Assembly (NCBI GenBank): GCA_029834535.1
Contig: JAQMWT010000050.1
Coordinates: 93,501-157,500 of the forward strand
DNA from: Chrysophaeum taylorii
Taxonomy: Eukaryota; Sar; Pelagophyceae; Pelagomonadales; Pelagomonadaceae
Length of the DNA stretch: 64,000 bases
Reading direction: 5' to 3'
In this document: in pieces, positions 1-64,000 of the stretch
Numbering within the stretch: position 1 is the stretch's first letter
Layout: each line of letters opens with the position of its first letter
Program-made: the position numbers and the translations under genes
The notes under the pieces: model-generated
What the model saw: the letters and a program-made list of their open reading frames with translations, nothing else
What the model was told of the DNA's origin: nothing
The model's database searches: none

Positions 1-1638
1 GCCAACTGCCCAGGCACTGGTGCCTACTGCCAAGGTGGCGCGCAGCCGCAGTACATTCCGCAACTGCTGTGGTCGGGGCGCCCGACGCCGCGTCCGACGT
101 CGCGCCCGACGGTTGATAGGGGCGATTGTGTCAAGATCGTCGACGGGGCTCCAGATAACGAGATTGACAGGTGCCCAAACAGTATGTTTTCGGACACGAG
201 CGACGCCGACGTCCTGGTCGTCGATCCTGACGAGGCCGTCGCGGGCATTCGCTGCTGCGATGATGAAGGCAACGGTTACAGCTACTGCGAGGCGAACTGC
301 CAGTTGGTGGCGTTCCAACAAGCCAAGGCGACGTGCGAAAGCCACTCACAACGTCTGTGCACTCCCCAAGAACTCCTCGACGGAAAGACAGATGGAACCG
401 GTTGCCTCTACGACTCGTTGCACGTTTGGACCAGCGAGAGAACGGATTGTCCGAAGCGAAGCTGCGCGACGATCGTCGACGGCTACGCTGCCAACGAGAG
501 GGAAAATATATGTCCCAACACGCCGTTCTCGGACGTCATGGACCCCGACGTCTTGCACGTTGCCTCGGACACGAAGGTTGCGGGCGTCCGCTGCTGCGAC
601 GACGCGGGTGGAGGGAAGAGCATGTGCGAAACGGGCTGCGAAGTCACGGGTGCGTGCGTGTCTCTCGTCGCGTTGACGCCGTCTCACCACCTTCGTTTCC
701 AGATCTCCTCACCGCGAACGCTCGATGCGAAGCAGAAGGCATGCGATTGTGCACGACGGCCGAGCTCCTCTCGGGACAAGCGGCAGGCACCGGTTGCAAG
801 TGAGCGATCACTTCTTCTTCTTCTTCTTTGTGAAATAAGACGATCGAATCTCCGCAGTTACGACAGCGTTCACGTGTGGAGCTCCGATGCCGTTGACGAC
901 TGCGAGTGCAAAGCCATCGTCGACGGAAACAAGGACAACGAAGAAACCGCGACGTGCGCGAACACTCCGTTCTCTGACGCCGCTGACCCGGACGTAATGT
1001 ACGTCGGAGCCAACGAAGCGTTGGCTGGCGTCCGTTGCTGCGACGAGCACGGTGGCGCAGCGAGTCCCTGTGACGCGGCGTGCGAGCTCGTCGACTTCGC
1101 TACGGCGCAAGCAAAGTGCGATGCCATCGACATGAGGCTCTGCACGACAGCAGAGATTCTATCGTTGCAGACGGTAGGTACTGGCTGTCTATACGATTTC
1201 ATGCACGTCTGGGCTGCCGAATCGATGTGTTCGCCGCCAACGCCACGACCCTCGTTTAGCCCCACGCTTCGCCCGAGTGCCAAACCGACGTCCGATCTCG
1301 ACGCGGTATGTCTCGGCAACTGGCAGCAATGTGGCCACGCGCAAGGACTCTCGGAATGCTGCGCATCGGATGGGTACGAGTGTTATCGCAGGCACGCGCT
1401 GTACAGTCAGTGCCGCCCGAGCTGTCCGGATGAAACGTGGTCGTGTTGGTACGATCCTCCCCGAGGCGAATGCAGCCCAGATTGGGGCCGCTGCGGCGCG
1501 GAACACGGCTTGCCAGACGCGTGCTGCCACGGCTATTTCCAATGCTACCGCCAAAACGAAAATTGGTCCCAGTGCCGCGATTCGTGCCCCGACGACCCCA
1601 CGTGCGTCGTCGCCGCCGCCAAATCACCCTTAACATAA
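1..1638 (+). CDS. Secreted Cys-rich repeat protein with CBM1-like modules (5' partial)
   Basis: The frame is open from base 1, so the 5' end lies outside the window. Predicted exons are 1..649, 703..799 and 858..1638; the introns (53 and 58 nt, GT..AG) restore the repeat pattern when removed. The protein has about three copies of a ~110-residue Cys-rich unit with the landmarks VRCCD, RLCT, GTGC.YD..HVW, IVDG and CPNTPFSD. A Pro/Ser/Thr linker (PTPRPSFSPTLRPS) and two Cys modules (W..CG...G...CC..Y.CY......QC) follow, resembling fungal-type cellulose-binding CBM1. An extracellular carbohydrate-binding or cell-wall role is inference. I recognise the repeat only as a type seen in stramenopile secreted proteins. 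Stop is TAA at 1636. No catalytic domain is visible. Confidence 0.75.
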   Translation, partial: ANCPGTGAYCQGGAQPQYIPQLLWSGRPTPRPTSRPTVDRGDCVKIVDGAPDNEIDRCPNSMFSDTSDADVLVVDPDEAVAGIRCCDDEGNGYSYCEANCQLVAFQQAKATCESHSQRLCTPQELLDGKTDGTGCLYDSLHVWTSERTDCPKRSCATIVDGYAANERENICPNTPFSDVMDPDVLHVASDTKVAGVRCCDDAGGGKSMCETGCEVTGACVSLVALTPSHHLRFQISSPRTLDAKQKACDCARRPSSSRDKRQAPVASERSLLLLLLCEIRRSNLRSYDSVHVWSSDAVDDCECKAIVDGNKDNEETATCANTPFSDAADPDVMYVGANEALAGVRCCDEHGGAASPCDAACELVDFATAQAKCDAIDMRLCTTAEILSLQTVGTGCLYDFMHVWAAESMCSPPTPRPSFSPTLRPSAKPTSDLDAVCLGNWQQCGHAQGLSECCASDGYECYRRHALYSQCRPSCPDETWSCWYDPPRGECSPDWGRCGAEHGLPDACCHGYFQCYRQNENWSQCRDSCPDDPTCVVAAAKSPLT

Positions 1639-1760
1639 TCTTCTTCCATATAGGTGGGACTGCAACAACAACAACAACTCATGAGACGTGCTCTCCATCC
1701 ACCATATTGCGTTCCCCCGAGAACCGCGCCGCGAGACCGGCAATCAAATCATCGCCTTGG

Positions 1761-1794
<34 letters not shown>

Positions 1795-1973
1795 TCATCG
1801 ACAGCCTGCGTCTCATCAAAAAATACCACTTGGCGGGAGCCCCACTACAGTACAGTACAGTACAGTACAGTACAGTACTTCGTAATCGTGTCGTCACTTT
1901 GTTGTATTATTAATTTGCGGTGGGAACTAATGCTCGTCGTCCGTCGCCTGGTGAGGTCCCCGCCCTCCTGACG
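1639..1973. other. Intergenic with two microsatellites
   Basis: No gene is seen. It holds an ATG/GAT trinucleotide run at about 1762-1790 and a TACAG pentamer run at about 1846-1878. The 3' part should contain the promoter and 5' UTR of the WW-methyltransferase gene. Confidence 0.7.
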
Positions 1974-2915
1974 ATGGCTCCGCCCAAGCCCGAGGTGGTG
2001 CTGCCGTTGGGGTGGGAATGCCTGCTGAGTGCAAAGTTCGACACGTGGTATTACCACCACAAAGAGAGTGGGAAGAGCCAGTGGGTGCCCCCCGAGATTG
2101 AGGAAAAAGGCGATGAGTCGTCGTCACCACCGTTGAAAAAAGCCAAGGGCGGGTCGGGGGACTTTGCAGCCCCGGGACCGCACGGCGGGGCGATCCACGA
2201 GCCGTCTCCGCTGGAGCCACTGAGGATCGTGGCCAAGCACCCGGAACCGTCGCACAAGAGCGTGTGGTTCTGTACGGAGCTCATGCCGAACGAAATTATT
2301 CGCGAGATCTACAGGACGGAGAGGGTGAGAGACGCCGCCGGAAACGAACACAAGTTCCGCGACGGGGTGAATCCCGCCGAGGGCATGCACATCTACAACT
2401 GCGTGCGGACGAATAGCCTCACTTCGACGCTCGAGGTCGGGTGCGCGATGGGCACGAGCGCTCTCTACATTTGCCAGGCGATGAAGGACGGCGCGGGTGG
2501 GGTGCACGTTGCGATCGATCCGAACCAGGACACGCAGTACAAGTCGATCGCGAGGGCGAATATCTCGCGCGCGGGCTTAGACGATCACTTCGAGCTAATT
2601 CGAGAGACGTCCTACGCGGCGATGCCGCACCTTCTCCGGAACGGCCGCAAGTTCCACCTCATATTCATCGACGGTTGGCATACCTTCGACTATACCTTGA
2701 TGGACTTTTTTTTCGCCGATTTGCTCCTCCAAGTCAACGGCCTCATCTTGCTGGACGACATCAACCACAAGGGCGTTCAGAAGTGCCTGAAGTATGTCCG
2801 CACGAACTGGCCCCACTACGAGTACGTCGCGGACACACCCGCGGCCGCCACCATGGCCACCTTCCGCAAGCTCTCCCACGACAAGCGCGACTGGAACGCC
2901 CACGTCAATTTTTGA
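1974..2915 (+). CDS. WW domain + class I SAM methyltransferase fusion
   Basis: 313 aa from ATG 1974; an in-frame extension upstream has no ATG. Residues ~10-42 form a WW domain (LPLGWE...TWYYHHKESGKSQWVPPE), which normally binds proline-rich ligands. Residues ~125-300 look like a Rossmann methyltransferase of the Methyltransf_24 type: motif I LEVGCAMGTSALY, acidic strand HVAIDP, then FIDGWHTFDYTLMDF and LILLDDINHKGV. The metal- or substrate-facing D/H pattern matches the MTF24 group, but the substrate cannot be told. The link between the domains is short and charged. An A/T-rich stretch with AATAAATAATAATAA follows the stop and is a plausible poly(A) region. Confidence 0.8.
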   Translation: MAPPKPEVVLPLGWECLLSAKFDTWYYHHKESGKSQWVPPEIEEKGDESSSPPLKKAKGGSGDFAAPGPHGGAIHEPSPLEPLRIVAKHPEPSHKSVWFCTELMPNEIIREIYRTERVRDAAGNEHKFRDGVNPAEGMHIYNCVRTNSLTSTLEVGCAMGTSALYICQAMKDGAGGVHVAIDPNQDTQYKSIARANISRAGLDDHFELIRETSYAAMPHLLRNGRKFHLIFIDGWHTFDYTLMDFFFADLLLQVNGLILLDDINHKGVQKCLKYVRTNWPHYEYVADTPAAATMATFRKLSHDKRDWNAHVNF

Positions 2916-3027
2916 CCCCAGTTTAATAAATAATAATAATTAAACGCCAGCAGCAGCTCGCGCTTATTTCCCCCCCTCCCCCCCTCTCCAGGAAAATATC
3001 GAAGCAACAGCAAAAGACTCGTTGTGT

Positions 3028-4140
3028 TCAGTGGTAGCCCTTGGCGAGGACGAAGTGGCCGCCGACGCGGTACTGGTGGAGGTAGGAGAAGGCGGCCTTT
3101 TCGATAGGGGTGGGTACGACGTCGAGATCAGCAAAGGTGAGGGCCTGGGTGTCGGGGGCAAGGACCGTGTCTTTCTGGGCAAGGATGACGTCGTCGCGGG
3201 TCCAGAGGGGGGCCGGAAGAAACTCGATCAATCCCGCGGCGAAATTGGCCGCGAAGGCGGGGGTGTCGAGGAGGGTGACGCGCTGCTTGGTGATATCAAA
3301 GGTGAACTCCGCGAGCTCGCGGAGCGTATACTCGGCCGGGCCGGCGAGCTCGAAAACCTTGCCCTTGTAGGGCTCGGGGTCCTTGCAGATGGCAGCGACG
3401 GCCTTGGCGACGTCCAAGACGTAAACCGGTTGCTTGAGTGCGGCGCCGTCTTCGACGAGCGGCACGAAACCTCCCGAGATCTGGGCCATCGTCGCGAACC
3501 AGTTTAGGAAGCGGTCCTCGTGGCCGAACATGACACCGGGACGGATAATAGTCGCAGTGGGAAACTCCTCGAGCACGGCCTTCTCGCCGAGGGCCTTGGA
3601 GGCCGCGTACCGGGACTCGGACGCTTCGTCCGCCGCGAGGTCGGACACGTGAACGAACGTCTCGCAGCCCTTCTCGCGCGCCGCCTTGGCAAACTTCCGG
3701 GCGGTGTCGACGTGGAGTTCCTCGAAGGAGTAGTTGACCGTCGAGAGCGAGCGCCAGGACGCGCCGCGGCGCGTCGGGAGGGCGTTGCCCGACTCGTAGT
3801 ACGACTCCTCGAGGTTAACGACCGTCGACATTCGTCCAATAACTGCCGCTATCGAGGCTTCGTCCCGCGGCGAATAGTACGGCGCGGTGAACTGCCCGAG
3901 GTCGAAGCTCACCTTGAGGTGCCGCGCATCCATCTCGTCGCCGCGGTTACCGGCGCGAACCCGCGAACCCTCGCGCCCGAGCTCGCTGCACACGTACCGA
4001 CCTAGGAACCCCGTCGCCCCGAACACCGCCGCGTGGACCCCCGACACGCTGCTCCGCCCTCCGAGCCCATACTCGAGGAGTCCCGACCCGCGGCACCGGA
4101 AGGGAGCTCGCAGCCGGAGCTGGTGCGTGGCGCCCAGCAT
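3028..4140 (-). CDS. NDUFA9: NADH:ubiquinone oxidoreductase 39 kDa subunit (NDUFA9)
   Basis: 370 aa from ATG at 4140. The first ~35 residues are rich in Arg, Leu and Ser with almost no acids, as expected for a mitochondrial presequence. The dinucleotide fold follows: GATGFLGR at residues 41-48, then DLGQ, VVNLEE, FVHVSDL, a Y-x3-K-like SRYAASKALGE, and TIIRPGVMFGHEDRFLNW, which is characteristic of NDUFA9. It is an atypical SDR that binds NADPH tightly and stabilises the peripheral/membrane arm junction of complex I. Length is normal for the family. It is transcribed divergently from the small gene at 4176 with only 35 bp between the start codons. Confidence 0.93.
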   Translation of the reverse strand: MLGATHQLRLRAPFRCRGSGLLEYGLGGRSSVSGVHAAVFGATGFLGRYVCSELGREGSRVRAGNRGDEMDARHLKVSFDLGQFTAPYYSPRDEASIAAVIGRMSTVVNLEESYYESGNALPTRRGASWRSLSTVNYSFEELHVDTARKFAKAAREKGCETFVHVSDLAADEASESRYAASKALGEKAVLEEFPTATIIRPGVMFGHEDRFLNWFATMAQISGGFVPLVEDGAALKQPVYVLDVAKAVAAICKDPEPYKGKVFELAGPAEYTLRELAEFTFDITKQRVTLLDTPAFAANFAAGLIEFLPAPLWTRDDVILAQKDTVLAPDTQALTFADLDVVPTPIEKAAFSYLHQYRVGGHFVLAKGYH

Positions 4141-4175
4141 TTTTTTGTTCCGGTACACTTTTTGGTTGAAGAAAG
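4141..4175. promoter_or_regulatory. 35-bp divergent start-to-start gap (bidirectional promoter)
   Basis: Only 35 bp separate the ATG of NDUFA9 (minus) from the ATG of the small plus-strand gene. Promoter elements must overlap or lie inside the coding regions. The gap is T-rich; no clear TATA box is visible. Confidence 0.5.
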
Positions 4176-4604
4176 ATGTTGCTCCTCGTTGCGCTAGGCG
4201 CGGCCTTGGCGCCACCGCAGCAGGTTATCAAGGCATCGATCGCTCCCGAGCAAAAGATGGTCTCTCTCGCGCTCCCGATGGCCGACGCCTCGAGAGCCGT
4301 CCTCGCTGTTCCCCGGACCGCCTGCCGGACTCTCGCCGACGACTGCAACACCCTCATCGCGAGCTTCAAGGCGATCCAGGCGCGAACGGCGGCCAGGGAA
4401 CCCCCCAACCGCGAGCCCTCCCTCGACTTCGTTCACGACGCGAACTTGCGCCTCGACCTCGAGTGCAACCCCAACATCTACCCCGACCCCTTCAAGGCGC
4501 GCGTCTCCGTGAGAATCCGCGCGGCAGACATCGACGTCACCTCGGAGGTCGCCCTCACCACCCTCGTCGACGCCCTCCGCAACGCCCTCGCCGATAACAA
4601 CTAA
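4176..4604 (+). CDS. Small protein with N-terminal hydrophobic leader, unknown function
   Basis: 142 aa from ATG 4176. The N-terminus MLLLVALGAALAPPQQ looks like a signal peptide or the first part of a plastid leader. The middle is basic/Ala-rich. The C-terminal half (LDFVHDANLRLDLECNP, then KARVSVRIRAADIDVTSEV and a Leu-rich helix) looks like a small folded domain. I do not recognise the family. Codon use matches neighbouring genes (GC-rich third positions), supporting a real gene. A secreted or plastid-targeted role is only inferred from the leader. Confidence 0.65.
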   Translation: MLLLVALGAALAPPQQVIKASIAPEQKMVSLALPMADASRAVLAVPRTACRTLADDCNTLIASFKAIQARTAAREPPNREPSLDFVHDANLRLDLECNPNIYPDPFKARVSVRIRAADIDVTSEVALTTLVDALRNALADNN

Positions 4605-5581
4605 CTAACTAACCAACCTGGGCTCATACTGCTGCCGTTAGATTCTTTCAAGTTGCTTCCCACGAGTGCGCGAGCTCGCACGCAAACAGCAGAAGTGCCT
4701 CGCTGGCTGGCTGGCTGTTTCGCTTTTTTTTACATTTCATCTCCCGCGGTGATGTCCTTTCTACTGGCGATGCGCGCGAAAACTAAACTGTGAAGTTCGC
4801 GTGAATAACAACTCTTTTTTTATTCACCAGAGTGACACGATCGCGATCTCTCGAGGAGTGGTAGCACGCAATTTATTTTTTTTGCGCCGCCCTTCTTCGA
4901 TCGTCCTTGGCAAGCGTCGTCGTCACCCCTCTTTCACCAACGCGCGGTCAATAATATCACTATGTATAATGGCGTGAAGACGACTTCCGAGTTCCTCTAA
5001 TAATCGCGTTCAAGGGTGTACTTCCGACCACGGACTGATTTGATTGCCTACTCCTCCTCCTCCGTCTCGGTGAACTGCAGTCTGGTCGGTGAACTACCTG
5101 CAGTCTGGTCGGTGAACTACCTGCAGTCTGGTCGGTGAACTACAATCTGGGCGGCTCACCTTGGGACTTTTTTCATTCGACGATCTCTTGCCTGCGGAAC
5201 TCCCCTGCCGACCTCGACTTGGCTGAGTTGGCTCTGCGGCCCGACGAGGCGTCGAGGGATTGTTTGCCAGCAGACCGGCATGTTGTTCGCTCCTGACGCA
5301 GCTTCGGGATGGGACTTTCGACTCGACATGGCCATTGCCAACAAACAACCTGGGGAGCGCTTCACTGCTCTATGGGAGAGCTGGGACAGCGCCTCTCGCG
5401 AGACTAGGGCTGGACTGGACCGTCGCAAGACACACTTTCCTCGTTGGATGAACCCCATGATCTTCAACTCAAGGGACATTGATACTCCCCAATCGAAAAT
5501 TTAAATGTACGTAGAATCCGTCCTCGTAATTGCTACATACCGAAGCGGTGCTCATCAGAGTAATAATTGTGCTCTCACACA
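4605..5581. other. Intergenic with 23-bp tandem repeats
   Basis: No confident gene. At about 5078-5145 a 23-bp unit (CTGCAGTCTGGTCGGTGAAC plus TAC) is repeated about three times. An open frame at 5280..5504 (74 aa, ATG start) has no recognisable domain and could be chance or a remnant. T-rich tracts occur at 4726-4735, 4813-4822 and 4871-4881. Confidence 0.55.
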
Positions 5582-7359
5582 ATGTTCCAAACCTCGGCGC
5601 TGGTGGCCGACGTCGAGGTGCGACTCGCAGAGAGGCGCGTTCACAGCGTGCGCAGGATCAAAAGGAAGAAGATCTCGAGCTCGTTTGGCGCGACGTGAGA
5701 TTCGAGGTGCCCGGGAAGGTTATTCTCGACAACTTATGGGGCTCAGCGTCTGCGGGTCGCGTGACGGCGATCATGGGGCCTTCTGGGTGTGGGAAAACGA
5801 CGCTCCTCGATTTCCTCGCGCAGCGGATTGACACGAAGAAGCGCGGTCGCTCGGTGAGCGGGTCGATAACCCTTGTTGGCGCCAAGGCGCGTGCCGCGTA
5901 CGTGCAACAGGAGGATGCGCTGGTGGGCGTCCTGACGGTCGCCGAGACGCTCGCGGTAGCAGCGGCGTTCGCGGGGGCACCAAGATCGAGAGCGGACGAG
6001 TTGGTGCGGGAGTTTGGGCTCGAGAGCGCGAAAGATACCATGGTTGGCACAATCTTCCAAAAGGGTATCAGCGGTGGCCAGAAGAGGCGTCTCTCGATCG
6101 CGGTGGAACTAGTCGCGCGACCGCGACTCGTGCTGCTCGACGAGCCTACCTCGGGCCTCGACTCGGCGTCTGCACTCGCCGTCATCACCCAGCTCTCGCA
6201 GATCGCCGGTGCCATTGATCAGTGCAAGGAATGCAAGCGCGTCGCTGTCGCGTGCACGCTCCACCAGCCGTCCAACGCAGTCTGGGCGCTCGTGGACCGC
6301 GTCTGCTTCCTCGCCGCGGGCAAGCTCGTGTATTTCGGGGGTACCCAAGCTGAACTGCTGGACTTCTTCAATCGCTGCGAACACCCCGTCCCACAATACG
6401 CCAACGTCGCCGACTACGTGTTGTCCCTCATCAACCAGGACTTCCCGGGACACGCCGACGTCGACAAGATCGTCGCAGCCTTCGCGTTCGACCCGCCCGA
6501 GGTGCCACCACAACTCGTGGTTCCCGACGTCACTCCGCCGCGCGCCGGTGGTTTCTCGCGCTTTATCACGCTCTGCGGGCGCGGCTTCAAAGAACTCTCC
6601 CGTGATGTGGGCATCATCGGCGTCCGCCTCGCGATGTACACCATGCTCTCCGCGTTGATCGCGATCGAGTACCTCAACCTCGGAGACAAGAAGGGCGACA
6701 CCGACGTCAATGCACGCGTCTCAGTCTTGTTTTATGTCCATGCATTCCTGGTGTTTATGTCGGTCGCGGTACTCCCTTTTTACATCATTCAGCGCGCCGT
6801 GTTCATCAAAGAACGGTGCAATGGCGCCTACGGCGTCCCGGAGTACGTCGCTGCCAAGTTCGTCGTTGCCTTGCCCGGTGTCTTTCTCATCGCTATCGTC
6901 TCGAGCGTCTTGGTCGTCTTCCCGGCCAAGCTCAACGGCTTCCCAATCTACTTCCTCGACCTCTTTGTCTCTTTGCTCATCGCAGAAAGCTTCATGGCAT
7001 TCATCGCGGCCATCGTCCCTCACTTCATTGTCGGCATCGCCCTCGCCGCCGGCATCTTTGGTTTCAACATGCTCGTCGAGGGATTCTTCCTATTCAAGCA
7101 CGACATCCCCGTGTATCTCATCTGGGGCTACTACTACGCTTTCCACACGTACACCTTCCGAGTCTTCATGCACAACGAGTTTAATCCCATCAACGACTTC
7201 AACGGCCCCCAATTCCGAGACGGCAAACAAGTGCTCCGCTTCTACGACATGGGCAATGTGAACGTCACGCACGATTTTGCCGTCCTCATCGCGTGGATCG
7301 TCTTCTTCCAAATTTGCTACACGATGGTGCTGTACTTCTACCATACTGGACGCCGTTAG
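5582..7359 (+). CDS. ABCG-family half-transporter, copy 1
   Basis: Predicted exons 5582..5617 and 5656..7359 (579 aa). The transporter frame has no in-frame ATG before its Walker A motif. A 12-codon exon starting with ATG joins it in phase through a 38-nt GT..AG intron, and the second copy has the same arrangement. The order is NBD then TMD, typical of ABCG/White half-transporters: Walker A GPSGCGKTT (residues 53-61), signature GISGGQKRR, Walker B LVLLDEPTSGLD, H-loop TLHQP, then a C-terminal ABC2 membrane domain with about six hydrophobic spans. Half-transporters dimerise and export lipids, sterols or pigments; the substrate here is unknown. It is the upstream member of a ~3.35 kb tandem duplication. 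Confidence 0.88.
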
Positions 7360-8944
7360 TCTGCAGTTACAGATCATCTCGCTTTATGTGTTGCTTCAAC
7401 GGCCCGTGTATCCTCTTTGCGTGCATTACCGATCAAGTTCTTATGGTGCGGCTTGCCACAACAGGCTGACAAACCGCGGGATTGCTATTTTCGTCAATCT
7501 ATGGTCAGACTTTCCGTGGTTATAAGAGTCCAGCAACACTCAAGCCAGACGCCAAGTCAGACTCGAGCCAGATCAGCCTCAAGCGAGACTTCGGGTCAGA
7601 CTCCATGCAGGCACCTGACTGAAATTGTTAAATCACCCGCGAATCCAGTTCGGATGTCGACCAGTTCACTAAGGAGCAATCTGGTGTGGCATATTTTTTG
7701 CCATTGCAGATCAGACGTGCTGATGTTTTTTACCCTGGCCGTACTCTTGAGTGGCAGCAGCATCTTTTGACCTCGTATTTACGTTCGTGTTTGCTCTGCG
7801 TTCGTGACCGTGTCCTTTCTGATGAAGATGCGTTCACCATTCCAGACTCGTAGGACTGGCCGGTTTTGCAGCTATCTCTTCGCTCTGTGTCCCCCGCGCA
7901 TAATTGACGGTCTGCCTCCCTGTCGGTTCCGCCGCCTACGTGTTCGTGTCGGACAGCTTGCCCGCGAGGCTTGTTGCCGAGCTCCTTGCCGCTGATGCAG
8001 ATTCAAATAATATGTGGTTCAACGTGTGGTCGCTGCTTTCGCCCATCTGGCGCGGGATGAATTACTTGTGCTCCGTACGGACAGGGTGGCTTCGCGCTCC
8101 TTCTCCCCCCGATTGCTCCTGCTACTTTTCTCGGCACATCTTCTGTTCTACCCCCATGTATAATTTTGTAACCTAAACTAGCCGCGACTCGACGCGACTC
8201 TCTAAGCCTATGGCTGGGCTGCATCGTCGCCGAAGTGGAGTGATGAACGGCAATTTGACTAAACTACCAAACTAGGCATCATACAAGTCTTCGACCCTAC
8301 CTTCGCTTTGTGGGATCGTACGCACTCATGGTAGTCTTTTGCTGTTCCATTTAAGATTTCGCATCTATGGCAGCCTTGTGAAGTTGCATTCAGATCATGT
8401 TCTTGCCCGCACCCATGTTAGCCGAAGGCTGCTGCTTTTCAGATTCCGCATCCAATGGCGGCATGGTGCTGTAGCAAAACAAACTGTGTTTTTGTGCGCA
8501 CAGCAGGCATCCTTGTGCTGTGGCACTTCAGATCACGCATCCTCGAAAGCTTGTGCGATGGCACTTCAATTTACCCACAAGCCGCGCTGCGAAAGACAGC
8601 ATGATCATAGCGCTACCATCATTATCGCAGTCTCGTTGAATCCTGTTAAAATGCAGCGCTGGGATATTACCACCCACATGGAGGAAACAGTCGCTAGACT
8701 GCCGTCAACACGAGCGGCAGCACGATTCGACAGTTCGAGAATCATGTGACAATTTTTTAACGAGGCGCACAACGCCGCCGACACCTGACCTGACTCTCAC
8801 GGCAGGAAACTCGGACGCTCGTTCGTCGCAATGTTCTGGATGGCTCTAAAGTCTGGGACAACTGAACTATGTATGGACAGAGTATCTCTCTTTTACCACA
8901 ACCGTTCGTTTTGCATACATACTGAACATCTCACAACATCGGCA
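7360..8944. other. Spacer between tandem ABCG genes
   Basis: 1.6 kb with no supported gene. Around 8340-8580 a degenerate ~85-bp motif recurs about three times (versions of CAGATTYCGCATC..ATGGC). The last part must contain the promoter of ABCG copy 2. It is lower in GC than the flanking coding sequence. Confidence 0.55.
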
Positions 8945-10707
8945 ATGTACGACGAGGACGCCGAGGTACGGCTCGCAGAGAGGCGCGTTCACAGCGTGCG
9001 CAGGATCAAAAGGAAGAAGATCTCGAGCTCGTTTGGCGCGACGTGAGATTCGAGGTGCCCGGGAAGGTTATTCTCGACAACTTATGGGGCTCAGCGTCTG
9101 CGGGTCGCGTGACGGCGATCATGGGGCCTTCTGGGTGTGGGAAAACGACGCTCCTCGATTTCCTCGCGCAGCGGATTGACACGAAGAAGCGCGGTCGCTC
9201 GGTGAGCGGGTCGATAACCCTTGTTGGCGCCAAGGCGCGTGCCGCGTACGTGCAACAGGAGGATGCGCTGGTGGGCGTCCTGACGGTCGCCGAGACGCTC
9301 GCGGTAGCAGCGGCGTTCGCGGGGGCACCAAGATCGAGAGCGGACGAGTTGGTGCGGGAGTTTGGGCTCGAGAGCGCGAAAGATACCATGGTTGGCACAA
9401 TCTTCCAAAAGGGTATCAGCGGTGGCCAGAAGAGGCGTCTCTCGATCGCTGTGGAACTTGTCGCGCGACCGCGACTCGTGCTGCTCGACGAGCCTACCTC
9501 GGGCCTCGACTCGGCGTCTGCACTCGCCGTCATCACCCAGCTCTCGCAGATCGCCGGTGCCATTGATCAGTGCAAGGAATGCAAGCGCGTCGCTGTCGCG
9601 TGCACGCTCCACCAGCCGTCCAACGCAGTCTGGGCGCTCGTGGACCGCGTCTGCTTCCTCGCCGCGGGCAAGCTCGTGTATTTCGGGGGTACCCAAGCTG
9701 AACTGCTGGACTTCTTCAATCGCTGCGAACACCCCGTCCCACAATACGCCAACGTCGCCGACTACGTGTTGTCCCTCATCAACCAGGACTTCCCGGGACA
9801 CGCCGACGTCGACGAGATCGTCGCAGCCTTCGCGTTCGACCCGCCCGAGGTGCCACCACAACTCGTGGTTCCCGACGTCACTCCGCCGCGCGCCGGTGGT
9901 TTCTCGCGCTTTATCACGCTCTGCGGGCGCGGCTTCAAAGAACTCTCCCGTGATGTGGGCATCATCGGCGTCCGCCTCGCGATGTACACCATGCTCTCCG
10001 CGTTGATCGCACTCATGTTTCTCGACCTCGGAGACAAGAAGGGCGACACCGACGTCAATGCACGCGTCTCAGTCTTGTTTTATGTCGCAGCATTCATGGT
10101 GTTCATGTCGGTCGCGGTGCTCCCTTTTTACGTCATTCAGCGCGCCGTGTTCGTAAAGGAACGGTGCAACGGCGCCTACGACGTCCCGGAATATGTCGCC
10201 GCCAAGTTCGTTGTCGCCTTACCCGGTGTCTTTCTCATTGCTATCGTCTCGAGCGTCTTAATTGTCTTCCCGGCCAAACTCAACGGCTTCCCAGTCTACT
10301 TCCTCGACCTCTTTGTCTCGTTGCTCGTCGCAGAAAGCTTCATGGCTTTCGTCGCGGCCATCGTCCCCCACTTCATTGTCGGCATCGCCCTCGCCGCCGG
10401 CATCTTTGGTTTCAACATGCTCGTCGAGGGATTCTTCCGAGTCAAGCACGACATCCCGGTGTATCTCATCTGGGGCTATTACTACGCTTTCCACACGTAC
10501 ACCTTCCGAGTTTTCATGCACAACGAGTTTAACCCCATCAGCAAGTTCAACGGCCCCCAATTCCGCGACGGCAAACAAGTGCTCCGCTTCTACGACATGG
10601 GCAATGTGAACGTCACGCACGATTTTGCCGTCCTCATCGCGTGGATCGTCTTCTTCCAAATTTGCTACACGATGGTGCTGTACTTCTACCATACTGGACG
10701 CCGCTAG
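8945..10707 (+). CDS. ABCG-family half-transporter, copy 2
   Basis: Predicted exons 8945..8965 and 9004..10707 (574 aa). Exon 1 encodes only MYDEDAE and joins in phase through a 38-nt GT..AG intron nearly identical to that of copy 1. The nucleotide-binding domain is almost identical at DNA level to copy 1. Differences cluster in the membrane domain (for example LMFLDLG versus IEYLNLG, AAFMVFM versus HAFLVFM, FRVKHD versus FLFKHD, ISKFNG versus INDFNG). All ATPase motifs are intact. The two genes differ in N-terminal exon and upstream DNA, so they may be expressed differently. Confidence 0.88.
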
Positions 10708-11462
10708 TCTCCTGCCAAGTTGCGTTGTTCGCCACTTCCGCAGCCAAAACATTCCGGCTCATCTAATCATTACTTTCTGGCAACGAGCCGCTGGCGACTT
10801 TCTCTGCCGGAGCTCCGGCCCCCGCGCATATATTATTACTACGGTATGCAACTCCCATGCCCCAAGAGCCAGGATACACGAGCGCAGGGAAGAAGGACGC
10901 AGCAAAAATACAAATAACCATGCTTGCGCCACCACACCTCTCCTTGCCACGCGCAGTCCTTCCGGCAAAAAAAAAAAAGAAGGGCCTTCAAAAGACCAAG
11001 GTGGTGGTTGGTGGTGGTTGATAGTATATTGGCGGAGGCAGTAAAGGTAAGGGGTTGTTGCTGCGCCGCCATCAAGTGTGTGGGATATCATCAAAATGCA
11101 GAGGAGGAGAATCTCGGAGGTGTGTGAGTGATCGATCCTAAGCGAAGTGGGCATTAGTGTTCATCCACATTCATTGAACGGCGAAAAGCGCCCGATGGAT
11201 GACGTGGCGGTGGAAGGCAACAAGGTTGAATCGGGGGTAAAAGTAAGTAACTAACGGGTCTAAAATTCGATCATTCGGGGCAAAGAAGAATGAATCTCAG
11301 GAGGGCGTCGGAAAGGTTGAAGTTTCCACGTGGTTACTCTTAGCGGAATGTGGGGAATGTCAGGTCGCCACGGCAGCACATCAAGGATCGCGAGAATTCG
11401 CGTACGCTTTCTCTGTCCCCGTTTCTTGACCTATTCTTGACACCCCGCGATCAAGAGTCAAT
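10708..11462. other. Intergenic
   Basis: No gene seen. It has a purine-rich stretch with an A-tract at about 10966-10982 and GGTGGTTGGTGGTGG at about 11003-11020, then A/G-rich sequence before the next start. Confidence 0.6.
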
Positions 11463-11951
11463 ATGTCCAAGCCATATCACCACGCGCTCGACATTACCGG
11501 GACCTACAATCACCACGCGCTGTTGTTCGACAAATGGCTCGGGAGGCGGACCAACAAAACTCCGCGGTGTGCTTGGGCTGAGACGAGAAATGGCAAGTTC
11601 GCATGGCAGCCGCAGCAAAGCGTTGACTCGGAGCTGTACGCGTGGCAGTTGAGCATGCTGCAACGGGCGCGAAGTTACTGGCCCCGGAGCAAGTGCATGT
11701 TGTGCCAGAAGAGGAAGTGTTCGCGGCGGTGTGAGTTGAACGAGGACGCGAGTCCGAGGTACAGTCCTAGATGCGAGAAAGTTGTCTCGGCGAGCGAAGA
11801 GAAGGTGCCTCCCAAGTCGGGCGCGATCACTCCCACGAGCTCATGCAGTGGAGATTGTACGCCGCTCATCCTGGGCCACATTCCGGCGGGAGACAAGCTT
11901 TTGTTGTGGGGCTTGCACGCGCACGACCACTGGGCTTGCGACAGCGACTGA
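11463..11951 (+). CDS. Unknown 162-aa protein, Cys/Trp/Lys-rich
   Basis: ATG 11463 to TGA 11951. The N-terminal part has aromatic and charged residues (FDKWLGRR, FAWQPQQ, LYAWQLSMLQRA). A Cys-rich basic stretch (CMLCQKRKCSRRCEL) follows and might bind metal or nucleic acid. The C-terminus carries GLHAHDHWACDSD. I recognise no family. The open frame is moderately long with sensible composition, but a chance ORF cannot be excluded. Confidence 0.4.
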   Translation: MSKPYHHALDITGTYNHHALLFDKWLGRRTNKTPRCAWAETRNGKFAWQPQQSVDSELYAWQLSMLQRARSYWPRSKCMLCQKRKCSRRCELNEDASPRYSPRCEKVVSASEEKVPPKSGAITPTSSCSGDCTPLILGHIPAGDKLLLWGLHAHDHWACDSD

Positions 11952-12324
11952 CAAATCGGGGTGATTTGATTTTTGCTTGCTTTTTTTCTTCCCACTCTCT
12001 TCCTGCCGGTTTCGGAGGAGGAGGAGTGCTTGTTTGTGCTCGCTCGCTCCGGCAGCAGCTGGTGTGCCATGATGTTTGTCGCGGTGGATCCCCCCTTTTA
12101 TTGTTTACGAGACGACGACGACGATACGAGGCGGAGTCACCACCACCACCACCACCACCACACTCCATGTGCGTACATAGTCCCACGCCCCTGAGACAGA
12201 CAGACAGACAGACAGACAGAGAACGTTCGGAAATCAAAGAGAAAACGCGCCCCGTATATCATTCAGCCGTGATCGAGGTAATGTTCGTTCCGAGAGAAAC
12301 ATATGGCTCCCCTCCCTCACGTTG
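11952..12324. other. Intergenic with CAC and ACAG microsatellites
   Basis: Contains (CAC)n at about 12138-12162 and (ACAG)n at about 12195-12221. It is the shared 3' region between the convergent 162-aa gene and eIF2D. No gene seen. Confidence 0.6.
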
Positions 12325-13986
12325 TTAGACATTGGCCTTTCGGTCTTGTTTTGTGAGGAGGCCCTTGGGGGCGGAGACTTGGACGTCGGTGACGGCGTGG
12401 TTTACGCGAAGGGTGGTCGCGATTTGGTCGGCGTACTTGCCTTGGACCATGATGGACCAGAATTGCTTGCCAGTGCGGTTGTCCTCGGTGCCTTTCCGCG
12501 GGGCGACGGAGGCAGACGCCGCGAAGCGAGACCGGAAGGTAGCCGCGATCGCGCGCAGATCCTTCTCGGAGAAACCCCAGGAATCAAGACCGTCGACGAA
12601 GGTGCAGTTGTTGTTCCGTACCCTCCTCACCGAGACGGTGACCCTGTGACCGCGCTTGGTGGCCTTCTTCGTCGTAGTATCTTCCGGGACAGTAGTAAGA
12701 TCGAGGGGTTCGAAGTCCGGGGCTCGCGACCAGTCGACGTCGACGATTTCGGTCACGCCAGGACTCAATTCCCTCGTCACGAGCGCATCACTCACTTCAT
12801 CGACAAACCTCGCTGCCTTCTTCCATCGCGTGTCTTTCACGTTTATGGTGCCGAGCTTGGCGGTTGCTGCAAAGATCTCGTTGAGGCGCGCGGATTTCTT
12901 TTTGCCACGAAAAGCGCCAGAAAGCACCGTGAAGAACGCGTCGCGGAAGCGAACGTCGACATCCTCTGGGGGTGATGGTTCCTCCGAGGACCGAGGTTCC
13001 TCCAGTGGCGGCGGCGCTTCGGGTGGCAGCGTCGTTTCGGCGGCGTCGTCATCATCATCATCATCATCATCGTCATCATCATCGAGGAGCGCGTCGGCCA
13101 AGCGAGCGTCCGCGACGGCGAGGTCCGCTCTGGTCGCGTCTTCGCGATCCAGCTTCGCGCGCTGATCCTCGTTGAGTGGTGGTGGTCTCTCCTTGAGGTC
13201 GTCGATGGCGCGGAGCGTTTTTTCGAGACGACGCTTGTCTTTGCGAAGCCCCTCGAGGGCCCGCGCGGCGGCGACCGCTTCCTCGGCCCGGAAGCGATCG
13301 GATTCGAGAACTACGCGGTCTCTGGTACGTCGTAAGAGACCATCGAGCGACGGAAGATCGCCGGCCGGCATCGTGTCGCCATTCCGGGAAATGACCTCGA
13401 CGGCGACCCCGCGCAATCCCTCCTCGACCATGGCGTCGTCAGATTTAGCAAACTTGCCGAGTGCGAAGGGCATCCATTCGGTCGTCTCGACGAGCGCGAC
13501 GAGCTCGCCCTTGGCGAAGGGGCCGCCGCAGAGGTCTCGTGCCCAGGAGGGCGGGGCGGGCTCGGGGATGGCCGCCGCCCCGAGGATCCCGGGGGCGAAG
13601 AGCTCGGCACCGCGGACGATCGCGGCCCGAGCCTGATCGCCGACTACGAGTTGTCGCACGAGCCACGGGCACGCCCGCAGCGCGCAGAGCGTCGGGACGA
13701 GTTCGCCGTTCCGGCTCACGAACAAAGGCGCCTCGCCGTCAAAGAAGACGGTTTCGTGCCTTCCCCTCGCAACGCGGTCGGGGCTCACCTCGACACACGC
13801 GGGCGAGAAGGCGCGTTCCACTTCCTGGCGAAACTTGCGCTTCTCCGAGTCTTTCAGCAGCTTTTTGGGGGGCTGCTTCTCCGACAGTCGTCCGTCGAAG
13901 CAGCACGGCCGGCGACGGGACGCCTCGGCGCGCTGCAGACATCGGACGACGTCCTCTGAAAGCCATCGCCTCCGACCGTCCACCAT
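12325..13986 (-). CDS. EIF2D: Eukaryotic translation initiation factor 2D (ligatin)
   Basis: 553 aa from ATG at 13986. The N-terminal DSEKRKFRQEVERAFSP matches the MCT-1-like start of eIF2D and is followed by a PUA domain (FFDGEAPLFV, PTLCALRACPWL, LFAPGI). A coiled, charged middle has a run of 13 Asp coded by a (GAT)n repeat. An SWIB/winged-helix-like region follows, and the C-terminal SUI1 domain (VSVRRVRNNNCTFVDGLDSW...WSIMVQGKYADQI). eIF2D delivers initiator tRNA to the 40S P site independently of GTP and recycles 40S subunits. The first ~45 residues are not conserved, so the true start or a small 5' intron is uncertain. Divergent from the STPGP gene. Confidence 0.85.
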   Translation of the reverse strand: MVDGRRRWLSEDVVRCLQRAEASRRRPCCFDGRLSEKQPPKKLLKDSEKRKFRQEVERAFSPACVEVSPDRVARGRHETVFFDGEAPLFVSRNGELVPTLCALRACPWLVRQLVVGDQARAAIVRGAELFAPGILGAAAIPEPAPPSWARDLCGGPFAKGELVALVETTEWMPFALGKFAKSDDAMVEEGLRGVAVEVISRNGDTMPAGDLPSLDGLLRRTRDRVVLESDRFRAEEAVAAARALEGLRKDKRRLEKTLRAIDDLKERPPPLNEDQRAKLDREDATRADLAVADARLADALLDDDDDDDDDDDDDAAETTLPPEAPPPLEEPRSSEEPSPPEDVDVRFRDAFFTVLSGAFRGKKKSARLNEIFAATAKLGTINVKDTRWKKAARFVDEVSDALVTRELSPGVTEIVDVDWSRAPDFEPLDLTTVPEDTTTKKATKRGHRVTVSVRRVRNNNCTFVDGLDSWGFSEKDLRAIAATFRSRFAASASVAPRKGTEDNRTGKQFWSIMVQGKYADQIATTLRVNHAVTDVQVSAPKGLLTKQDRKANV

Positions 13987-14018
13987 TACCCTCTTTGTAT
14001 CTTCGTGGATATAGTTCG
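13987..14018. promoter_or_regulatory. 32-bp divergent start-to-start gap
   Basis: The eIF2D and STPGP start codons are only 32 bp apart on opposite strands, a second extremely compact bidirectional promoter in this window. It contains ATATAG but no clear TATA box for both sides. Confidence 0.45.
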
Positions 14019-14855
14019 ATGACACCCGACTTTGGGCCCTGCGACCCGCTGCGGCCCCACGACCCCCGGCCGCGACGACGCGTCGTGACGCCGGGGCCGG
14101 GGGCCTACGATTCGCCCATCGTCAAATTCAAGAAACTCGGGGCCGCCACCTTTGGGGAGAGCCTGAGATTTGGAGGCAAGGCAAAATCAACGACTGGGGC
14201 GACTTTCAGATACGCTGCCGTCGGGACTCAAGTCTCCTCGAGGAACTCGACAGCTCCAAGGGCTACGTTTGCGAGAGCGAACCGTATCTCCCGAGATCGT
14301 CGGACGCCGGGCCCCGGCGACTATTTTTCTTCTTCGACCGCTCGCGTCGTCGACACCCCCTCGTACTCCTTTTCGGGGGGGGCGGACGAGCGGTTTGTGG
14401 GCACCACCCACGTCTCCCCGGGTCCAAGTTACTACGACGTCTCGCCTTCACACCGCGTTGCCGCGCCTCTTATGGGCACCTCGGCCCGTTTTATGACGCC
14501 GAACTCGTTTTGTCGGCTCCACCGCGCGCGTCCGGGCCCCGGGGCCTACCGCAGCGTCTCCTCCTTTGGGAAACAGGTTGCCTCCGTCAACCGCACCTCC
14601 ATTTCCTGCGCCTTTGGCTCCGACGCGCGCTACAAGGTCGCATCCACGACCTCCCCAGGCCCGGGCGACTACGGCGCGCGCACCTACTTTGGCAGACAGC
14701 CACACTCCCGCGTGCGCACGGCCCCGCAATTTCGATTTGGCACCTCCAAACGTGCGTCTCCTCTCACCTTCGAGATGAGTCTCGAGTCTGTTCCCCCCGC
14801 AGGCCTCGCCGGAAATTCATATTCTTCTTCTTCTGCTTCGAGCCGGCGTTGCTAA
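14019..14855 (+). CDS. STPGP (SHIPPO/ODF3-like) repeat protein
   Basis: 278 aa from ATG 14019. Repeated Pro-Gly-Pro motifs define the family: TPGPGAYD, TPGPGDYF, SPGPSYYD, RPGPGAYR, SPGPGDYG, each followed by a Phe-Gly strand such as FGKQ or FGRQ. STPGP proteins are microtubule inner or sperm/flagellar proteins, so an axonemal role is likely and the organism probably has a flagellated stage. A 51-nt GT..AG intron candidate with a C-rich acceptor lies at 14752..14802. Removing it keeps frame, so either form is possible. Ends in a Ser-rich tail. Confidence 0.8.
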   Translation: MTPDFGPCDPLRPHDPRPRRRVVTPGPGAYDSPIVKFKKLGAATFGESLRFGGKAKSTTGATFRYAAVGTQVSSRNSTAPRATFARANRISRDRRTPGPGDYFSSSTARVVDTPSYSFSGGADERFVGTTHVSPGPSYYDVSPSHRVAAPLMGTSARFMTPNSFCRLHRARPGPGAYRSVSSFGKQVASVNRTSISCAFGSDARYKVASTTSPGPGDYGARTYFGRQPHSRVRTAPQFRFGTSKRASPLTFEMSLESVPPAGLAGNSYSSSSASSRRC

Positions 14856-14919
14856 CACCTTTTGACCCCCCTCCCCCTATTCTCATTACTTCTGGCGGAC
14901 TACTACTACGATGTCTGTC

Positions 14920-15058
14920 TTTAAATGTCGACTGCTAAGAGGGGGGGGTGTGTGTGGGGAGCATGAAGGATGCGGGTGGGTTTGTGGGGTAGGAGGGATG
15001 TGCCTGACGGGCGGAGATAAGTACGCGGGACCTAGTCGGGGTCATCGCCGAGGCGTGG
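14920..15058 (-). mobile_element. 5'-truncated LINE copy in front of ROK kinase
   Basis: About 139 bp matching the 3' end of the LINE at 16266-18931: shared GTCGACTGCTAAGAGGGG, CATGAAGGATG, TAGGAGGGATGTGCCTGACG and GGTCATCGCCGAG. On the minus strand it ends TTTAAA. It is flanked by near-perfect 10-bp direct repeats GATGTCTG(T/C)C at 14910-14919 and 15060-15069, interpreted as a target-site duplication. The right copy contains the ATG of the ROK gene. Confidence 0.75.
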
Positions 15059-15060
15059 GG

Positions 15061-16041
15061 ATGTCTGCCTCCTCCTACTACTACTACCTAGGGCTCGACC
15101 TCGGTGCGACGAACGCCAAGGCGGCCGTCGTTGGCGGGAGCGGCGATGTGGTCGGGTTCACGCAGCTCGCGTTGAACGATGAGGTGTGCACGTCGTCGAC
15201 GCTGGCACCAGAGACGGTCGTGGCGCGGTTGGTCGAGTGCGCCGACCTCGCACTCGCGACGGCCTACGTCGAGTGGACCGAGGTGCACGGCGTCGGCGTC
15301 GGAACCCCGGGAGCAGTCGAGGACGGGGTGGTTATCGCGGCGGCGAACCTGTTCGCGGGTCACTCGCGCGTGCCCTTGCGAAAGTTGCTGGCCGAGGCGA
15401 TCGCCGCCAAGCGCGGCGGCGACTCTGTGTCGATTTGCCTGGTCAACGACGCCGACGCGGCCCTCCTCGCCGAGCTTTGGATCGGCGCGGCGCGCAGCCG
15501 AGGAAACGTGGCCATGCTGACGCTCGGCTCTGGGATCGGCTGCGCGGCCGCTTTGGAGGGCCGCGTCCTCCGCGGTGCTCTGGAAGGCGGCCACATGATC
15601 GTCAACAGCGCCGAAAACGCGCGTTCGTGTACTTGCGGTAGCAGGGGCTGCCTCGAGGCCTACGCGTCGGCCAACTCGATCGTCCGAATGTACGAGGAGG
15701 CCGGTGGTCCCAGCCGAACGTGCGAGGCTATTTTTGAACTCGCTCGAGACGGCCGAGACAAACGCGCTAGTCAGGTCGTCGACGTCGCGATGCGTCACGT
15801 CGCTCTCGGCGCGATCAACCTTATCCGCATTCTCGATCCCGCCCTCGTCGTCCTCGCCGGGGGCGTCGTTGCCGGCGGAACCGTCTTTCTTTCGAGGCTG
15901 AGAGATACCATGGATTCCCTCGACTGGACCTGCCTCCCCCGCCGCTCCGACCGCGTCGTCCTCGCCGCCGCCGGCCTTGTCACCGGCTGCGTCGGCGCCG
16001 CTAAAGCGGCCCTCGACCACACCACTCCTCCTGTGCGATGA
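15061..16041 (+). CDS. ROK-family sugar kinase
   Basis: 326 aa from ATG 15061. The N-terminal phosphate motif is LGLDLGATNAKAAVV. Next come GVGVGTPGAVEDG, the catalytic-region LVNDADAALLAELWIGAA, GSGIGCAAALEGRVLRGA, EGGHMIV and the ROK zinc-binding signature CTCGSRGCLE, then LVVLAGGVVAGG. ROK kinases phosphorylate glucose, mannose, N-acetylmannosamine or related sugars; the substrate cannot be read. The family is mainly bacterial, so ancient transfer is possible. The frame is also open upstream to a second ATG at 14911 through 50 LINE-derived codons, giving an alternative start. Stop is TGA. Confidence 0.88.
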   Translation: MSASSYYYYLGLDLGATNAKAAVVGGSGDVVGFTQLALNDEVCTSSTLAPETVVARLVECADLALATAYVEWTEVHGVGVGTPGAVEDGVVIAAANLFAGHSRVPLRKLLAEAIAAKRGGDSVSICLVNDADAALLAELWIGAARSRGNVAMLTLGSGIGCAAALEGRVLRGALEGGHMIVNSAENARSCTCGSRGCLEAYASANSIVRMYEEAGGPSRTCEAIFELARDGRDKRASQVVDVAMRHVALGAINLIRILDPALVVLAGGVVAGGTVFLSRLRDTMDSLDWTCLPRRSDRVVLAAAGLVTGCVGAAKAALDHTTPPVR

Positions 16042-16099
16042 CTACCAATTGTTTGTTTTATTAACGCCGAGACTCGGCGCCCTTTTTCTGCGTTTTCGT

Positions 16100-18931
<2,832 letters not shown>

Positions 18932-18971
18932 CTTTAAAGGTCGACTGCTAAGAGGGGGGTGTGTGGGTGGC
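18932..18971 (-). mobile_element. Very short LINE 3'-end fragment
   Basis: About 40 bp of the LINE 3' terminus (GTCGACTGCTAAGAGGGGGG) directly abuts the 5' end of the larger LINE. The larger element appears to have inserted at the GACAGAC junction of this earlier copy. Confidence 0.6.
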
Positions 18972-19550
18972 GCACGGCGACCTCGCAGACTATTTCCACG
19001 ACCCGCGGCGGCTCTTTTAGCCAGCGCGCCATTCTCACGCCCCGTCGAAACGATGTCGTCGATGCTGACAACGCGCGCATGACCGCGGCCTTTTTTTCCC
19101 GGAGACGAGGCGTCGGAGTTCTTTTCGGCCGACTAGGTTGGGTCGGAAGACGACGCCTCGCTCTCAAGAGTCGAGTTTTGAACTCCCTGACAACCAACGG
19201 CATGCTGACTTTGATCGCGAGCTTAAAGTCTTCGCAATCTCGACCCGTTGCATGGCCACTGCAACGGTACCAGATACATGATCGATCGTGTCCTGTCACC
19301 GAGGCTCCTCCAACCTGTATCCCTCAAGCCCCACCGACGCCAAACGATCAACAAGAGCCAGAGGCAGACGCCCCGCAAGGTCGGCGTCCTCTTGCCCAAG
19401 CCTGTCTTCTGCCACGTCCAGCTCTACGTGGCTCTCTGTCGATCGGCAACCCCGAGGATATCCTCTTCTGAGTCGACGACTCCACCCTAACCCACACGTG
19501 CTGCGCAATACCGATAAGCACCCTCCCGGCGTCTACACGCGCACGGTAGG
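18972..19550 (+). pseudogene. Pif1/Helitron-type helicase C-terminus, decayed
   Basis: Fragments in several frames match the C-terminal part of Pif1-like helicases as in Helitron Rep/Hel proteins: GDLADYFHDPRRLF, (N/D)DVVDADNARM, NSLTTNGML, CNGTRYMIDRVLSPRLLQ, and the motif VI region TINKSQ..TPRKVGVLLPKPVF followed by QLYVALCR. Frameshifts and stops interrupt it, and the usual VALSR is changed to VALCR. It lacks the N-terminal ATPase motifs. The same segment is tandemly repeated at 61.7-64 kb. Confidence 0.8.
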
Positions 19551-19826
19551 TGAACTTACTGGGACCTGGTGAACTTACTGGGACCAGGTGAACATACTGG
19601 GGTTTTCAGAGTAAAGTTTTTAGAGTAAACTCAAAGGTTGGCGGCGCGTGCGGATCAAAGCAGCTTAGATTGGCGGAGGCGAGAGCGACGAGCTCGAAGG
19701 AGTGGGTGTGAGCTAGGTGAACTTACTGACCAGGTGAACTTATATGAAACTTACTGGGATTAGGTGAACTTACTGGGGTTAGAGATTGGGACTAGGTGAA
19801 CTTACTGGCCTGCACTTGTCTCGTTT
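19546..19826 (+). repeat. GTGAACTTACTGGGAC minisatellite
   Basis: Irregular copies of GTGAACTTACTGGGAC(C/T)AG surround a ~90-bp conserved block (GCGTGCGGATCAAAGCAGC, then TTAGATTGGCGGAGGCGAG). It ends GGCCTGCACTTGT. The identical arrangement, inverted, forms part of each unit at 61353-64000, so this is the downstream half of one dispersed unit. Confidence 0.85.
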
Positions 19827-19993
19827 AAAGACGGTTCTTTTTTGCCCCTTTTTTTGTCGTTGCAAGAGCAGCAAGAGAATTATTAATTATTCCCGGACAT
19901 AGACGGGGACGGATCCTGCAACGGCTCGAATATTGCAGGACTTTGAAAGATGTTGAGCCGATAGATGCCGTTCCGGTCCAAAAAACTCCAGAG

Positions 19994-21459
19994 ATGACTT
20001 CATGGATTCGCTGGCGGCGGGTGATCGAGAAAGTCGCCGACGCGTGAGCATTTCCTTGGTGCGTCGCTGACCAGAACGTCGCAGGCGACGGCAACGGCGC
20101 GGTTACACGGCGCACGAACTGGCGCAGCTCAACAGCAACCTCTTAGAACTCGAGAAAAAATGGAAGCAGTCGCTCAAGTTCAAGGTGCGGCGAATCCTGT
20201 GGATCATGGCCAACGATTCGCGCGAAGAGAAAGTGCCTTCGCTGGGGGTTCGCCACGACGCGGCGGTGACGTCGACGACGACGACGATTCAGACGTTTCC
20301 AAATATGCTAGAGAGGAATCGAGTCTTGCCCACTCTCTTAAAAACGCTCCACTACTTGAGCTCTAAAGAGACCTTGTCGCTCGGCGATGCGGTGACCTGC
20401 TTGTTCGCGGGGACCGTCATCAAGACCCTCCTCAACATCCCCGGCGGACTTTCGATCCTGCTCTCCGCGTCGCGCGAGCGCCTCGCCTTTCGCGAGATGT
20501 GCGTCTCGGCGCTCCGGTGCCGCGTACCCCTCTTCACAACTCGAATCCTCGAGCTCCTGGCAGCTCTCGTGCTGCTGCCGGAGGAATTGGAGGGCTACAG
20601 GATGGCCCGGAGCGTCCTACGCGAAGTAGACAAAATCGCCAGCTCCTGGGGCGTCCGCGTCTGCGCCCGCACCCCGCTGACGCCGACCGCGGAGGCGCGG
20701 TCGAACGCGCCGCCGCCGGCGTTTTCGGCCCTCGCGCAGCTGCTCGTCGAAAGCACGAACGAGCTGCGCGTCGCCGTGGTGGTCCTCTTCACGGCGCTTT
20801 GCAACTCGGTCCAACGAGGCCAGGGTCGCCGCGCGGCCCTCTGGCTTCAGGTGCAGATTTTCCACGCGATTCGCGTGGTGGTGCCAGCGAGCGACAAGGA
20901 AAAAAAAAAAAAAACTCGTGCGCATGCGGCGCGCCGCCGACGATCGTCTCCGTCTGCCCTGCGCCGCGTCAACACCGTCTCCACGATAACCACCGACGCG
21001 AACGACGACGAAGTCTGCGAAGTCGCCTCGGTCAACGACGCGGATTACGATGCGCGGGGCACCCTGTGCCAGCCACTCGTGGACTTGCTCGACGAGTGCG
21101 AGACGAGCTCCAGCGTAAGCTCCAAGCTGCTCAAGCACACCCTCGAGCGGTTCCTCGACGGCTGGGACGCGCGCGAGCTCAACGAGGCAGAGGACTGTGA
21201 CGCGGAGATCATTGGCTCGGTAGTGCGGGTGGAGATCTTGACGAGCCGGATCCGCCGAGCGGCCCTGCTCTTGGCGCACGCCGACGTCGACGCCGTGCTC
21301 GATGTCTTGGGCCGCGAGCTCGAGCTCGCCAGCGCGAAGCCCGTCCGCCGCGACGGCGGCGATGACGTGCCGCTCAGCCTGGATATGCATTCGACGCTGA
21401 CTGCGCTTAACCGCCTTCAATCCAAGAACGTCCGGCTTGTGCGTCGGCTTCACGAATGA
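19994..21459 (+). CDS. FH3-only partial formin paralog
   Basis: Predicted exons 19994..20043 and 20085..21459 (474 aa), with a 41-nt GT..AG intron at the same position and phase as intron 3 of the neighbouring formin. It parallels the formin from the end of its third exon (EKVADA, RRYTAHELAQLN) through the armadillo-like FH3 region (NRVLPTLLKTLHYLS, LAGTVIKTLLN, ELLAALVLLPEE, RFLDGWDARELNEAEDC). It then stops at a TGA right after LTALNRLQSKN, where the full gene continues to FH2. The frame is intact, so it may be a functional regulatory fragment, but the first ATG is a guess and a truncated pseudogene is possible. Confidence 0.6.
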
Positions 21460-22277
21460 ATGCCGTTCGTTCGACGACCACCAACCACCCGGAAGAACAT
21501 AGACTACGACGACGCTCGCTCGTTGTATCGAACGTGCAGGAGCCGGGCTGCTGCCTGCCAGAATCCAGGGCTACTACAGCTGCGGTGGATTGAAACCATG
21601 CTTGTGGACGCAGGAAAAATAATGTTAGCTTTTTCGTGCGTGTGCGTCATCAACTTGCGGGTGCCAGTCTTGCTCCCCCCGTCCTAATTCACTGCCGCGA
21701 TTTACTGACTATAGGCCAGCCCAGTGCATGGGGCGTAGGCTTATAATCCCAGCGCTGTGGCGCGTGGTATCAGAGTTGCGGGGCCGAGAGACGAGGGGCG
21801 TTGGAAGGAGCGGATTTTGGGGAGGTTTGAATTCTGTCGTCGCCGTGGGACGCTGAGACCGCGATTTGACTAACGTTAACGTTTTTCCTTCTGCGTCCCC
21901 GGCCATAACCCGTCCCGCTGCGAACGTTCCGACTTCCAACCGGGATGCTACGCCGGGAGGACGGATGCCCTCGCAAGAAAGAAGGCGCAGGTTCAGAACC
22001 TACGTTCGGCGGTTAGCATCCGGGATTCTACCAAGAGAATTCATTCATTGATTGAATTAATTAATTAATTAATTCCAGAGAAGACAGACAAATTGTTTCT
22101 TCTCAAAGTAGGATCGAGAATTATTGCAAATTATTATTAAAGTGTAGGACGATGACGCGAAGACCGGCGTATCCCGGAACGGAAACTCTTGTGCAATCCA
22201 CTTGTTCTCACCGGATATGTGTAACACTAGGTGCAGTACCGCAAGTTATTAGTTCTGCGAGGTGGAGAACCGAGAGA
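21460..22277. other. Intergenic between formin copies
   Basis: No gene is supported. It contains a dispersed repeat (21705-21980, listed separately) and a TTAATTAATTAATTAATT palindromic run near 22055-22075. The promoter of the full formin gene should lie in the last ~200 bp. Confidence 0.55.
21705..21980 (-). repeat. Dispersed ~270-bp repeat, copy 1
   Basis: Inverted match to 40668-40935 and partial match to 59060-59270. Shared blocks on the minus strand are GCGAGGGCATCCG.CCTCCCGGCGTAG, CGGAACGTTCGCAG.GGGACGG and the Cys-less region with CGCGGTCTC. The plus strand contains TGGTATCAGAG, the usual initiator-Met tRNA primer-binding sequence of LTR retroelements, so it may be a remnant of an LTR element end. 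Confidence 0.6.
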
Positions 22278-25200
22278 ATGCCAACAACACGCGGGCGGAG
22301 GTGGTCTCCTGTTGAAGGCAAGATCGATTGGACGTGCGAACTCTACGTGTACAAGCACTTCGGGTGGGTGGCTCGCGAACTGTGAGCATACATTAAGTAA
22401 CTTGGTGGTTTCGTTCGCAGTCTCAAGATATTGGGTGGAAAGTGGGTGTCAGTTCGTGCGAGTTTTCAGGGGCCGCGTATCTACCTGCAGTCGACGGGCA
22501 AAGAAAAATATGAAAAGACGATCCACATCACGCGGAAGACAAGCATCGAAGCCGCGCCTCAGCCCGGGCGGTTCGTCGTCGCGATCAACGGGTTCAACGG
22601 GACGCTCAAGACGAGACGGCTCCTCGATTGTAAGACGCAGGAGCAGCTGGATCAAGTAAAGAAGCACGTGAACGAGGCTATTGCGCTCGGCAACGACAAG
22701 CCGGCAATCGTCTCTTCAGGTAGGTGCTCCTCGAGGCTGTCACGACTCGATTGACTCGCGCCCGCTTCAGGACGCCACATGAAGGACAATCGACCTCATG
22801 CCTACACGAGCCCTGTCGTGCTGGAGCAGGACAACGAAGAAGCCGAGGACATTCGACCCCAGGAATGGCGCGTGAGCGAGGTTGGGGCGACGAATCTGCA
22901 TCGGGTGATGGCGCAAGTCACCAAGGAGGTGGCCGACGCGTGAGCTCTCTATGCGTCATCTCTCGTTTCGCGAGACGTCTTACCGCAGGCGACGGCGACG
23001 ACGCGGGTATACGGCGCACGAGTTAGCGCAGCTCAATAGCGAATTGCTCGAGCTCGAAAAACAATCCAAAAAGACGCTCAAGTTCAAAGTCCGTCGGATC
23101 CTGCGTCTCATGGCAAAGGAGGGGAAAGACGCGCGGAACTCGGTGTCGACGATCGACGAGAGGGGCTCGATGATTGGGGGACGTGCCTTCAGAGCTTTCA
23201 GCCAGCACGCGCGGCAGCACGGGATGACGCTGGGTGCGTCATCGTCGCATCATGACTCGCAGAACTTGGCAAACTCGTCGATTGTGGAGACGCTGCCGAG
23301 CCTGCTCGAAAAGAACCGCGTGCTCCCGACTCTCGTGACGACGCTTCACTACTTGAGCCGCAAGGAGAAGCTGACGCTCCACGACGCCGTGACCTGCCTG
23401 TTCACGGGGACCGTCATCAAGACCCTCCTGAACATTACGGGTGGGCTTTCGATCCTGCTTTCGCTGCCACGCGAGCGCCACGCCTTCCGCAAGCTGTGCG
23501 TCTCGGCGCTTCAGTGCCGCGTGCCCGTTTTCACGATCCGAATCCTCGAGCTCCTGGCCGCCCTCGTGCTCCTGCCAGACAATGTCGAGGGCTATAGGAT
23601 GGCACGAAGCGTACTGCGGGAGGTGGACAAAAACGCTAGCTGGGGTCACTGCCTCTGCGCCAGCACCCCGCTGACGCCGACCGCGGAGGCGCGGTCGAAC
23701 GAGCAACCGCCGCCGTTTTCGGCGCTCGCGCAGCTGCTCATCGACGGCACCAACGAGCTCCGCGTCGCCGTGATGTCGCTCTTTACGGCGCTCTGCAACT
23801 CGCTTCACCAGAACCAGGGTCGCGAGTCGGCCCTCTGGCTTCAGGTGCAGATATTTCACGCGATTCGCGTCGTGGTGCCGATTCGAACGAGGGAGAGCGA
23901 AAGCGGCTCGCAGGGACCACGGAAACGACGAGCTTCGTCGTCAGCCCTGCGCCGGGCCGGTGCCCCGGGCATGACCGTCGCCGACAGCAAGGAAGACGAC
24001 ACCTCTGAAGCCGCGTCCATCGACGACTCGGAGGAGAAACAAGGTACCCTGTGCCAGCCGCTCATCGATTTGCTCGACGAATGCGAGACATCTCCGAGCG
24101 ATAGCTCCAAGCTGCTCAAGCACACCCTCGAGCGGTTCCTCGACAGCTGGGACGCGCGCGAGCTCGACGAGGCGGAAGACTGCGAAAATGAAATCGTTGG
24201 CTCGGCGATGCGGGTAGAGATCCTGGCCAGCCGAATTCGGCGGGCGGCGCTGCTGCTCGCTCACGCCGACGTCGACGGCATGCTCGACGTCCTCGGCCAC
24301 GAGCTCGAGCTCGCGAGCGCGAAGCCCATCTGCCGCGACGGCGGCGACGACATACCGTTGAGCCTGGACGTGCACTCGACGGTGACTGCGCTCTACCGCC
24401 TTCAATCCAAGGACGGGAATCGCGGCGCGGCGCCGCGGCCCGCGGGCGTCGGGCCCCTCAAAGGCATTACGGGCACCAAGAACGCGCTCAACGACATGCT
24501 TCGAAAGACGCGCCCGTCGTTTCCTTCGGCACCCGACGACAAAAAAGCTGCTGCTGCTGCCCCTGCTGCGGCGGCGGGTCCGGTGGCGCTCAAGGACGAC
24601 CCGACGTACGCCAAGTTTTTTAAGATGATTCGCATGCACGTACCCAAGACTGCGGTCGCGCTCAAGATGTCTGCCGAGGGTCTCGACCCCGCAATCCTCG
24701 ACATGAACGTTAACGAGCCCGCGCCCGAGGCAAAGCCAGCGACGAAGATGATGGAAGAGAGGGCGCTCGAGGACGACCCGACGTACGCCAAGTATTTCAA
24801 GATGCTTCGGATGCACGTTCCCAAAGAAGCCGTCATCAACAAGATGACGACGGACGGGCTCGACCCGTCGGTGCTCGCGCTGGACCCCGACGGACCGGTT
24901 CCGTCGACGAGTACCAAGCCCAAAAAGCCCCCCCCGCCATTGGCGCGCGGCCCGCCTCTCGAGGACGATCCTAAGTATGCCAAATTTTTTAAGATGCTCA
25001 AGCTCCACGTCCCCAAGATGGCGGTGGCGGCCAAGATGGCGGCCGAGAACCTCGACGCCGCCGTTCTTGACCTCGATCCGGAGAAACCAATGCCGGTGGA
25101 CCGCGTGGCCGGCGGCGCCGGGGCAGCGGCGGCGGCGAAAAGTCTCGACGTCGCGGAGAAGCCGGCGGGGCCGCCGGTTTATTGCGCGCACGCGCCCACG

Positions 25201-26793
25201 GCCAAGGTGCGCAAGGTGTTTTTGGATCTCATCACCGATGGCTCGGGGACTTGGTGGGTGCCAGACGGCGAGGACGAGAGCGCGAAGCGGAAAAAAAAGC
25301 AGCAGCAGCAGCAGCAGCAGCACCGTCGAGAAGACGTGGTGGTGCTCGAGGACGGCGCTCTCAAAGATCTCGAGTCGGTGTTCTTGGTGCCGCCGCGGAG
25401 GGGCAAGCTCGCGAACGAGGATGCAAAGGCGGCGGCGGTGGCGGCCGTGAGCGACATGCAGCAGAGCGAGCTCGAGGCGCTGACGAAGAAAAAAAAAAAG
25501 AAGGAGATGCGGTCGCCGGTAACCGAGGCGTGCGGCGGGAAGAGGAGTTTCGAGCTGAGCGTCCTCTTTCCGGGGCTCAAGATACCAACCCCCGAGCTCG
25601 CCGGCGCGCTGGCATTGTTGGATCCCGATGCCAAGCTCGCCGCCAACCCGACGTCCCTCTCGATCCTCTACGACATGCTCCTGCGCAAGCTCCAGCGCGA
25701 GGAGGTCGAAAAGTTGTCGCGCCTCGTCTCGCGACACCCCGCGAACGAGGACGTGCTGCTCGACGACGTCTCGCTTTTCTTCGCTCAGTTGCTCCGGGTG
25801 GTGCGGCGGCCGCGCGAGAAGGTGGTCTTCCTCTGGTTTCGCACGACGCTCGAGGACCGCTTCAACGAGCTCGCCGCGCACGTCGAGGCCTTCGAGCGCG
25901 CGGCCGTCAGCGTTCGCGACTCCGAGGCGCTCAAGAAGCTCCTACGGTTTACGCTCGCCATCTCGAACTTTCTCAACTTTGGCACGGCGCGCGCGAACGT
26001 TCCCGGCATCAAGATCTCGTCGCTTCTCAAGCTGCGCGAGACCAAGACGACCAAGACCGACAACTACAAGAACCTTCTCGCCTACACGGCCAAGCACGCG
26101 GGCGTCGAGCCCAAAGACCTCCGTGCCGAGCTGCCGGAGGACCTCCTGAGTGCGGTCTACCTCAGCCCCCCGCGGTCCGACTTGAAGCGTCTCATCGTCG
26201 AACTCAAAACCGAGTGCGACCAGGCCGCGAGGGAGCAGCACGCGCTCTCCGAGGACGCCGATCGCGCCGACCTCGCGGCCGATGCCATGCACGCGGCTGC
26301 CGCCAGGGCCGACGATTTCGCCACCAAAGCCAAGGACGCCCTCACGCGCCTCGACAAGCTCTACGTGGCCATGGAGGAGACGGTCGACAAGACTTTGGCG
26401 CTCTACGGCGAGCCGCCGACGATCGACGCCGAGGACTGGGTCAAGGATATCGACCGGTTCTGCGCCCAGTACGAGACCGAGCACAAGGAGCTCACCGACG
26501 CCATCGCTCGGAAGCGAAAGCGCGAGGCTCTCGAAAAGAAACGCGCGCTCCGCGAGTCGGAGTGCCAAGCGATGCATAAGAGCCACCTCCACGACGACGC
26601 CAAAAAAGTCACGGCCAGGGGCCAGGTCAACAGGATCATGACCGACATCGCCTCGGGCGCCGCCCTCGAGAGTCAGGGGGGAGGCATGTCGATGAAAGAT
26701 CACGCCGACAGTTGGGCCAAGAAGCTTCGCGCCCACCACAAAAGCCACGACGACGACGACGCCGACGACGACGAGTTCGACTTTGAAGACTAG
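22278..26793 (+). CDS. Formin with PH-like, FH3, triple DDPxYAKFFKM repeats and FH2
   Basis: Predicted exons 22278..22381, 22421..22719, 22771..22939 and 22989..26793 (1458 aa); introns are 39, 51 and 49 nt, all GT..AG and in phase. The N-terminal ~110 residues look PH-like (GKIDWTCELYVYKHFGW, RIYLQSTGKEKYEKTIHI, GRFVVAINGF). An FH3/armadillo region follows. At residues ~725-880 come three copies of DDPxYAKxFKMxxxHVPK..V..KM...GLDP, a motif shared with WASH-subunit CCDC53-like segments. FH2 spans ~920-1260, including FLNFGTARANVPGIKISSLLKLRETK. An acidic C-terminal tail ends the protein. It nucleates unbranched actin. There is no long polyproline FH1; the Lys/Gln-rich insert in FH2 is unusual. 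Confidence 0.88.
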
Positions 26794-27169
26794 CTACTTT
26801 TATTACGTCCCGTGGCACGCGAAAACAAGCCCGGACAAATACGCACGCCTTTCTCCTTTCACAGCATATTTCTCACCGCCGCGGTTCTTTGCTCTCAACA
26901 CCCGCGGCGATGTCGTCAATTTCCCCGTCTTCCTTCCTTCTTTTTCCTTCCTTCCACACCGGCGGCGAGTCCGACCTCCCCAGGCACGCGCGAAAGAATA
27001 GAAGAATGTTTTCGGGCGCCAAGCCAGACAGACAGACAGACAGATTCCCTTCATAAACGTGCTGCTCCGTCCGCGCCGAGAAATCATCATCGCTTGCCCG
27101 AGAGGAAAAAAAAACTAAAACCGCATGGAAGGGCAATGTTTATTATTATTATTTACGGGTTGAAGAAGA
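26794..27169. other. Intergenic
   Basis: No gene. T/C-rich 3' flank of the formin, then a short (ACAG)n at about 27025-27045 and an A-tract near 27107. Holds the promoter of the SAYSvFN gene. Confidence 0.6.
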
Positions 27170-27589
27170 ATGGTCGTCTCATCGAGGTCGTCGCCTCGGC
27201 GGCGCGGTGTCGCCCTCGCGTGCATGGTGGGCATCCAAGTCGCGGCGATCCGGTACGATCTCGCGGTGCCGGCATTCATAGTCCTCTCGATTGTCGCGCT
27301 CGTGTTGTTTGGGACACGCGAGAAATGGGACGGTGAGGCATCTGCGTACTCGGTGTGTAACAATGGCCGACGGCTCCCGGGTCAGTTTACGGCGGAGCAG
27401 TTCGATGCGCAGCTGCGCGGTATTCCCCCGCCGGACGACGCGATGATGTTAGGACGACCAGAGACCAAAGCAGCAAGAAAACCTGTTGCTGTTGCGAGCG
27501 AGGAAGAGCGAGAGGCAAGACGAAGGCTTCGGGCCGCCGCCGCCGAACAACGCTCAAAGACCACCACCACCACCCCCCCAAAGTTGTGA
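27170..27589 (+). CDS. SAYSD1: SAYSvFN-domain membrane protein (SAYSD1-like)
   Basis: 139 aa from ATG 27170. The signature segment is GEASAYSVCNNGRRLPGQFTA; the SAYSvFN motif is slightly altered (VCN instead of VFN). It follows two hydrophobic stretches (VALACMVGIQVAAI and LAVPAFIVLSIVALVLFG) that form a membrane hairpin. The C-terminus is a basic/Glu-rich helix. In animals SAYSD1 sits at the ER translocon and recognises UFMylated stalled ribosomes. Function here is by family. It is convergent with TrpRS, with 23 bp between the stops. Confidence 0.8.
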   Translation: MVVSSRSSPRRRGVALACMVGIQVAAIRYDLAVPAFIVLSIVALVLFGTREKWDGEASAYSVCNNGRRLPGQFTAEQFDAQLRGIPPPDDAMMLGRPETKAARKPVAVASEEEREARRRLRAAAAEQRSKTTTTTPPKL

Positions 27590-27612
27590 TGCGGACGATA
27601 ATGTACTTGTTT

Positions 27613-29436
27613 TTATTTTCGGGGGGGGGGCGTTTTAAGGGGCCGGATGGCCATCCACTCGTCGAGGTCGGCTCGGGAGACCTGAGCGCGGCGATGCTGG
27701 TGGGTTGCCACGAGGTCCTTCAGGACGTCGATGAGCTTGGCCTTGACCGCGGCCGTGTTCCAGTAATCACCCTGGCCTGACCCGTAGGAGCGCGCGATGC
27801 GGTCGAGCTCGTCGTCGTCCTCCATGAAGAAGCGGAGCCACTGGAAGGAAACGTCGGCGTCGAGGTCGGCGCCCTTGGCCCTTTGTTCCTTGGCGGTCTC
27901 TCGGCCGCCAGAAAAGGCGTGGGCCTTGATTTTGCGCTCGATGTCCTCGGGGGTGTCCGTGAGGAAGACGGCGGAATTTTCGTCGCTCGACGACATCTTG
28001 CCGGCGGCACCCTGAAGCGGGGGAAAGAACTTGGAGTGGAGGAGGGCGGGCTTGCCGCCGAGCTTGTGGCTCGAGGGCGCGAGCTTGTGCGCGACATCTC
28101 TCGTGACTCGGAAATAAGGGTCCTGGTCGATCGCGCACGGGATCAAGCACGCGGCCAACGGGAGGTTCGGGATATTGGAGAGGGGCACGGGAAAACTCGT
28201 GGAGAAAGAGGGGGCGGCCTGGATCGCGGGAAAGGCCGACTGTCCGATGTTCGATTGGCCGTCGAACCCAAAGGCCGCGCGCACTTGCGAGTAAGTCACC
28301 GATTTCCATATTTTCGCGATGTTCGGGTACATGTGACCCACGTACTCGACGTCAGAGAATATGAAGGTCTTGTCCTTGTCGAAGCCGCAAGCTACGATGT
28401 CTTTGGCGTTTTCGCGGGTTAAGCCCCGATAATAGTCCAAGTTGTAGTCCGAGCCGTCGTAGACGCCCTTCCACAGAAACTTTTCGTCGTCTGTCATCTG
28501 GACCACCAACGGCACACCAAACGCCTCCTGGAGCCACTGGGTCATCATGAACGGAACGAGGTGGCCCAGATGCATGGCCGAGCTCGACGGACCGCGGCCC
28601 GTGTAAAGATAGAACGGGTCGCCGCGCTCGGCGCACTCGCATATCTTGTGAAGATCGCGGTGCGAAAAGAAGATTCCGCGCCGCAAAAATCGGTGCAAGG
28701 GTCCCTGCGCGCATCGTTCGAGCCGCGCGAGCAACTCTCCGTCGAGGACCTGGCTCCCAAACTTGGACACGAGCTTATCGTAGTCCACTTTTCCCACCAC
28801 CTGAAACGGGTCCACGACCATCTCTTCTTCCTCCTCTTTTCGGGTCTCCTCTTTTACTGCCACGCTCTCGTCGAGATCGACGACCTCTTCGAGAACCTTG
28901 GCGCGCGAGGCCTCCAACAACGCCGTCGCGTCCTCGTCCGCCGACGGAGCCTCTTCCTCGGTCGTAACGCTTTCGTCGACGCGAAACTTGACTGTCACCT
29001 GCCGCTTCTTCCCGACCAGCACAATCTCGGCCTTTTTCCCGCGCACGAGAGATACGCGCCCGACGCTCGCGAGCACGGGATGTTCGGATTCGACGAGAAC
29101 TCCGCCCACGACGCCGTAACGTTTAGTCTCCGCGACAGCGATCCGCACCGGAGACTCGCACAATGCCGAAACCTCGCGCTCCAGCATGTCCAACAGCTTC
29201 TCGTGCACCGCAGGATCCTTGGGGAAGGGCGACCGCCGCGACGCTTCGAGGCTCATCGTCAGTTTTCCGGTCCCGGCCTCGGTCACCCAAGTCGGCTGCA
29301 GCCCCACCATGCTCGTGTTCGGATCCAAACCGAACACCTTCCCAACCGCGACCCGCACCGCCAGCCCCGCCGTGTTCACGCTCGCCGGCGGCGGCGGCGG
29401 CCCGGGTCGCACCTTTTTCTCCTTCTTCTCCGCCAT
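27613..29436 (-). CDS. WARS1: Cytoplasmic tryptophanyl-tRNA synthetase
   Basis: 607 aa from ATG 29436 (MAEKKEKK). The class I catalytic core has TGRGPSSSAMHLGH (HIGH equivalent at ~289-292), TDDEKFLWK, DYNLDYYRGLT, SQVRAAFGFDGQSNIGQ, PCAIDQDPYFR and the KMSSS loop (~480-484), all typical of eukaryotic/archaeal TrpRS. It joins Trp to tRNA-Trp in the cytosol. It is about 130 residues longer than the human enzyme owing to a ~190-residue N-terminal part. That part contains an Ala-tRNA-editing-like or unrelated domain (GKLTMSLEASRRSPFP, ESPVRIAVAETKRYGVVGG) and an acidic linker. Stop is TAA. Confidence 0.93.
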   Translation of the reverse strand: MAEKKEKKVRPGPPPPPASVNTAGLAVRVAVGKVFGLDPNTSMVGLQPTWVTEAGTGKLTMSLEASRRSPFPKDPAVHEKLLDMLEREVSALCESPVRIAVAETKRYGVVGGVLVESEHPVLASVGRVSLVRGKKAEIVLVGKKRQVTVKFRVDESVTTEEEAPSADEDATALLEASRAKVLEEVVDLDESVAVKEETRKEEEEEMVVDPFQVVGKVDYDKLVSKFGSQVLDGELLARLERCAQGPLHRFLRRGIFFSHRDLHKICECAERGDPFYLYTGRGPSSSAMHLGHLVPFMMTQWLQEAFGVPLVVQMTDDEKFLWKGVYDGSDYNLDYYRGLTRENAKDIVACGFDKDKTFIFSDVEYVGHMYPNIAKIWKSVTYSQVRAAFGFDGQSNIGQSAFPAIQAAPSFSTSFPVPLSNIPNLPLAACLIPCAIDQDPYFRVTRDVAHKLAPSSHKLGGKPALLHSKFFPPLQGAAGKMSSSDENSAVFLTDTPEDIERKIKAHAFSGGRETAKEQRAKGADLDADVSFQWLRFFMEDDDELDRIARSYGSGQGDYWNTAAVKAKLIDVLKDLVATHQHRRAQVSRADLDEWMAIRPLKTPPPRK

Positions 29437-31277
29437 CGCCGAAGGATGCAAGCAACCTTACTTGCAGTTAGTTCTTGATGGTCCACGTCAGAAAACTGTT
29501 GAAAATGAATCCTACTCTACCCCTTCGTGTTGGAAGATGATGTCTGATTCCGCCCCGATACGGCCTGCTCAAGAGAGTCGAGACTATCGCTCGTAGCGTG
29601 CTTTATCCGGGAACACATTCAAAACATGCATCAACGCTCGCGCCCCTCTTGCCGTGTGTCCATCCTCAATGCTCGTAGTCATCACGCCTCGAACACGCGT
29701 CACCTCCTCTCGCACGTCGATCTGAGCCGCGGCTGCAGCTGATTTGCTCTTTGTCTAGGCTTTCACTGATCCGGTGAGGCACCAGTGCCCCGAGCCCGTT
29801 CGACGTCTGGGCAATGCTCTTCGAGCAGCCACTCGAGCGTAATGTCCAAGAATTTGTGTACGCAACGCGTAGGTTGTCTGTCTCTTGTTGCAGCAGAAGA
29901 CAACACAGCCTGCTCTCGTTAGGGAAGGTCGACAAGAACAAACACGTCGACCCTTGTGACTTATTTAGAGAGCACATAAAGCGAGGCGCTGTGAGATTTC
30001 AGGACATACTTTTGCCAGGGGTGCAGCAGGACCTCGCAGCCCTCCGGAGGTGCGCTTGTTATCTGTGGGTTTTTTGAGGAGAAAGGAAAAGTTGCCATTT
30101 GAGCTCCTCCTGAACTCCGTGCTGTCTCGTTGCGGGTGAACAACCCCACCCGGTGGAAAACGCAGGAGCTCGAGCAAGGCGACATCTCCGAACGAGGTCG
30201 CCGTTTTGGTGCGGACGCGATGATGGATGATGATGCACAAGCTTATGCGCTTTTTACAATAATCTTTCCTGCTTCATGCTTCCGTCTGTTCTTCTATGTT
30301 CTGCTGTTGTGCTATCATCTCGTCCCTTACCCCGCGCGAACCTCGCGTGGGCAACAGGACGGACGTCTATTGACTTTTGAGGAACGTGGTGGAGAGACGT
30401 CACCTATCTCAATTCAGCCCACCACACTGTGCGTGCCGGGGGGGGGGGGGGTTGTGTTTTTACAGTGAAGGTCAATCCGAGTCATGATCTTTGTTTTTGT
30501 TGGCTCCATGCAATCTCCGCAGAAAATTATAATTTCCCTCTACGCGGCTGTGTGCCCGTTGATCAACTATGACTCTCACTTGCGTCTAATGCATGTTTTC
30601 TCGCCGTCTTCATAATAAGCGCACAATGCGCATCCAAATTTTAATTCCAAACGCCCCATCGAGAAGGGCGCTTTGTTTGTCTAGCCCATCAAAGGTTACG
30701 AATACAAGCGTCGACGCACCATCCGTGCGCCTGGACCTTGACAGAGCACACACGCCCCGCGTCGCGCGCGTCAGAGCCCCTCCAGCGCTAAACATCTTCT
30801 TCCATGGAGCGACCGTTTATTCATTCATGAAGAAGATATCGACACCAGCTCGCATTCGGCATCCATATCCAACCGGACACATATGTTCGAAGAAGGATCA
30901 AAGCGGCAGGCAGACAGGTGACATGGAAGTGGCGGGCGTCCAGGTCCGCTCGAAGCAGGAATAATACCCATCATCAAAAGATATATCATTCTGGCATCCC
31001 AACGGACGCCTCCAAGTTCCACGCTGCTCCCAAAATAAACATTCAAAGCGCGCGCACGGGTCGGCGCGCGTCGACGTATGCCACGGCGCACGTTTGGCCA
31101 AGGCAACGAATGGCTCGCGTGCCCCCTTATAATTTGACTCGAGCGTGTTTGATTCGGGCGCCTGTCGGCTCGACCCCACAGTGATGATGATCCCCAGTCG
31201 TGACATCTACGAAAAAGACACCGCAAGGCTGGCAGCCAACAAGGCCCACGGTGCCCGATACCCACACTGACGAGGTC
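29437..31277. other. 1.8-kb intergenic, no gene seen
   Basis: Lower GC than the flanks and without a convincing frame on either strand. A run of 11-12 G occurs at about 30437-30448. It contains the divergent promoters of TrpRS (left) and FTSJ1/TRM7 (right). CTTATAATTTGA near 31125 could be an A/T-rich promoter element. Confidence 0.55.
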
Positions 31278-32237
31278 ATGGGCCGAAAGTCGCGAGACAA
31301 GCGGGACATCTACTACCGGCTCGCCAAGGAGGAGGGGTTTCGCGCGCGCTCGGCGTACAAGCTGCTGCAGCTCGACGCGACGCTCGGGCTGTTCCGCGCG
31401 CCGATGCGGGTCGTCGACCTGTGCGCGGCGCCTGGAGGGTGGTCCCAGGTGGTCGCGCGCACGGGGTGTGCGTGCGTCGCGGTGGACTTGAAGGAGATGG
31501 CGCCGATTCCGGGGGTTTTCCGGGTCGTGGGCGACCTCACGGCGCGCGATACGGTCGAGCGGATCAAGGCGATGGGCGGGGCGGACGTAGTGCTGTGCGA
31601 CGGAGCCCCCGACGTGTACGGTCTCGGAGACATCGACGCGGCGCTCCAGCACAGACTCGTCGAGGTCGCGGTCGAGGTCGCGCGCGATCTCCTCGTGCCC
31701 GGCGGGGCGTTTGTCTCCAAGGTTTATCGCGGGCCCCGATCGGACCGAATATTCCGCGATCTGCGGCGACGTTTTTCGGACGTGGTGTGTGCCAAGCCCA
31801 AGTGCTCGCGCAACGCCTCCTTGGAGGCCTACGCTGTGGCCCGGGGGTTTGGGAGTCAAGACGCGCGAGGAGGCCGAGGCGTCGTCCCGTTCGTCGCGTG
31901 CGGCTTTGAGGATTTCGACGCCGACTCGTCCTACCCGCTCCGCCTTTTCCCCGACCGAGAATACGCATACCGAGACCCCGTCCAGATGCCCATCAACCCA
32001 ACACACCTCGCCGCCACCACGAGCCATCGCCGCCACATCCCCGACGAGGTCGAGCCGCTCGAAGAAACGGCAGCGCGGCCCTCGCCGCCGCCACCGCCGC
32101 GCAGACCGCCGGCGTCTAGTTCGGCCGTTGCACCGGCTCACGACGCCGCATCCCTCGCCGCCGCCCTGGGCCCAAAGAATAGCGATGGCGTCGTCTTCGA
32201 TGACGCCGCGGGCGCTCCGAGAGTCGCGGAAGAATAA
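31278..32237 (+). CDS. FTSJ1: tRNA 2'-O-ribose methyltransferase (TRM7/FTSJ1)
   Basis: 319 aa from ATG 31278 (MGRKSRDKRDIYYRLAKEEG, the classic TRM7 start). It is an RrmJ/FtsJ fold with the K-D-K-E catalytic tetrad K28 (SAYKLLQ), D108 (LCDGAPDV), K148 (FVSKVYRG) and E183 (SLEAYAVARGF). The SAM motif is VVDLCAAPGGWSQVV. It methylates the ribose at anticodon-loop positions 32 and 34 of several tRNAs, with partner proteins THADA/Trm732 and WDR6/Trm734 in other eukaryotes. The Pro/Ala-rich C-terminal tail is variable. Ends 5 bp before a convergent open frame. Confidence 0.92.
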   Translation: MGRKSRDKRDIYYRLAKEEGFRARSAYKLLQLDATLGLFRAPMRVVDLCAAPGGWSQVVARTGCACVAVDLKEMAPIPGVFRVVGDLTARDTVERIKAMGGADVVLCDGAPDVYGLGDIDAALQHRLVEVAVEVARDLLVPGGAFVSKVYRGPRSDRIFRDLRRRFSDVVCAKPKCSRNASLEAYAVARGFGSQDARGGRGVVPFVACGFEDFDADSSYPLRLFPDREYAYRDPVQMPINPTHLAATTSHRRHIPDEVEPLEETAARPSPPPPPRRPPASSSAVAPAHDAASLAAALGPKNSDGVVFDDAAGAPRVAEE

Positions 32238-32242
32238 CATAA

Positions 32243-32731
32243 TTATGGCGGCTCGAAAATGCCGGTTGATCTCCGAGTTTCATCAGGAGGGCTCACTACA
32301 TCGATCCTCCCTATCTGGATCCAGGCGCAGACCTTGTTATCCGGCGCGATGATGTGGCCGTAGTAACCCTCCCAGGCGTCGAAAGAACCCCCGCAGGCGG
32401 GGCACTCGAGCTGACCGTTTGGGAGGACCACGGGAGGGAGCGAGGCCTGGGTCACGCGGGGGGCCACGATGCTCGCGGCCTCTTCGACGACGAGCGGAAG
32501 CCGTTCATTTTTCGGGCGAGCCCGAATCTCGAGGCGACGTGTTGGTCCCGTCTTTGTAAGCCGCCACCGCCGGCACTGTACCAATACGTATCTTGAACTC
32601 AACTTCACCCATTCCGGTCGCTTTCGCCGACTGGGGGAACCCGCCGACGCGAGGGCCGCCGCGCGCGACCGGTTGTCGGAAACAAAGGGACCACGCGGCG
32701 GCGGCGGCGGAAAGGCCGTCTCGACAAACAC
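32243..32731 (-). CDS. Possible small zinc-ribbon protein (uncertain)
   Basis: An open frame of 162 codons with no ATG at its 5' end, so an upstream exon or another start is needed. The best-looking part is the C-terminal CPACGGSFDAWEGYYGHI (C-x2-C then H) preceded by LPNGQLE, which could be a zinc-binding module. The N-terminal half is basic and Pro-rich. It is convergent with FTSJ1/TRM7. I do not recognise the family; it may be chance in GC-rich DNA. Confidence 0.3.
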   Translation of the reverse strand: MFVETAFPPPPPRGPFVSDNRSRAAALASAGSPSRRKRPEWVKLSSRYVLVQCRRWRLTKTGPTRRLEIRARPKNERLPLVVEEAASIVAPRVTQASLPPVVLPNGQLECPACGGSFDAWEGYYGHIIAPDNKVCAWIQIGRIDVVSPPDETRRSTGIFEPP

Positions 32732-32807
32732 GCGCGGTCCTCGTCGGGCTCTGCGCCGTCGCCCAACGTGGCGCGACGTCCACGCTGACGTGTTTTCTGG
32801 CGAGCAA

Positions 32808-34011
32808 GTTTTTATTTCTAGCTAGTTATTATTAGGTGCTGCCAGGAGACGATGCATTTTTTTATAAACCAGTACTCGTGCTGCAAAAACCATCGGTTGG
32901 GAATTCACACTAATAATAAACCAAGTGAACGCGAACAGCGTCACCACCACGCAAGTATTGTGAAGTGATTTTTAAACGCCATACGATCGTCCTACGTGGG
33001 CGATCGTGAATCGATGGTGAAGTGAAAGCTTTTGTTTTTTTGTATCGCCTCCGTCTCGGCCCGATGCTCTTATCGCTTTTTTTGGGCGCAGGAAGAGTTA
33101 AGGGTCGTGAATGTGTTTCTTGGCTTGGTCGATGTGACCAACAAAGGCATATTCATCTTCTCTTTCCTCACCCACCTCCAGATGTCTCCGAAGAGTCCTC
33201 GGGAATGGATGGATGGATGGATGGATGGATGGATGGATGGTGCTCTCGGCGTTTTTTCACTCGGTCTGGGGGGTCGCTCGCTGTACTCGATCCAGGCCAC
33301 AGCAATAAAATTCTTCTTCTTCGTGCGTAGTAATGCAACTTTGTCTGTCTCGCCCGCGCCGACCCGAGAATGCCATCAGGGAAGAGTGCCTTCCTTGACT
33401 GGCTGGGCATGGCCCGGAAGTAGATGATAGTCTCCGATTTATCCTTCGAGGCTGTCACAAAGCGCGCGCCCGTCGTAACGCCCTCCTTTTCTTGGGGTCT
33501 GTCTTCTGTTTCTTTGCGAGCTGTGGACGTCCCAGCTCGTCCCCGGATGCGTAGGCTTAATAAAAGCGGGCGGGCAAGAGGCTTGGTCGTCTACCACGTG
33601 CCTCTTTCTTGGAGTCTCATGTCACCTTCAGGTGCTCCCAGCACAAGGCGTCGCCTTCCCACAGACGCGGTCAGGATGATTTTCCATCAGTCGGCGCACA
33701 CAGTTCCACACCTCGCACCTGGTTAATCTTTTGCCCGGTGCGTTCCACGTCAGCATCGACGATGCAATCGGCTCGTTCTTTCGCTCCTCCTCCTGTACCT
33801 CGTTTTGCTCTTCAACACTTTTGACCAAGGTCGTCAGGCAAAGTGAATGAGGTGAAGAAGTGAAGTGATGGTGAAGTGAAAAGAATTCCCAACGCTTTCA
33901 TCAAAGATGCCCAAAGGTCGTGTGTCCTTTTAAGTTTTCGCGACGCACCACTCCGACCAACGTGGAGTTTGAATGAATGAATGAAAGTTCACCCCGAACA
34001 ACTGGAAGAAG
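32808..34011. other. 1.2-kb intergenic with GGAT microsatellite
   Basis: No gene is supported. (GGAT)n lies at about 33205-33240, and AAGTGA-rich short repeats (GTGAAGTGA) occur near 32960-33025 and 33840-33885. Confidence 0.55.
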
Positions 34012-35060
34012 GATGGTGGCGTTCTTTTTGTGGTGTGGTGTTTTTTTGCCTGCGGCGTCGCCGACGTCGCCTCCTTTCAAAAGCGCCTCGGCCTCGGAAT
34101 CAACCTCGGGAACAACACTTTGGAGGCCCCCCGCATCGGCGACTGGCAGCCGATGCCTAACGCGTCAGTCTTCGACGCGTTTAAAGCTGCTAATTTCACG
34201 AAGGTTCGCATCCCGGTCCGCCGGGATAACCGCGCCGACGCGGAGGCGCCGTACGAGGTGAATCCTATTTTCCTCGACGCGGTCGAATTGGTGGTGACGC
34301 GGACGATCGAGCGATCGATGATCGCGATCATCAACGCGCACGAAGACGATTTCGACGCGAACCTTCCGCGATTCGAGGCGTTGTGGCCGCAGGTCTCGAC
34401 GCGGTTCGCGCCCGACAGCAGCGACTGGCTACTAGCCTTTGAAATTTATAACGAGCCCTAGGAGCTTTCGATCGATCAGCTCAATCTGATGAACCAGCGC
34501 GTCTTGCCCGCCATCCGGAAAACAAACTCCGATCGAATCGTCTTTTTTGGCGGCCTCGACTATAGGAGCCCCTCCTACGTCGTCGAGAACCCGGGGGGGG
34601 GTGCGATATGGATCCCCTCGAATGACATGACCCGAATCTGATGCTCGAAATCCACAACTACGATCCACTACGCGGCCGAGCGACCGCCCTCGATTACTGC
34701 GTGGGGCTCCCGACGCCGACGTCGCCGCGCTGGATACGCGGGTACGCGACGTTTCGGCGGTCGCCCCGCTCTTGTTGTACTACGGCGACTTTGGGTACTC
34801 TTTGTATCAGAACGCGAGCACGGACCAGCACAGGATGGCTATCGATTCTTACGGCGACCTCGCCGCGTCTGCGCGGGACGACAACGACGACTTTAGGATA
34901 CTGGACCGCTCCGCGCTCGCGCGGGACGCGGACGTTCCCTCGGCACTCGGCAAAGTTGTGCTCCCGACGACGACGAGGAGGAGGGGTTGTCTTCCGCAAA
35001 CGGGGATCCATCCGATCCACCGCAACGGGACGCAGCATACGAGAACAAATTGATCATCAA
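34012..35060 (+). pseudogene. GH5-type glycoside hydrolase, broken
   Basis: Clear cellulase-family-5 blocks are scattered over three frames: LGLGINLGNNTLEAPR, KAANFTKVRIPVRRDN, IAIINAHEDDFDANLPRF, LAFEIYNEP (acid/base Glu), LPAIRKTNSDRIVFFGGL, MLEIHNYDP and LYYGDFGYSLYQN. A TAG at 34459 directly follows NEP. A frameshift separates the hydrophobic leader (ATG 34012) from the body, and others follow about 34620 and 34750. The expected nucleophile motif GEFG reads GDFG. It was probably a secreted beta-glucanase or cellulase and is now inactive. Confidence 0.8.
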
Positions 35061-35499
35061 AAGGCAACGTCGTCGTCGACGGAGGTGACGAGGTCGCCGG
35101 CGTTGGAGTCGTGGCTGCCTTCCTTCCTGAGGGAGAGGTTTCGCCTCCCAGTCGATGTCGTCCACGACCCCGAAATGGGTGGTTCACGCGGCCGCCAGGG
35201 CAATTAATTATTCGGCTCGTCGTCGCAGGACGTATCATCATCATCAATCATCATACCTTGGACAGGCCATATGGTGTGGGGCAGTCGTAGTAGTACGTAC
35301 TACCCGTCGTCGGGCGTCATATATATATAAACGTGGCGGTCGCCCGAGAGAATGTGATAGTGGCGTTGGCGCCGGATATCGCGTCGACGTACAATCCGTC
35401 GTCGCAGCGGCACACAGAGCCAGCACACCCCCAGCCGGGTTTTCAGGCAGGCAGGCAGGGTCTGTGCAACTAGCGTTGCCCTCACAAGATATTGAAGTG
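35061..35499. promoter_or_regulatory. ASS1 upstream region with TATA-like box
   Basis: 440 bp without a gene. CATATATATATAAACG at about 35319-35333 is a strong TATA-like sequence ~170 bp before the ASS1 start. A short GCAG repeat occurs near 35446-35458. Confidence 0.4.
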
Positions 35500-36870
35500 A
35501 TGTTGCTCCTCCGGCGCGGCGGCACCGGCGTGGTCCGCAGGGCCTCGACCCTGGGAGACCGGTCGATGATCGCCAAGTTCCGCGATCCCGACCCCAGCAA
35601 GCCAAAGCTCGTGCTCGCGTATTCGGGCGGCCTCGACACCTCAACGCAGCTCGCGTACCTCGCCCACGAACGCGGGTTTGAAGTGTGCGCGTACATCGCG
35701 GATCTCGGGCAGAGCGACATGAGCGAGGTTGGCGCCATCCGCGACAAGGCGGAAAAGTCAGGGGCGTACGCCTTCCACTGCGCCGACCTCCGGCGCGATT
35801 TCGTGGAGAATTACGTATTCGAGTGCGTGAAGGCGAACGCGGCGTACGAGGGTCGGTATCTGTTGGGGACTGCGATGGCGCGGCCGTGCATCGCGAAGAA
35901 ACAGGTCGAGATCGCGTGGGCCGAAGGGGCGACCCACGTGTCCCACGGATCGACGGGCAAGGGCAACGACCAGGTCAGATTCGAGTTGTGTTACCTCGGC
36001 ATGGACCCGTCGCTCGAATGCGTTACTTTATGGAGAGACCCCGAATACCTCGCCAAATTCGAGGGCCGGCAAGATCTCATCGAGTATGCGACGCGCCACG
36101 GGATCCCGGTGTCCGCAACCAAAAAGCACAGCTATTCGGAGGACGAGAATATAATGCACGTTTCGTACGAATCCGGCGAGCTCGAAGACCCGTCTTTTCC
36201 GGGCGAGAAAGGGGAATATCCGGGAAAGGTCCTCAAAAAGCTCACGCGGGACCTCGTGGACACCCCCGACGAGCCCTGTCGCCTGGAAATCGACTTTGCG
36301 AGCGGAAAACCCGTGGCCCTACGGTACGACGACTTTAAGATTCGAGGCGAGCTAGAGATCTTCTCGGCGCTCAACGACCTCGCCGGCCAGCACGGCGTCG
36401 GAAGGATCGACATCGTCGAAAATCGCTACGTCGGCATGAAGAGCCGCGGCTGCTACGAAACCCCGGGCGGCACGGTCCTCTACGCTGCCCACTTGGATCT
36501 AGAAACCCTCACGATCGACCGCGAGGTGATGCGACTCCGCGACGCGCTCTCCATCAAGTTCGCCGACCTCGTCTACAACGGCCACTGGTTCTCGCCCGAA
36601 ATGGCTTTTTTGCGCGCAGCGATGGACCACGCGCAGATTCCCGTCACGGGGACAGTCTCCTTGCACCTTCACAAGGGCCACGTCGTCTGCCGCGGACGCT
36701 CCTCCCCCCACTCCCTCTACCAGCAAAACCTCGTCTCGATGGACCTCGAGGGTGGTTTCAACCCGCAAAACTCAACGGGATTCATCCAGACCCTCGCGAC
36801 CCGCCTCAAGGCCTCCAAGCGCCGGGACGCCGCGCTTTTCGGCGGACCGGACGCCGACAAAATCAAGTAG
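35500..36870 (+). CDS. ASS1: Argininosuccinate synthase
   Basis: 456 aa from ATG 35500; the frame is open upstream but without a better start. The ATP-pyrophosphatase motif is AYSGGLDTS (residues ~40-48). GTAMARPCIAKKQ, HGSTGKGNDQVRFE, TKKHSYSEDENIMH and SRGCYETPGGT are all diagnostic. It joins citrulline and aspartate with ATP to argininosuccinate in arginine/urea-cycle metabolism. The first ~30 residues (MLLLRRGGTGVVRRAST) are basic and hydrophobic and look like a mitochondrial presequence; many eukaryotic ASS are cytosolic. No introns are needed. Confidence 0.95.
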   Translation: MLLLRRGGTGVVRRASTLGDRSMIAKFRDPDPSKPKLVLAYSGGLDTSTQLAYLAHERGFEVCAYIADLGQSDMSEVGAIRDKAEKSGAYAFHCADLRRDFVENYVFECVKANAAYEGRYLLGTAMARPCIAKKQVEIAWAEGATHVSHGSTGKGNDQVRFELCYLGMDPSLECVTLWRDPEYLAKFEGRQDLIEYATRHGIPVSATKKHSYSEDENIMHVSYESGELEDPSFPGEKGEYPGKVLKKLTRDLVDTPDEPCRLEIDFASGKPVALRYDDFKIRGELEIFSALNDLAGQHGVGRIDIVENRYVGMKSRGCYETPGGTVLYAAHLDLETLTIDREVMRLRDALSIKFADLVYNGHWFSPEMAFLRAAMDHAQIPVTGTVSLHLHKGHVVCRGRSSPHSLYQQNLVSMDLEGGFNPQNSTGFIQTLATRLKASKRRDAALFGGPDADKIK

Positions 36871-36931
36871 CGCGTCGTGTTCGTGGCTGGCTGGGCCATC
36901 TTCTTCTTCATAAAAAAAAAAAAATAATCAG

Positions 36932-36974
36932 CTTCTTTCTTTCTTTCGTTCTTTCTTTCTTTCTTTCTTCTTCA
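36932..36974 (+). repeat. TTTC microsatellite
   Basis: A (CTTT)n-type run of about 40 bp between the convergent ASS1 and ARFRP1 genes. It touches the ARFRP1 stop codon. Confidence 0.8.
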
Positions 36975-37571
36975 TGACCTGCTACTTGTTATCGTGGGTC
37001 CCTGGAGTTTGGCTTGCCTGACAAGCCAGATGACTCCGTCGCGAATACCTTCCGTCGTCGCGGCGCTCGACGGCTGGAGTTTGAGCGACCTCCCGGCCTG
37101 GCGCTCGCGCACGTCAAAGGCCGACAACACCTCGTCCGCGCAGAGCGCATTTGGGGCGTCCTGCTTGTTGGCGACGAGGAGACAAGGCACCGTTTTTAGG
37201 TCTGGATGGTCCCACGCTCGCGAGAACGCGACCTTCGCCTCTTCGAGGCGCCCGCCGTCTGCCGCGTCCAGCACGAACATCCATCCCTGCGAGTCGGCAA
37301 AGTACCGCTCCCAGAGTCCCCGCATCTGCTCCGCGCCACCCAAGTCCCAGAACATCACCCGGCACCCGCAAAGCTCCAGCTTGACGATGTTCAGTCCGAC
37401 CGTCGACTGAATTTTGTGTAATGGAACCGCGGGCTTCTTCGACGCGAACACCGCCTTCATCCGTTCCAAAATCGACGTTTTCCCGGCACCATCGATCCCC
37501 ACGATTACCATGTTCAACTCGGGTCGTTTGAAACACGACTCGCTTACGGCCTCCAACAACGAGAAAGCCAT
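36972..37571 (-). CDS. ARFRP1: Arf-related small GTPase (ARFRP1-like)
   Basis: 199 aa from ATG 37571. P-loop GIDGAGKTS (25-33), switch I STVGLNI, switch II WDLGGAEQMRGLW, NKQD (guanine specificity), and C-terminal GIRDGVIWLVRQ. TVGLNI.......MFWDLGG....LW and the lack of a myristoylated Gly2 point to ARFRP1, a trans-Golgi GTPase that recruits ARL1 and golgins. The catalytic Gln of switch II (GGQE) is Ala80 here, and the P-loop Asn is Gly, so hydrolysis may be weak. An unclassified mobile element begins only about 3 bp upstream of the start codon. Confidence 0.85.
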   Translation of the reverse strand: MAFSLLEAVSESCFKRPELNMVIVGIDGAGKTSILERMKAVFASKKPAVPLHKIQSTVGLNIVKLELCGCRVMFWDLGGAEQMRGLWERYFADSQGWMFVLDAADGGRLEEAKVAFSRAWDHPDLKTVPCLLVANKQDAPNALCADEVLSAFDVRERQAGRSLKLQPSSAATTEGIRDGVIWLVRQAKLQGPTITSSRS

Positions 37572-37573
37572 AA

Positions 37574-39685
37574 TAGGGATCGGTCAAGTTTGGTCAACAA
37601 GTTTGGTCTATTTCTTTCAAGTTCGCTCGATTTTGATGTATGATTACTAGGAAAACTTTACAAGTTTGGTCACTTTCAATATAAGTTTGATCAGTTAAGA
37701 GTTTGGGCACACCGAAATTGCATTAAGTTTGATCAATCCACTCCTCAGGTTTGATTAATAACGTTGTAAGTTTGGTCATTAATCACTCACTCCTCAAACT
37801 TCCACAGTATGGACTGACCACAACTTTGGCTTTTTAAATCAAACTTCTTAAGGAGGCTTTTTAAGGGGGCGCGTGAGCGCTTTTGGTTTTGCGAAAATGC
37901 TGTAAAAACGAGAGCTAGGTGCTGCAGCCACGCAGAATCTACCGTGGCTTTACACTTACACACGCGACATGGGCACCCCCCCATGACCGCCGTAGAAGGA
38001 GATCAGGTCCGTCCTAAGACAGCGCGGCGATACGCGAGGAGAGCGGGCAGCGACACGCGGCCCCGAGAACAGATTCCCACGGCTTGGCGTACTTAAGCTG
38101 GGTCCATTCTCGTACCTTCTTCCATCGTTCGTAGAAGCCACCCAAACCGCGACTCACCACGGTGGTGTTGCCGTGGTCGTACGTCATTCTTCAGCAACAA
38201 GCGGACATCGGACACCAGACTAACATGGTCTGCGCGAGACGGATCACCCCATTCTGCATCCCAAAACTCGAGAGGGAGCGCGTCTTTGATAATCGACTCG
38301 GGGTCGGAACGCGAAACTCGACGACCTCGAGAAACTGCGCGAGCACCGCCCCAGGAGCACCCAAAGATTGTAGTCCCACACTTGTGCGGGGCCGTACGGG
38401 ACCACGTTCAGGAGTTCCTCATCGTCGCGTACCCGATCCGGAGTTCGCTGTCCAGCTTGATCATGGGACGGCAACGCGAGCACGTGCCGTTACGCCAGCA
38501 TAAACAACTCGCACGACCGTAAGTGAACACCTCCTTATCATCCTCCTCCTCGCGCATCTCGACAACCCCGCCCTGCCGCAAGATCTCCCCGGGACCTGCT
38601 GCTGCTGCACCGTCGAGAACTGTACGAGAAAGTCGGGAAATACAAGCTGCGGCGCGAAGGGATGTCAAGACGTCGACAGCCTCGCTCCGGAAGAGATCGC
38701 TGACACCACCCCTGTAATTCTAACCTAGTCATCATCAGCACGAGTCTAAAATATGACAAGTTTGATGTGATTGTTCGAAATTTGATCACACCAAATAATT
38801 GGATCACACCAAATTGGATGCCACCAAGTTTGCCCCTACACGCGCATCAACATGCGAATACTCACAGAACAACATCCACAAACAAGGCCTGCGTAAGACA
38901 ACGCTGATACCACGTTGTTTCGTCGCCCAAAGATTATTCGGATGCGCCTTATTAGTTCGATGTTTATGACAGACTACAGCGAACGATCCCGGTTCGTCAT
39001 CTCGTGCCTTTAGCGGATGGTATTGTTGCAGATGTCTATCAAACGCATATGCTGAGAAGAGCCGCCGGACTTGCCCTCCACAAAGCCCTTGATGAGGACC
39101 GACACGGCGTCGCAGAAGTGCTTCGCGCGATAGCAGGATCTTTGTCGGCAAGAAGGTTCGGAGCAGGTGTGTCTTTTACAACACACGTGACGGTTTTGTC
39201 TACTTGCACATCACAAAGAACAGCACGCACACAAAAGCTGCATCTTGCATATAGCACTTGAACGACTGCGCTGTCGCGCTGTAGACCATGTTGTTGTACG
39301 CGCCGTCAACAATTGCCGCCCGCGTCGAACATCAGATGCTGCTGCAAGTCGGCCTCGAGAACACACATGCTGAACTTGGCATCTTGGTTAGATCGAGTAA
39401 AGTGGACTACCCTCATATTTTTTGCGCGCTCCGAGCTGCGACAGCGTACTCGGCGATCTCTCATAGTCGTTTACCTTCGTCTGGGCACGCGACTTCTTGT
39501 TTTCTTTCTCGGCGTCGTGGTCAACCGACGTCGGCGTGTTACCACCACGCGACCTGAGCGACGAAACCCGCATCGATACCGTGTTCGTTTCGAAGTCGAA
39601 GGACGCTCCGGTGTCTCAGTGCGAAATGCAGAACCGCTGAAAGCTTGATCGCGGCGGCCCTTGTTTTAAAGTACAAGTTTTGTGA
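37574..39685 (+). mobile_element. Unclassified ~2.1-kb element, copy 1 (inverted partner at 54070)
   Basis: Inverted high-identity match to 54070..56130. One end is dense in AAGTTTGGTC(A) motifs (37583-37780); the other ends GTACAAGTTT. Interior matches include the frame at 38162..38503, whose 113-aa conceptual product differs from the copy-2 equivalent at only about five positions. Both strands carry interrupted frames, and I cannot assign a transposase. Short direct copies of GTCAAGTTTGG at both ends replace obvious terminal inverted repeats. The left boundary touches ARFRP1 and the right boundary abuts a Copia gag fragment. Confidence 0.75.
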
Positions 39686-41350
39686 GGTCCTCTTTTTTCC
39701 ACCAATGGACACGTCGTCTTGAGAACATGATCATCTCCACCGGCGATCACATTATCTCGACCAACGATCCTTGGACTAGCATCTCGCTGCTCTGATGAAG
39801 AATTTCTCAGCATCTCGCTGCTCTGAAGGCGAATTTCGCGTCAAGCAACAACGTTGATATCCATGAAAACCGCGACATGAACTTCACGCGGCTTTACAAG
39901 CGCATTACCGATGTCTACATGGGCCGTGGGGATCGCGTAGCGAACTTCCTCAACAAGTTCATCATCGGAGTATACAAGTTGCTTGGCATTGTAACTATCA
40001 CCGGCGTTCAAGTTGCTCGGCACTGTACCAATCACCGGAGTTCAAGTTGCTCGACATTCTACCTGATCTGACGCACCCTCGAGTGGGTCCTCGCATTTGA
40101 ATACGTGCATCGTTCAAGACTTACTGGCTTTGTTTTGTCGTCTCGCGTTTCGTACCGATGAATATGGTTGTACCCTTGAGAAGTTCAACAACAATCAATT
40201 TCGATGGCATGCACAACCACTTCCGCCGCGCTATCCGCCGCGTCGTCAGCCACGACTTCAGACTCTTCCAACTGACCTACCCTAGACGCTCCCCTTTCCC
40301 AACAACCTGGCTCTACTCGATTCCGACGCACTACCCGATGTCCTTTTGGCGGCTGCAAGGACCACTTTAAGGGGGACTGCCGCAAGTTTCAAAGTTCCTA
40401 GCTATTCCACGAGAACGCCCTACCCACCATCGCCGTTCTTCTCAACAGCGCAACACTCCCAATGACTCCAACAACACCCAACAACACCCACCCACCAACA
40501 CCATGCACCATGCACCCTATCTGCCCAAAGGCCACGTTCTCATCAGACGTCTAGTACACCGCCATCATATGTACCAGCTTGTGTTTCCGCTATCTTTGCA
40601 TATTCCTTACCCTGATCGCCGACCGCGTGGTTGCGATGGAGGACGGTGCCTCATGAATCCTGAGCCTTGCGAGGGCATCCGCCCTCCCGGCGTAGGTTGG
40701 CACCTATTCGCCTCCCGGGCGGGCCGGTTGGCAGCCGGAACGTTCGCAGTGGGACGGGGTATGGCCGGGGGGCGCAGACGGAAGGTTATCGACGAGTTGG
40801 TTGTCAGTCACATCGCGGTCTCCTCGTCGCATGGCGACAAGCTTGATGATCACTCTCCGCCGACCCACCTTTCGGCGCCCCTCGTCTACAGGCCCGTGAT
40901 TCCGGACTGGCTCCTGTCGGTCCGGCCTGGCTCCCATGCTCGGGAGAGGTCTGAAGTTAGTTTAGTTAGTTATCTTTGCCCCGCTGCGATTCTCAGTGGC
41001 ACCAATCGTCTAACGCACGTCATCCCAGGCACTTTTGTCGCTATTGTTCTTCAGACCTCGATTTTGCTGACAGTTTCGATTATCAGATTTCCTGCAATGT
41101 CAACCACCGAAGGAACTTCAACGTTGTTCTGACTCGAATCACGCTTCCCAGCTCTCGTCTACTGTTGCCCCATTGTCACCTGTTCCTGCTGTTGCCCGAT
41201 TGTCACCTGTTCTTCCGCTGTTCTTCCGCTGTTGCCCCCTTGCCCCCTGTGTTTGATGAGAATGCGCCGGTTTCACTGGGACTGATCACCCCATCACGTG
41301 AACCGACCATTCTACGAGCTCATAAACTCCGACGAACACCTGCTACCATG
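39686..41350 (+). mobile_element. Degenerate internally deleted Copia fragment
   Basis: Plus-strand remnants match the complete Copia element at 41524-46767. A gag piece lies near 39690-40080 (HQWTRRLENMIISTGDH, NKFIIGVYKLLGIV); a piece of the region between integrase and RT is near 41232-41350 (VFDEN.PVS.GLITP). The integrase core is missing. A dispersed repeat (40668-40935) lies inside. The following 41385-41426 carries a partial LTR sequence. No functional product. Confidence 0.65.
40668..40935 (+). repeat. Dispersed ~270-bp repeat, copy 2
   Basis: Matches 21705-21980 in inverted orientation: GCGAGGGCATCCGCCCTCCC, GGCAGCCGGAACGTTCGCAG, TATGGCCGGGGGGCGCAGA and the downstream GCGGTCTCCTCGTCGCATGG. 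Confidence 0.65.
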
Positions 41351-41523
41351 TGAGAACTGAAATGGGGATGTGAGAACTATAATGGGGACGTGGTGCAGGG
41401 GTAAGTGTCATAGCTTCCTCACAAGTTTAGTCAACCAAGATACGGATTGACCAAACTTAAAAGTGTCCAAACTTGTTGAGGGTTTACGGTGACCAAACAT
41501 ATATGGCGGTTGGAAACTTGACT

Positions 41524-41619
41524 TGTTACGACTGGAATGAGGCCTTAGACTAGCGATAAGAGGATGACGTAGGGATATTGGATACGTGGTGCAGGGGTAA
41601 GTGTCATAGCTTCCTCACA
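41524..41619 (-). repeat. Copia 3' LTR (96 bp)
   Basis: Plus-strand ends TGTTACGACTGG and GCTTCCTCACA. Inside the element it is followed by two imperfect ~50-bp copies of CAGGTGCTGGAAAAGAAAG with GGGGTAAGTGAG, partly LTR-like, so extra LTR-derived duplications exist next to it. Confidence 0.85.
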
Positions 41620-41749
41620 CAGGTGCTGGAAAAGAAAGAAAAGGGAAAAAGGGGGTAAGTGAGGTCCTCACACAGGTGCTGGAAAAGAAAGAAAAGGAAA
41701 AAGGGGTAAGTGAGACGCTCACAGAGGAGAAGCTTTGAGGAAGACGTCA

Positions 41750-41780
41750 CACACACCCCCCTCTTAGCAGTCGACATTTA
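41750..41780 (+). mobile_element. 31-bp LINE 3'-end fragment with 9-bp target duplication
   Basis: The LINE terminus (CCCCCCTCTTAGCAGTCGAC, then ATTTA) is inserted between two copies of AAGACGTCA (41741-41749 and 41781-41789), within the 3' part of the Copia element. It is extremely 5'-truncated but flanked by a perfect direct repeat. Confidence 0.7.
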
Positions 41781-41836
41781 AAGACGTCAATAGAGGCATT
41801 GTGGCAAGAAAGAAACAACAGAGATCAGGGCGAATA

Positions 41837-43326
41837 TCACGAAGTGAGGTAAAGAGCACGAAGCCGGAGGAAGGAAGGAGCCTCCGTACTGCGGGTGAAA
41901 ATATCGCTAAGATTGTGAAGGCGGGGAATGTGTTGGAGATCAATGATGTGGTTGCGATGATATTCGGCGGTACTATAAAAGCGAATGTCAATATGGCGGG
42001 TGCGCCGTGTGAGACATTGGAGACGGACTTGGGTGACGGTGGTGCTATTATCGACATACATTGGGACCGTGTGACGAGGGAGATCAAAGTCATCAAAAAG
42101 TTTGAGAAGCCAAGAGAGCTCAGCAGTAGCAGCGTAAAGAGCGAGCAATTCAGCTTCAAAAGAAGAGCGAGCAAGTAAGTACTGCGAGCGGGAGCAGTAG
42201 GCTATCATAGAGCCAGCAAGGAGAAAACGAAAACCAGTTGTAGAGTGGCGGTCATCAGGGTCGTCGGCCCAGCTGGAGTAGGAATAACCACAGAGACGAA
42301 GGGTAGAATCGCGACCAAGAATAAGGGCAAGATCCTGAGAACCGTTGAGATAACGCAGAGTGTGGGATAAAGCGTGCCAGTGGGGTTTACCAGGATTGTG
42401 GGAAAAACGCGCACACTGATTGACGGACCAAGTGATATCAGGGCGAGTCATGATGGAGATGAAGAGGACACAGCCAACAATACGGCGAAAAGGGATGCGT
42501 GCCATGAAAATGTGATCTGGAGAACCAGGAGTAGGACAATCAGCCGCAGAAAGATGAAGACCTTTGGGAGCGGGAGTGAGTTTACTGTTGATGAAGCGAT
42601 GTTCGGTAAGGATTTCACGGATAGCATGGGATTGGTCAAGAGTGAGGGTTCTCCGAGGGCGATCACGCGTAATGCGAAGACCAACGTAAGAGGTGAGATC
42701 AAGTTCATTGACGTCAGTGAAAGCGCGGAAACGGAGGAAAAAGGCTTGGTAATGGCCAATGCAATGACGAGGGTGCGCCACAAGAAGATCATCAACGACC
42801 AGAACGAGACGTAGAACGACGGTAGAATTGAGCACGAGCTTGTAATGGCAAGTGTCACCAGATCCGCGGACGAAGCCACAATCATTGAGAAGGAAGCGTT
42901 CCAAATAAAGCCACCAATTGCGACAAGCTTGTTTGCAACCATACCAAGAGCGACGGAGCTTGTAAACGATTTTGGAACCATCGGTGGGTTGGCGAGGAGC
43001 ATAGCCTTCGGGTGGCCAGACATAGATGTCTTCGTCAATGGGAGCTTGAATAAAAGCGGAGCTGACATCCAACTTGTGCAAATCCCAGTCATGAACAGGA
43101 GAAAGGTTAGAAAGAAACGGATCGTGACGATGTTAGCAACCGGTGAGCAGGTGTCATGATAATCAATGCCGTGAACCTGGGTGTAACCGCGGACAACGAG
43201 GCGAGCCTTGTATGATTTGAAGCGGCCAGAGTCATACTTCTTGCGGAAGATCCACTTGAGGGTACAAATGTTGCCAGAAAAAAGTCGAAGGAAGGCGAAC
43301 AACATCCCAGCAACCAAGCTGACCAA
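41837..43326 (-). pseudogene. Copia reverse transcriptase and RNase H, one frameshift
   Basis: RVT_2 region. The N-terminal part (KWIFRKKYDSGRFKSYKARL, GYTQVHGIDYHDTCSPVA) is in one frame. The rest (HKLDVSSAFIQAPIDEDIYV, YGCKQACRNW, VLVVDDLLV catalytic DD) and RNase H (WADDPDDRHSTTGF, SSFEAELLALYAATAE, YVDNST) are in another, with the shift near 43085. Ends DIFTRSTEAPSFLRL, the usual Copia C-terminus. Confidence 0.85.
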
Positions 43327-43427
43327 GGGAGCTATACTCGTTAGCGATGGCTTGCAACCAGCCAGGACGCTCAGGATTGGTCGGAGCTAAAGCTTCACGT
43401 AAATGGGCGGAAGTAATGGTAGTTTCG

Positions 43428-45671
43428 TCAATGTATGAATACTGAGAGGTTTCTTCGGAAGCAGAGTAATAAATATGTGCATGGGGTCCATTGGGGATCA
43501 ACAAGGGTGTTAGCTAAACAAAGGGGAAGGAAGACATAATGAACTAACAAACGAAAGCTAACATAAGAGACATACGAAGAGTGACAGGAGGAAACAGAAG
43601 CGACAGAGGAAACAGAATCGACATTGTGACAGGATGAGACAGAATCGCCCGTATAATAGTTTGTTGGTTGTTGTAACGCGCGTTGGTCGACTTTGCGCGG
43701 TCGGCCCCGTCTGGCGCGACGTAATGGTGCACGTTTCGTCCTGCCCGGTAACAGTGTATTCAGTGACGGTTGAGTTGTTTCAGGGGTGATCAGTCCCGAT
43801 AAGGCCGGCTCCGGAGCATCAAAAACAGAAGACATGGGCGCGATTGCGGAAGATAAACGAGGGTCGTAATAAAATAAGTCAGGAAAACGAGAATCCACTA
43901 GAGACGGAGGAAGGGGTTGAGAGGACAGTGACTTACGCAGAGCGAAATTTTCGTCAAAAACAACATCAATCGAGGTGTGGATGACAGGACCTGTGGGGCG
44001 TTGAAGCAATATGCGATATCCAGGGCCTGCAGAGGGATACCCAATGAAGATACCGGTTATAGCTTTGGTAGGCCATTTGTCGCCAGTGAGAATTGCTGCT
44101 GGACAGCCCCAAACACGAAGAAAATCGACACGTGGGAGAGTTTCATGTAGCATTTCATATGGCGTCATATATCCAGGATTAGAGGCATTTGGCATACGCT
44201 CAGAGATGAAGTCAGCCGTTTCCATGGCCCAACGCCAAAAATCAGGTGGACGGTGCGCATGTACCAAAAGAGTGCGAGTAATATCAGCGGTTGCGCGATG
44301 AGAGCGTTCCACAACACCGGAAAAAGCGTGCGCCTGTGAAGTTTTGGACTGAGCTGCAGGAGCACGTTTGAGAGCGATGTTGTTGCCCAGACAGAAGGTT
44401 TCGAATTGGCCCATAAGAGAGCGGTCACGATCGGTGTAGATGAGGGCAATGCGATATCCGAATGGGCGAACCACGGTAGACAGAAAAAGTTCGAGTTGAC
44501 GAGCGTTCGTAAGTGCATCGTGTCGTGGAGCAAAGTAACGCGTGCGGCGGCGCGCATGATCATCGACAAACGTGAGGATCGCACGATCTTGATATATGAA
44601 GGATGGGACGCCTGCAAACATGAGATCGGCGTGGATAATAAGGTAGGGCGCAACGGCACGTGGACGAGACAAAGGCTCGGAGGCAGGAAGCGAAGTGGAA
44701 GCGGAAGCATGAGCTTTACGTTGGCCAACATGCGCAGCATGCATTTTACCAAGAGCACAAACAGGACAAAAAGAAAGAGACGCGGAGCTCGGGAAAAGCG
44801 GGGCGCTAACAGCGAGAGAAGACAACCGGCGGATGTAAGAGGGACTGTAATGACCAAGACGAGCATGCCAAAGGTCGAAGGTAAGTTGAGTGCGCTGAGA
44901 CACAGCGGGAAACGCACAAGGGTCATGGACACGGAGGCAAGAGGAAAATGCCACTAAAGGTGAAACGAAGTCCGCGTAGGGCGCAGCGGTCGTATTGCCG
45001 ATCCAACAGACGATCAAAAGAAGACCACAGCGACGAAGCAGGGGAATAACGTGATGCGTTTGGCGGTGACGTAAAATACGTTGCAGATGAGCAGGGCCAA
45101 CGGCCTGAATGGTGTGGCAATCGTAACCAACGTGCTCAAGGGCATGATCCGAAAGAATCCGTTTGTCACCAAGGCCAGGAGAGATGAGGGTATGCGGGAA
45201 CGCGACATGGATACCATGAGGGGCGGAAAGAGTGGGTGCAGGAGAAGGAAGACCACGATTGTCAAGAGGACCAGTTGAAGGAAACGTTAAGTGAGCAGTG
45301 CCGGAACCGGAAACCAAGCCAGTGCCGAGTGCAGAAGTGATGGAGTAATGCTGAGTATTGTCAAGGTCAGTGAAACCAGATGAAGAATTGAAGAGGCTGA
45401 CGTTGGCACCGGTCTCGTAGACAACGAGACGAAGGTTGGTGCTGTGAAGGTAGTCGCGCTCACGGGCGGTGAGCAGAGCGGTAAGGGCGTTGGTGGAGGA
45501 AAGGACTTGGTGAATGGAGGGGGAGATGGAAAGAAGGTGGAAATTGAAAGACGGGTAGGTGGGTGCAGAAAGGGATGGGTCAGGAAGGGAGACAGCGCTG
45601 GAAGGCGGGACAGAGGGTGTGGTGGAGGGTGGCAACGCAAGAAGCGGCGGAGAGGATTGAGATGGAGGCAA
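43428..45671 (-). CDS. Copia protease-integrase polyprotein segment
   Basis: 747-codon open frame. The protease-like site is YETGANVSLF (DTGA altered to ETGA). The GAG-pre-integrase HHCC-type region is LWHARLGH...CPVCALGKMHAAH. The integrase core has D (IIHADLMF), D (IYTDRD) and E (GVVERSHR) in order, then FWRWAMETADFISERMP and WGCPAAILTG..W. It inserts the cDNA copy into chromosomes. The frame is uninterrupted, but the Asp-to-Glu change in the protease triad suggests decay. Confidence 0.85.
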   Translation of the reverse strand: MPPSQSSPPLLALPPSTTPSVPPSSAVSLPDPSLSAPTYPSFNFHLLSISPSIHQVLSSTNALTALLTARERDYLHSTNLRLVVYETGANVSLFNSSSGFTDLDNTQHYSITSALGTGLVSGSGTAHLTFPSTGPLDNRGLPSPAPTLSAPHGIHVAFPHTLISPGLGDKRILSDHALEHVGYDCHTIQAVGPAHLQRILRHRQTHHVIPLLRRCGLLLIVCWIGNTTAAPYADFVSPLVAFSSCLRVHDPCAFPAVSQRTQLTFDLWHARLGHYSPSYIRRLSSLAVSAPLFPSSASLSFCPVCALGKMHAAHVGQRKAHASASTSLPASEPLSRPRAVAPYLIIHADLMFAGVPSFIYQDRAILTFVDDHARRRTRYFAPRHDALTNARQLELFLSTVVRPFGYRIALIYTDRDRSLMGQFETFCLGNNIALKRAPAAQSKTSQAHAFSGVVERSHRATADITRTLLVHAHRPPDFWRWAMETADFISERMPNASNPGYMTPYEMLHETLPRVDFLRVWGCPAAILTGDKWPTKAITGIFIGYPSAGPGYRILLQRPTGPVIHTSIDVVFDENFALRKSLSSQPLPPSLVDSRFPDLFYYDPRLSSAIAPMSSVFDAPEPALSGLITPETTQPSLNTLLPGRTKRAPLRRARRGRPRKVDQRALQQPTNYYTGDSVSSCHNVDSVSSVASVSSCHSSYVSYVSFRLLVHYVFLPLCLANTLVDPQWTPCTYLLLCFRRNLSVFIH

Positions 45672-45779
45672 GAGTGGGATGGGGGCGGGAAGATAGTTTT
45701 GGTAGAAGGGTGGATGGGGTCTAGGTGGGTATTGGGGATTGGACCGAGGTGGGTATTGGGGATTTGACCGACGTGGGTA

Positions 45780-46592
45780 TTAGTGTTGATGCCGAGGGCG
45801 GGCGGTAGCTTGTGAGAGCAAATAGCGCTGGCGCTTATGACAATCTTTCTGGTGATGGCCAGGAATACCACAAAAGTGACAAAGATCAGTATGGCGTGGG
45901 CGCTTGCGATGGAAACCACGGGAAAATGAAGATGATGGTCGGTTACGGAAAGAAGTTCGAAAAGATGGGCGAGGGCTAGAACGGTGTTGGGAGCGCAAAG
46001 CATTGAGGCGATGAAGGTATTTATCAGAAGGATGGTTGGTACGACCGTAAAAGTTGGAACGTTCACGATGACGGGGACTTTCACGGAACGTAGCATGGAC
46101 AAGCGCAGACTTGGTCTGAAGATAATCAAAAACTTTACTGTGGAGGCGATCAACGAAACCATCATATGTGCGCAGTTTAGGATCAAGTGCAATGAGATCC
46201 TTCGACAAGATCGAGTCGGGGATTTTCGTCTGAAGCAATTGCAATGCACAGTGTGTCAGGGAAGTCTTGATGATGCCGAGCAACTTGAACACCAGTGATG
46301 AACTTGTTAAGAAAAGACTCAAGTTCATCGATATTGTTGCACACCAAGGAATGCAGTGAAGCAATTTCAGACTGAGCGACACGATCTCCATGGCCCATGT
46401 AAACATCAGGATGCTATTCCAAGTGTCAGTGGTCAAGATAATGCGATCACCGGTGGAAATGATCATGTTTTCCTGGCGCCGGGTCCATTGGTGAAAAAGA
46501 TGTCGCTCACCACCGAAGGCATCGAGTTTTTGCGAAAGCTTGCTATCTTTAATTTCGATCGAGGACATGATAAACGATAACGAACCGAGCAC
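45780..46592 (-). pseudogene. Copia gag with zinc knuckle
   Basis: 270-codon frame. The C-terminal basic region ends in a CCHC zinc knuckle CHFCGIPGHHQKDC, which binds element RNA in the particle. The N-terminal FHQWTRRQENMIISTGDRI is homologous to the fragment at 39690. The middle conserved segment (GHGDRVAQSEIASLHSLVCN) is in a different frame (46183..46398), implying two compensating frameshifts. Confidence 0.75.
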
Positions 46593-46651
46593 GTAGCAAT
46601 GAACTGAAGCCGAGGAGGTGTCGCCACGAAGTCAAGCAGAGGCTCAACCGT

Positions 46652-46669
46652 GGAGAACACCTGCTGCCA
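46652..46669 (-). other. Copia primer-binding-site candidate
   Basis: On the minus strand TGGCAGCAGGTGTTCTCC starts directly after the 5' LTR. TGG complements a tRNA CCA end; the tRNA is not identified. Confidence 0.5.
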
Positions 46670-46767
46670 TGTTACGACTGGAATGAGGCGTTAGACTATA
46701 GCGATAAGAGGATGACGTAGGGATATTGGATACGTGGTGCAGGGGTAAGTGTCATAGCTTCCTCACA
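46670..46767 (-). repeat. Copia 5' LTR (98 bp)
   Basis: Near-identical to the 3' LTR. Its outer end lies 51 bp upstream of the 2OG oxygenase start codon. Confidence 0.85.
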
Positions 46768-46818
46768 TGACTTTCCCCTAATAATAATGGTCGACTAGGG
46801 CTTATTATTACTACTGCT

Positions 46819-47988
46819 ATGGTAGGAATAATGGGGGAGAAGACAAGAAAGAGAAGATGTCGTCGGCGCTGCTTTGGCCTCCGGCAGGCCGGATGCGGCG
46901 TGGTTGTGTTTGCGGTGTGCGTGTGGTGGATGTGGCCTCGCGACGATGATGTGGTCGAGGAGCAAAGGCGTCGTCGGTACTTGCGGCCGTTCGGCGGAGC
47001 GACGAGAGCCGATGCCATCGCGCGCGCGATCGTGGATGGAGGAATCGAAGAGCACGAGGCGAAAATATCGAGCGTGGTGCACTCCATCAACGGGAAGCGG
47101 GCCGTGGTGATCGACGGCGCGATCGGGGAACGCGAGCGGCGCCGGGTCGCCGACCGGTACGTAAAGCTGACGGGAGACGCGGCTCAGCAAGGCTGGCATC
47201 GCGAGAAGGCTAGCGACTTTAGCCTCGAACACAACGCCATGGCCAAGGACATGCCGTTCGAGGAATGCGATGGTGCAGCGCTGGCCGTGATCCGGAGTTT
47301 GTTGCCGCATTTTTTCGACCGGTGCGATCCGGAACGACCGGCGTGGGTGACGCGGTGTTCTCTCTATATGCAGACTTTCATCGATGTCGACGAAGCTCAC
47401 GAAGATAGATCCCACGACGCAAAGGGATTCTCGGTGACGGCGATCTGGTATCCGCACGAGCGATGGCACGCGCACTGGGGTGGCGAGACCGTCTTTCTTT
47501 CCGGATCAAACCCGGACGCGGAGCTCGTGTTGCCGGTTCTTCCCAAGCCCGGCCGCCTCCTTCTCTTCGACTCGGAGATTTCGCACATGGCCAAACCCGC
47601 GACGCCCATCGCGGAACCGTTTCGCCCCTCGGCGATTTCCCACGTCGTCCTTCCCTCGACCCGTACGACGGGAAATCGCTTTTCTTTCGTCCTGCGGACG
47701 CTCTGCTCGACGCGCTCGATCGAAGAGTTGATCGCCATTGTCGACACGCACCCCGAAGATGGCAAACTCTCGCGCCAAGAGGCGATGCAACTATTTCGCT
47801 TCCTCGAGTTCGACAGGCCCGACGGTGCCTACCAGCGCCTCGGTCGCATCGCCGGGTCTCGAGTTGCGCACTTCACGGCGGACCATCTCAAGCGCTTCTT
47901 CGACGTTCGATACGCCCAAGACGCGCCGCGCGACCCCCCCATCGGCCCGGACACCCTCTACAACAACAACGTTACCTCGCACCTCTAG
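46819..47988 (+). CDS. 2OG-Fe(II) dioxygenase, prolyl 4-hydroxylase type, with EF-hand
   Basis: 389 aa from ATG 46819. A basic N-terminus then a transmembrane anchor (CGVVVFAVCVWWMW) make it a type II membrane protein, probably in the ER/Golgi. The catalytic jelly roll has RCSLYMQTFIDVDEAHED (iron ligands H194 and D196), GGETVFL, PGRLLLFDSEISHMAKP (distal His266) and RFSFVLRT. A C-terminal DTHPEDGKLSRQEAMQLFRF resembles an EF-hand. It likely hydroxylates proline or related residues using 2-oxoglutarate and O2. A Copia element sits 51 bp upstream of the ATG. Confidence 0.85.
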   Translation: MVGIMGEKTRKRRCRRRCFGLRQAGCGVVVFAVCVWWMWPRDDDVVEEQRRRRYLRPFGGATRADAIARAIVDGGIEEHEAKISSVVHSINGKRAVVIDGAIGERERRRVADRYVKLTGDAAQQGWHREKASDFSLEHNAMAKDMPFEECDGAALAVIRSLLPHFFDRCDPERPAWVTRCSLYMQTFIDVDEAHEDRSHDAKGFSVTAIWYPHERWHAHWGGETVFLSGSNPDAELVLPVLPKPGRLLLFDSEISHMAKPATPIAEPFRPSAISHVVLPSTRTTGNRFSFVLRTLCSTRSIEELIAIVDTHPEDGKLSRQEAMQLFRFLEFDRPDGAYQRLGRIAGSRVAHFTADHLKRFFDVRYAQDAPRDPPIGPDTLYNNNVTSHL

Positions 47989-48369
47989 GGGGATACCATA
48001 GGGAGCAAAGAACCCTGGAACCCACCCCTATCAAAACCACTTCTCTGAAAAGGTGCCGGGGAGAGTCGCGAAGGGTTGTTTGAGAGGAAGTCGACTGATA
48101 AGCAAGCAGGGGCGTTGCCAGCCGGGAACGTCGACTGCTTAGAAGAGGGGGGGCTTGGCCCTTGGGGTCCAAGTAGTAACGCTTTTTTTTTTCCCACCAG
48201 CTTCTGCTGCCGCAACGTCCTCGGTGTGTCTGCGCCCCGCGACGCAGAGGCAATCTTCCGCGCTCGCCCTTTTTGCACTGGAGATCATTCTCGCACCTTG
48301 GGACGACGCGGCGGACGAGTAGCCTCGGCACCGCGGCGGCCAAAGCCCTCTAGCACCTCGTTGACCGGC
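47989..48369. other. Intergenic with LINE-terminus-like motif
   Basis: No gene. GTCGACTGCTTAGAAGAGGGG near 48130-48150 resembles the LINE 3' terminus (minus), and GTCGACTGATAAGC at 48090 is a weaker one. A T-tract lies at 48183-48192. Confidence 0.5.
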
Positions 48370-49110
48370 GGGCTCTGTTGTTGTTGTTGTTGTTGTTGTT
48401 GTTGTCCCTGGATACTATCTATCCCGGCTCGCTTTGGTACTGCCCGATTATTTCCGAGCCAGCAATGAGATGCGCCAACGTTGGCGCCACCTTGTTGTCT
48501 CCACAAAAGCTTGGCGCGGAATCTCGCGGATGCGTGGGCTGGCCTCAGCACCGAACTCCGCGCGACGATGGTTTCTCGAGACGGGCGCGAGCTCCTCCGG
48601 CGATTCCCGCCAACGTCCAGACGGCCCGCGATTTCGTCTCCATGGATGTTCTTGTCAAACCTACCTTTCAGCCTCGCTCTCGTCGTGGCATCTTAACCTC
48701 GTGGGATTCATCTTACGTTTGCTCGTGGCCCGCCCGTCGCCCAACCACTGGTGGGCAGTGCGCCCAATACTTTGATTATCCATCTCCGAAGTGTGAGGGC
48801 CTCGTGTGTGCATGCCTTCTGAGCACCGACCTACTCCTCGTCGCGCCTTATAAATTCATAACCAAAGAGCGCTTCGTCGTTCGCGACGCCAACAATCTAA
48901 CGTGATGACGTGCTCTACAGCATTGTCGCCAACCTCCGCGAGGTCTGCGTCCCTGTCCTGACCGTTATATTCGGCATCTTTGCCGACGACGTCGTCCCTC
49001 CCGCAGTCTGGTGCGCGTACACCAGTAGCCGAACGCCGCCTCGCCGGACATCCTCATCGCGCTCTAGCGCGAGCACCTCTAACGCTCACCTGAGGCACGA
49101 GGTATAATGC
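48370..49110 (+). pseudogene. LINE fragment (C-terminal domain), decayed
   Basis: Pieces in several frames match the C-terminal region of the LINE at 16266-18931: RWRHLVVSTKAW then AWAGLSTELRATMVSRDGRE versus RWHHLLASG, AWDGLRADLRTTLASRGGAG; QYFDYPSPKCEGLVCACLLS versus QYFGYPSPACSGLVGTRILS; IFGIFADDVVPP versus VFCIFADVVAPT. A (TTG)n run at 48376-48402 starts it. Both ends are truncated. Confidence 0.7.
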
Positions 49111-49755
<645 letters not shown>

Positions 49756-52183
49756 TCAGTCGAAGCTCATCCGACGGCACTTGGAATAATACATGTCGTC
49801 GTCGCCGCCAGGTAGGTGCCTGGACTTCGTGCGGGGGGACGGCGCGAGTATGTGGTGCGAGGCGTCACGCTCGACATCCGAGGCGGTGGGCGTCGAGGTA
49901 GCAGCCTCCTCGACCACGGCGAGGCGTGCACTCATACTCTGGATGTGGGCGTCGAGGTTATCAAGTTTTTCCATGACGGCTTCGGCGAAGCCCGCCGGAA
50001 GCGTCGCGTCCCCGCTGGCAACGAGTGTCGAGCCTGCGAACCTGTTGTTGGGCTTGAGGTCGATGTCGGAGTTCTGTTCGGCAACGAGGTTAGAGCTCGG
50101 GACGTCAGCGAGCTGCTGGAGGAGCGTTTGTCGGCGCTGGATCGCCACAGCGCGGAGTTTGTCGATGACCTCGGGCATGGGCGAGAGCGCCTCGAGGAGG
50201 TGGACCTGGTCGAGCTCGTAGAGCGCCGAGGGTTTGACCGCGACGGCGGCCGACTCATACCTCTGGACGACAGAGAGCGCGACGAGCTCTCCAAATGTTT
50301 CGCCGGGACCGAGGAGGACGTGGGGCCTGGTGAAGGATGCCGTGATCGATTCGTCGAGCTCCTTCGAGCAGTCGTTTTCAACGGCTGCCCTGAAGGCTTC
50401 CTTGGCGGCGATCTGTTCGACGCGCGACGGCGCGTCGCTCTGTCTTCGCTCAGCGTTTCGGGAAAAAAATGAGGGCGCGTCGCTCGGTCGGCGCTCGCCG
50501 TTTCGCGTTCCCGCGATACTCTTGGTGCTCTCTCGGTCCATACCCTCGATTGGGTGCCCTTCCTCGACTTGGTCGTACTCGCCGATCGTCATAAAAGAGA
50601 GCGCAATTTTCCCGGCGACGATAACGTGCATGCTCGTGCCGACCTCGTCTTTGTAGTGGACCAATTCGCCTACGAGAGCATCGCATCGCGTCGAACGACG
50701 AGAGGAGACAGAAGGAGGACGCACCGGCGGCGACCGGGACGGGCCGGAGGATGGGGTTGAGCTTGCCGAGGATGGTTGGCGAGAGGTCGCCGAAGAGCGG
50801 CGAATGGCGGATCGCGTCGGGAGTCAGATATCTGCCGAGCTCCTGGCGGAGCGCGGGATCGAGGTCGTTGAGGATGGCCTGCTCATCGAGGGCCGTGCGC
50901 TCTTGGAGGAAGGACTTGAAGTACGAGCGGACCTTGCGACGAAGGCTTCGAGGGAGGTGGTTGAAGTTGAGCCAGGCGTTGACGGTGGCCATCTTTTCGT
51001 TGTAGGCCCGCGAGTTGGCGTCGGTGACTGCGACGAGACCTGCGATGATGCCGATGACGTAGCTGAAGTAGACGCAGCCGATGCCGGTCGCGACCATCGT
51101 ATAGGTCCGCTCGCGGTCAGAGCGCGGGATGATGTCGCCGTAGCCAACTGTCGTCATCGTCGTAAGCGCCCAGTACATAGCTGCGAGGTACTTGCGGCGG
51201 ATGGACCAGTCGGCGGCGGAAATTCTACACTCGCGCGGCTGGAGTTGTGCGCACGAGACGGGCGTCGAGTACTCGAGGGTACGCTCGTCGCAGCAGTCGC
51301 TGTCGTAGGTGACCATGTACTCGGCGAGAAATCCGTCTCCATTTAGAGCCATGAAGCACGCCATGAAGTGGCAGAGGATGAAGCTCGAGCCGATTATCCG
51401 GATGGATTCGATGAGGACCTTTGCCGAAATCGAGACCATGAACTCCTCGATAATCTCGACGAAACCCGAGTCGATGAAGAGTTTGATGAGCTTTGAGATG
51501 CGAAGCATCTTGAGGCCTCGGAACAACTTGCCGACCTTCAACACCTTGGCGGCCTGGATGTCGCCAAAGCTCGGTCCGAGGATCACTTCGAGCGGGATCG
51601 AGCTGACGAAATCGAGCCAAAACCACGTCCGAAGATAGTTGCGAGCAATGAGGCGCCGGTTCATCACGAGGACATCGTGCTTTATATAGCCCGTGTTGAA
51701 GTTGAGCATGATGTCGATGCCGAACGCGATGTCGATTATGTAGTCGCACAGCACCATCGCCCGAGTCGACTCGACGCCAAAGCTGAGGTAGAACGGGAAC
51801 GCAAAGGCGATGTAGACGACGAATACGAGCAAATGGATGTCCCACACGAGGCGTTTGAGGCCGGCGGGGTGCAGCACGAGCGTTAGCTGCTCGCGGCCGC
51901 CCATGGAGTTTCTCCTCGAGAGCCCCGAGCCCGGGATTGGAATAATGCCCTCGAAGGACCTGGAGAGTCGTTGGAAACCTCTTCTTCCATGGGTCGAAGA
52001 CGTCTCCGGATCCAACGCGCCACCAGGCGGCGTCGAAAGTGACCGCGTCTCCGCCTTGTTGTTGTTGTTGTTGTTGTTGTTGTTCTCCTCGTCACTCTGC
52101 GCCTCCGCAAAAAAATTGTTATTATTGTTGTCGTCATCATCATCACTCTTAATAATAATAATATCATGGATCGTCGAGTCCAT
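49756..52183 (-). CDS. Voltage-gated K+ channel of EAG/CNG superfamily
   Basis: Predicted exons 52183..50725 and 50669..49756 (minus; 55-nt GT..AG intron), 790 aa from ATG 52183. The N-terminus is acidic with Asn runs from (AAC)n. Six transmembrane segments follow: S1 WDIHLLVFVVYIAFAF, S4 KVLKVGKLFRGLKMLRISKL, and the pore MYWALTTMTTVGYGDI with the K+-selective GYG. A C-linker (RSLRRKVRSYFKSFLQ) leads to a cyclic-nucleotide-binding-like domain (ELVHYKDEVGTSMHVIVAGKI...LLGPGETFGELVAL). That domain is split by a ~85-residue polar insert with two RR.SDAPS repeats. Ends in a coiled-coil segment. It conducts K+ across a membrane; nucleotide gating is uncertain. Confidence 0.87.
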
Positions 52184-52268
52184 TGCGGGGTGGGTCACGA
52201 AGAAGAGGAAGCCCTTGGTCGTGCGCCACCTTGGCGGCGCCCATGGGGGTAAGAAGAACAACTAGGCC

Positions 52269-52297
<29 letters not shown>
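52269..52297 (+). repeat. (CAG)n microsatellite
   Basis: About nine CAG units upstream of the channel gene, in the divergent region shared with the ADPRM-like gene. Confidence 0.8.
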
Positions 52298-52299
<2 letters not shown>

Positions 52300-52497
52300 C
52301 ATACGATGATTCGACTCGGTCGTTACGGTTTGATACCGATTATTGACGTCATCGCCCCCTGGTCGGTCATCACGGTAATAAGGTGGTGGTGTGACGTTTA
52401 TTTTTCGGTCCGTTGAAAGAAAGTACGGCCGGCGCCGCCAGCTGTCTGGCGCGAGGACGACGTCATGATGGCGTAGTAGTAGTAGTAGATAAAATCG

Positions 52498-53511
52498 ATG
52501 CTCGCGGTTGCCCTGGTGGGTGTGGCCAGGGGGTACAGCCAGGCATTGTTCCGATTCGGGGTGATCGCCGACGTCCAGTACGCCGACATCGAGGATGGAC
52601 CGAATCACTCCCGAACTCGGACGAGACGGTACCGGCAGTCGCTCGAGACGTTGAGGGAGGCGAGCGAGGCGTTCGCGGATCTGGACTTTTGCGTCGCGCT
52701 GGGGGACGTGGTGGACACGAAGGCGTCGCGACTGCGGTGGTCAGCGCTCGAGTCGGTGAAGGAGGCGATGGGAAACGCGGGCAAGTGGCACGTTCCGCCC
52801 GGCAACCACGACCTGAGCGTGTTCGAGCGGAGCGAACTCCGATCGCTGCTCGCGAACGCGCCGGAAGACCGGCTCTACTACGACTGGGAGCCGGCGGTGG
52901 GGTGGCGGTGTGCCGTACTCGACGCTTACGAAATATCCGTCGTCGGAGGGGCGGGCGAACGGCGAGAACGAGGGGCTCGTCTCCTCGCGTCGAATAACCC
53001 TAACGTGGACCCGGCCTTTCCGACGAAATCCTCCTCGGAGACTCCCCGGGCGAGCTGGTTGGACGGCCTGACCGACGACAACGATTTTCGCTGGGTTCCC
53101 TATAACGGGGGTTACGGCGAAACTCAATTGAAGTGGTTCGAATGGATCTTGCGGGACGCTGATCTTAAGGGTCAAAAATTGATTGTCTTTTCCCACCCCC
53201 CCGTGTACCGCGAGGCCTCGAGACCAAACAACTGCGCCTGGGACTTCGACCGCATCCTTCGATCGATCGATCGTCGTCCGAACGTTCTCGCGCTCTTCTT
53301 CGCCGGACACGACCACGACGGCGGCTTCGCGGTGCGTTGTCCGGGCGAGCACCACCTCACGCCCCCCGCCCCCATCGAGTGTGCGGAGGGCGAGGTCGCC
53401 TACGGCACCGTTGCCGTCTTCCCCAACCACGTCGACATCCTCTGGACGGGCAAGACCCCCGTCAGCCCCGCCCATCCCTGGCCGACGCGTCTCCACTTTC
53501 CGCGCGCTTAA
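52498..53511 (+). CDS. ADPRM: Mn-dependent ADP-ribose/CDP-alcohol diphosphatase (ADPRM-like)
   Basis: 337 aa from ATG 52498, with a hydrophobic N-terminus (MLAVALVGVARG) that may be a signal peptide. Calcineurin-like phosphoesterase motifs in order: FGVIADVQYADI (D-x-Q instead of D-x-H, typical of ADPRM), CVALGDVVDT, PPGNHDLS, VFSHPPV and FFAGHDHDGGF. ADPRM hydrolyses ADP-ribose, CDP-choline and related nucleotides in a Mn2+-dependent way. It has a family-typical YNGGYGETQLKWFEWIL segment. Length agrees with homologues. Confidence 0.88.
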   Translation: MLAVALVGVARGYSQALFRFGVIADVQYADIEDGPNHSRTRTRRYRQSLETLREASEAFADLDFCVALGDVVDTKASRLRWSALESVKEAMGNAGKWHVPPGNHDLSVFERSELRSLLANAPEDRLYYDWEPAVGWRCAVLDAYEISVVGGAGERRERGARLLASNNPNVDPAFPTKSSSETPRASWLDGLTDDNDFRWVPYNGGYGETQLKWFEWILRDADLKGQKLIVFSHPPVYREASRPNNCAWDFDRILRSIDRRPNVLALFFAGHDHDGGFAVRCPGEHHLTPPAPIECAEGEVAYGTVAVFPNHVDILWTGKTPVSPAHPWPTRLHFPRA

Positions 53512-54069
53512 GAACCACACACGTGGGTGGGTGGGTGGGTGGGTGGCCAACATCAAGAATTGTGAACTCTGGCCATTCGTCCTATGAATGGGCGGATGGA
53601 ACTATGATCTCGCCGCCCCGCGATGATGATCGATCAGGAAAAGCGAGGGCTATCTATCTATCACTTTAAAAATAATAACAACTTACTTATTAAAGCGACG
53701 AGGAGGACTTACTTATTATTCGTTCCCTATCTTTGATCGATGAAACAACAACTATCCTACGTCATCAGAGAGAGCGCGAGATGAACTTTGAAGAGATTGA
53801 GCTAGTTTTTCTCTGGTCGAGTGCTACGCGCAGCACGCCGACGAGATGCGGAACGCCTTCGTCTACTTTTATCACGCGGTCCACCCCTTTTTTGATTGTA
53901 GAGCCGACAAGTGCGGCGGCTACGTTTTATTCTTCGACGAGTTCTTCGCTTTCTTTTTCTTCGCTCTTCTCGCCACGCTGCTTCTCCTCGCATCGGGTTT
54001 ACACCGCCGCTTCGTCGTCGTGGTTTCTTTGGCGACGCGACGCCTCTCACCACCCAGCGCGCCAAGATT
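53512..54069. other. Intergenic with possible truncated small membrane ORF
   Basis: (GTGG)n at 53523-53546. From ATG 53846 an open frame with a strong hydrophobic span (FFAFFFFALLATLLLLA) runs into the mobile element at 54070. It may be a gene cut by the insertion or chance; evidence is weak. Confidence 0.4.
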
Positions 54070-56130
54070 GGTTGACCAAACTTGTACTCTTAGAGAGCAA
54101 ACATACGGTTCGCTGACAAAACAAGGCCTTGTTCGTGATCAAGCTTTCAGCGGTTCTGCATGTCGTCGCGCTGTGGTGACTCCGGAGCGTCCTTCGACTT
54201 GGAAACGAACACGGTATCGATGCGGGTTTCGTCGCTCGGGTCGAGCGGTGGTAACACGCCGACGTCGGTTGACCACGACGCCGAGAAAGAAAACAAGAAG
54301 TAAGTCGCGTGCCCAGACGAAGGTAAACGACTATGAGAGATCGCCGAGTACGCTGTCGCAGCTCGGAGCGCGCAAAAAATACGAGGGTAGTCCACTTTAC
54401 TCGATCTAACCAAGATGCCAAGTTCAGCATGTGTGTTCTCGAGGCCGACTTGCAGCAGCATCTGATGTTCTACACGGGTGGCAAGTTTTTAGACGGCGCG
54501 TACAACAACATGGTCTACAGCGCGACAGCGCAGTCGTTCAAGTGCTATATGCAAGATGCAGCTTTTGTGTGCGTGCTGTTCTTTGTGATGTGCAAGTAGA
54601 CAATACCGTCGCGCGTGTTGTAAAAGGCACGCCTGCTCTCCGAACCTTCTTGCCGACAAAGATCCTGCTATATCGCGAAGCACTTCTGCGACGCCGTGTC
54701 GGTCCTCATCAAGGGCTTTGTGGAGGGCAAGTCAGGCGGCTCTTCTTCTCGGCATATGCGTTTGATAGACATCTGCAACAATATCATCCGCTAAAGGCAC
54801 GAGATGACGAACCGGGATCGTTCGCTGTAGTCTGTCATAAACATCGAACTAACAAGGCGCATCCGAATAATCTTGGGCGACGAAACAACGTGGTATCAGC
54901 GTTGTCTTGCGCAGGCCTTGTTTGTGGATGTTGTTCTGTGAGTATTCGCATGTTGATGCGTGTGTAGGGGCAAACTTGGTGGCATCCAATTTGGTGTGAT
55001 CCAATTTGGTGTGATCAAATTTCGAACAATCACATCAAACTTGTCATATTTTAGACTCGTGCTGATGATGACTGGGTTAGAATTTCAGGGGTGGTGTCAG
55101 CGATCTCTTCTGGAGCGAGGCTGTCGACGTCTTGACATCCCTTCGCGCCGCAGCTTGTATTTCCCGACTTTCTCGTACAGTTCTCGACGGTGCAGCAGCA
55201 GCAGGTCCCGGGGAGATCTTGCGGCAGGGCGGGGTTGTCGAGATGCGCGAGGAGGAGGAGGATAAGGAGGTGTTCACTTACGGTCGTGCGAGTTGTTTAT
55301 GCTGGCGTAACGGCACGTGCTCGCGTTGCCGTCCCATGATCAAGCTGGACAGCTAACTCCGGATCGGGTACGCGACGGTGAGGAACTCCTGAACGTGGTC
55401 CTGTACGGCCCCGCACAAGTGTGGGACTACAATCTTTGGGTGCTCGAGGGGCGTTGCTCGCGCAGTTTCTCGAGGTCGTCGAGTTTCGCGTTCCGACCCC
55501 GAGTCGATTATCAAAGACGCGCTCCCTCTCGAGTTTTGGGATGCAGAATGGGGTGATCCGTCTCACGCAGACCATGTTAGTCTGGTGTCCGATGTCCGCT
55601 TGTTGCTGAAGAATGACGCACGACCACGGCAACACCACCGTGGTGAGTCGCGGTTTGGGTGGCTTCTACGAACGATGGAAGGTACGAGAATGGACCCAGC
55701 TTAAGTACGCCAAGCCGTGGGAATCTGTTCTCGGGGCCGCGTGTCGCTGCCCGCTCTCCTTGCGTATCGCCGCGCTGTCTTAGGATGGATCTCCTTCTAC
55801 GGCGGTCATGGGGGGGTGCCCATGCTGCGCGTGTAACGCCACGGTAGATTCTGCGTGGCTGCAGCACCTAGCTCTCGTTTTTAAAACACTTTCGCACCAA
55901 AAGCGCTCACGCGCGATCAAACTCTTGTTGACCAAACTTACAAGGTTATTAATCAAACTTGAATGATCAAACTTAATGCAACTTCGGAGTGACCAAACTC
56001 TTAACTGATCAAACTTCCAAACTTCTATTGAAAGTGACCAAACTTGTGAAGTTTTCCTTAAACATACACAAAAATCGAGCAACCTTGAAACAAATAGACC
56101 AAACTTGTTGACCAAACTTGACCGATCCCT
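54070..56130 (-). mobile_element. Unclassified ~2.1-kb element, copy 2
   Basis: Inverted copy of 37574-39685. The plus-strand left end is GGTTGACCAAACTTGTAC; the right end is rich in GACCAAACTT and ends GACCGATCCCT. Relative to copy 1 it keeps ~27 bp near the left end that copy 1 lacks. Interior frames such as 54333..54597 (CVLEADLQQHLMFYTGGKFL) and 55132..55356 are shared, with stops, but no known transposase motif was recognised. Confidence 0.75.
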
Positions 56131-56221
56131 AAATATAATTATCACCACCAAGGACGATGATGAATGATGATGATTAATTAGACGTGTGAAAAAATAATAA
56201 AAATACGCGTGTCACTGAATT

Positions 56222-58240
56222 CTACAATGCGAGGACGGGGGAGTCGCGGAGGCGGGCCTCGAGCCTTTGGAGCTTGCGCTTGTCGAATTCGCACTCGAGG
56301 TCGGCGAGACCTGCTTCGAAGGACGGGGTGAGCACCAGACAGCGTCGAATGCCGGCGAGGCGGGCAACCGCGTCCTTGAGCCGGACGCGACGCTTGGTGA
56401 TCATGTATGCGAGAACGACGGCAAAGGAGGTGGTCTCGCCGAGGTCGCAGTGGACGAGGACGGTGCGCTCGCGCTTTAGCGCGTCATCGAGGAACCCTAT
56501 CGCGGGCCGGAGATGCACCGCGAGAGCGCACCACGACTGCCTGTCGTCCTCGACGGCCGGCTTCTGGAGATTGCAACAAAGCTCGTGGTGCTCTAAACAA
56601 CAATCGTCGTCTTCTTTGCTCGCGAGCCACTCGAGCTTGGCGTCCTTGGTCGCGCGATCGAAAACGGAGAGAATCGCGTCGAAACGGCGGTCGGCGGCGA
56701 ATTTTGGGTACGCCGCGTGGCGCGATCCGAGCCAGAGCTCGCCCGAGTCTTCGGACCGCTCGAGGACGCATTGCGCAGGGTCGCCGCGGATCCGTGCATC
56801 AAGGAGCGCGAAAACGTTGGCGTTATTCGCGAGGTCGAGCGGCCGCCTTTGGTCCTTCGCTCTGTCGTAAGGAGAAGCGTCGCCGCTTTCGAGAAGCAAA
56901 GCGACCATCGGCGCGTCGGCCACCGCTGCGGCATGGTGGAGCGGCGTCCAGCCCCAGATCTTGTCGGGCGCGTGGCGCCTCGCGGGGTCCTGGACGAGAT
57001 TTAGGAGTATTTCGAGCATCTCGATATTCCCGCTCTGGACGGACAGGACGAAGGCCGTTCGTCCATCGCCGTCGCGCGCGTCGACGCTGGCGCCGCGATT
57101 CAGCAGCAACGTCGCGGCATCGGTTGTGCCGCACCGACATGCGCTCAAAAGAGGCGTCTGTTTGTTAGCGTTTCGCGCTTCGATGCTCGCGTTCGCGGCC
57201 AAGAGAACCTCCATCGCGCCGACGCGGTCTTTGGCCGCGGCGTGGTGCAGGCCCGTGCACAGCGTCGCGTCGGTCGCGCCGACGTCCATGCCTTCCTCTA
57301 AAGCGCGCCGCACCGCACTCGCGTCGCCGTCGCGGCAATACTGGCAGAATAATTCCTTTGACGCGCGCGGATCCTCGACCCAACGTCCTCGCGACCGCAC
57401 GACCTCGACCGACTCCCAGACGCCGCGCAGCGGCGAGTACCGGTAGTCGTATCGCTCAAACTGGATCGAGTGCGGCCTCCGCGATCGCTGCACCAACTCC
57501 TCGATGTCGCCCCACGGCAGCTCCCTCAAGCTCGTGCCGTTGATCTCGGTCAGGACCACGCCCGGCTTGACACCGACGAAGAGTTCGGAGATTGGCTCGC
57601 CCCTCTCGTCAGCATACGCGTGGTCCTCAGAAATATTCTCAGCCTTTTCCGTCTCGATTTCCACCAACGTCTCGAGCTGCTGATCGGCCGCCTTCATCCT
57701 CTCAAATGCTTCGTCCTTTTCGCGCGCTATCTCTCTGAACGCGTCGCGCGCCTCGAGCAACCTTTCGCACTTGGATTTGATTTCGTGGTACAGCTTCCAC
57801 TCCTGTTCGGCCTTGACTTTGTCTTCGGTTTTCTTCATGAGCGCGACGCGCTCCCGGAAGTTCCCCATCTTCGGCCGAAGTTGGAGAAATTCGTCGAGTT
57901 CCTCTGGTCGCTCGTTCGAGAGGTGCCACGCCGTTTCCCAGTTCCGGTGCATCCGCTTCTTTGCCTTCAACTCCTTTCGCAAGACATCCACCACCCGCAT
58001 CTGCACCTCGACCTGCTCGACGGCCGCGTCGTGCGCCGCGATCGGGTCCTTCCACCCTCGCACGACGGCATTCTTCCCATCGGCGCCGGCTTGGAGGTCC
58101 AGCGTCAACAACACGTTATCGAACACACCCTTGATCGCCTTCTTCGGCACCGAAGACCACTTGGCTTCCTCGGGCACCAATCGTGCCTCGGCGACCTCCC
58201 GGCGCTGCTCGACGACCCGCTGGCTCGCTTTGCCATACAT
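56222..58240 (-). CDS. BAR-like / PDZ / ankyrin / pseudo-dual-specificity phosphatase protein
   Basis: 672 aa from ATG 58240. Residues ~1-200 form a charged helical region resembling a BAR/AH coiled-coil (VFDNVLLTLDL, then long Lys/Glu helices). A PDZ-like segment follows (VGVKPGVVLTEINGTSLREL). About five ankyrin repeats come next (TGLHHAAAKDRVGAMEVLLA, KQTPLLSACRCGTTDAATLL, GWTPLHHAAAVADAPMVALL). The C-terminal domain has a DUSP/PTP fold with the P-loop HCDLGETTS where active enzymes have HCxxGxSRS. The catalytic Cys is present but the phosphate-binding Arg is Thr, so it is probably a pseudophosphatase. A membrane-linked scaffold role is inference. Confidence 0.75.
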   Translation of the reverse strand: MYGKASQRVVEQRREVAEARLVPEEAKWSSVPKKAIKGVFDNVLLTLDLQAGADGKNAVVRGWKDPIAAHDAAVEQVEVQMRVVDVLRKELKAKKRMHRNWETAWHLSNERPEELDEFLQLRPKMGNFRERVALMKKTEDKVKAEQEWKLYHEIKSKCERLLEARDAFREIAREKDEAFERMKAADQQLETLVEIETEKAENISEDHAYADERGEPISELFVGVKPGVVLTEINGTSLRELPWGDIEELVQRSRRPHSIQFERYDYRYSPLRGVWESVEVVRSRGRWVEDPRASKELFCQYCRDGDASAVRRALEEGMDVGATDATLCTGLHHAAAKDRVGAMEVLLAANASIEARNANKQTPLLSACRCGTTDAATLLLNRGASVDARDGDGRTAFVLSVQSGNIEMLEILLNLVQDPARRHAPDKIWGWTPLHHAAAVADAPMVALLLESGDASPYDRAKDQRRPLDLANNANVFALLDARIRGDPAQCVLERSEDSGELWLGSRHAAYPKFAADRRFDAILSVFDRATKDAKLEWLASKEDDDCCLEHHELCCNLQKPAVEDDRQSWCALAVHLRPAIGFLDDALKRERTVLVHCDLGETTSFAVVLAYMITKRRVRLKDAVARLAGIRRCLVLTPSFEAGLADLECEFDKRKLQRLEARLRDSPVLAL

Positions 58241-60319
58241 CCACAACTTCTTTCTTCGATACCCAAGGTATCCTAGGTAGTATCCTAGCCTAGATTCGCC
58301 CGCATCCACGGAAAGAGTCGGGCTACCTAACGATTGGCGCGGCGTAGGCAGGGGTCGACACAGCTTGCAAACGGCGACGTTGAGCCGGCTGTGCGCGTTG
58401 TTGGGGGAGCGGAGCGGAGCGGAGCGGAGCGGATACACCCCTTCTTGGGACTTGAGAGGGCGGTCTGCAGGGTTTGCTGGCCCTCATCGTCATCGCGAGG
58501 GCGTGTATCGGCGGAATATTATGTCGCCGTCGAGACGAGAACGGGGGCTCGGTGATAAGCGTGATCGTGGGCACCAGAAGCTTGTGCTCGACTGTTGGGC
58601 TATCCCCGTCCTCATCCAACGATCTTTGCACTTTCCGTTGCTTGGATCTATTTAAGTTGCGCACGAGCCGGGACATCCCAACCTGCGGTGGGATGCCGGT
58701 GATGCAGGGGGGCTCAATTCGGAAGAGACACGCCCCCTCCCCGTGGCCGACCGCGCCTGCGGACTCACGTATTGCCGTGATGTTGTCGCGCGGCGTGACT
58801 CGTTCGCGCGCGCAACTGAGGGGATATGAGCTTCTTGAACAAGGCGTGGGATTTTCAGGGTTACAACCGTCAGTGCTAGTACCACCGTGCTGTTATCGTC
58901 CTCGCTCTTGGGGCAGCATCACAGGCGCGTTTTCAGCTTATGCTTTTTGCTCTTGGTGCTCCTCGCTCATGCGTGGCAACGTGCACGGCCAGCTTCGTCT
59001 AGCCGACCGGAGAACGAGTTGCTGGGAAATGTTTGGATATCTGCTGCGATTTTCGAACAGGCGATGAGCCGGTTGGCAGCCGGAACGTTCGGAGGGGGAC
59101 GGATTATGTCGGGGGCGCAGAAAGAAAATTAACGACCATGCTGGCTCTCAGTCAAAACGTGCGCGGTCTCCGCGTCGCGTGGCGATAGGGCGTCAACTCT
59201 TCTCCTTGTCAACTTTCTGTACCCCTCGTCCGAACGCGCGCTACGGCGCTGGGATTGGCCTGCGCCACACGAACAAGTTAATTCGTCCAACATCTGGCAC
59301 TTTCCAGCGACCTCGACGACGATCCGCGGTCGTCGACATCCTCCACGGGGGCGCAAACCCCTTACACACGTCGTACCTATGTCGACGAGTTGAGCAGCCG
59401 TTTTGCCGGGATTTGGCTTGCAGCGAGCACGCCTTTTATAAGAAAAGGTCTTCATCACAAGTAGGAAGCTGCTCGCTGAAGCAGCTTGTGAGGGCCTGGC
59501 TGTGTCAATGTTATTTGGTCCATGGACGACGTTTAGCACCATTCCGCACGGCCCGGTTGGGCGCGAGCTTGACTACCTCGAGGAACTCGGACTGGATCAT
59601 GAAGCCGAGATGCGGAAGCCCAACACCACTAAGCGCAATGGCTTTTGCACGCGATCGATGGCTAGGTTGGCCACGTGCTCGACACAACGCGTGTTCTCGG
59701 TAGTCTCAACTGATTTTTCTATGATCCGCTCGTCGGCCTCACCACACCGCATCTTCCTTTTCAAATACCGCCGTTTGCTGGCCTTCGTGTTTTCGCGAAG
59801 CATGAGACCCAAAAATCGACGGGAAGATGTCGACATACGGGCGCCGCCCGAGTCGTCAATACTCGAATGCAGCCATCGAAGAGCCCCGGCACGCAACGTG
59901 CAAGGCCGGTGCTGTCGTGTGTCCCCCGAAGAAACGCGTTCGCATTCCACGGCGGTATCCCAGCTTGCGGCGAAATGTCCGAACACACTACAGGCGCGCT
60001 GACAATCGTGTGGCACCGCCCCAGAATCTATTATCGTGTTCGCGGCATTTGGATTTGGAATTTCAGCAGCAGCAGCCTTCCGCCTTCGGCCCGGAATACG
60101 CCTAAGAGCTTTACGACCACGCGGGCTCTTCGCATTCGCGTTCTTCTTTCTCCCTTGAGTTCGCCATTTATAGTCTGGCATGCTGAGCTTGGATGTTGCT
60201 GGTGCTTAGTACTGTTCTTATGTCTAACGACGCGCGCCGCCGCATCAAAATAAGCGGCTCATCATAATATTCGGCGGTGGAGAGTGGCCAGGGGACGTTT
60301 GTTGCGCACGAATATGCTC
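58241..60319. other. 2-kb intergenic
   Basis: Contains a GGAGC pentamer run at 58414-58432 and a dispersed repeat at 59060-59270. Long open frames exist (for example 59597..60181 minus, 194 codons) but with no recognisable domain; probably not genes. Confidence 0.5.
59060..59270 (+). repeat. Dispersed repeat, copy 3 (partial)
   Basis: Shares GCCGGTTGGCAGCCGGAACG, GGGACGGATTATG, GGGGGCGCAGA and CGCGGTCTCCGCGTCGCGTGG with copy 2. CGCTGGGATTGGCC near 59250 matches the inverted end of copy 1. Confidence 0.6.
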
Positions 60320-61078
60320 TCAAGGGTGGTGGTCGATGTGCCTGCCGTCGAGGATTTGAGGCCAGGTGGGGTAGGGAGTCGTAAGAAAATGGCGAAGGAC
60401 GTCCATGGAGTTGGTCGCGACATCCCGAATGTCGTCCGAGTGGACTTTGTGCGGGATATCGAACAAGACGGGGTTGTCCTCGCAAGAGGAGGCGTTCCGA
60501 ACGCCAACAAAATTCGCGACTTCCCGAAGATAATCGAGGCCACCCATCAGGAACTGCTCGTAAGTCACGATGGCGTAGGTTCGTCTAACGAGCCTGTCTA
60601 GAATTTCGACTTTACGGCGCCAAAAGTCGACGAGTTCATCAGCCGTGCGTTTGAGAATGCGGATGTCAAAGTAATCGGGGTGGACGGTTTCGTTCGGAAA
60701 GAACTGAGGATCTGCACGTTTGCCGACATCTTTGGACGTCATATTGGCCGCCAGCTTATCTTCGTTTCGCTTGAAGTACAATGATAGCGCCCACCGCATT
60801 AGGTCAGTGCGGACGATGATCAACATGATGTCATCGACCGGAATATCGCCGTGGGGCGGCGGTCTCACAAGCAACACCTCGGCCTCGGACTCTTTAATTT
60901 TGGTCCAATTGAAGGGAGCGCCCTGAAAGTCGAGTCTTTCCGTGCAGTCCACGGCGAAGCATAGGCGTCCGAAGGATTGGCAAATAGCGTGCGACCCCTC
61001 GTGCCCTGAGTGGATCAGTAGGACCTTCTTTGCGCTCGCGAAAGCCGCGCAGGCGACAAACACAAACCGTCCATCCAT
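60320..61078 (-). CDS. Sulfotransferase-like protein, secretory pathway
   Basis: 252 aa from ATG 61078. The N-terminal hydrophobic stretch FVFVACAAFASA is a likely signal peptide or anchor. The PAPS 5'-phosphosulfate loop region reads KKVLLIHSGHEGSHAIC (weak match to the usual P-loop). The 3'-phosphate site is clear: IIVRTDLMRWALSLYFKR (R-x8-S pattern). Further conserved items are RRTYAIVTYEQF and FVGV. It would transfer sulfate from PAPS to a sugar or protein in the Golgi. The altered 5' loop makes activity uncertain. Confidence 0.65.
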   Translation of the reverse strand: MDGRFVFVACAAFASAKKVLLIHSGHEGSHAICQSFGRLCFAVDCTERLDFQGAPFNWTKIKESEAEVLLVRPPPHGDIPVDDIMLIIVRTDLMRWALSLYFKRNEDKLAANMTSKDVGKRADPQFFPNETVHPDYFDIRILKRTADELVDFWRRKVEILDRLVRRTYAIVTYEQFLMGGLDYLREVANFVGVRNASSCEDNPVLFDIPHKVHSDDIRDVATNSMDVLRHFLTTPYPTWPQILDGRHIDHHP

Positions 61079-61340
61079 ATTATCGGATATATTCGTCGTT
61101 CTCCTTATACAAGGATTGGCATAATGTCCTAGAAAGAATCATAATTCGTTTTTGTATTTAAAGGTCGACTGCTGAGAGGGGGGGTGTGCATGAATGAAGG
61201 ATGTGGGTGGTTTTTTTTTTTGTATGCCTGTGTACTGTTACAAAAGAAACTGTGGGGTCTCGAATCTTTCTTGCCTGAGGTATCGGATAAATTCGTCGTT
61301 TTCCTTATACAAGGATTAAATCATGTCCTACAAATTGTAG
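61079..61340 (+). repeat. ~55-bp direct repeat around a LINE fragment
   Basis: TATCGGATA(T/A)ATTCGTCG, CCTTATACAAGGATT and ATGTCCTA occur at 61079-61132 and again at 61281-61332, about 200 bp apart. The LINE fragment 61158-61216 lies between. The first copy overlaps the upstream region of the sulfotransferase gene. Confidence 0.7.
61158..61216 (-). mobile_element. 59-bp LINE 3'-end fragment with 9-bp target duplication
   Basis: LINE terminus (AAGGTCGACTGCTGAGAGGG through GAAGGATGTGGGTGG) is bounded by perfect TTTTTGTAT repeats at 61149-61157 and 61217-61225. Confidence 0.75.
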
Positions 61341-61719
61341 AATAGATCTACAACAAGTGCAGGCCAGTAAGTTCACCTAGTCCCAATCTCTAACCCCAGC
61401 ATTTTCACCCCGTTAAGTTCACCTAGTCCCAATCTCTAACCCCAGTAAATTCGGCGTAAACCCAATCTCTTTAGTTCGGCGTAAACCCGCAGCCACTCAC
61501 CCCACTCTCCTTCGAGCTCGTCGCTCTCACCCCCGCCAATCTAAGCTGCTTTGATCCGCACACGCCGCAAAACTTTGAGTTTACTCTAAAAGCCCCAGTA
61601 AGTTCACACTTGGTCTCAGTAAGTTCACCTGGTCACTAAATTCACTTAATCCCAATCTGTAACCCCAGTAAGTTCACCTGGTTCCAGTAAGTTCACCTGG
61701 TCCCAGTAAGTTAACCTAT

Positions 61720-62330
61720 AGTGCGCGTGTAGACGCCGGGAGGGGGCTTATCGGTATAGCGCAGCACGTGTGGAGTAGGGTGGAGTCGTCGACCAAGAAG
61801 AGGATATCCTCGAGGTTGCCGATCGACAGAGAGCCACGTAGAGCTGGACGTGGCAGAAGACGGGCTTCGCCAAGAGGACGCCGACCTCGCGGGGCGTCTG
61901 GCCCTGGCTCTTGGTGATCGTTTGGCGTCGGCGGGCCTTAAGGGATACAGGTTGGAGGAGCCTCGGTGACAACGACACGATCGATCATGTATCTGGTGCC
62001 GTTGCAGTGGCCGTACGACGGGTCGAGGTTGCGAAGACTTTACGCTCGAGATCAAAGTCAGCATGCCGTTAGTTGTCAGGGAGTTGAAAACTCGACTGTA
62101 AAGAGCGAGGCGTCGTCTTCCGACCCAACCTAGTCGGCCGAAAAGAACTCCGACGCCTCGTCTCCGGGAAAAAAAGGCCGCGGTCATGCGTGCGTTGTCA
62201 GCATCGACAACATCGTTTCGACGGGGCGTGAGAATGGCGCGCTGAAAGAGCCGCCGCGGGTCGTGGAAATAGTCTGCGAGGTCGCCGTAGACGGCTTGGA
62301 GGATCACTGTCTGGCTCTTGCGCCTACCTG
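61720..62330 (-). pseudogene. Helicase C-terminus, array unit 1
   Basis: Frames match the Pif1/Helitron helicase end: VILQAVYGDLADYFHDPRRL, QRAILTPRRNDVVDADNARM, NSLTTNGML, then in another frame TITKSQGQTPREVGVLLAKP and QLYVALCR. A frameshift falls after FSRRRGVG. No ATPase half is present. Confidence 0.75.
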
Positions 62331-62373
62331 ATCCTTACTCTCACGCCTACCTGATCCTTACCCTAAATCGAGG

Positions 62374-62421
<48 letters not shown>

Positions 62422-62844
62422 TCTGTCGATTAGTAGTTAGGAAAGTTCGTACGAGCCGTTAACTATGTTTCAGTTTGTACAAGTGCAGGCCAGTAAGTTC
62501 ACCTAGTCCCAATCTCTAACCCCAGCATTTTCACCCCGTTAAGTTCACCTAGTCCCAATCTCTAACCCCAGTAAATTCGGCGTAAACCCAATCTCTTTAG
62601 TTCGGCGTAAACCCGCAGCCACTCACCCCACTCTCCTTCGAGCTCGTCGCTCTCACCCCCGCCAATCTAAGCTGCTTTGATCCGCACACGCCGCAAAACT
62701 TTGAGTTTACTCTAAAAGCCCCAGTAAGTTCACACTTGGTCTCAGTAAGTTCACCTGGTCACTAAATTCACTTAATCCCAATCTGTAACCCCAGTAAGTT
62801 CACCTGGTTCCAGTAAGTTCACCTGGTCCCAGTAAGTTCACCTA

Positions 62845-63420
62845 CAGTGCGCGTGTAGACGCCGGGAGGGGGCTTATCGGTATTGCGCAGCACGTGTGGG
62901 GTAGGGTGGAGTCGTCGACCCAGATGAGTATCGACAGAGAGCCACGTAGAGCTGGACGTGGCAGAAGACGGGCTTGGGAAAGAGGACGCCGACCTCGCGG
63001 GGCGTCTGGCCCTGGCTCTTGTTGATCGTTTGGCGTAGGCGGGCCTTAAGGGATACAGGTTGGAGGAGCCTCGGTGACAACGACACGATCGATCATGTAT
63101 CTGGTACCGTTGCAGTGGCCGTGCGACGGGTCGAGGTTGCGAAGACTTTAAGCTCGCGATCAAAGTCAGCATGCCGTTGGTTGTCAGGGAGTTGAAAACT
63201 CTACTGTAAAGAGCGAGGCGTCGTCTTCCGACCCAGCCTAGTCAGCCGAAAAGAACTCCGACGCCTCGTCTCCGGGAAAAAAAGGCCGCGGTCATGCGCG
63301 CGTTGTCAGCATCGACAACATCGTTTCGACGGGGCGTGAGAATGGCGCGCTGAAAGAGCCGCCGCGGGTCGTGGAAACAGTCTGCGAGGTCGCCGTAGAC
63401 GGCTTGGAGGATCACTGTCT
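62845..63420 (-). pseudogene. Helicase C-terminus, array unit 2
   Basis: Same segment as unit 1 (TINKSQGQTPREVGVLFPKP, QLYVALCR) with a ~20-bp deletion after the VALCR block. Frameshifted. Confidence 0.75.
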
Positions 63421-63867
63421 GGCTCGCGCGCCTACCTGATCCTTACCCTAAATCGAGGGACAAACAGACAAACAGACAAACAGACAGACAAACATCTGTC
63501 GATTAGTAGTTAGGAAGACAAGTGCAGGCCAGTAAGTTCGCCAGTAAGTTCACCTGGTCCCAATCTCTAACCCCAGTAAGTTCACCTGGTCCAGTAAGTT
63601 CACCTAGTCCCAATCTCTAACCCCAGTAAGTTCGGCGTAAGCCCACTCGTGCTCACATCCACTCACCCCACTCTCCTTCGAGCTCGTCGCTCTCACCTCC
63701 GCCAATCTAAGCTGCTTTGATCCGCACACGCCGCTAGCCCTTGCGTTCACTCTAAAACCCCAGTAAGTTCACTTGGTCCCAGTAAGTTCACCTGGTCACT
63801 CAGTTCACCTAGTCCCAATCTCAAACCCCAGTAAGTTCACCTGGTCCCAGTAAGTTCACCTACAGTG

Positions 63868-64000
63868 CGCGTGTAGACGCCGGGAGGGGCTTATCGGTAT
63901 TGCGCAGCACGTGTGGGGTAGGGTGGAGTCGTCGACCCAGAAGAGTATATCCTCGGGGTTGCCGATCGACAGAGAGCCACGTAGAGCTGGACGTGGCAGA
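63868..64000 (-). pseudogene. Helicase C-terminus, array unit 3 (cut by window)
   Basis: Only the last ~130 bp of the helicase block are inside the window, matching units 1 and 2; it retains the segment deleted in unit 2. Confidence 0.7.

Follow-up and report, generated by a model that had tools for sequence, protein, structure and literature searches.

The window analysed here is a 64-kb stretch of DNA that contains a SHIPPO-repeat ORF, Copia-like and LINE coding stretches, the latter two recognised from the sequence, and an ROK-family sugar kinase gene; tRNA or Rfam features were not found in it. The SHIPPO-repeat ORF and the Copia-like and LINE stretches mark the genome as eukaryotic. A first-pass annotation had claimed that a 5'-truncated LINE copy of about 140 bp lies between short flanking repeats at the start of the kinase gene, that the right repeat copy is the gene start, that the left copy provides a second ATG at 14911, and that the 150 bp between the two ATGs are in frame and free of stops. 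All of this was borne out. The features at the locus are:

14856..14910, + strand: 55-bp gap from the stop of the upstream SHIPPO-repeat ORF to the left ATG, free of ATG
14910..14917, + strand: left copy of the target-site duplication, GATGTCTG, carrying the upstream ATG at 14911 in its native 5' context TACG-ATG
14911..15060, + strand: potential N-terminal extension of 50 residues, mostly LINE-coded, MSVFKCRLLRGGGVCGEHEGCGWVCGVGGMCLTGGDKYAGPSRGHRRGVG; open frame
14918..15060, - strand: 5'-truncated LINE copy, antisense to the kinase, with a short 3' UTR and the last LINE ORF codons; identified by genome matches and 19-mer tails
14974..14997, + strand: G-quadruplex-type motif GGGTGGGTTTGTGGGGTAGGAGGG from a pattern scan, LINE-borne, between both ATGs on the mRNA-sense strand
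15060..15067, + strand: right copy of the duplication, GATGTCTG, its first G ambiguous with the LINE, carrying the original kinase ATG at 15061; site unique
15061..16041, + strand: single-copy gene of 326 codons for a ROK-family sugar kinase, stop-free

The kinase frame is intact and retains the ROK sugar-kinase and zinc motifs (DLGAT, LVNDADAA, EGGH and CTCGSRGCLE). PF00480 matches residues 59-367 of the 376-aa form that starts at the left ATG (E 2.2e-37, 129.6 bits, cut-off 22.9). The two best solved relatives are glucokinases, the first being 2qm1 (E 3.4e-28), and both align from residue 10 of the 326-aa form that starts at 15061; the short form is therefore a complete ROK protein and the further 50 residues are an addition. 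The 326-aa form enters the ROK domain at about residue 9-10, which makes 15061 the likely ancestral start. The curated glucokinase cut-off of TIGR00744 was missed widely (101.7 versus 260.35 bits). In its own genome the kinase protein has a single match, and protein and start site each occur once in the assembly, in which no allele representing the empty site was seen; a search of a genome-contig collection with the kinase protein confirmed no relative among 19 pattern stretches.

The truncated LINE copy and its flanking repeat

Both sides of the insert carry the identical 8-bp repeat GATGTCTG (14910-14917 and 15060-15067), and a coordinate check within the window placed GATGTCTGTC at 14910 and GATGTCTGCC at 15060. 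The G at 15060 could equally belong to the LINE, so that the duplication comprises 7 or 8 bp; the LINE-specific stretch measures 142-143 bp, and the insertion adds a net 150 bp, that is 50 codons without a stop between the ATGs at 14911 and 15061. Frame 0 is the sole open one among the three forward frames of the insert. The kinase left flank CTACTACGATGTCTG occurs once genome-wide and is therefore regarded as host DNA, and the kinase start site GATGTCTGCCTCCTCCTACTAC was likewise found only once in the genome when up to two mismatches were allowed.

In the genome searched (70.8 Mb, 697 contigs), positions 14912-15060 have at least 58 matches including the stretch itself, with 40 of the 1,880 candidates scored. 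The 19-mer at the LINE tail, TCTTTAAATGTCGACTGCT, occurs exactly 2,251 times, its reversed control not at all. The first-pass annotation had named the same ~140 bp lacking any LINE match elsewhere as an objection to its reading; this does not hold, matches being plentiful. Chance resemblance or an assembly artefact has a practically negligible probability: the site is known from a single assembly, but the insert matches at least 38 other places at 99% over 148-151 bp, its junctions are clean at both ends and its flanks are unique. The copies share the 3' end in many genomic places, as is the case for 5'-truncated LINE insertions, and their 5' truncation varies from 17 bp (L069) to 1,528 bp (L025) of the comparison copy L024, ends near 2,487 bp, where the LINE sequence of L024 stops, being left out of this range.

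Compared with the parent element in L055, which has a stop-to-stop frame of 1,396 codons on the strand opposite to that of the kinase, the insert consists of the last codons of this frame plus a short 3' UTR; the antisense of the LINE stop codon lies at 15032-15034. The middle part of the L055 frame matched RVT_1 with E 0.0026 and 18 bits, below the curated cut-off of 29.6, and had no PDB match up to E 10, and the whole frame matched no Pfam family up to E 1. At residue 1190 the frame contains a PD-x(n)-D-x-K string, which we take to resemble restriction-like endonucleases; a CCHC pattern did not match the frame and no Pfam endonuclease was found in it. Pfam and PDB together gave the LINE no firm place in a clade.

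When 50 distinct copies, each of at least 140 bp, were compared with the kinase copy, a single private base emerged, a C at 14973 where all 50 have T; the extension-frame codon is then TGC in place of TGT and encodes Cys either way. Because only this one base is private, the insertion looks recent; its divergence is too small for testing selection on the extension. Position 14992 is polymorphic and decides whether an antisense reading of the LINE 3' end meets TGA in the extension frame: the kinase copy has G, as do 20 of the 50 compared copies, whereas T, present in 29 (C in one), would turn extension codon 28 into TGA. If cut at the same point as the kinase insert, 17 of the 50 copies would likewise stay open in frame, so it did not take much luck for the frame to be open, and selection need not be invoked on this evidence; the open frame would seem to be luck in part.

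Landing sites of the LINE and the origin of the left ATG

The LINE lies mostly in (TTTG/TCTG)n microsatellite with the core TGTCTG. At least two TYTG units adjoin the tail in 59 of the 83 distinct tail junctions read, at most one in the other 24. Exact TGTCTG tails (n = 784) are preceded by C or T in 737 cases and by A or G in 47, this count being the weaker sign of a microsatellite since L027, L028 and L035 share the C/T without one. The kinase start, ATGTCTG, includes the core and looks like an off-target site. As the LINE mostly sits in (TTTG/TCTG)n, TGTCTG beside its tail is expected and by itself weak evidence of a duplication.

One could read the left TGTCTG as LINE tail and the left ATG as a host A (or GA) followed by a LINE TG, in which case the target site would have been duplicated hardly or not at all. 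Tails in microsatellites do read TGTCTG before TCTTTAAATG, which leaves the (G)A of the left copy as the only wholly LINE-independent evidence of duplication, and 9 of the 21 ATGTCTG-tail junctions, all of which were read, showed no TGTCTG-containing direct repeat of 8 bp or more. We nevertheless regard this reading as very unlikely: the (G)A is common to both flanks of the kinase insert, and at other insertions outside microsatellites the repeats are longer, taking in TGTCTG and extending past it. Direct repeats of 8-18 bp including TGTCTG flank 12 of the 21 junctions, kinase included, a raw count in which up to six bases of each repeat may be LINE. Examples are CGGATGTCTG in L056, GGAGGATCAATGTCTG in L062, GTCAGTATGTCTGT in L063, GACCCTATGTCTG in L066 and TACCTGATGTCTGT in L071; further non-microsatellite insertions with repeats are those in L025 (ATCACTGTCTG), L027 (CACTGTCTG), L028 (GGATCACTGTCTG) and L035 (GGATTTGTTGTCTG). 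The 12 junctions are not all independent, L059 and L060 having the same inner flanks and the two rows of L061 being nested in one chain, and part of the ATGTCTG sites lie within other repeats or LINE copies. Duplications including TGTCTG are thus common for this LINE, with the kinase case at the short end, and the flanking repeat at the kinase is best read as a target-site duplication.

Two further assignments were considered and dropped. TCCTAACTACTAATCGACAGATG had been a candidate for the 3' end of the LINE itself; as the microsatellite followed by TCCCTCGATTTAGGG recurs on the far side of many copies, we assign it to the margin of another repeat, one in which the microsatellite is contained. 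A motif ending in GACAGATG, or a near-identical one, is present in 41 of the 83 distinct tail junctions, and the left ATG of the kinase might have been such LINE or repeat-edge sequence. This is unlikely, given that the motif ATG is followed by TTTG in 40 of the 41 cases (the first motif of L043, ATCTTTC, is the exception) and never directly by TCTG, and that the left flank is unique.

A repeat of about 1 kb (L014, L015, L020, L011 and others), multi-copy in several loci, often serves the LINE as a landing site. Its order is the edge TCCTAACTACTAATCGACAGATG, then (TTTG/TCTG)n, then TCCCTCGATTTAGGGTAAGG, and it includes TTTAGGG; Rfam families were not detected at threshold in L014 and L015. Short LINE 3' ends also form chains of the same orientation (L020:367-660, L033, L019:364-833 and L072:330-860), as would result from repeated targeting of one and the same site or of the LINE's own tail.

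Probable insertion at the start codon and possible translation from either ATG

We consider it probable that a LINE preferring (TTTG/TCTG)n hit an off-target site where the ROK kinase gene begins and duplicated the start codon. Before insertion the empty site would have read CTACTACTACGATGTCTGCCTCC. The top strand would have been nicked after GATGTCTG, and the TGTCTG end thus exposed could have annealed to CAGACA close to the 3' end of the LINE RNA and served as primer for reverse transcription. This would have broken off after about 142 nt, giving rise to the 5' truncation, and a second nick 8 bp away would have led to the duplication of GATGTCTG, start codon included. Downstream second-strand cleavage resulting in a duplication, and incomplete reverse transcription resulting in 5' truncation, belong to target-primed reverse transcription as outlined in the review PMC2881922; the same steps would account for both traits at the kinase, the difference being that the duplicated 8 bp happen to hold a start codon.

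With respect to its target, the LINE is reminiscent of the (TG)n-specific Togen families and some HERO families, which PMC4640811 describes as microsatellite-targeting non-LTR retrotransposons. The likeness is one of target preference, namely a strong one for a simple repeat, the RVT_1 match of the parent element in L055 lying below the curated cut-off. In contrast to what is stated there for Togen and HERO, this LINE targets (TTTG/TCTG)n with the core TGTCTG, and copies are also present at single TGTCTG sites outside microsatellites.

The left ATG keeps the native leader (TACG-ATG), while the right ATG keeps the whole coding sequence. On the predicted translation the 326-aa frame is intact whatever the frame of the insert, and the predicted extension is in frame, open and joined to the host ORF; since the insert has no stop in this frame, reading of the gene can begin at the left or the right ATG. 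The 55 bp that separate the upstream ORF from 14911 are free of further ATGs, and ribosomes coming from the old leader would meet 14911 first. CG precedes the ATG at 14911 and not that at 15061, and also precedes 4 of 9 other starts in the window, a small sample picked by eye. As the likeliest outcome, with roughly even prospects, translation of transcripts that start upstream may begin at this first AUG (14911) and lead to a 376-aa kinase with a LINE-coded N-terminus of 50 aa, accompanied by some leaky initiation at 15061.

The same insertion could have had another outcome, in which the gene is translated from 15061, no extension arises and the LINE contributes nothing but new leader or promoter DNA. 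This concerns the consequence and not the origin of the insertion, and we hold it to be possible, though on balance doubtful. Several traits of the insert, which is G-rich, could hinder synthesis of the long form and would appear to speak against easy translation, namely the out-of-frame ATGs at 14925, 14963 and 14970, the G-quadruplex-type motif and extensive predicted folding (-97.9 kcal/mol over 265 nt versus -20.5 for the joined flanks, which with 115 nt differ in length). Motifs of the quadruplex type number five on the + strand and four on the - strand of the 64 kb, and a quadruplex-aware fold chose ordinary pairing and not a quadruplex; any G-quadruplex effect would be presumptive. Against the new-leader outcome stands the fact that the first AUG past the old intergenic leader is the in-frame one at 14911 in its native context.

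A crippled gene, from which too little correct product is made and whose locus is decaying, is unlikely. The G-rich insert and the disrupted leader are consistent with it, as is another repeat with a second LINE that begins less than 100 bp past the stop codon, but the kinase frame and its motifs are intact. Because the insertion looks recent, the intact frame is a weak argument against decay.

Possible start-codon duplication beyond the kinase

At the 21 ATGTCTG junctions, the frames opened by the left ATG comprise 376 codons at the kinase and 102 and 62 codons in the next longest cases, 440-588 bp downstream of the left ATG having been read at the other 20. In L061 the right-hand ATG opens a frame that runs off the stretch and, followed into L072, proves to be an ORF of 275 codons (L072:860-1687), the first ATG of which (GCATGTCTGTCC) lies directly after a chain of LINE pieces. 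The frames opened by the left ATGs in this chain end after 17 and 25 codons. With 150 matches, many of them containing stops and most of the long ones beginning after residue 2, the ORF is a member of a repeat family; it has no Pfam family above cut-off, and a search allowing up to two mismatches found its start site only once, so that there is no empty paralogue of it. As an ORF of a repeat family with left ATGs that soon meet stops, it was not counted as a clear second hit on a start codon, and we see no clear sign of a general preference of the LINE for start codons.

Starts of the type ATG-TCT-G, perhaps common, might in combination with duplications of at least 8 bp make start-codon duplication systematic, with an intact CDS preserved and a transposon-coded isoform added upstream; the kinase would then have become a two-start gene recently, with a long form that is located or regulated in a new way, and the chain in L072 might be another instance, though a non-readable one. 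This broader reading is distinctly unlikely. The kinase case suggests a rule, namely that the core TGTCTG and a duplication of at least 7 bp would together give a duplicated start at genes that begin with ATG-TCT-G.

The kinase locus presents, at base resolution, a case in which a retrotransposon strikes a gene at its most sensitive point and yet leaves it readable, the reason being that the duplication consists of the very start codon. It is a curiosity whose mechanism is clean; the event is of an ordinary type and no new system. Transposon-derived starts as such are already known: according to PMC2685007, an AluJo gives an alternative translation start beside a MIR promoter in a p75TNFR isoform, and NAIP transcripts begin in antisense Alus. 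These cases resemble ours in that a retrotransposon in the 5' part of a gene may supply a new start or N-terminus. Compared with what is reported there, the putative new start of the kinase is a copy of its own start codon obtained via target-site duplication. Among open-licence papers we found no title or abstract opening on a start codon duplicated in this way; it may be in print elsewhere.

Several other features of the window deserve mention. A second, older LINE copy (16110-19820), about 95% identical to the comparison copies and with a TCTG-type tract of about 130 bp, sits within another repeat that starts about 70 bp past the kinase stop with CTACTAATCGGCAGATGTTTG; the kinase gene is thus bracketed by two LINE copies in the same orientation. 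A LINE 3' end of about 38 bp (41748-41785) lies between TGACGTC copies just past a Copia-like ORF, as an insertion at a site without TGTCTG. Tandem ORFs recognised by eye comprise two nearly identical ABC-transporter-like copies (5530-7359 and 8926-10707) and a shorter (20071-21459) and a longer (22909-26793) formin-like copy.
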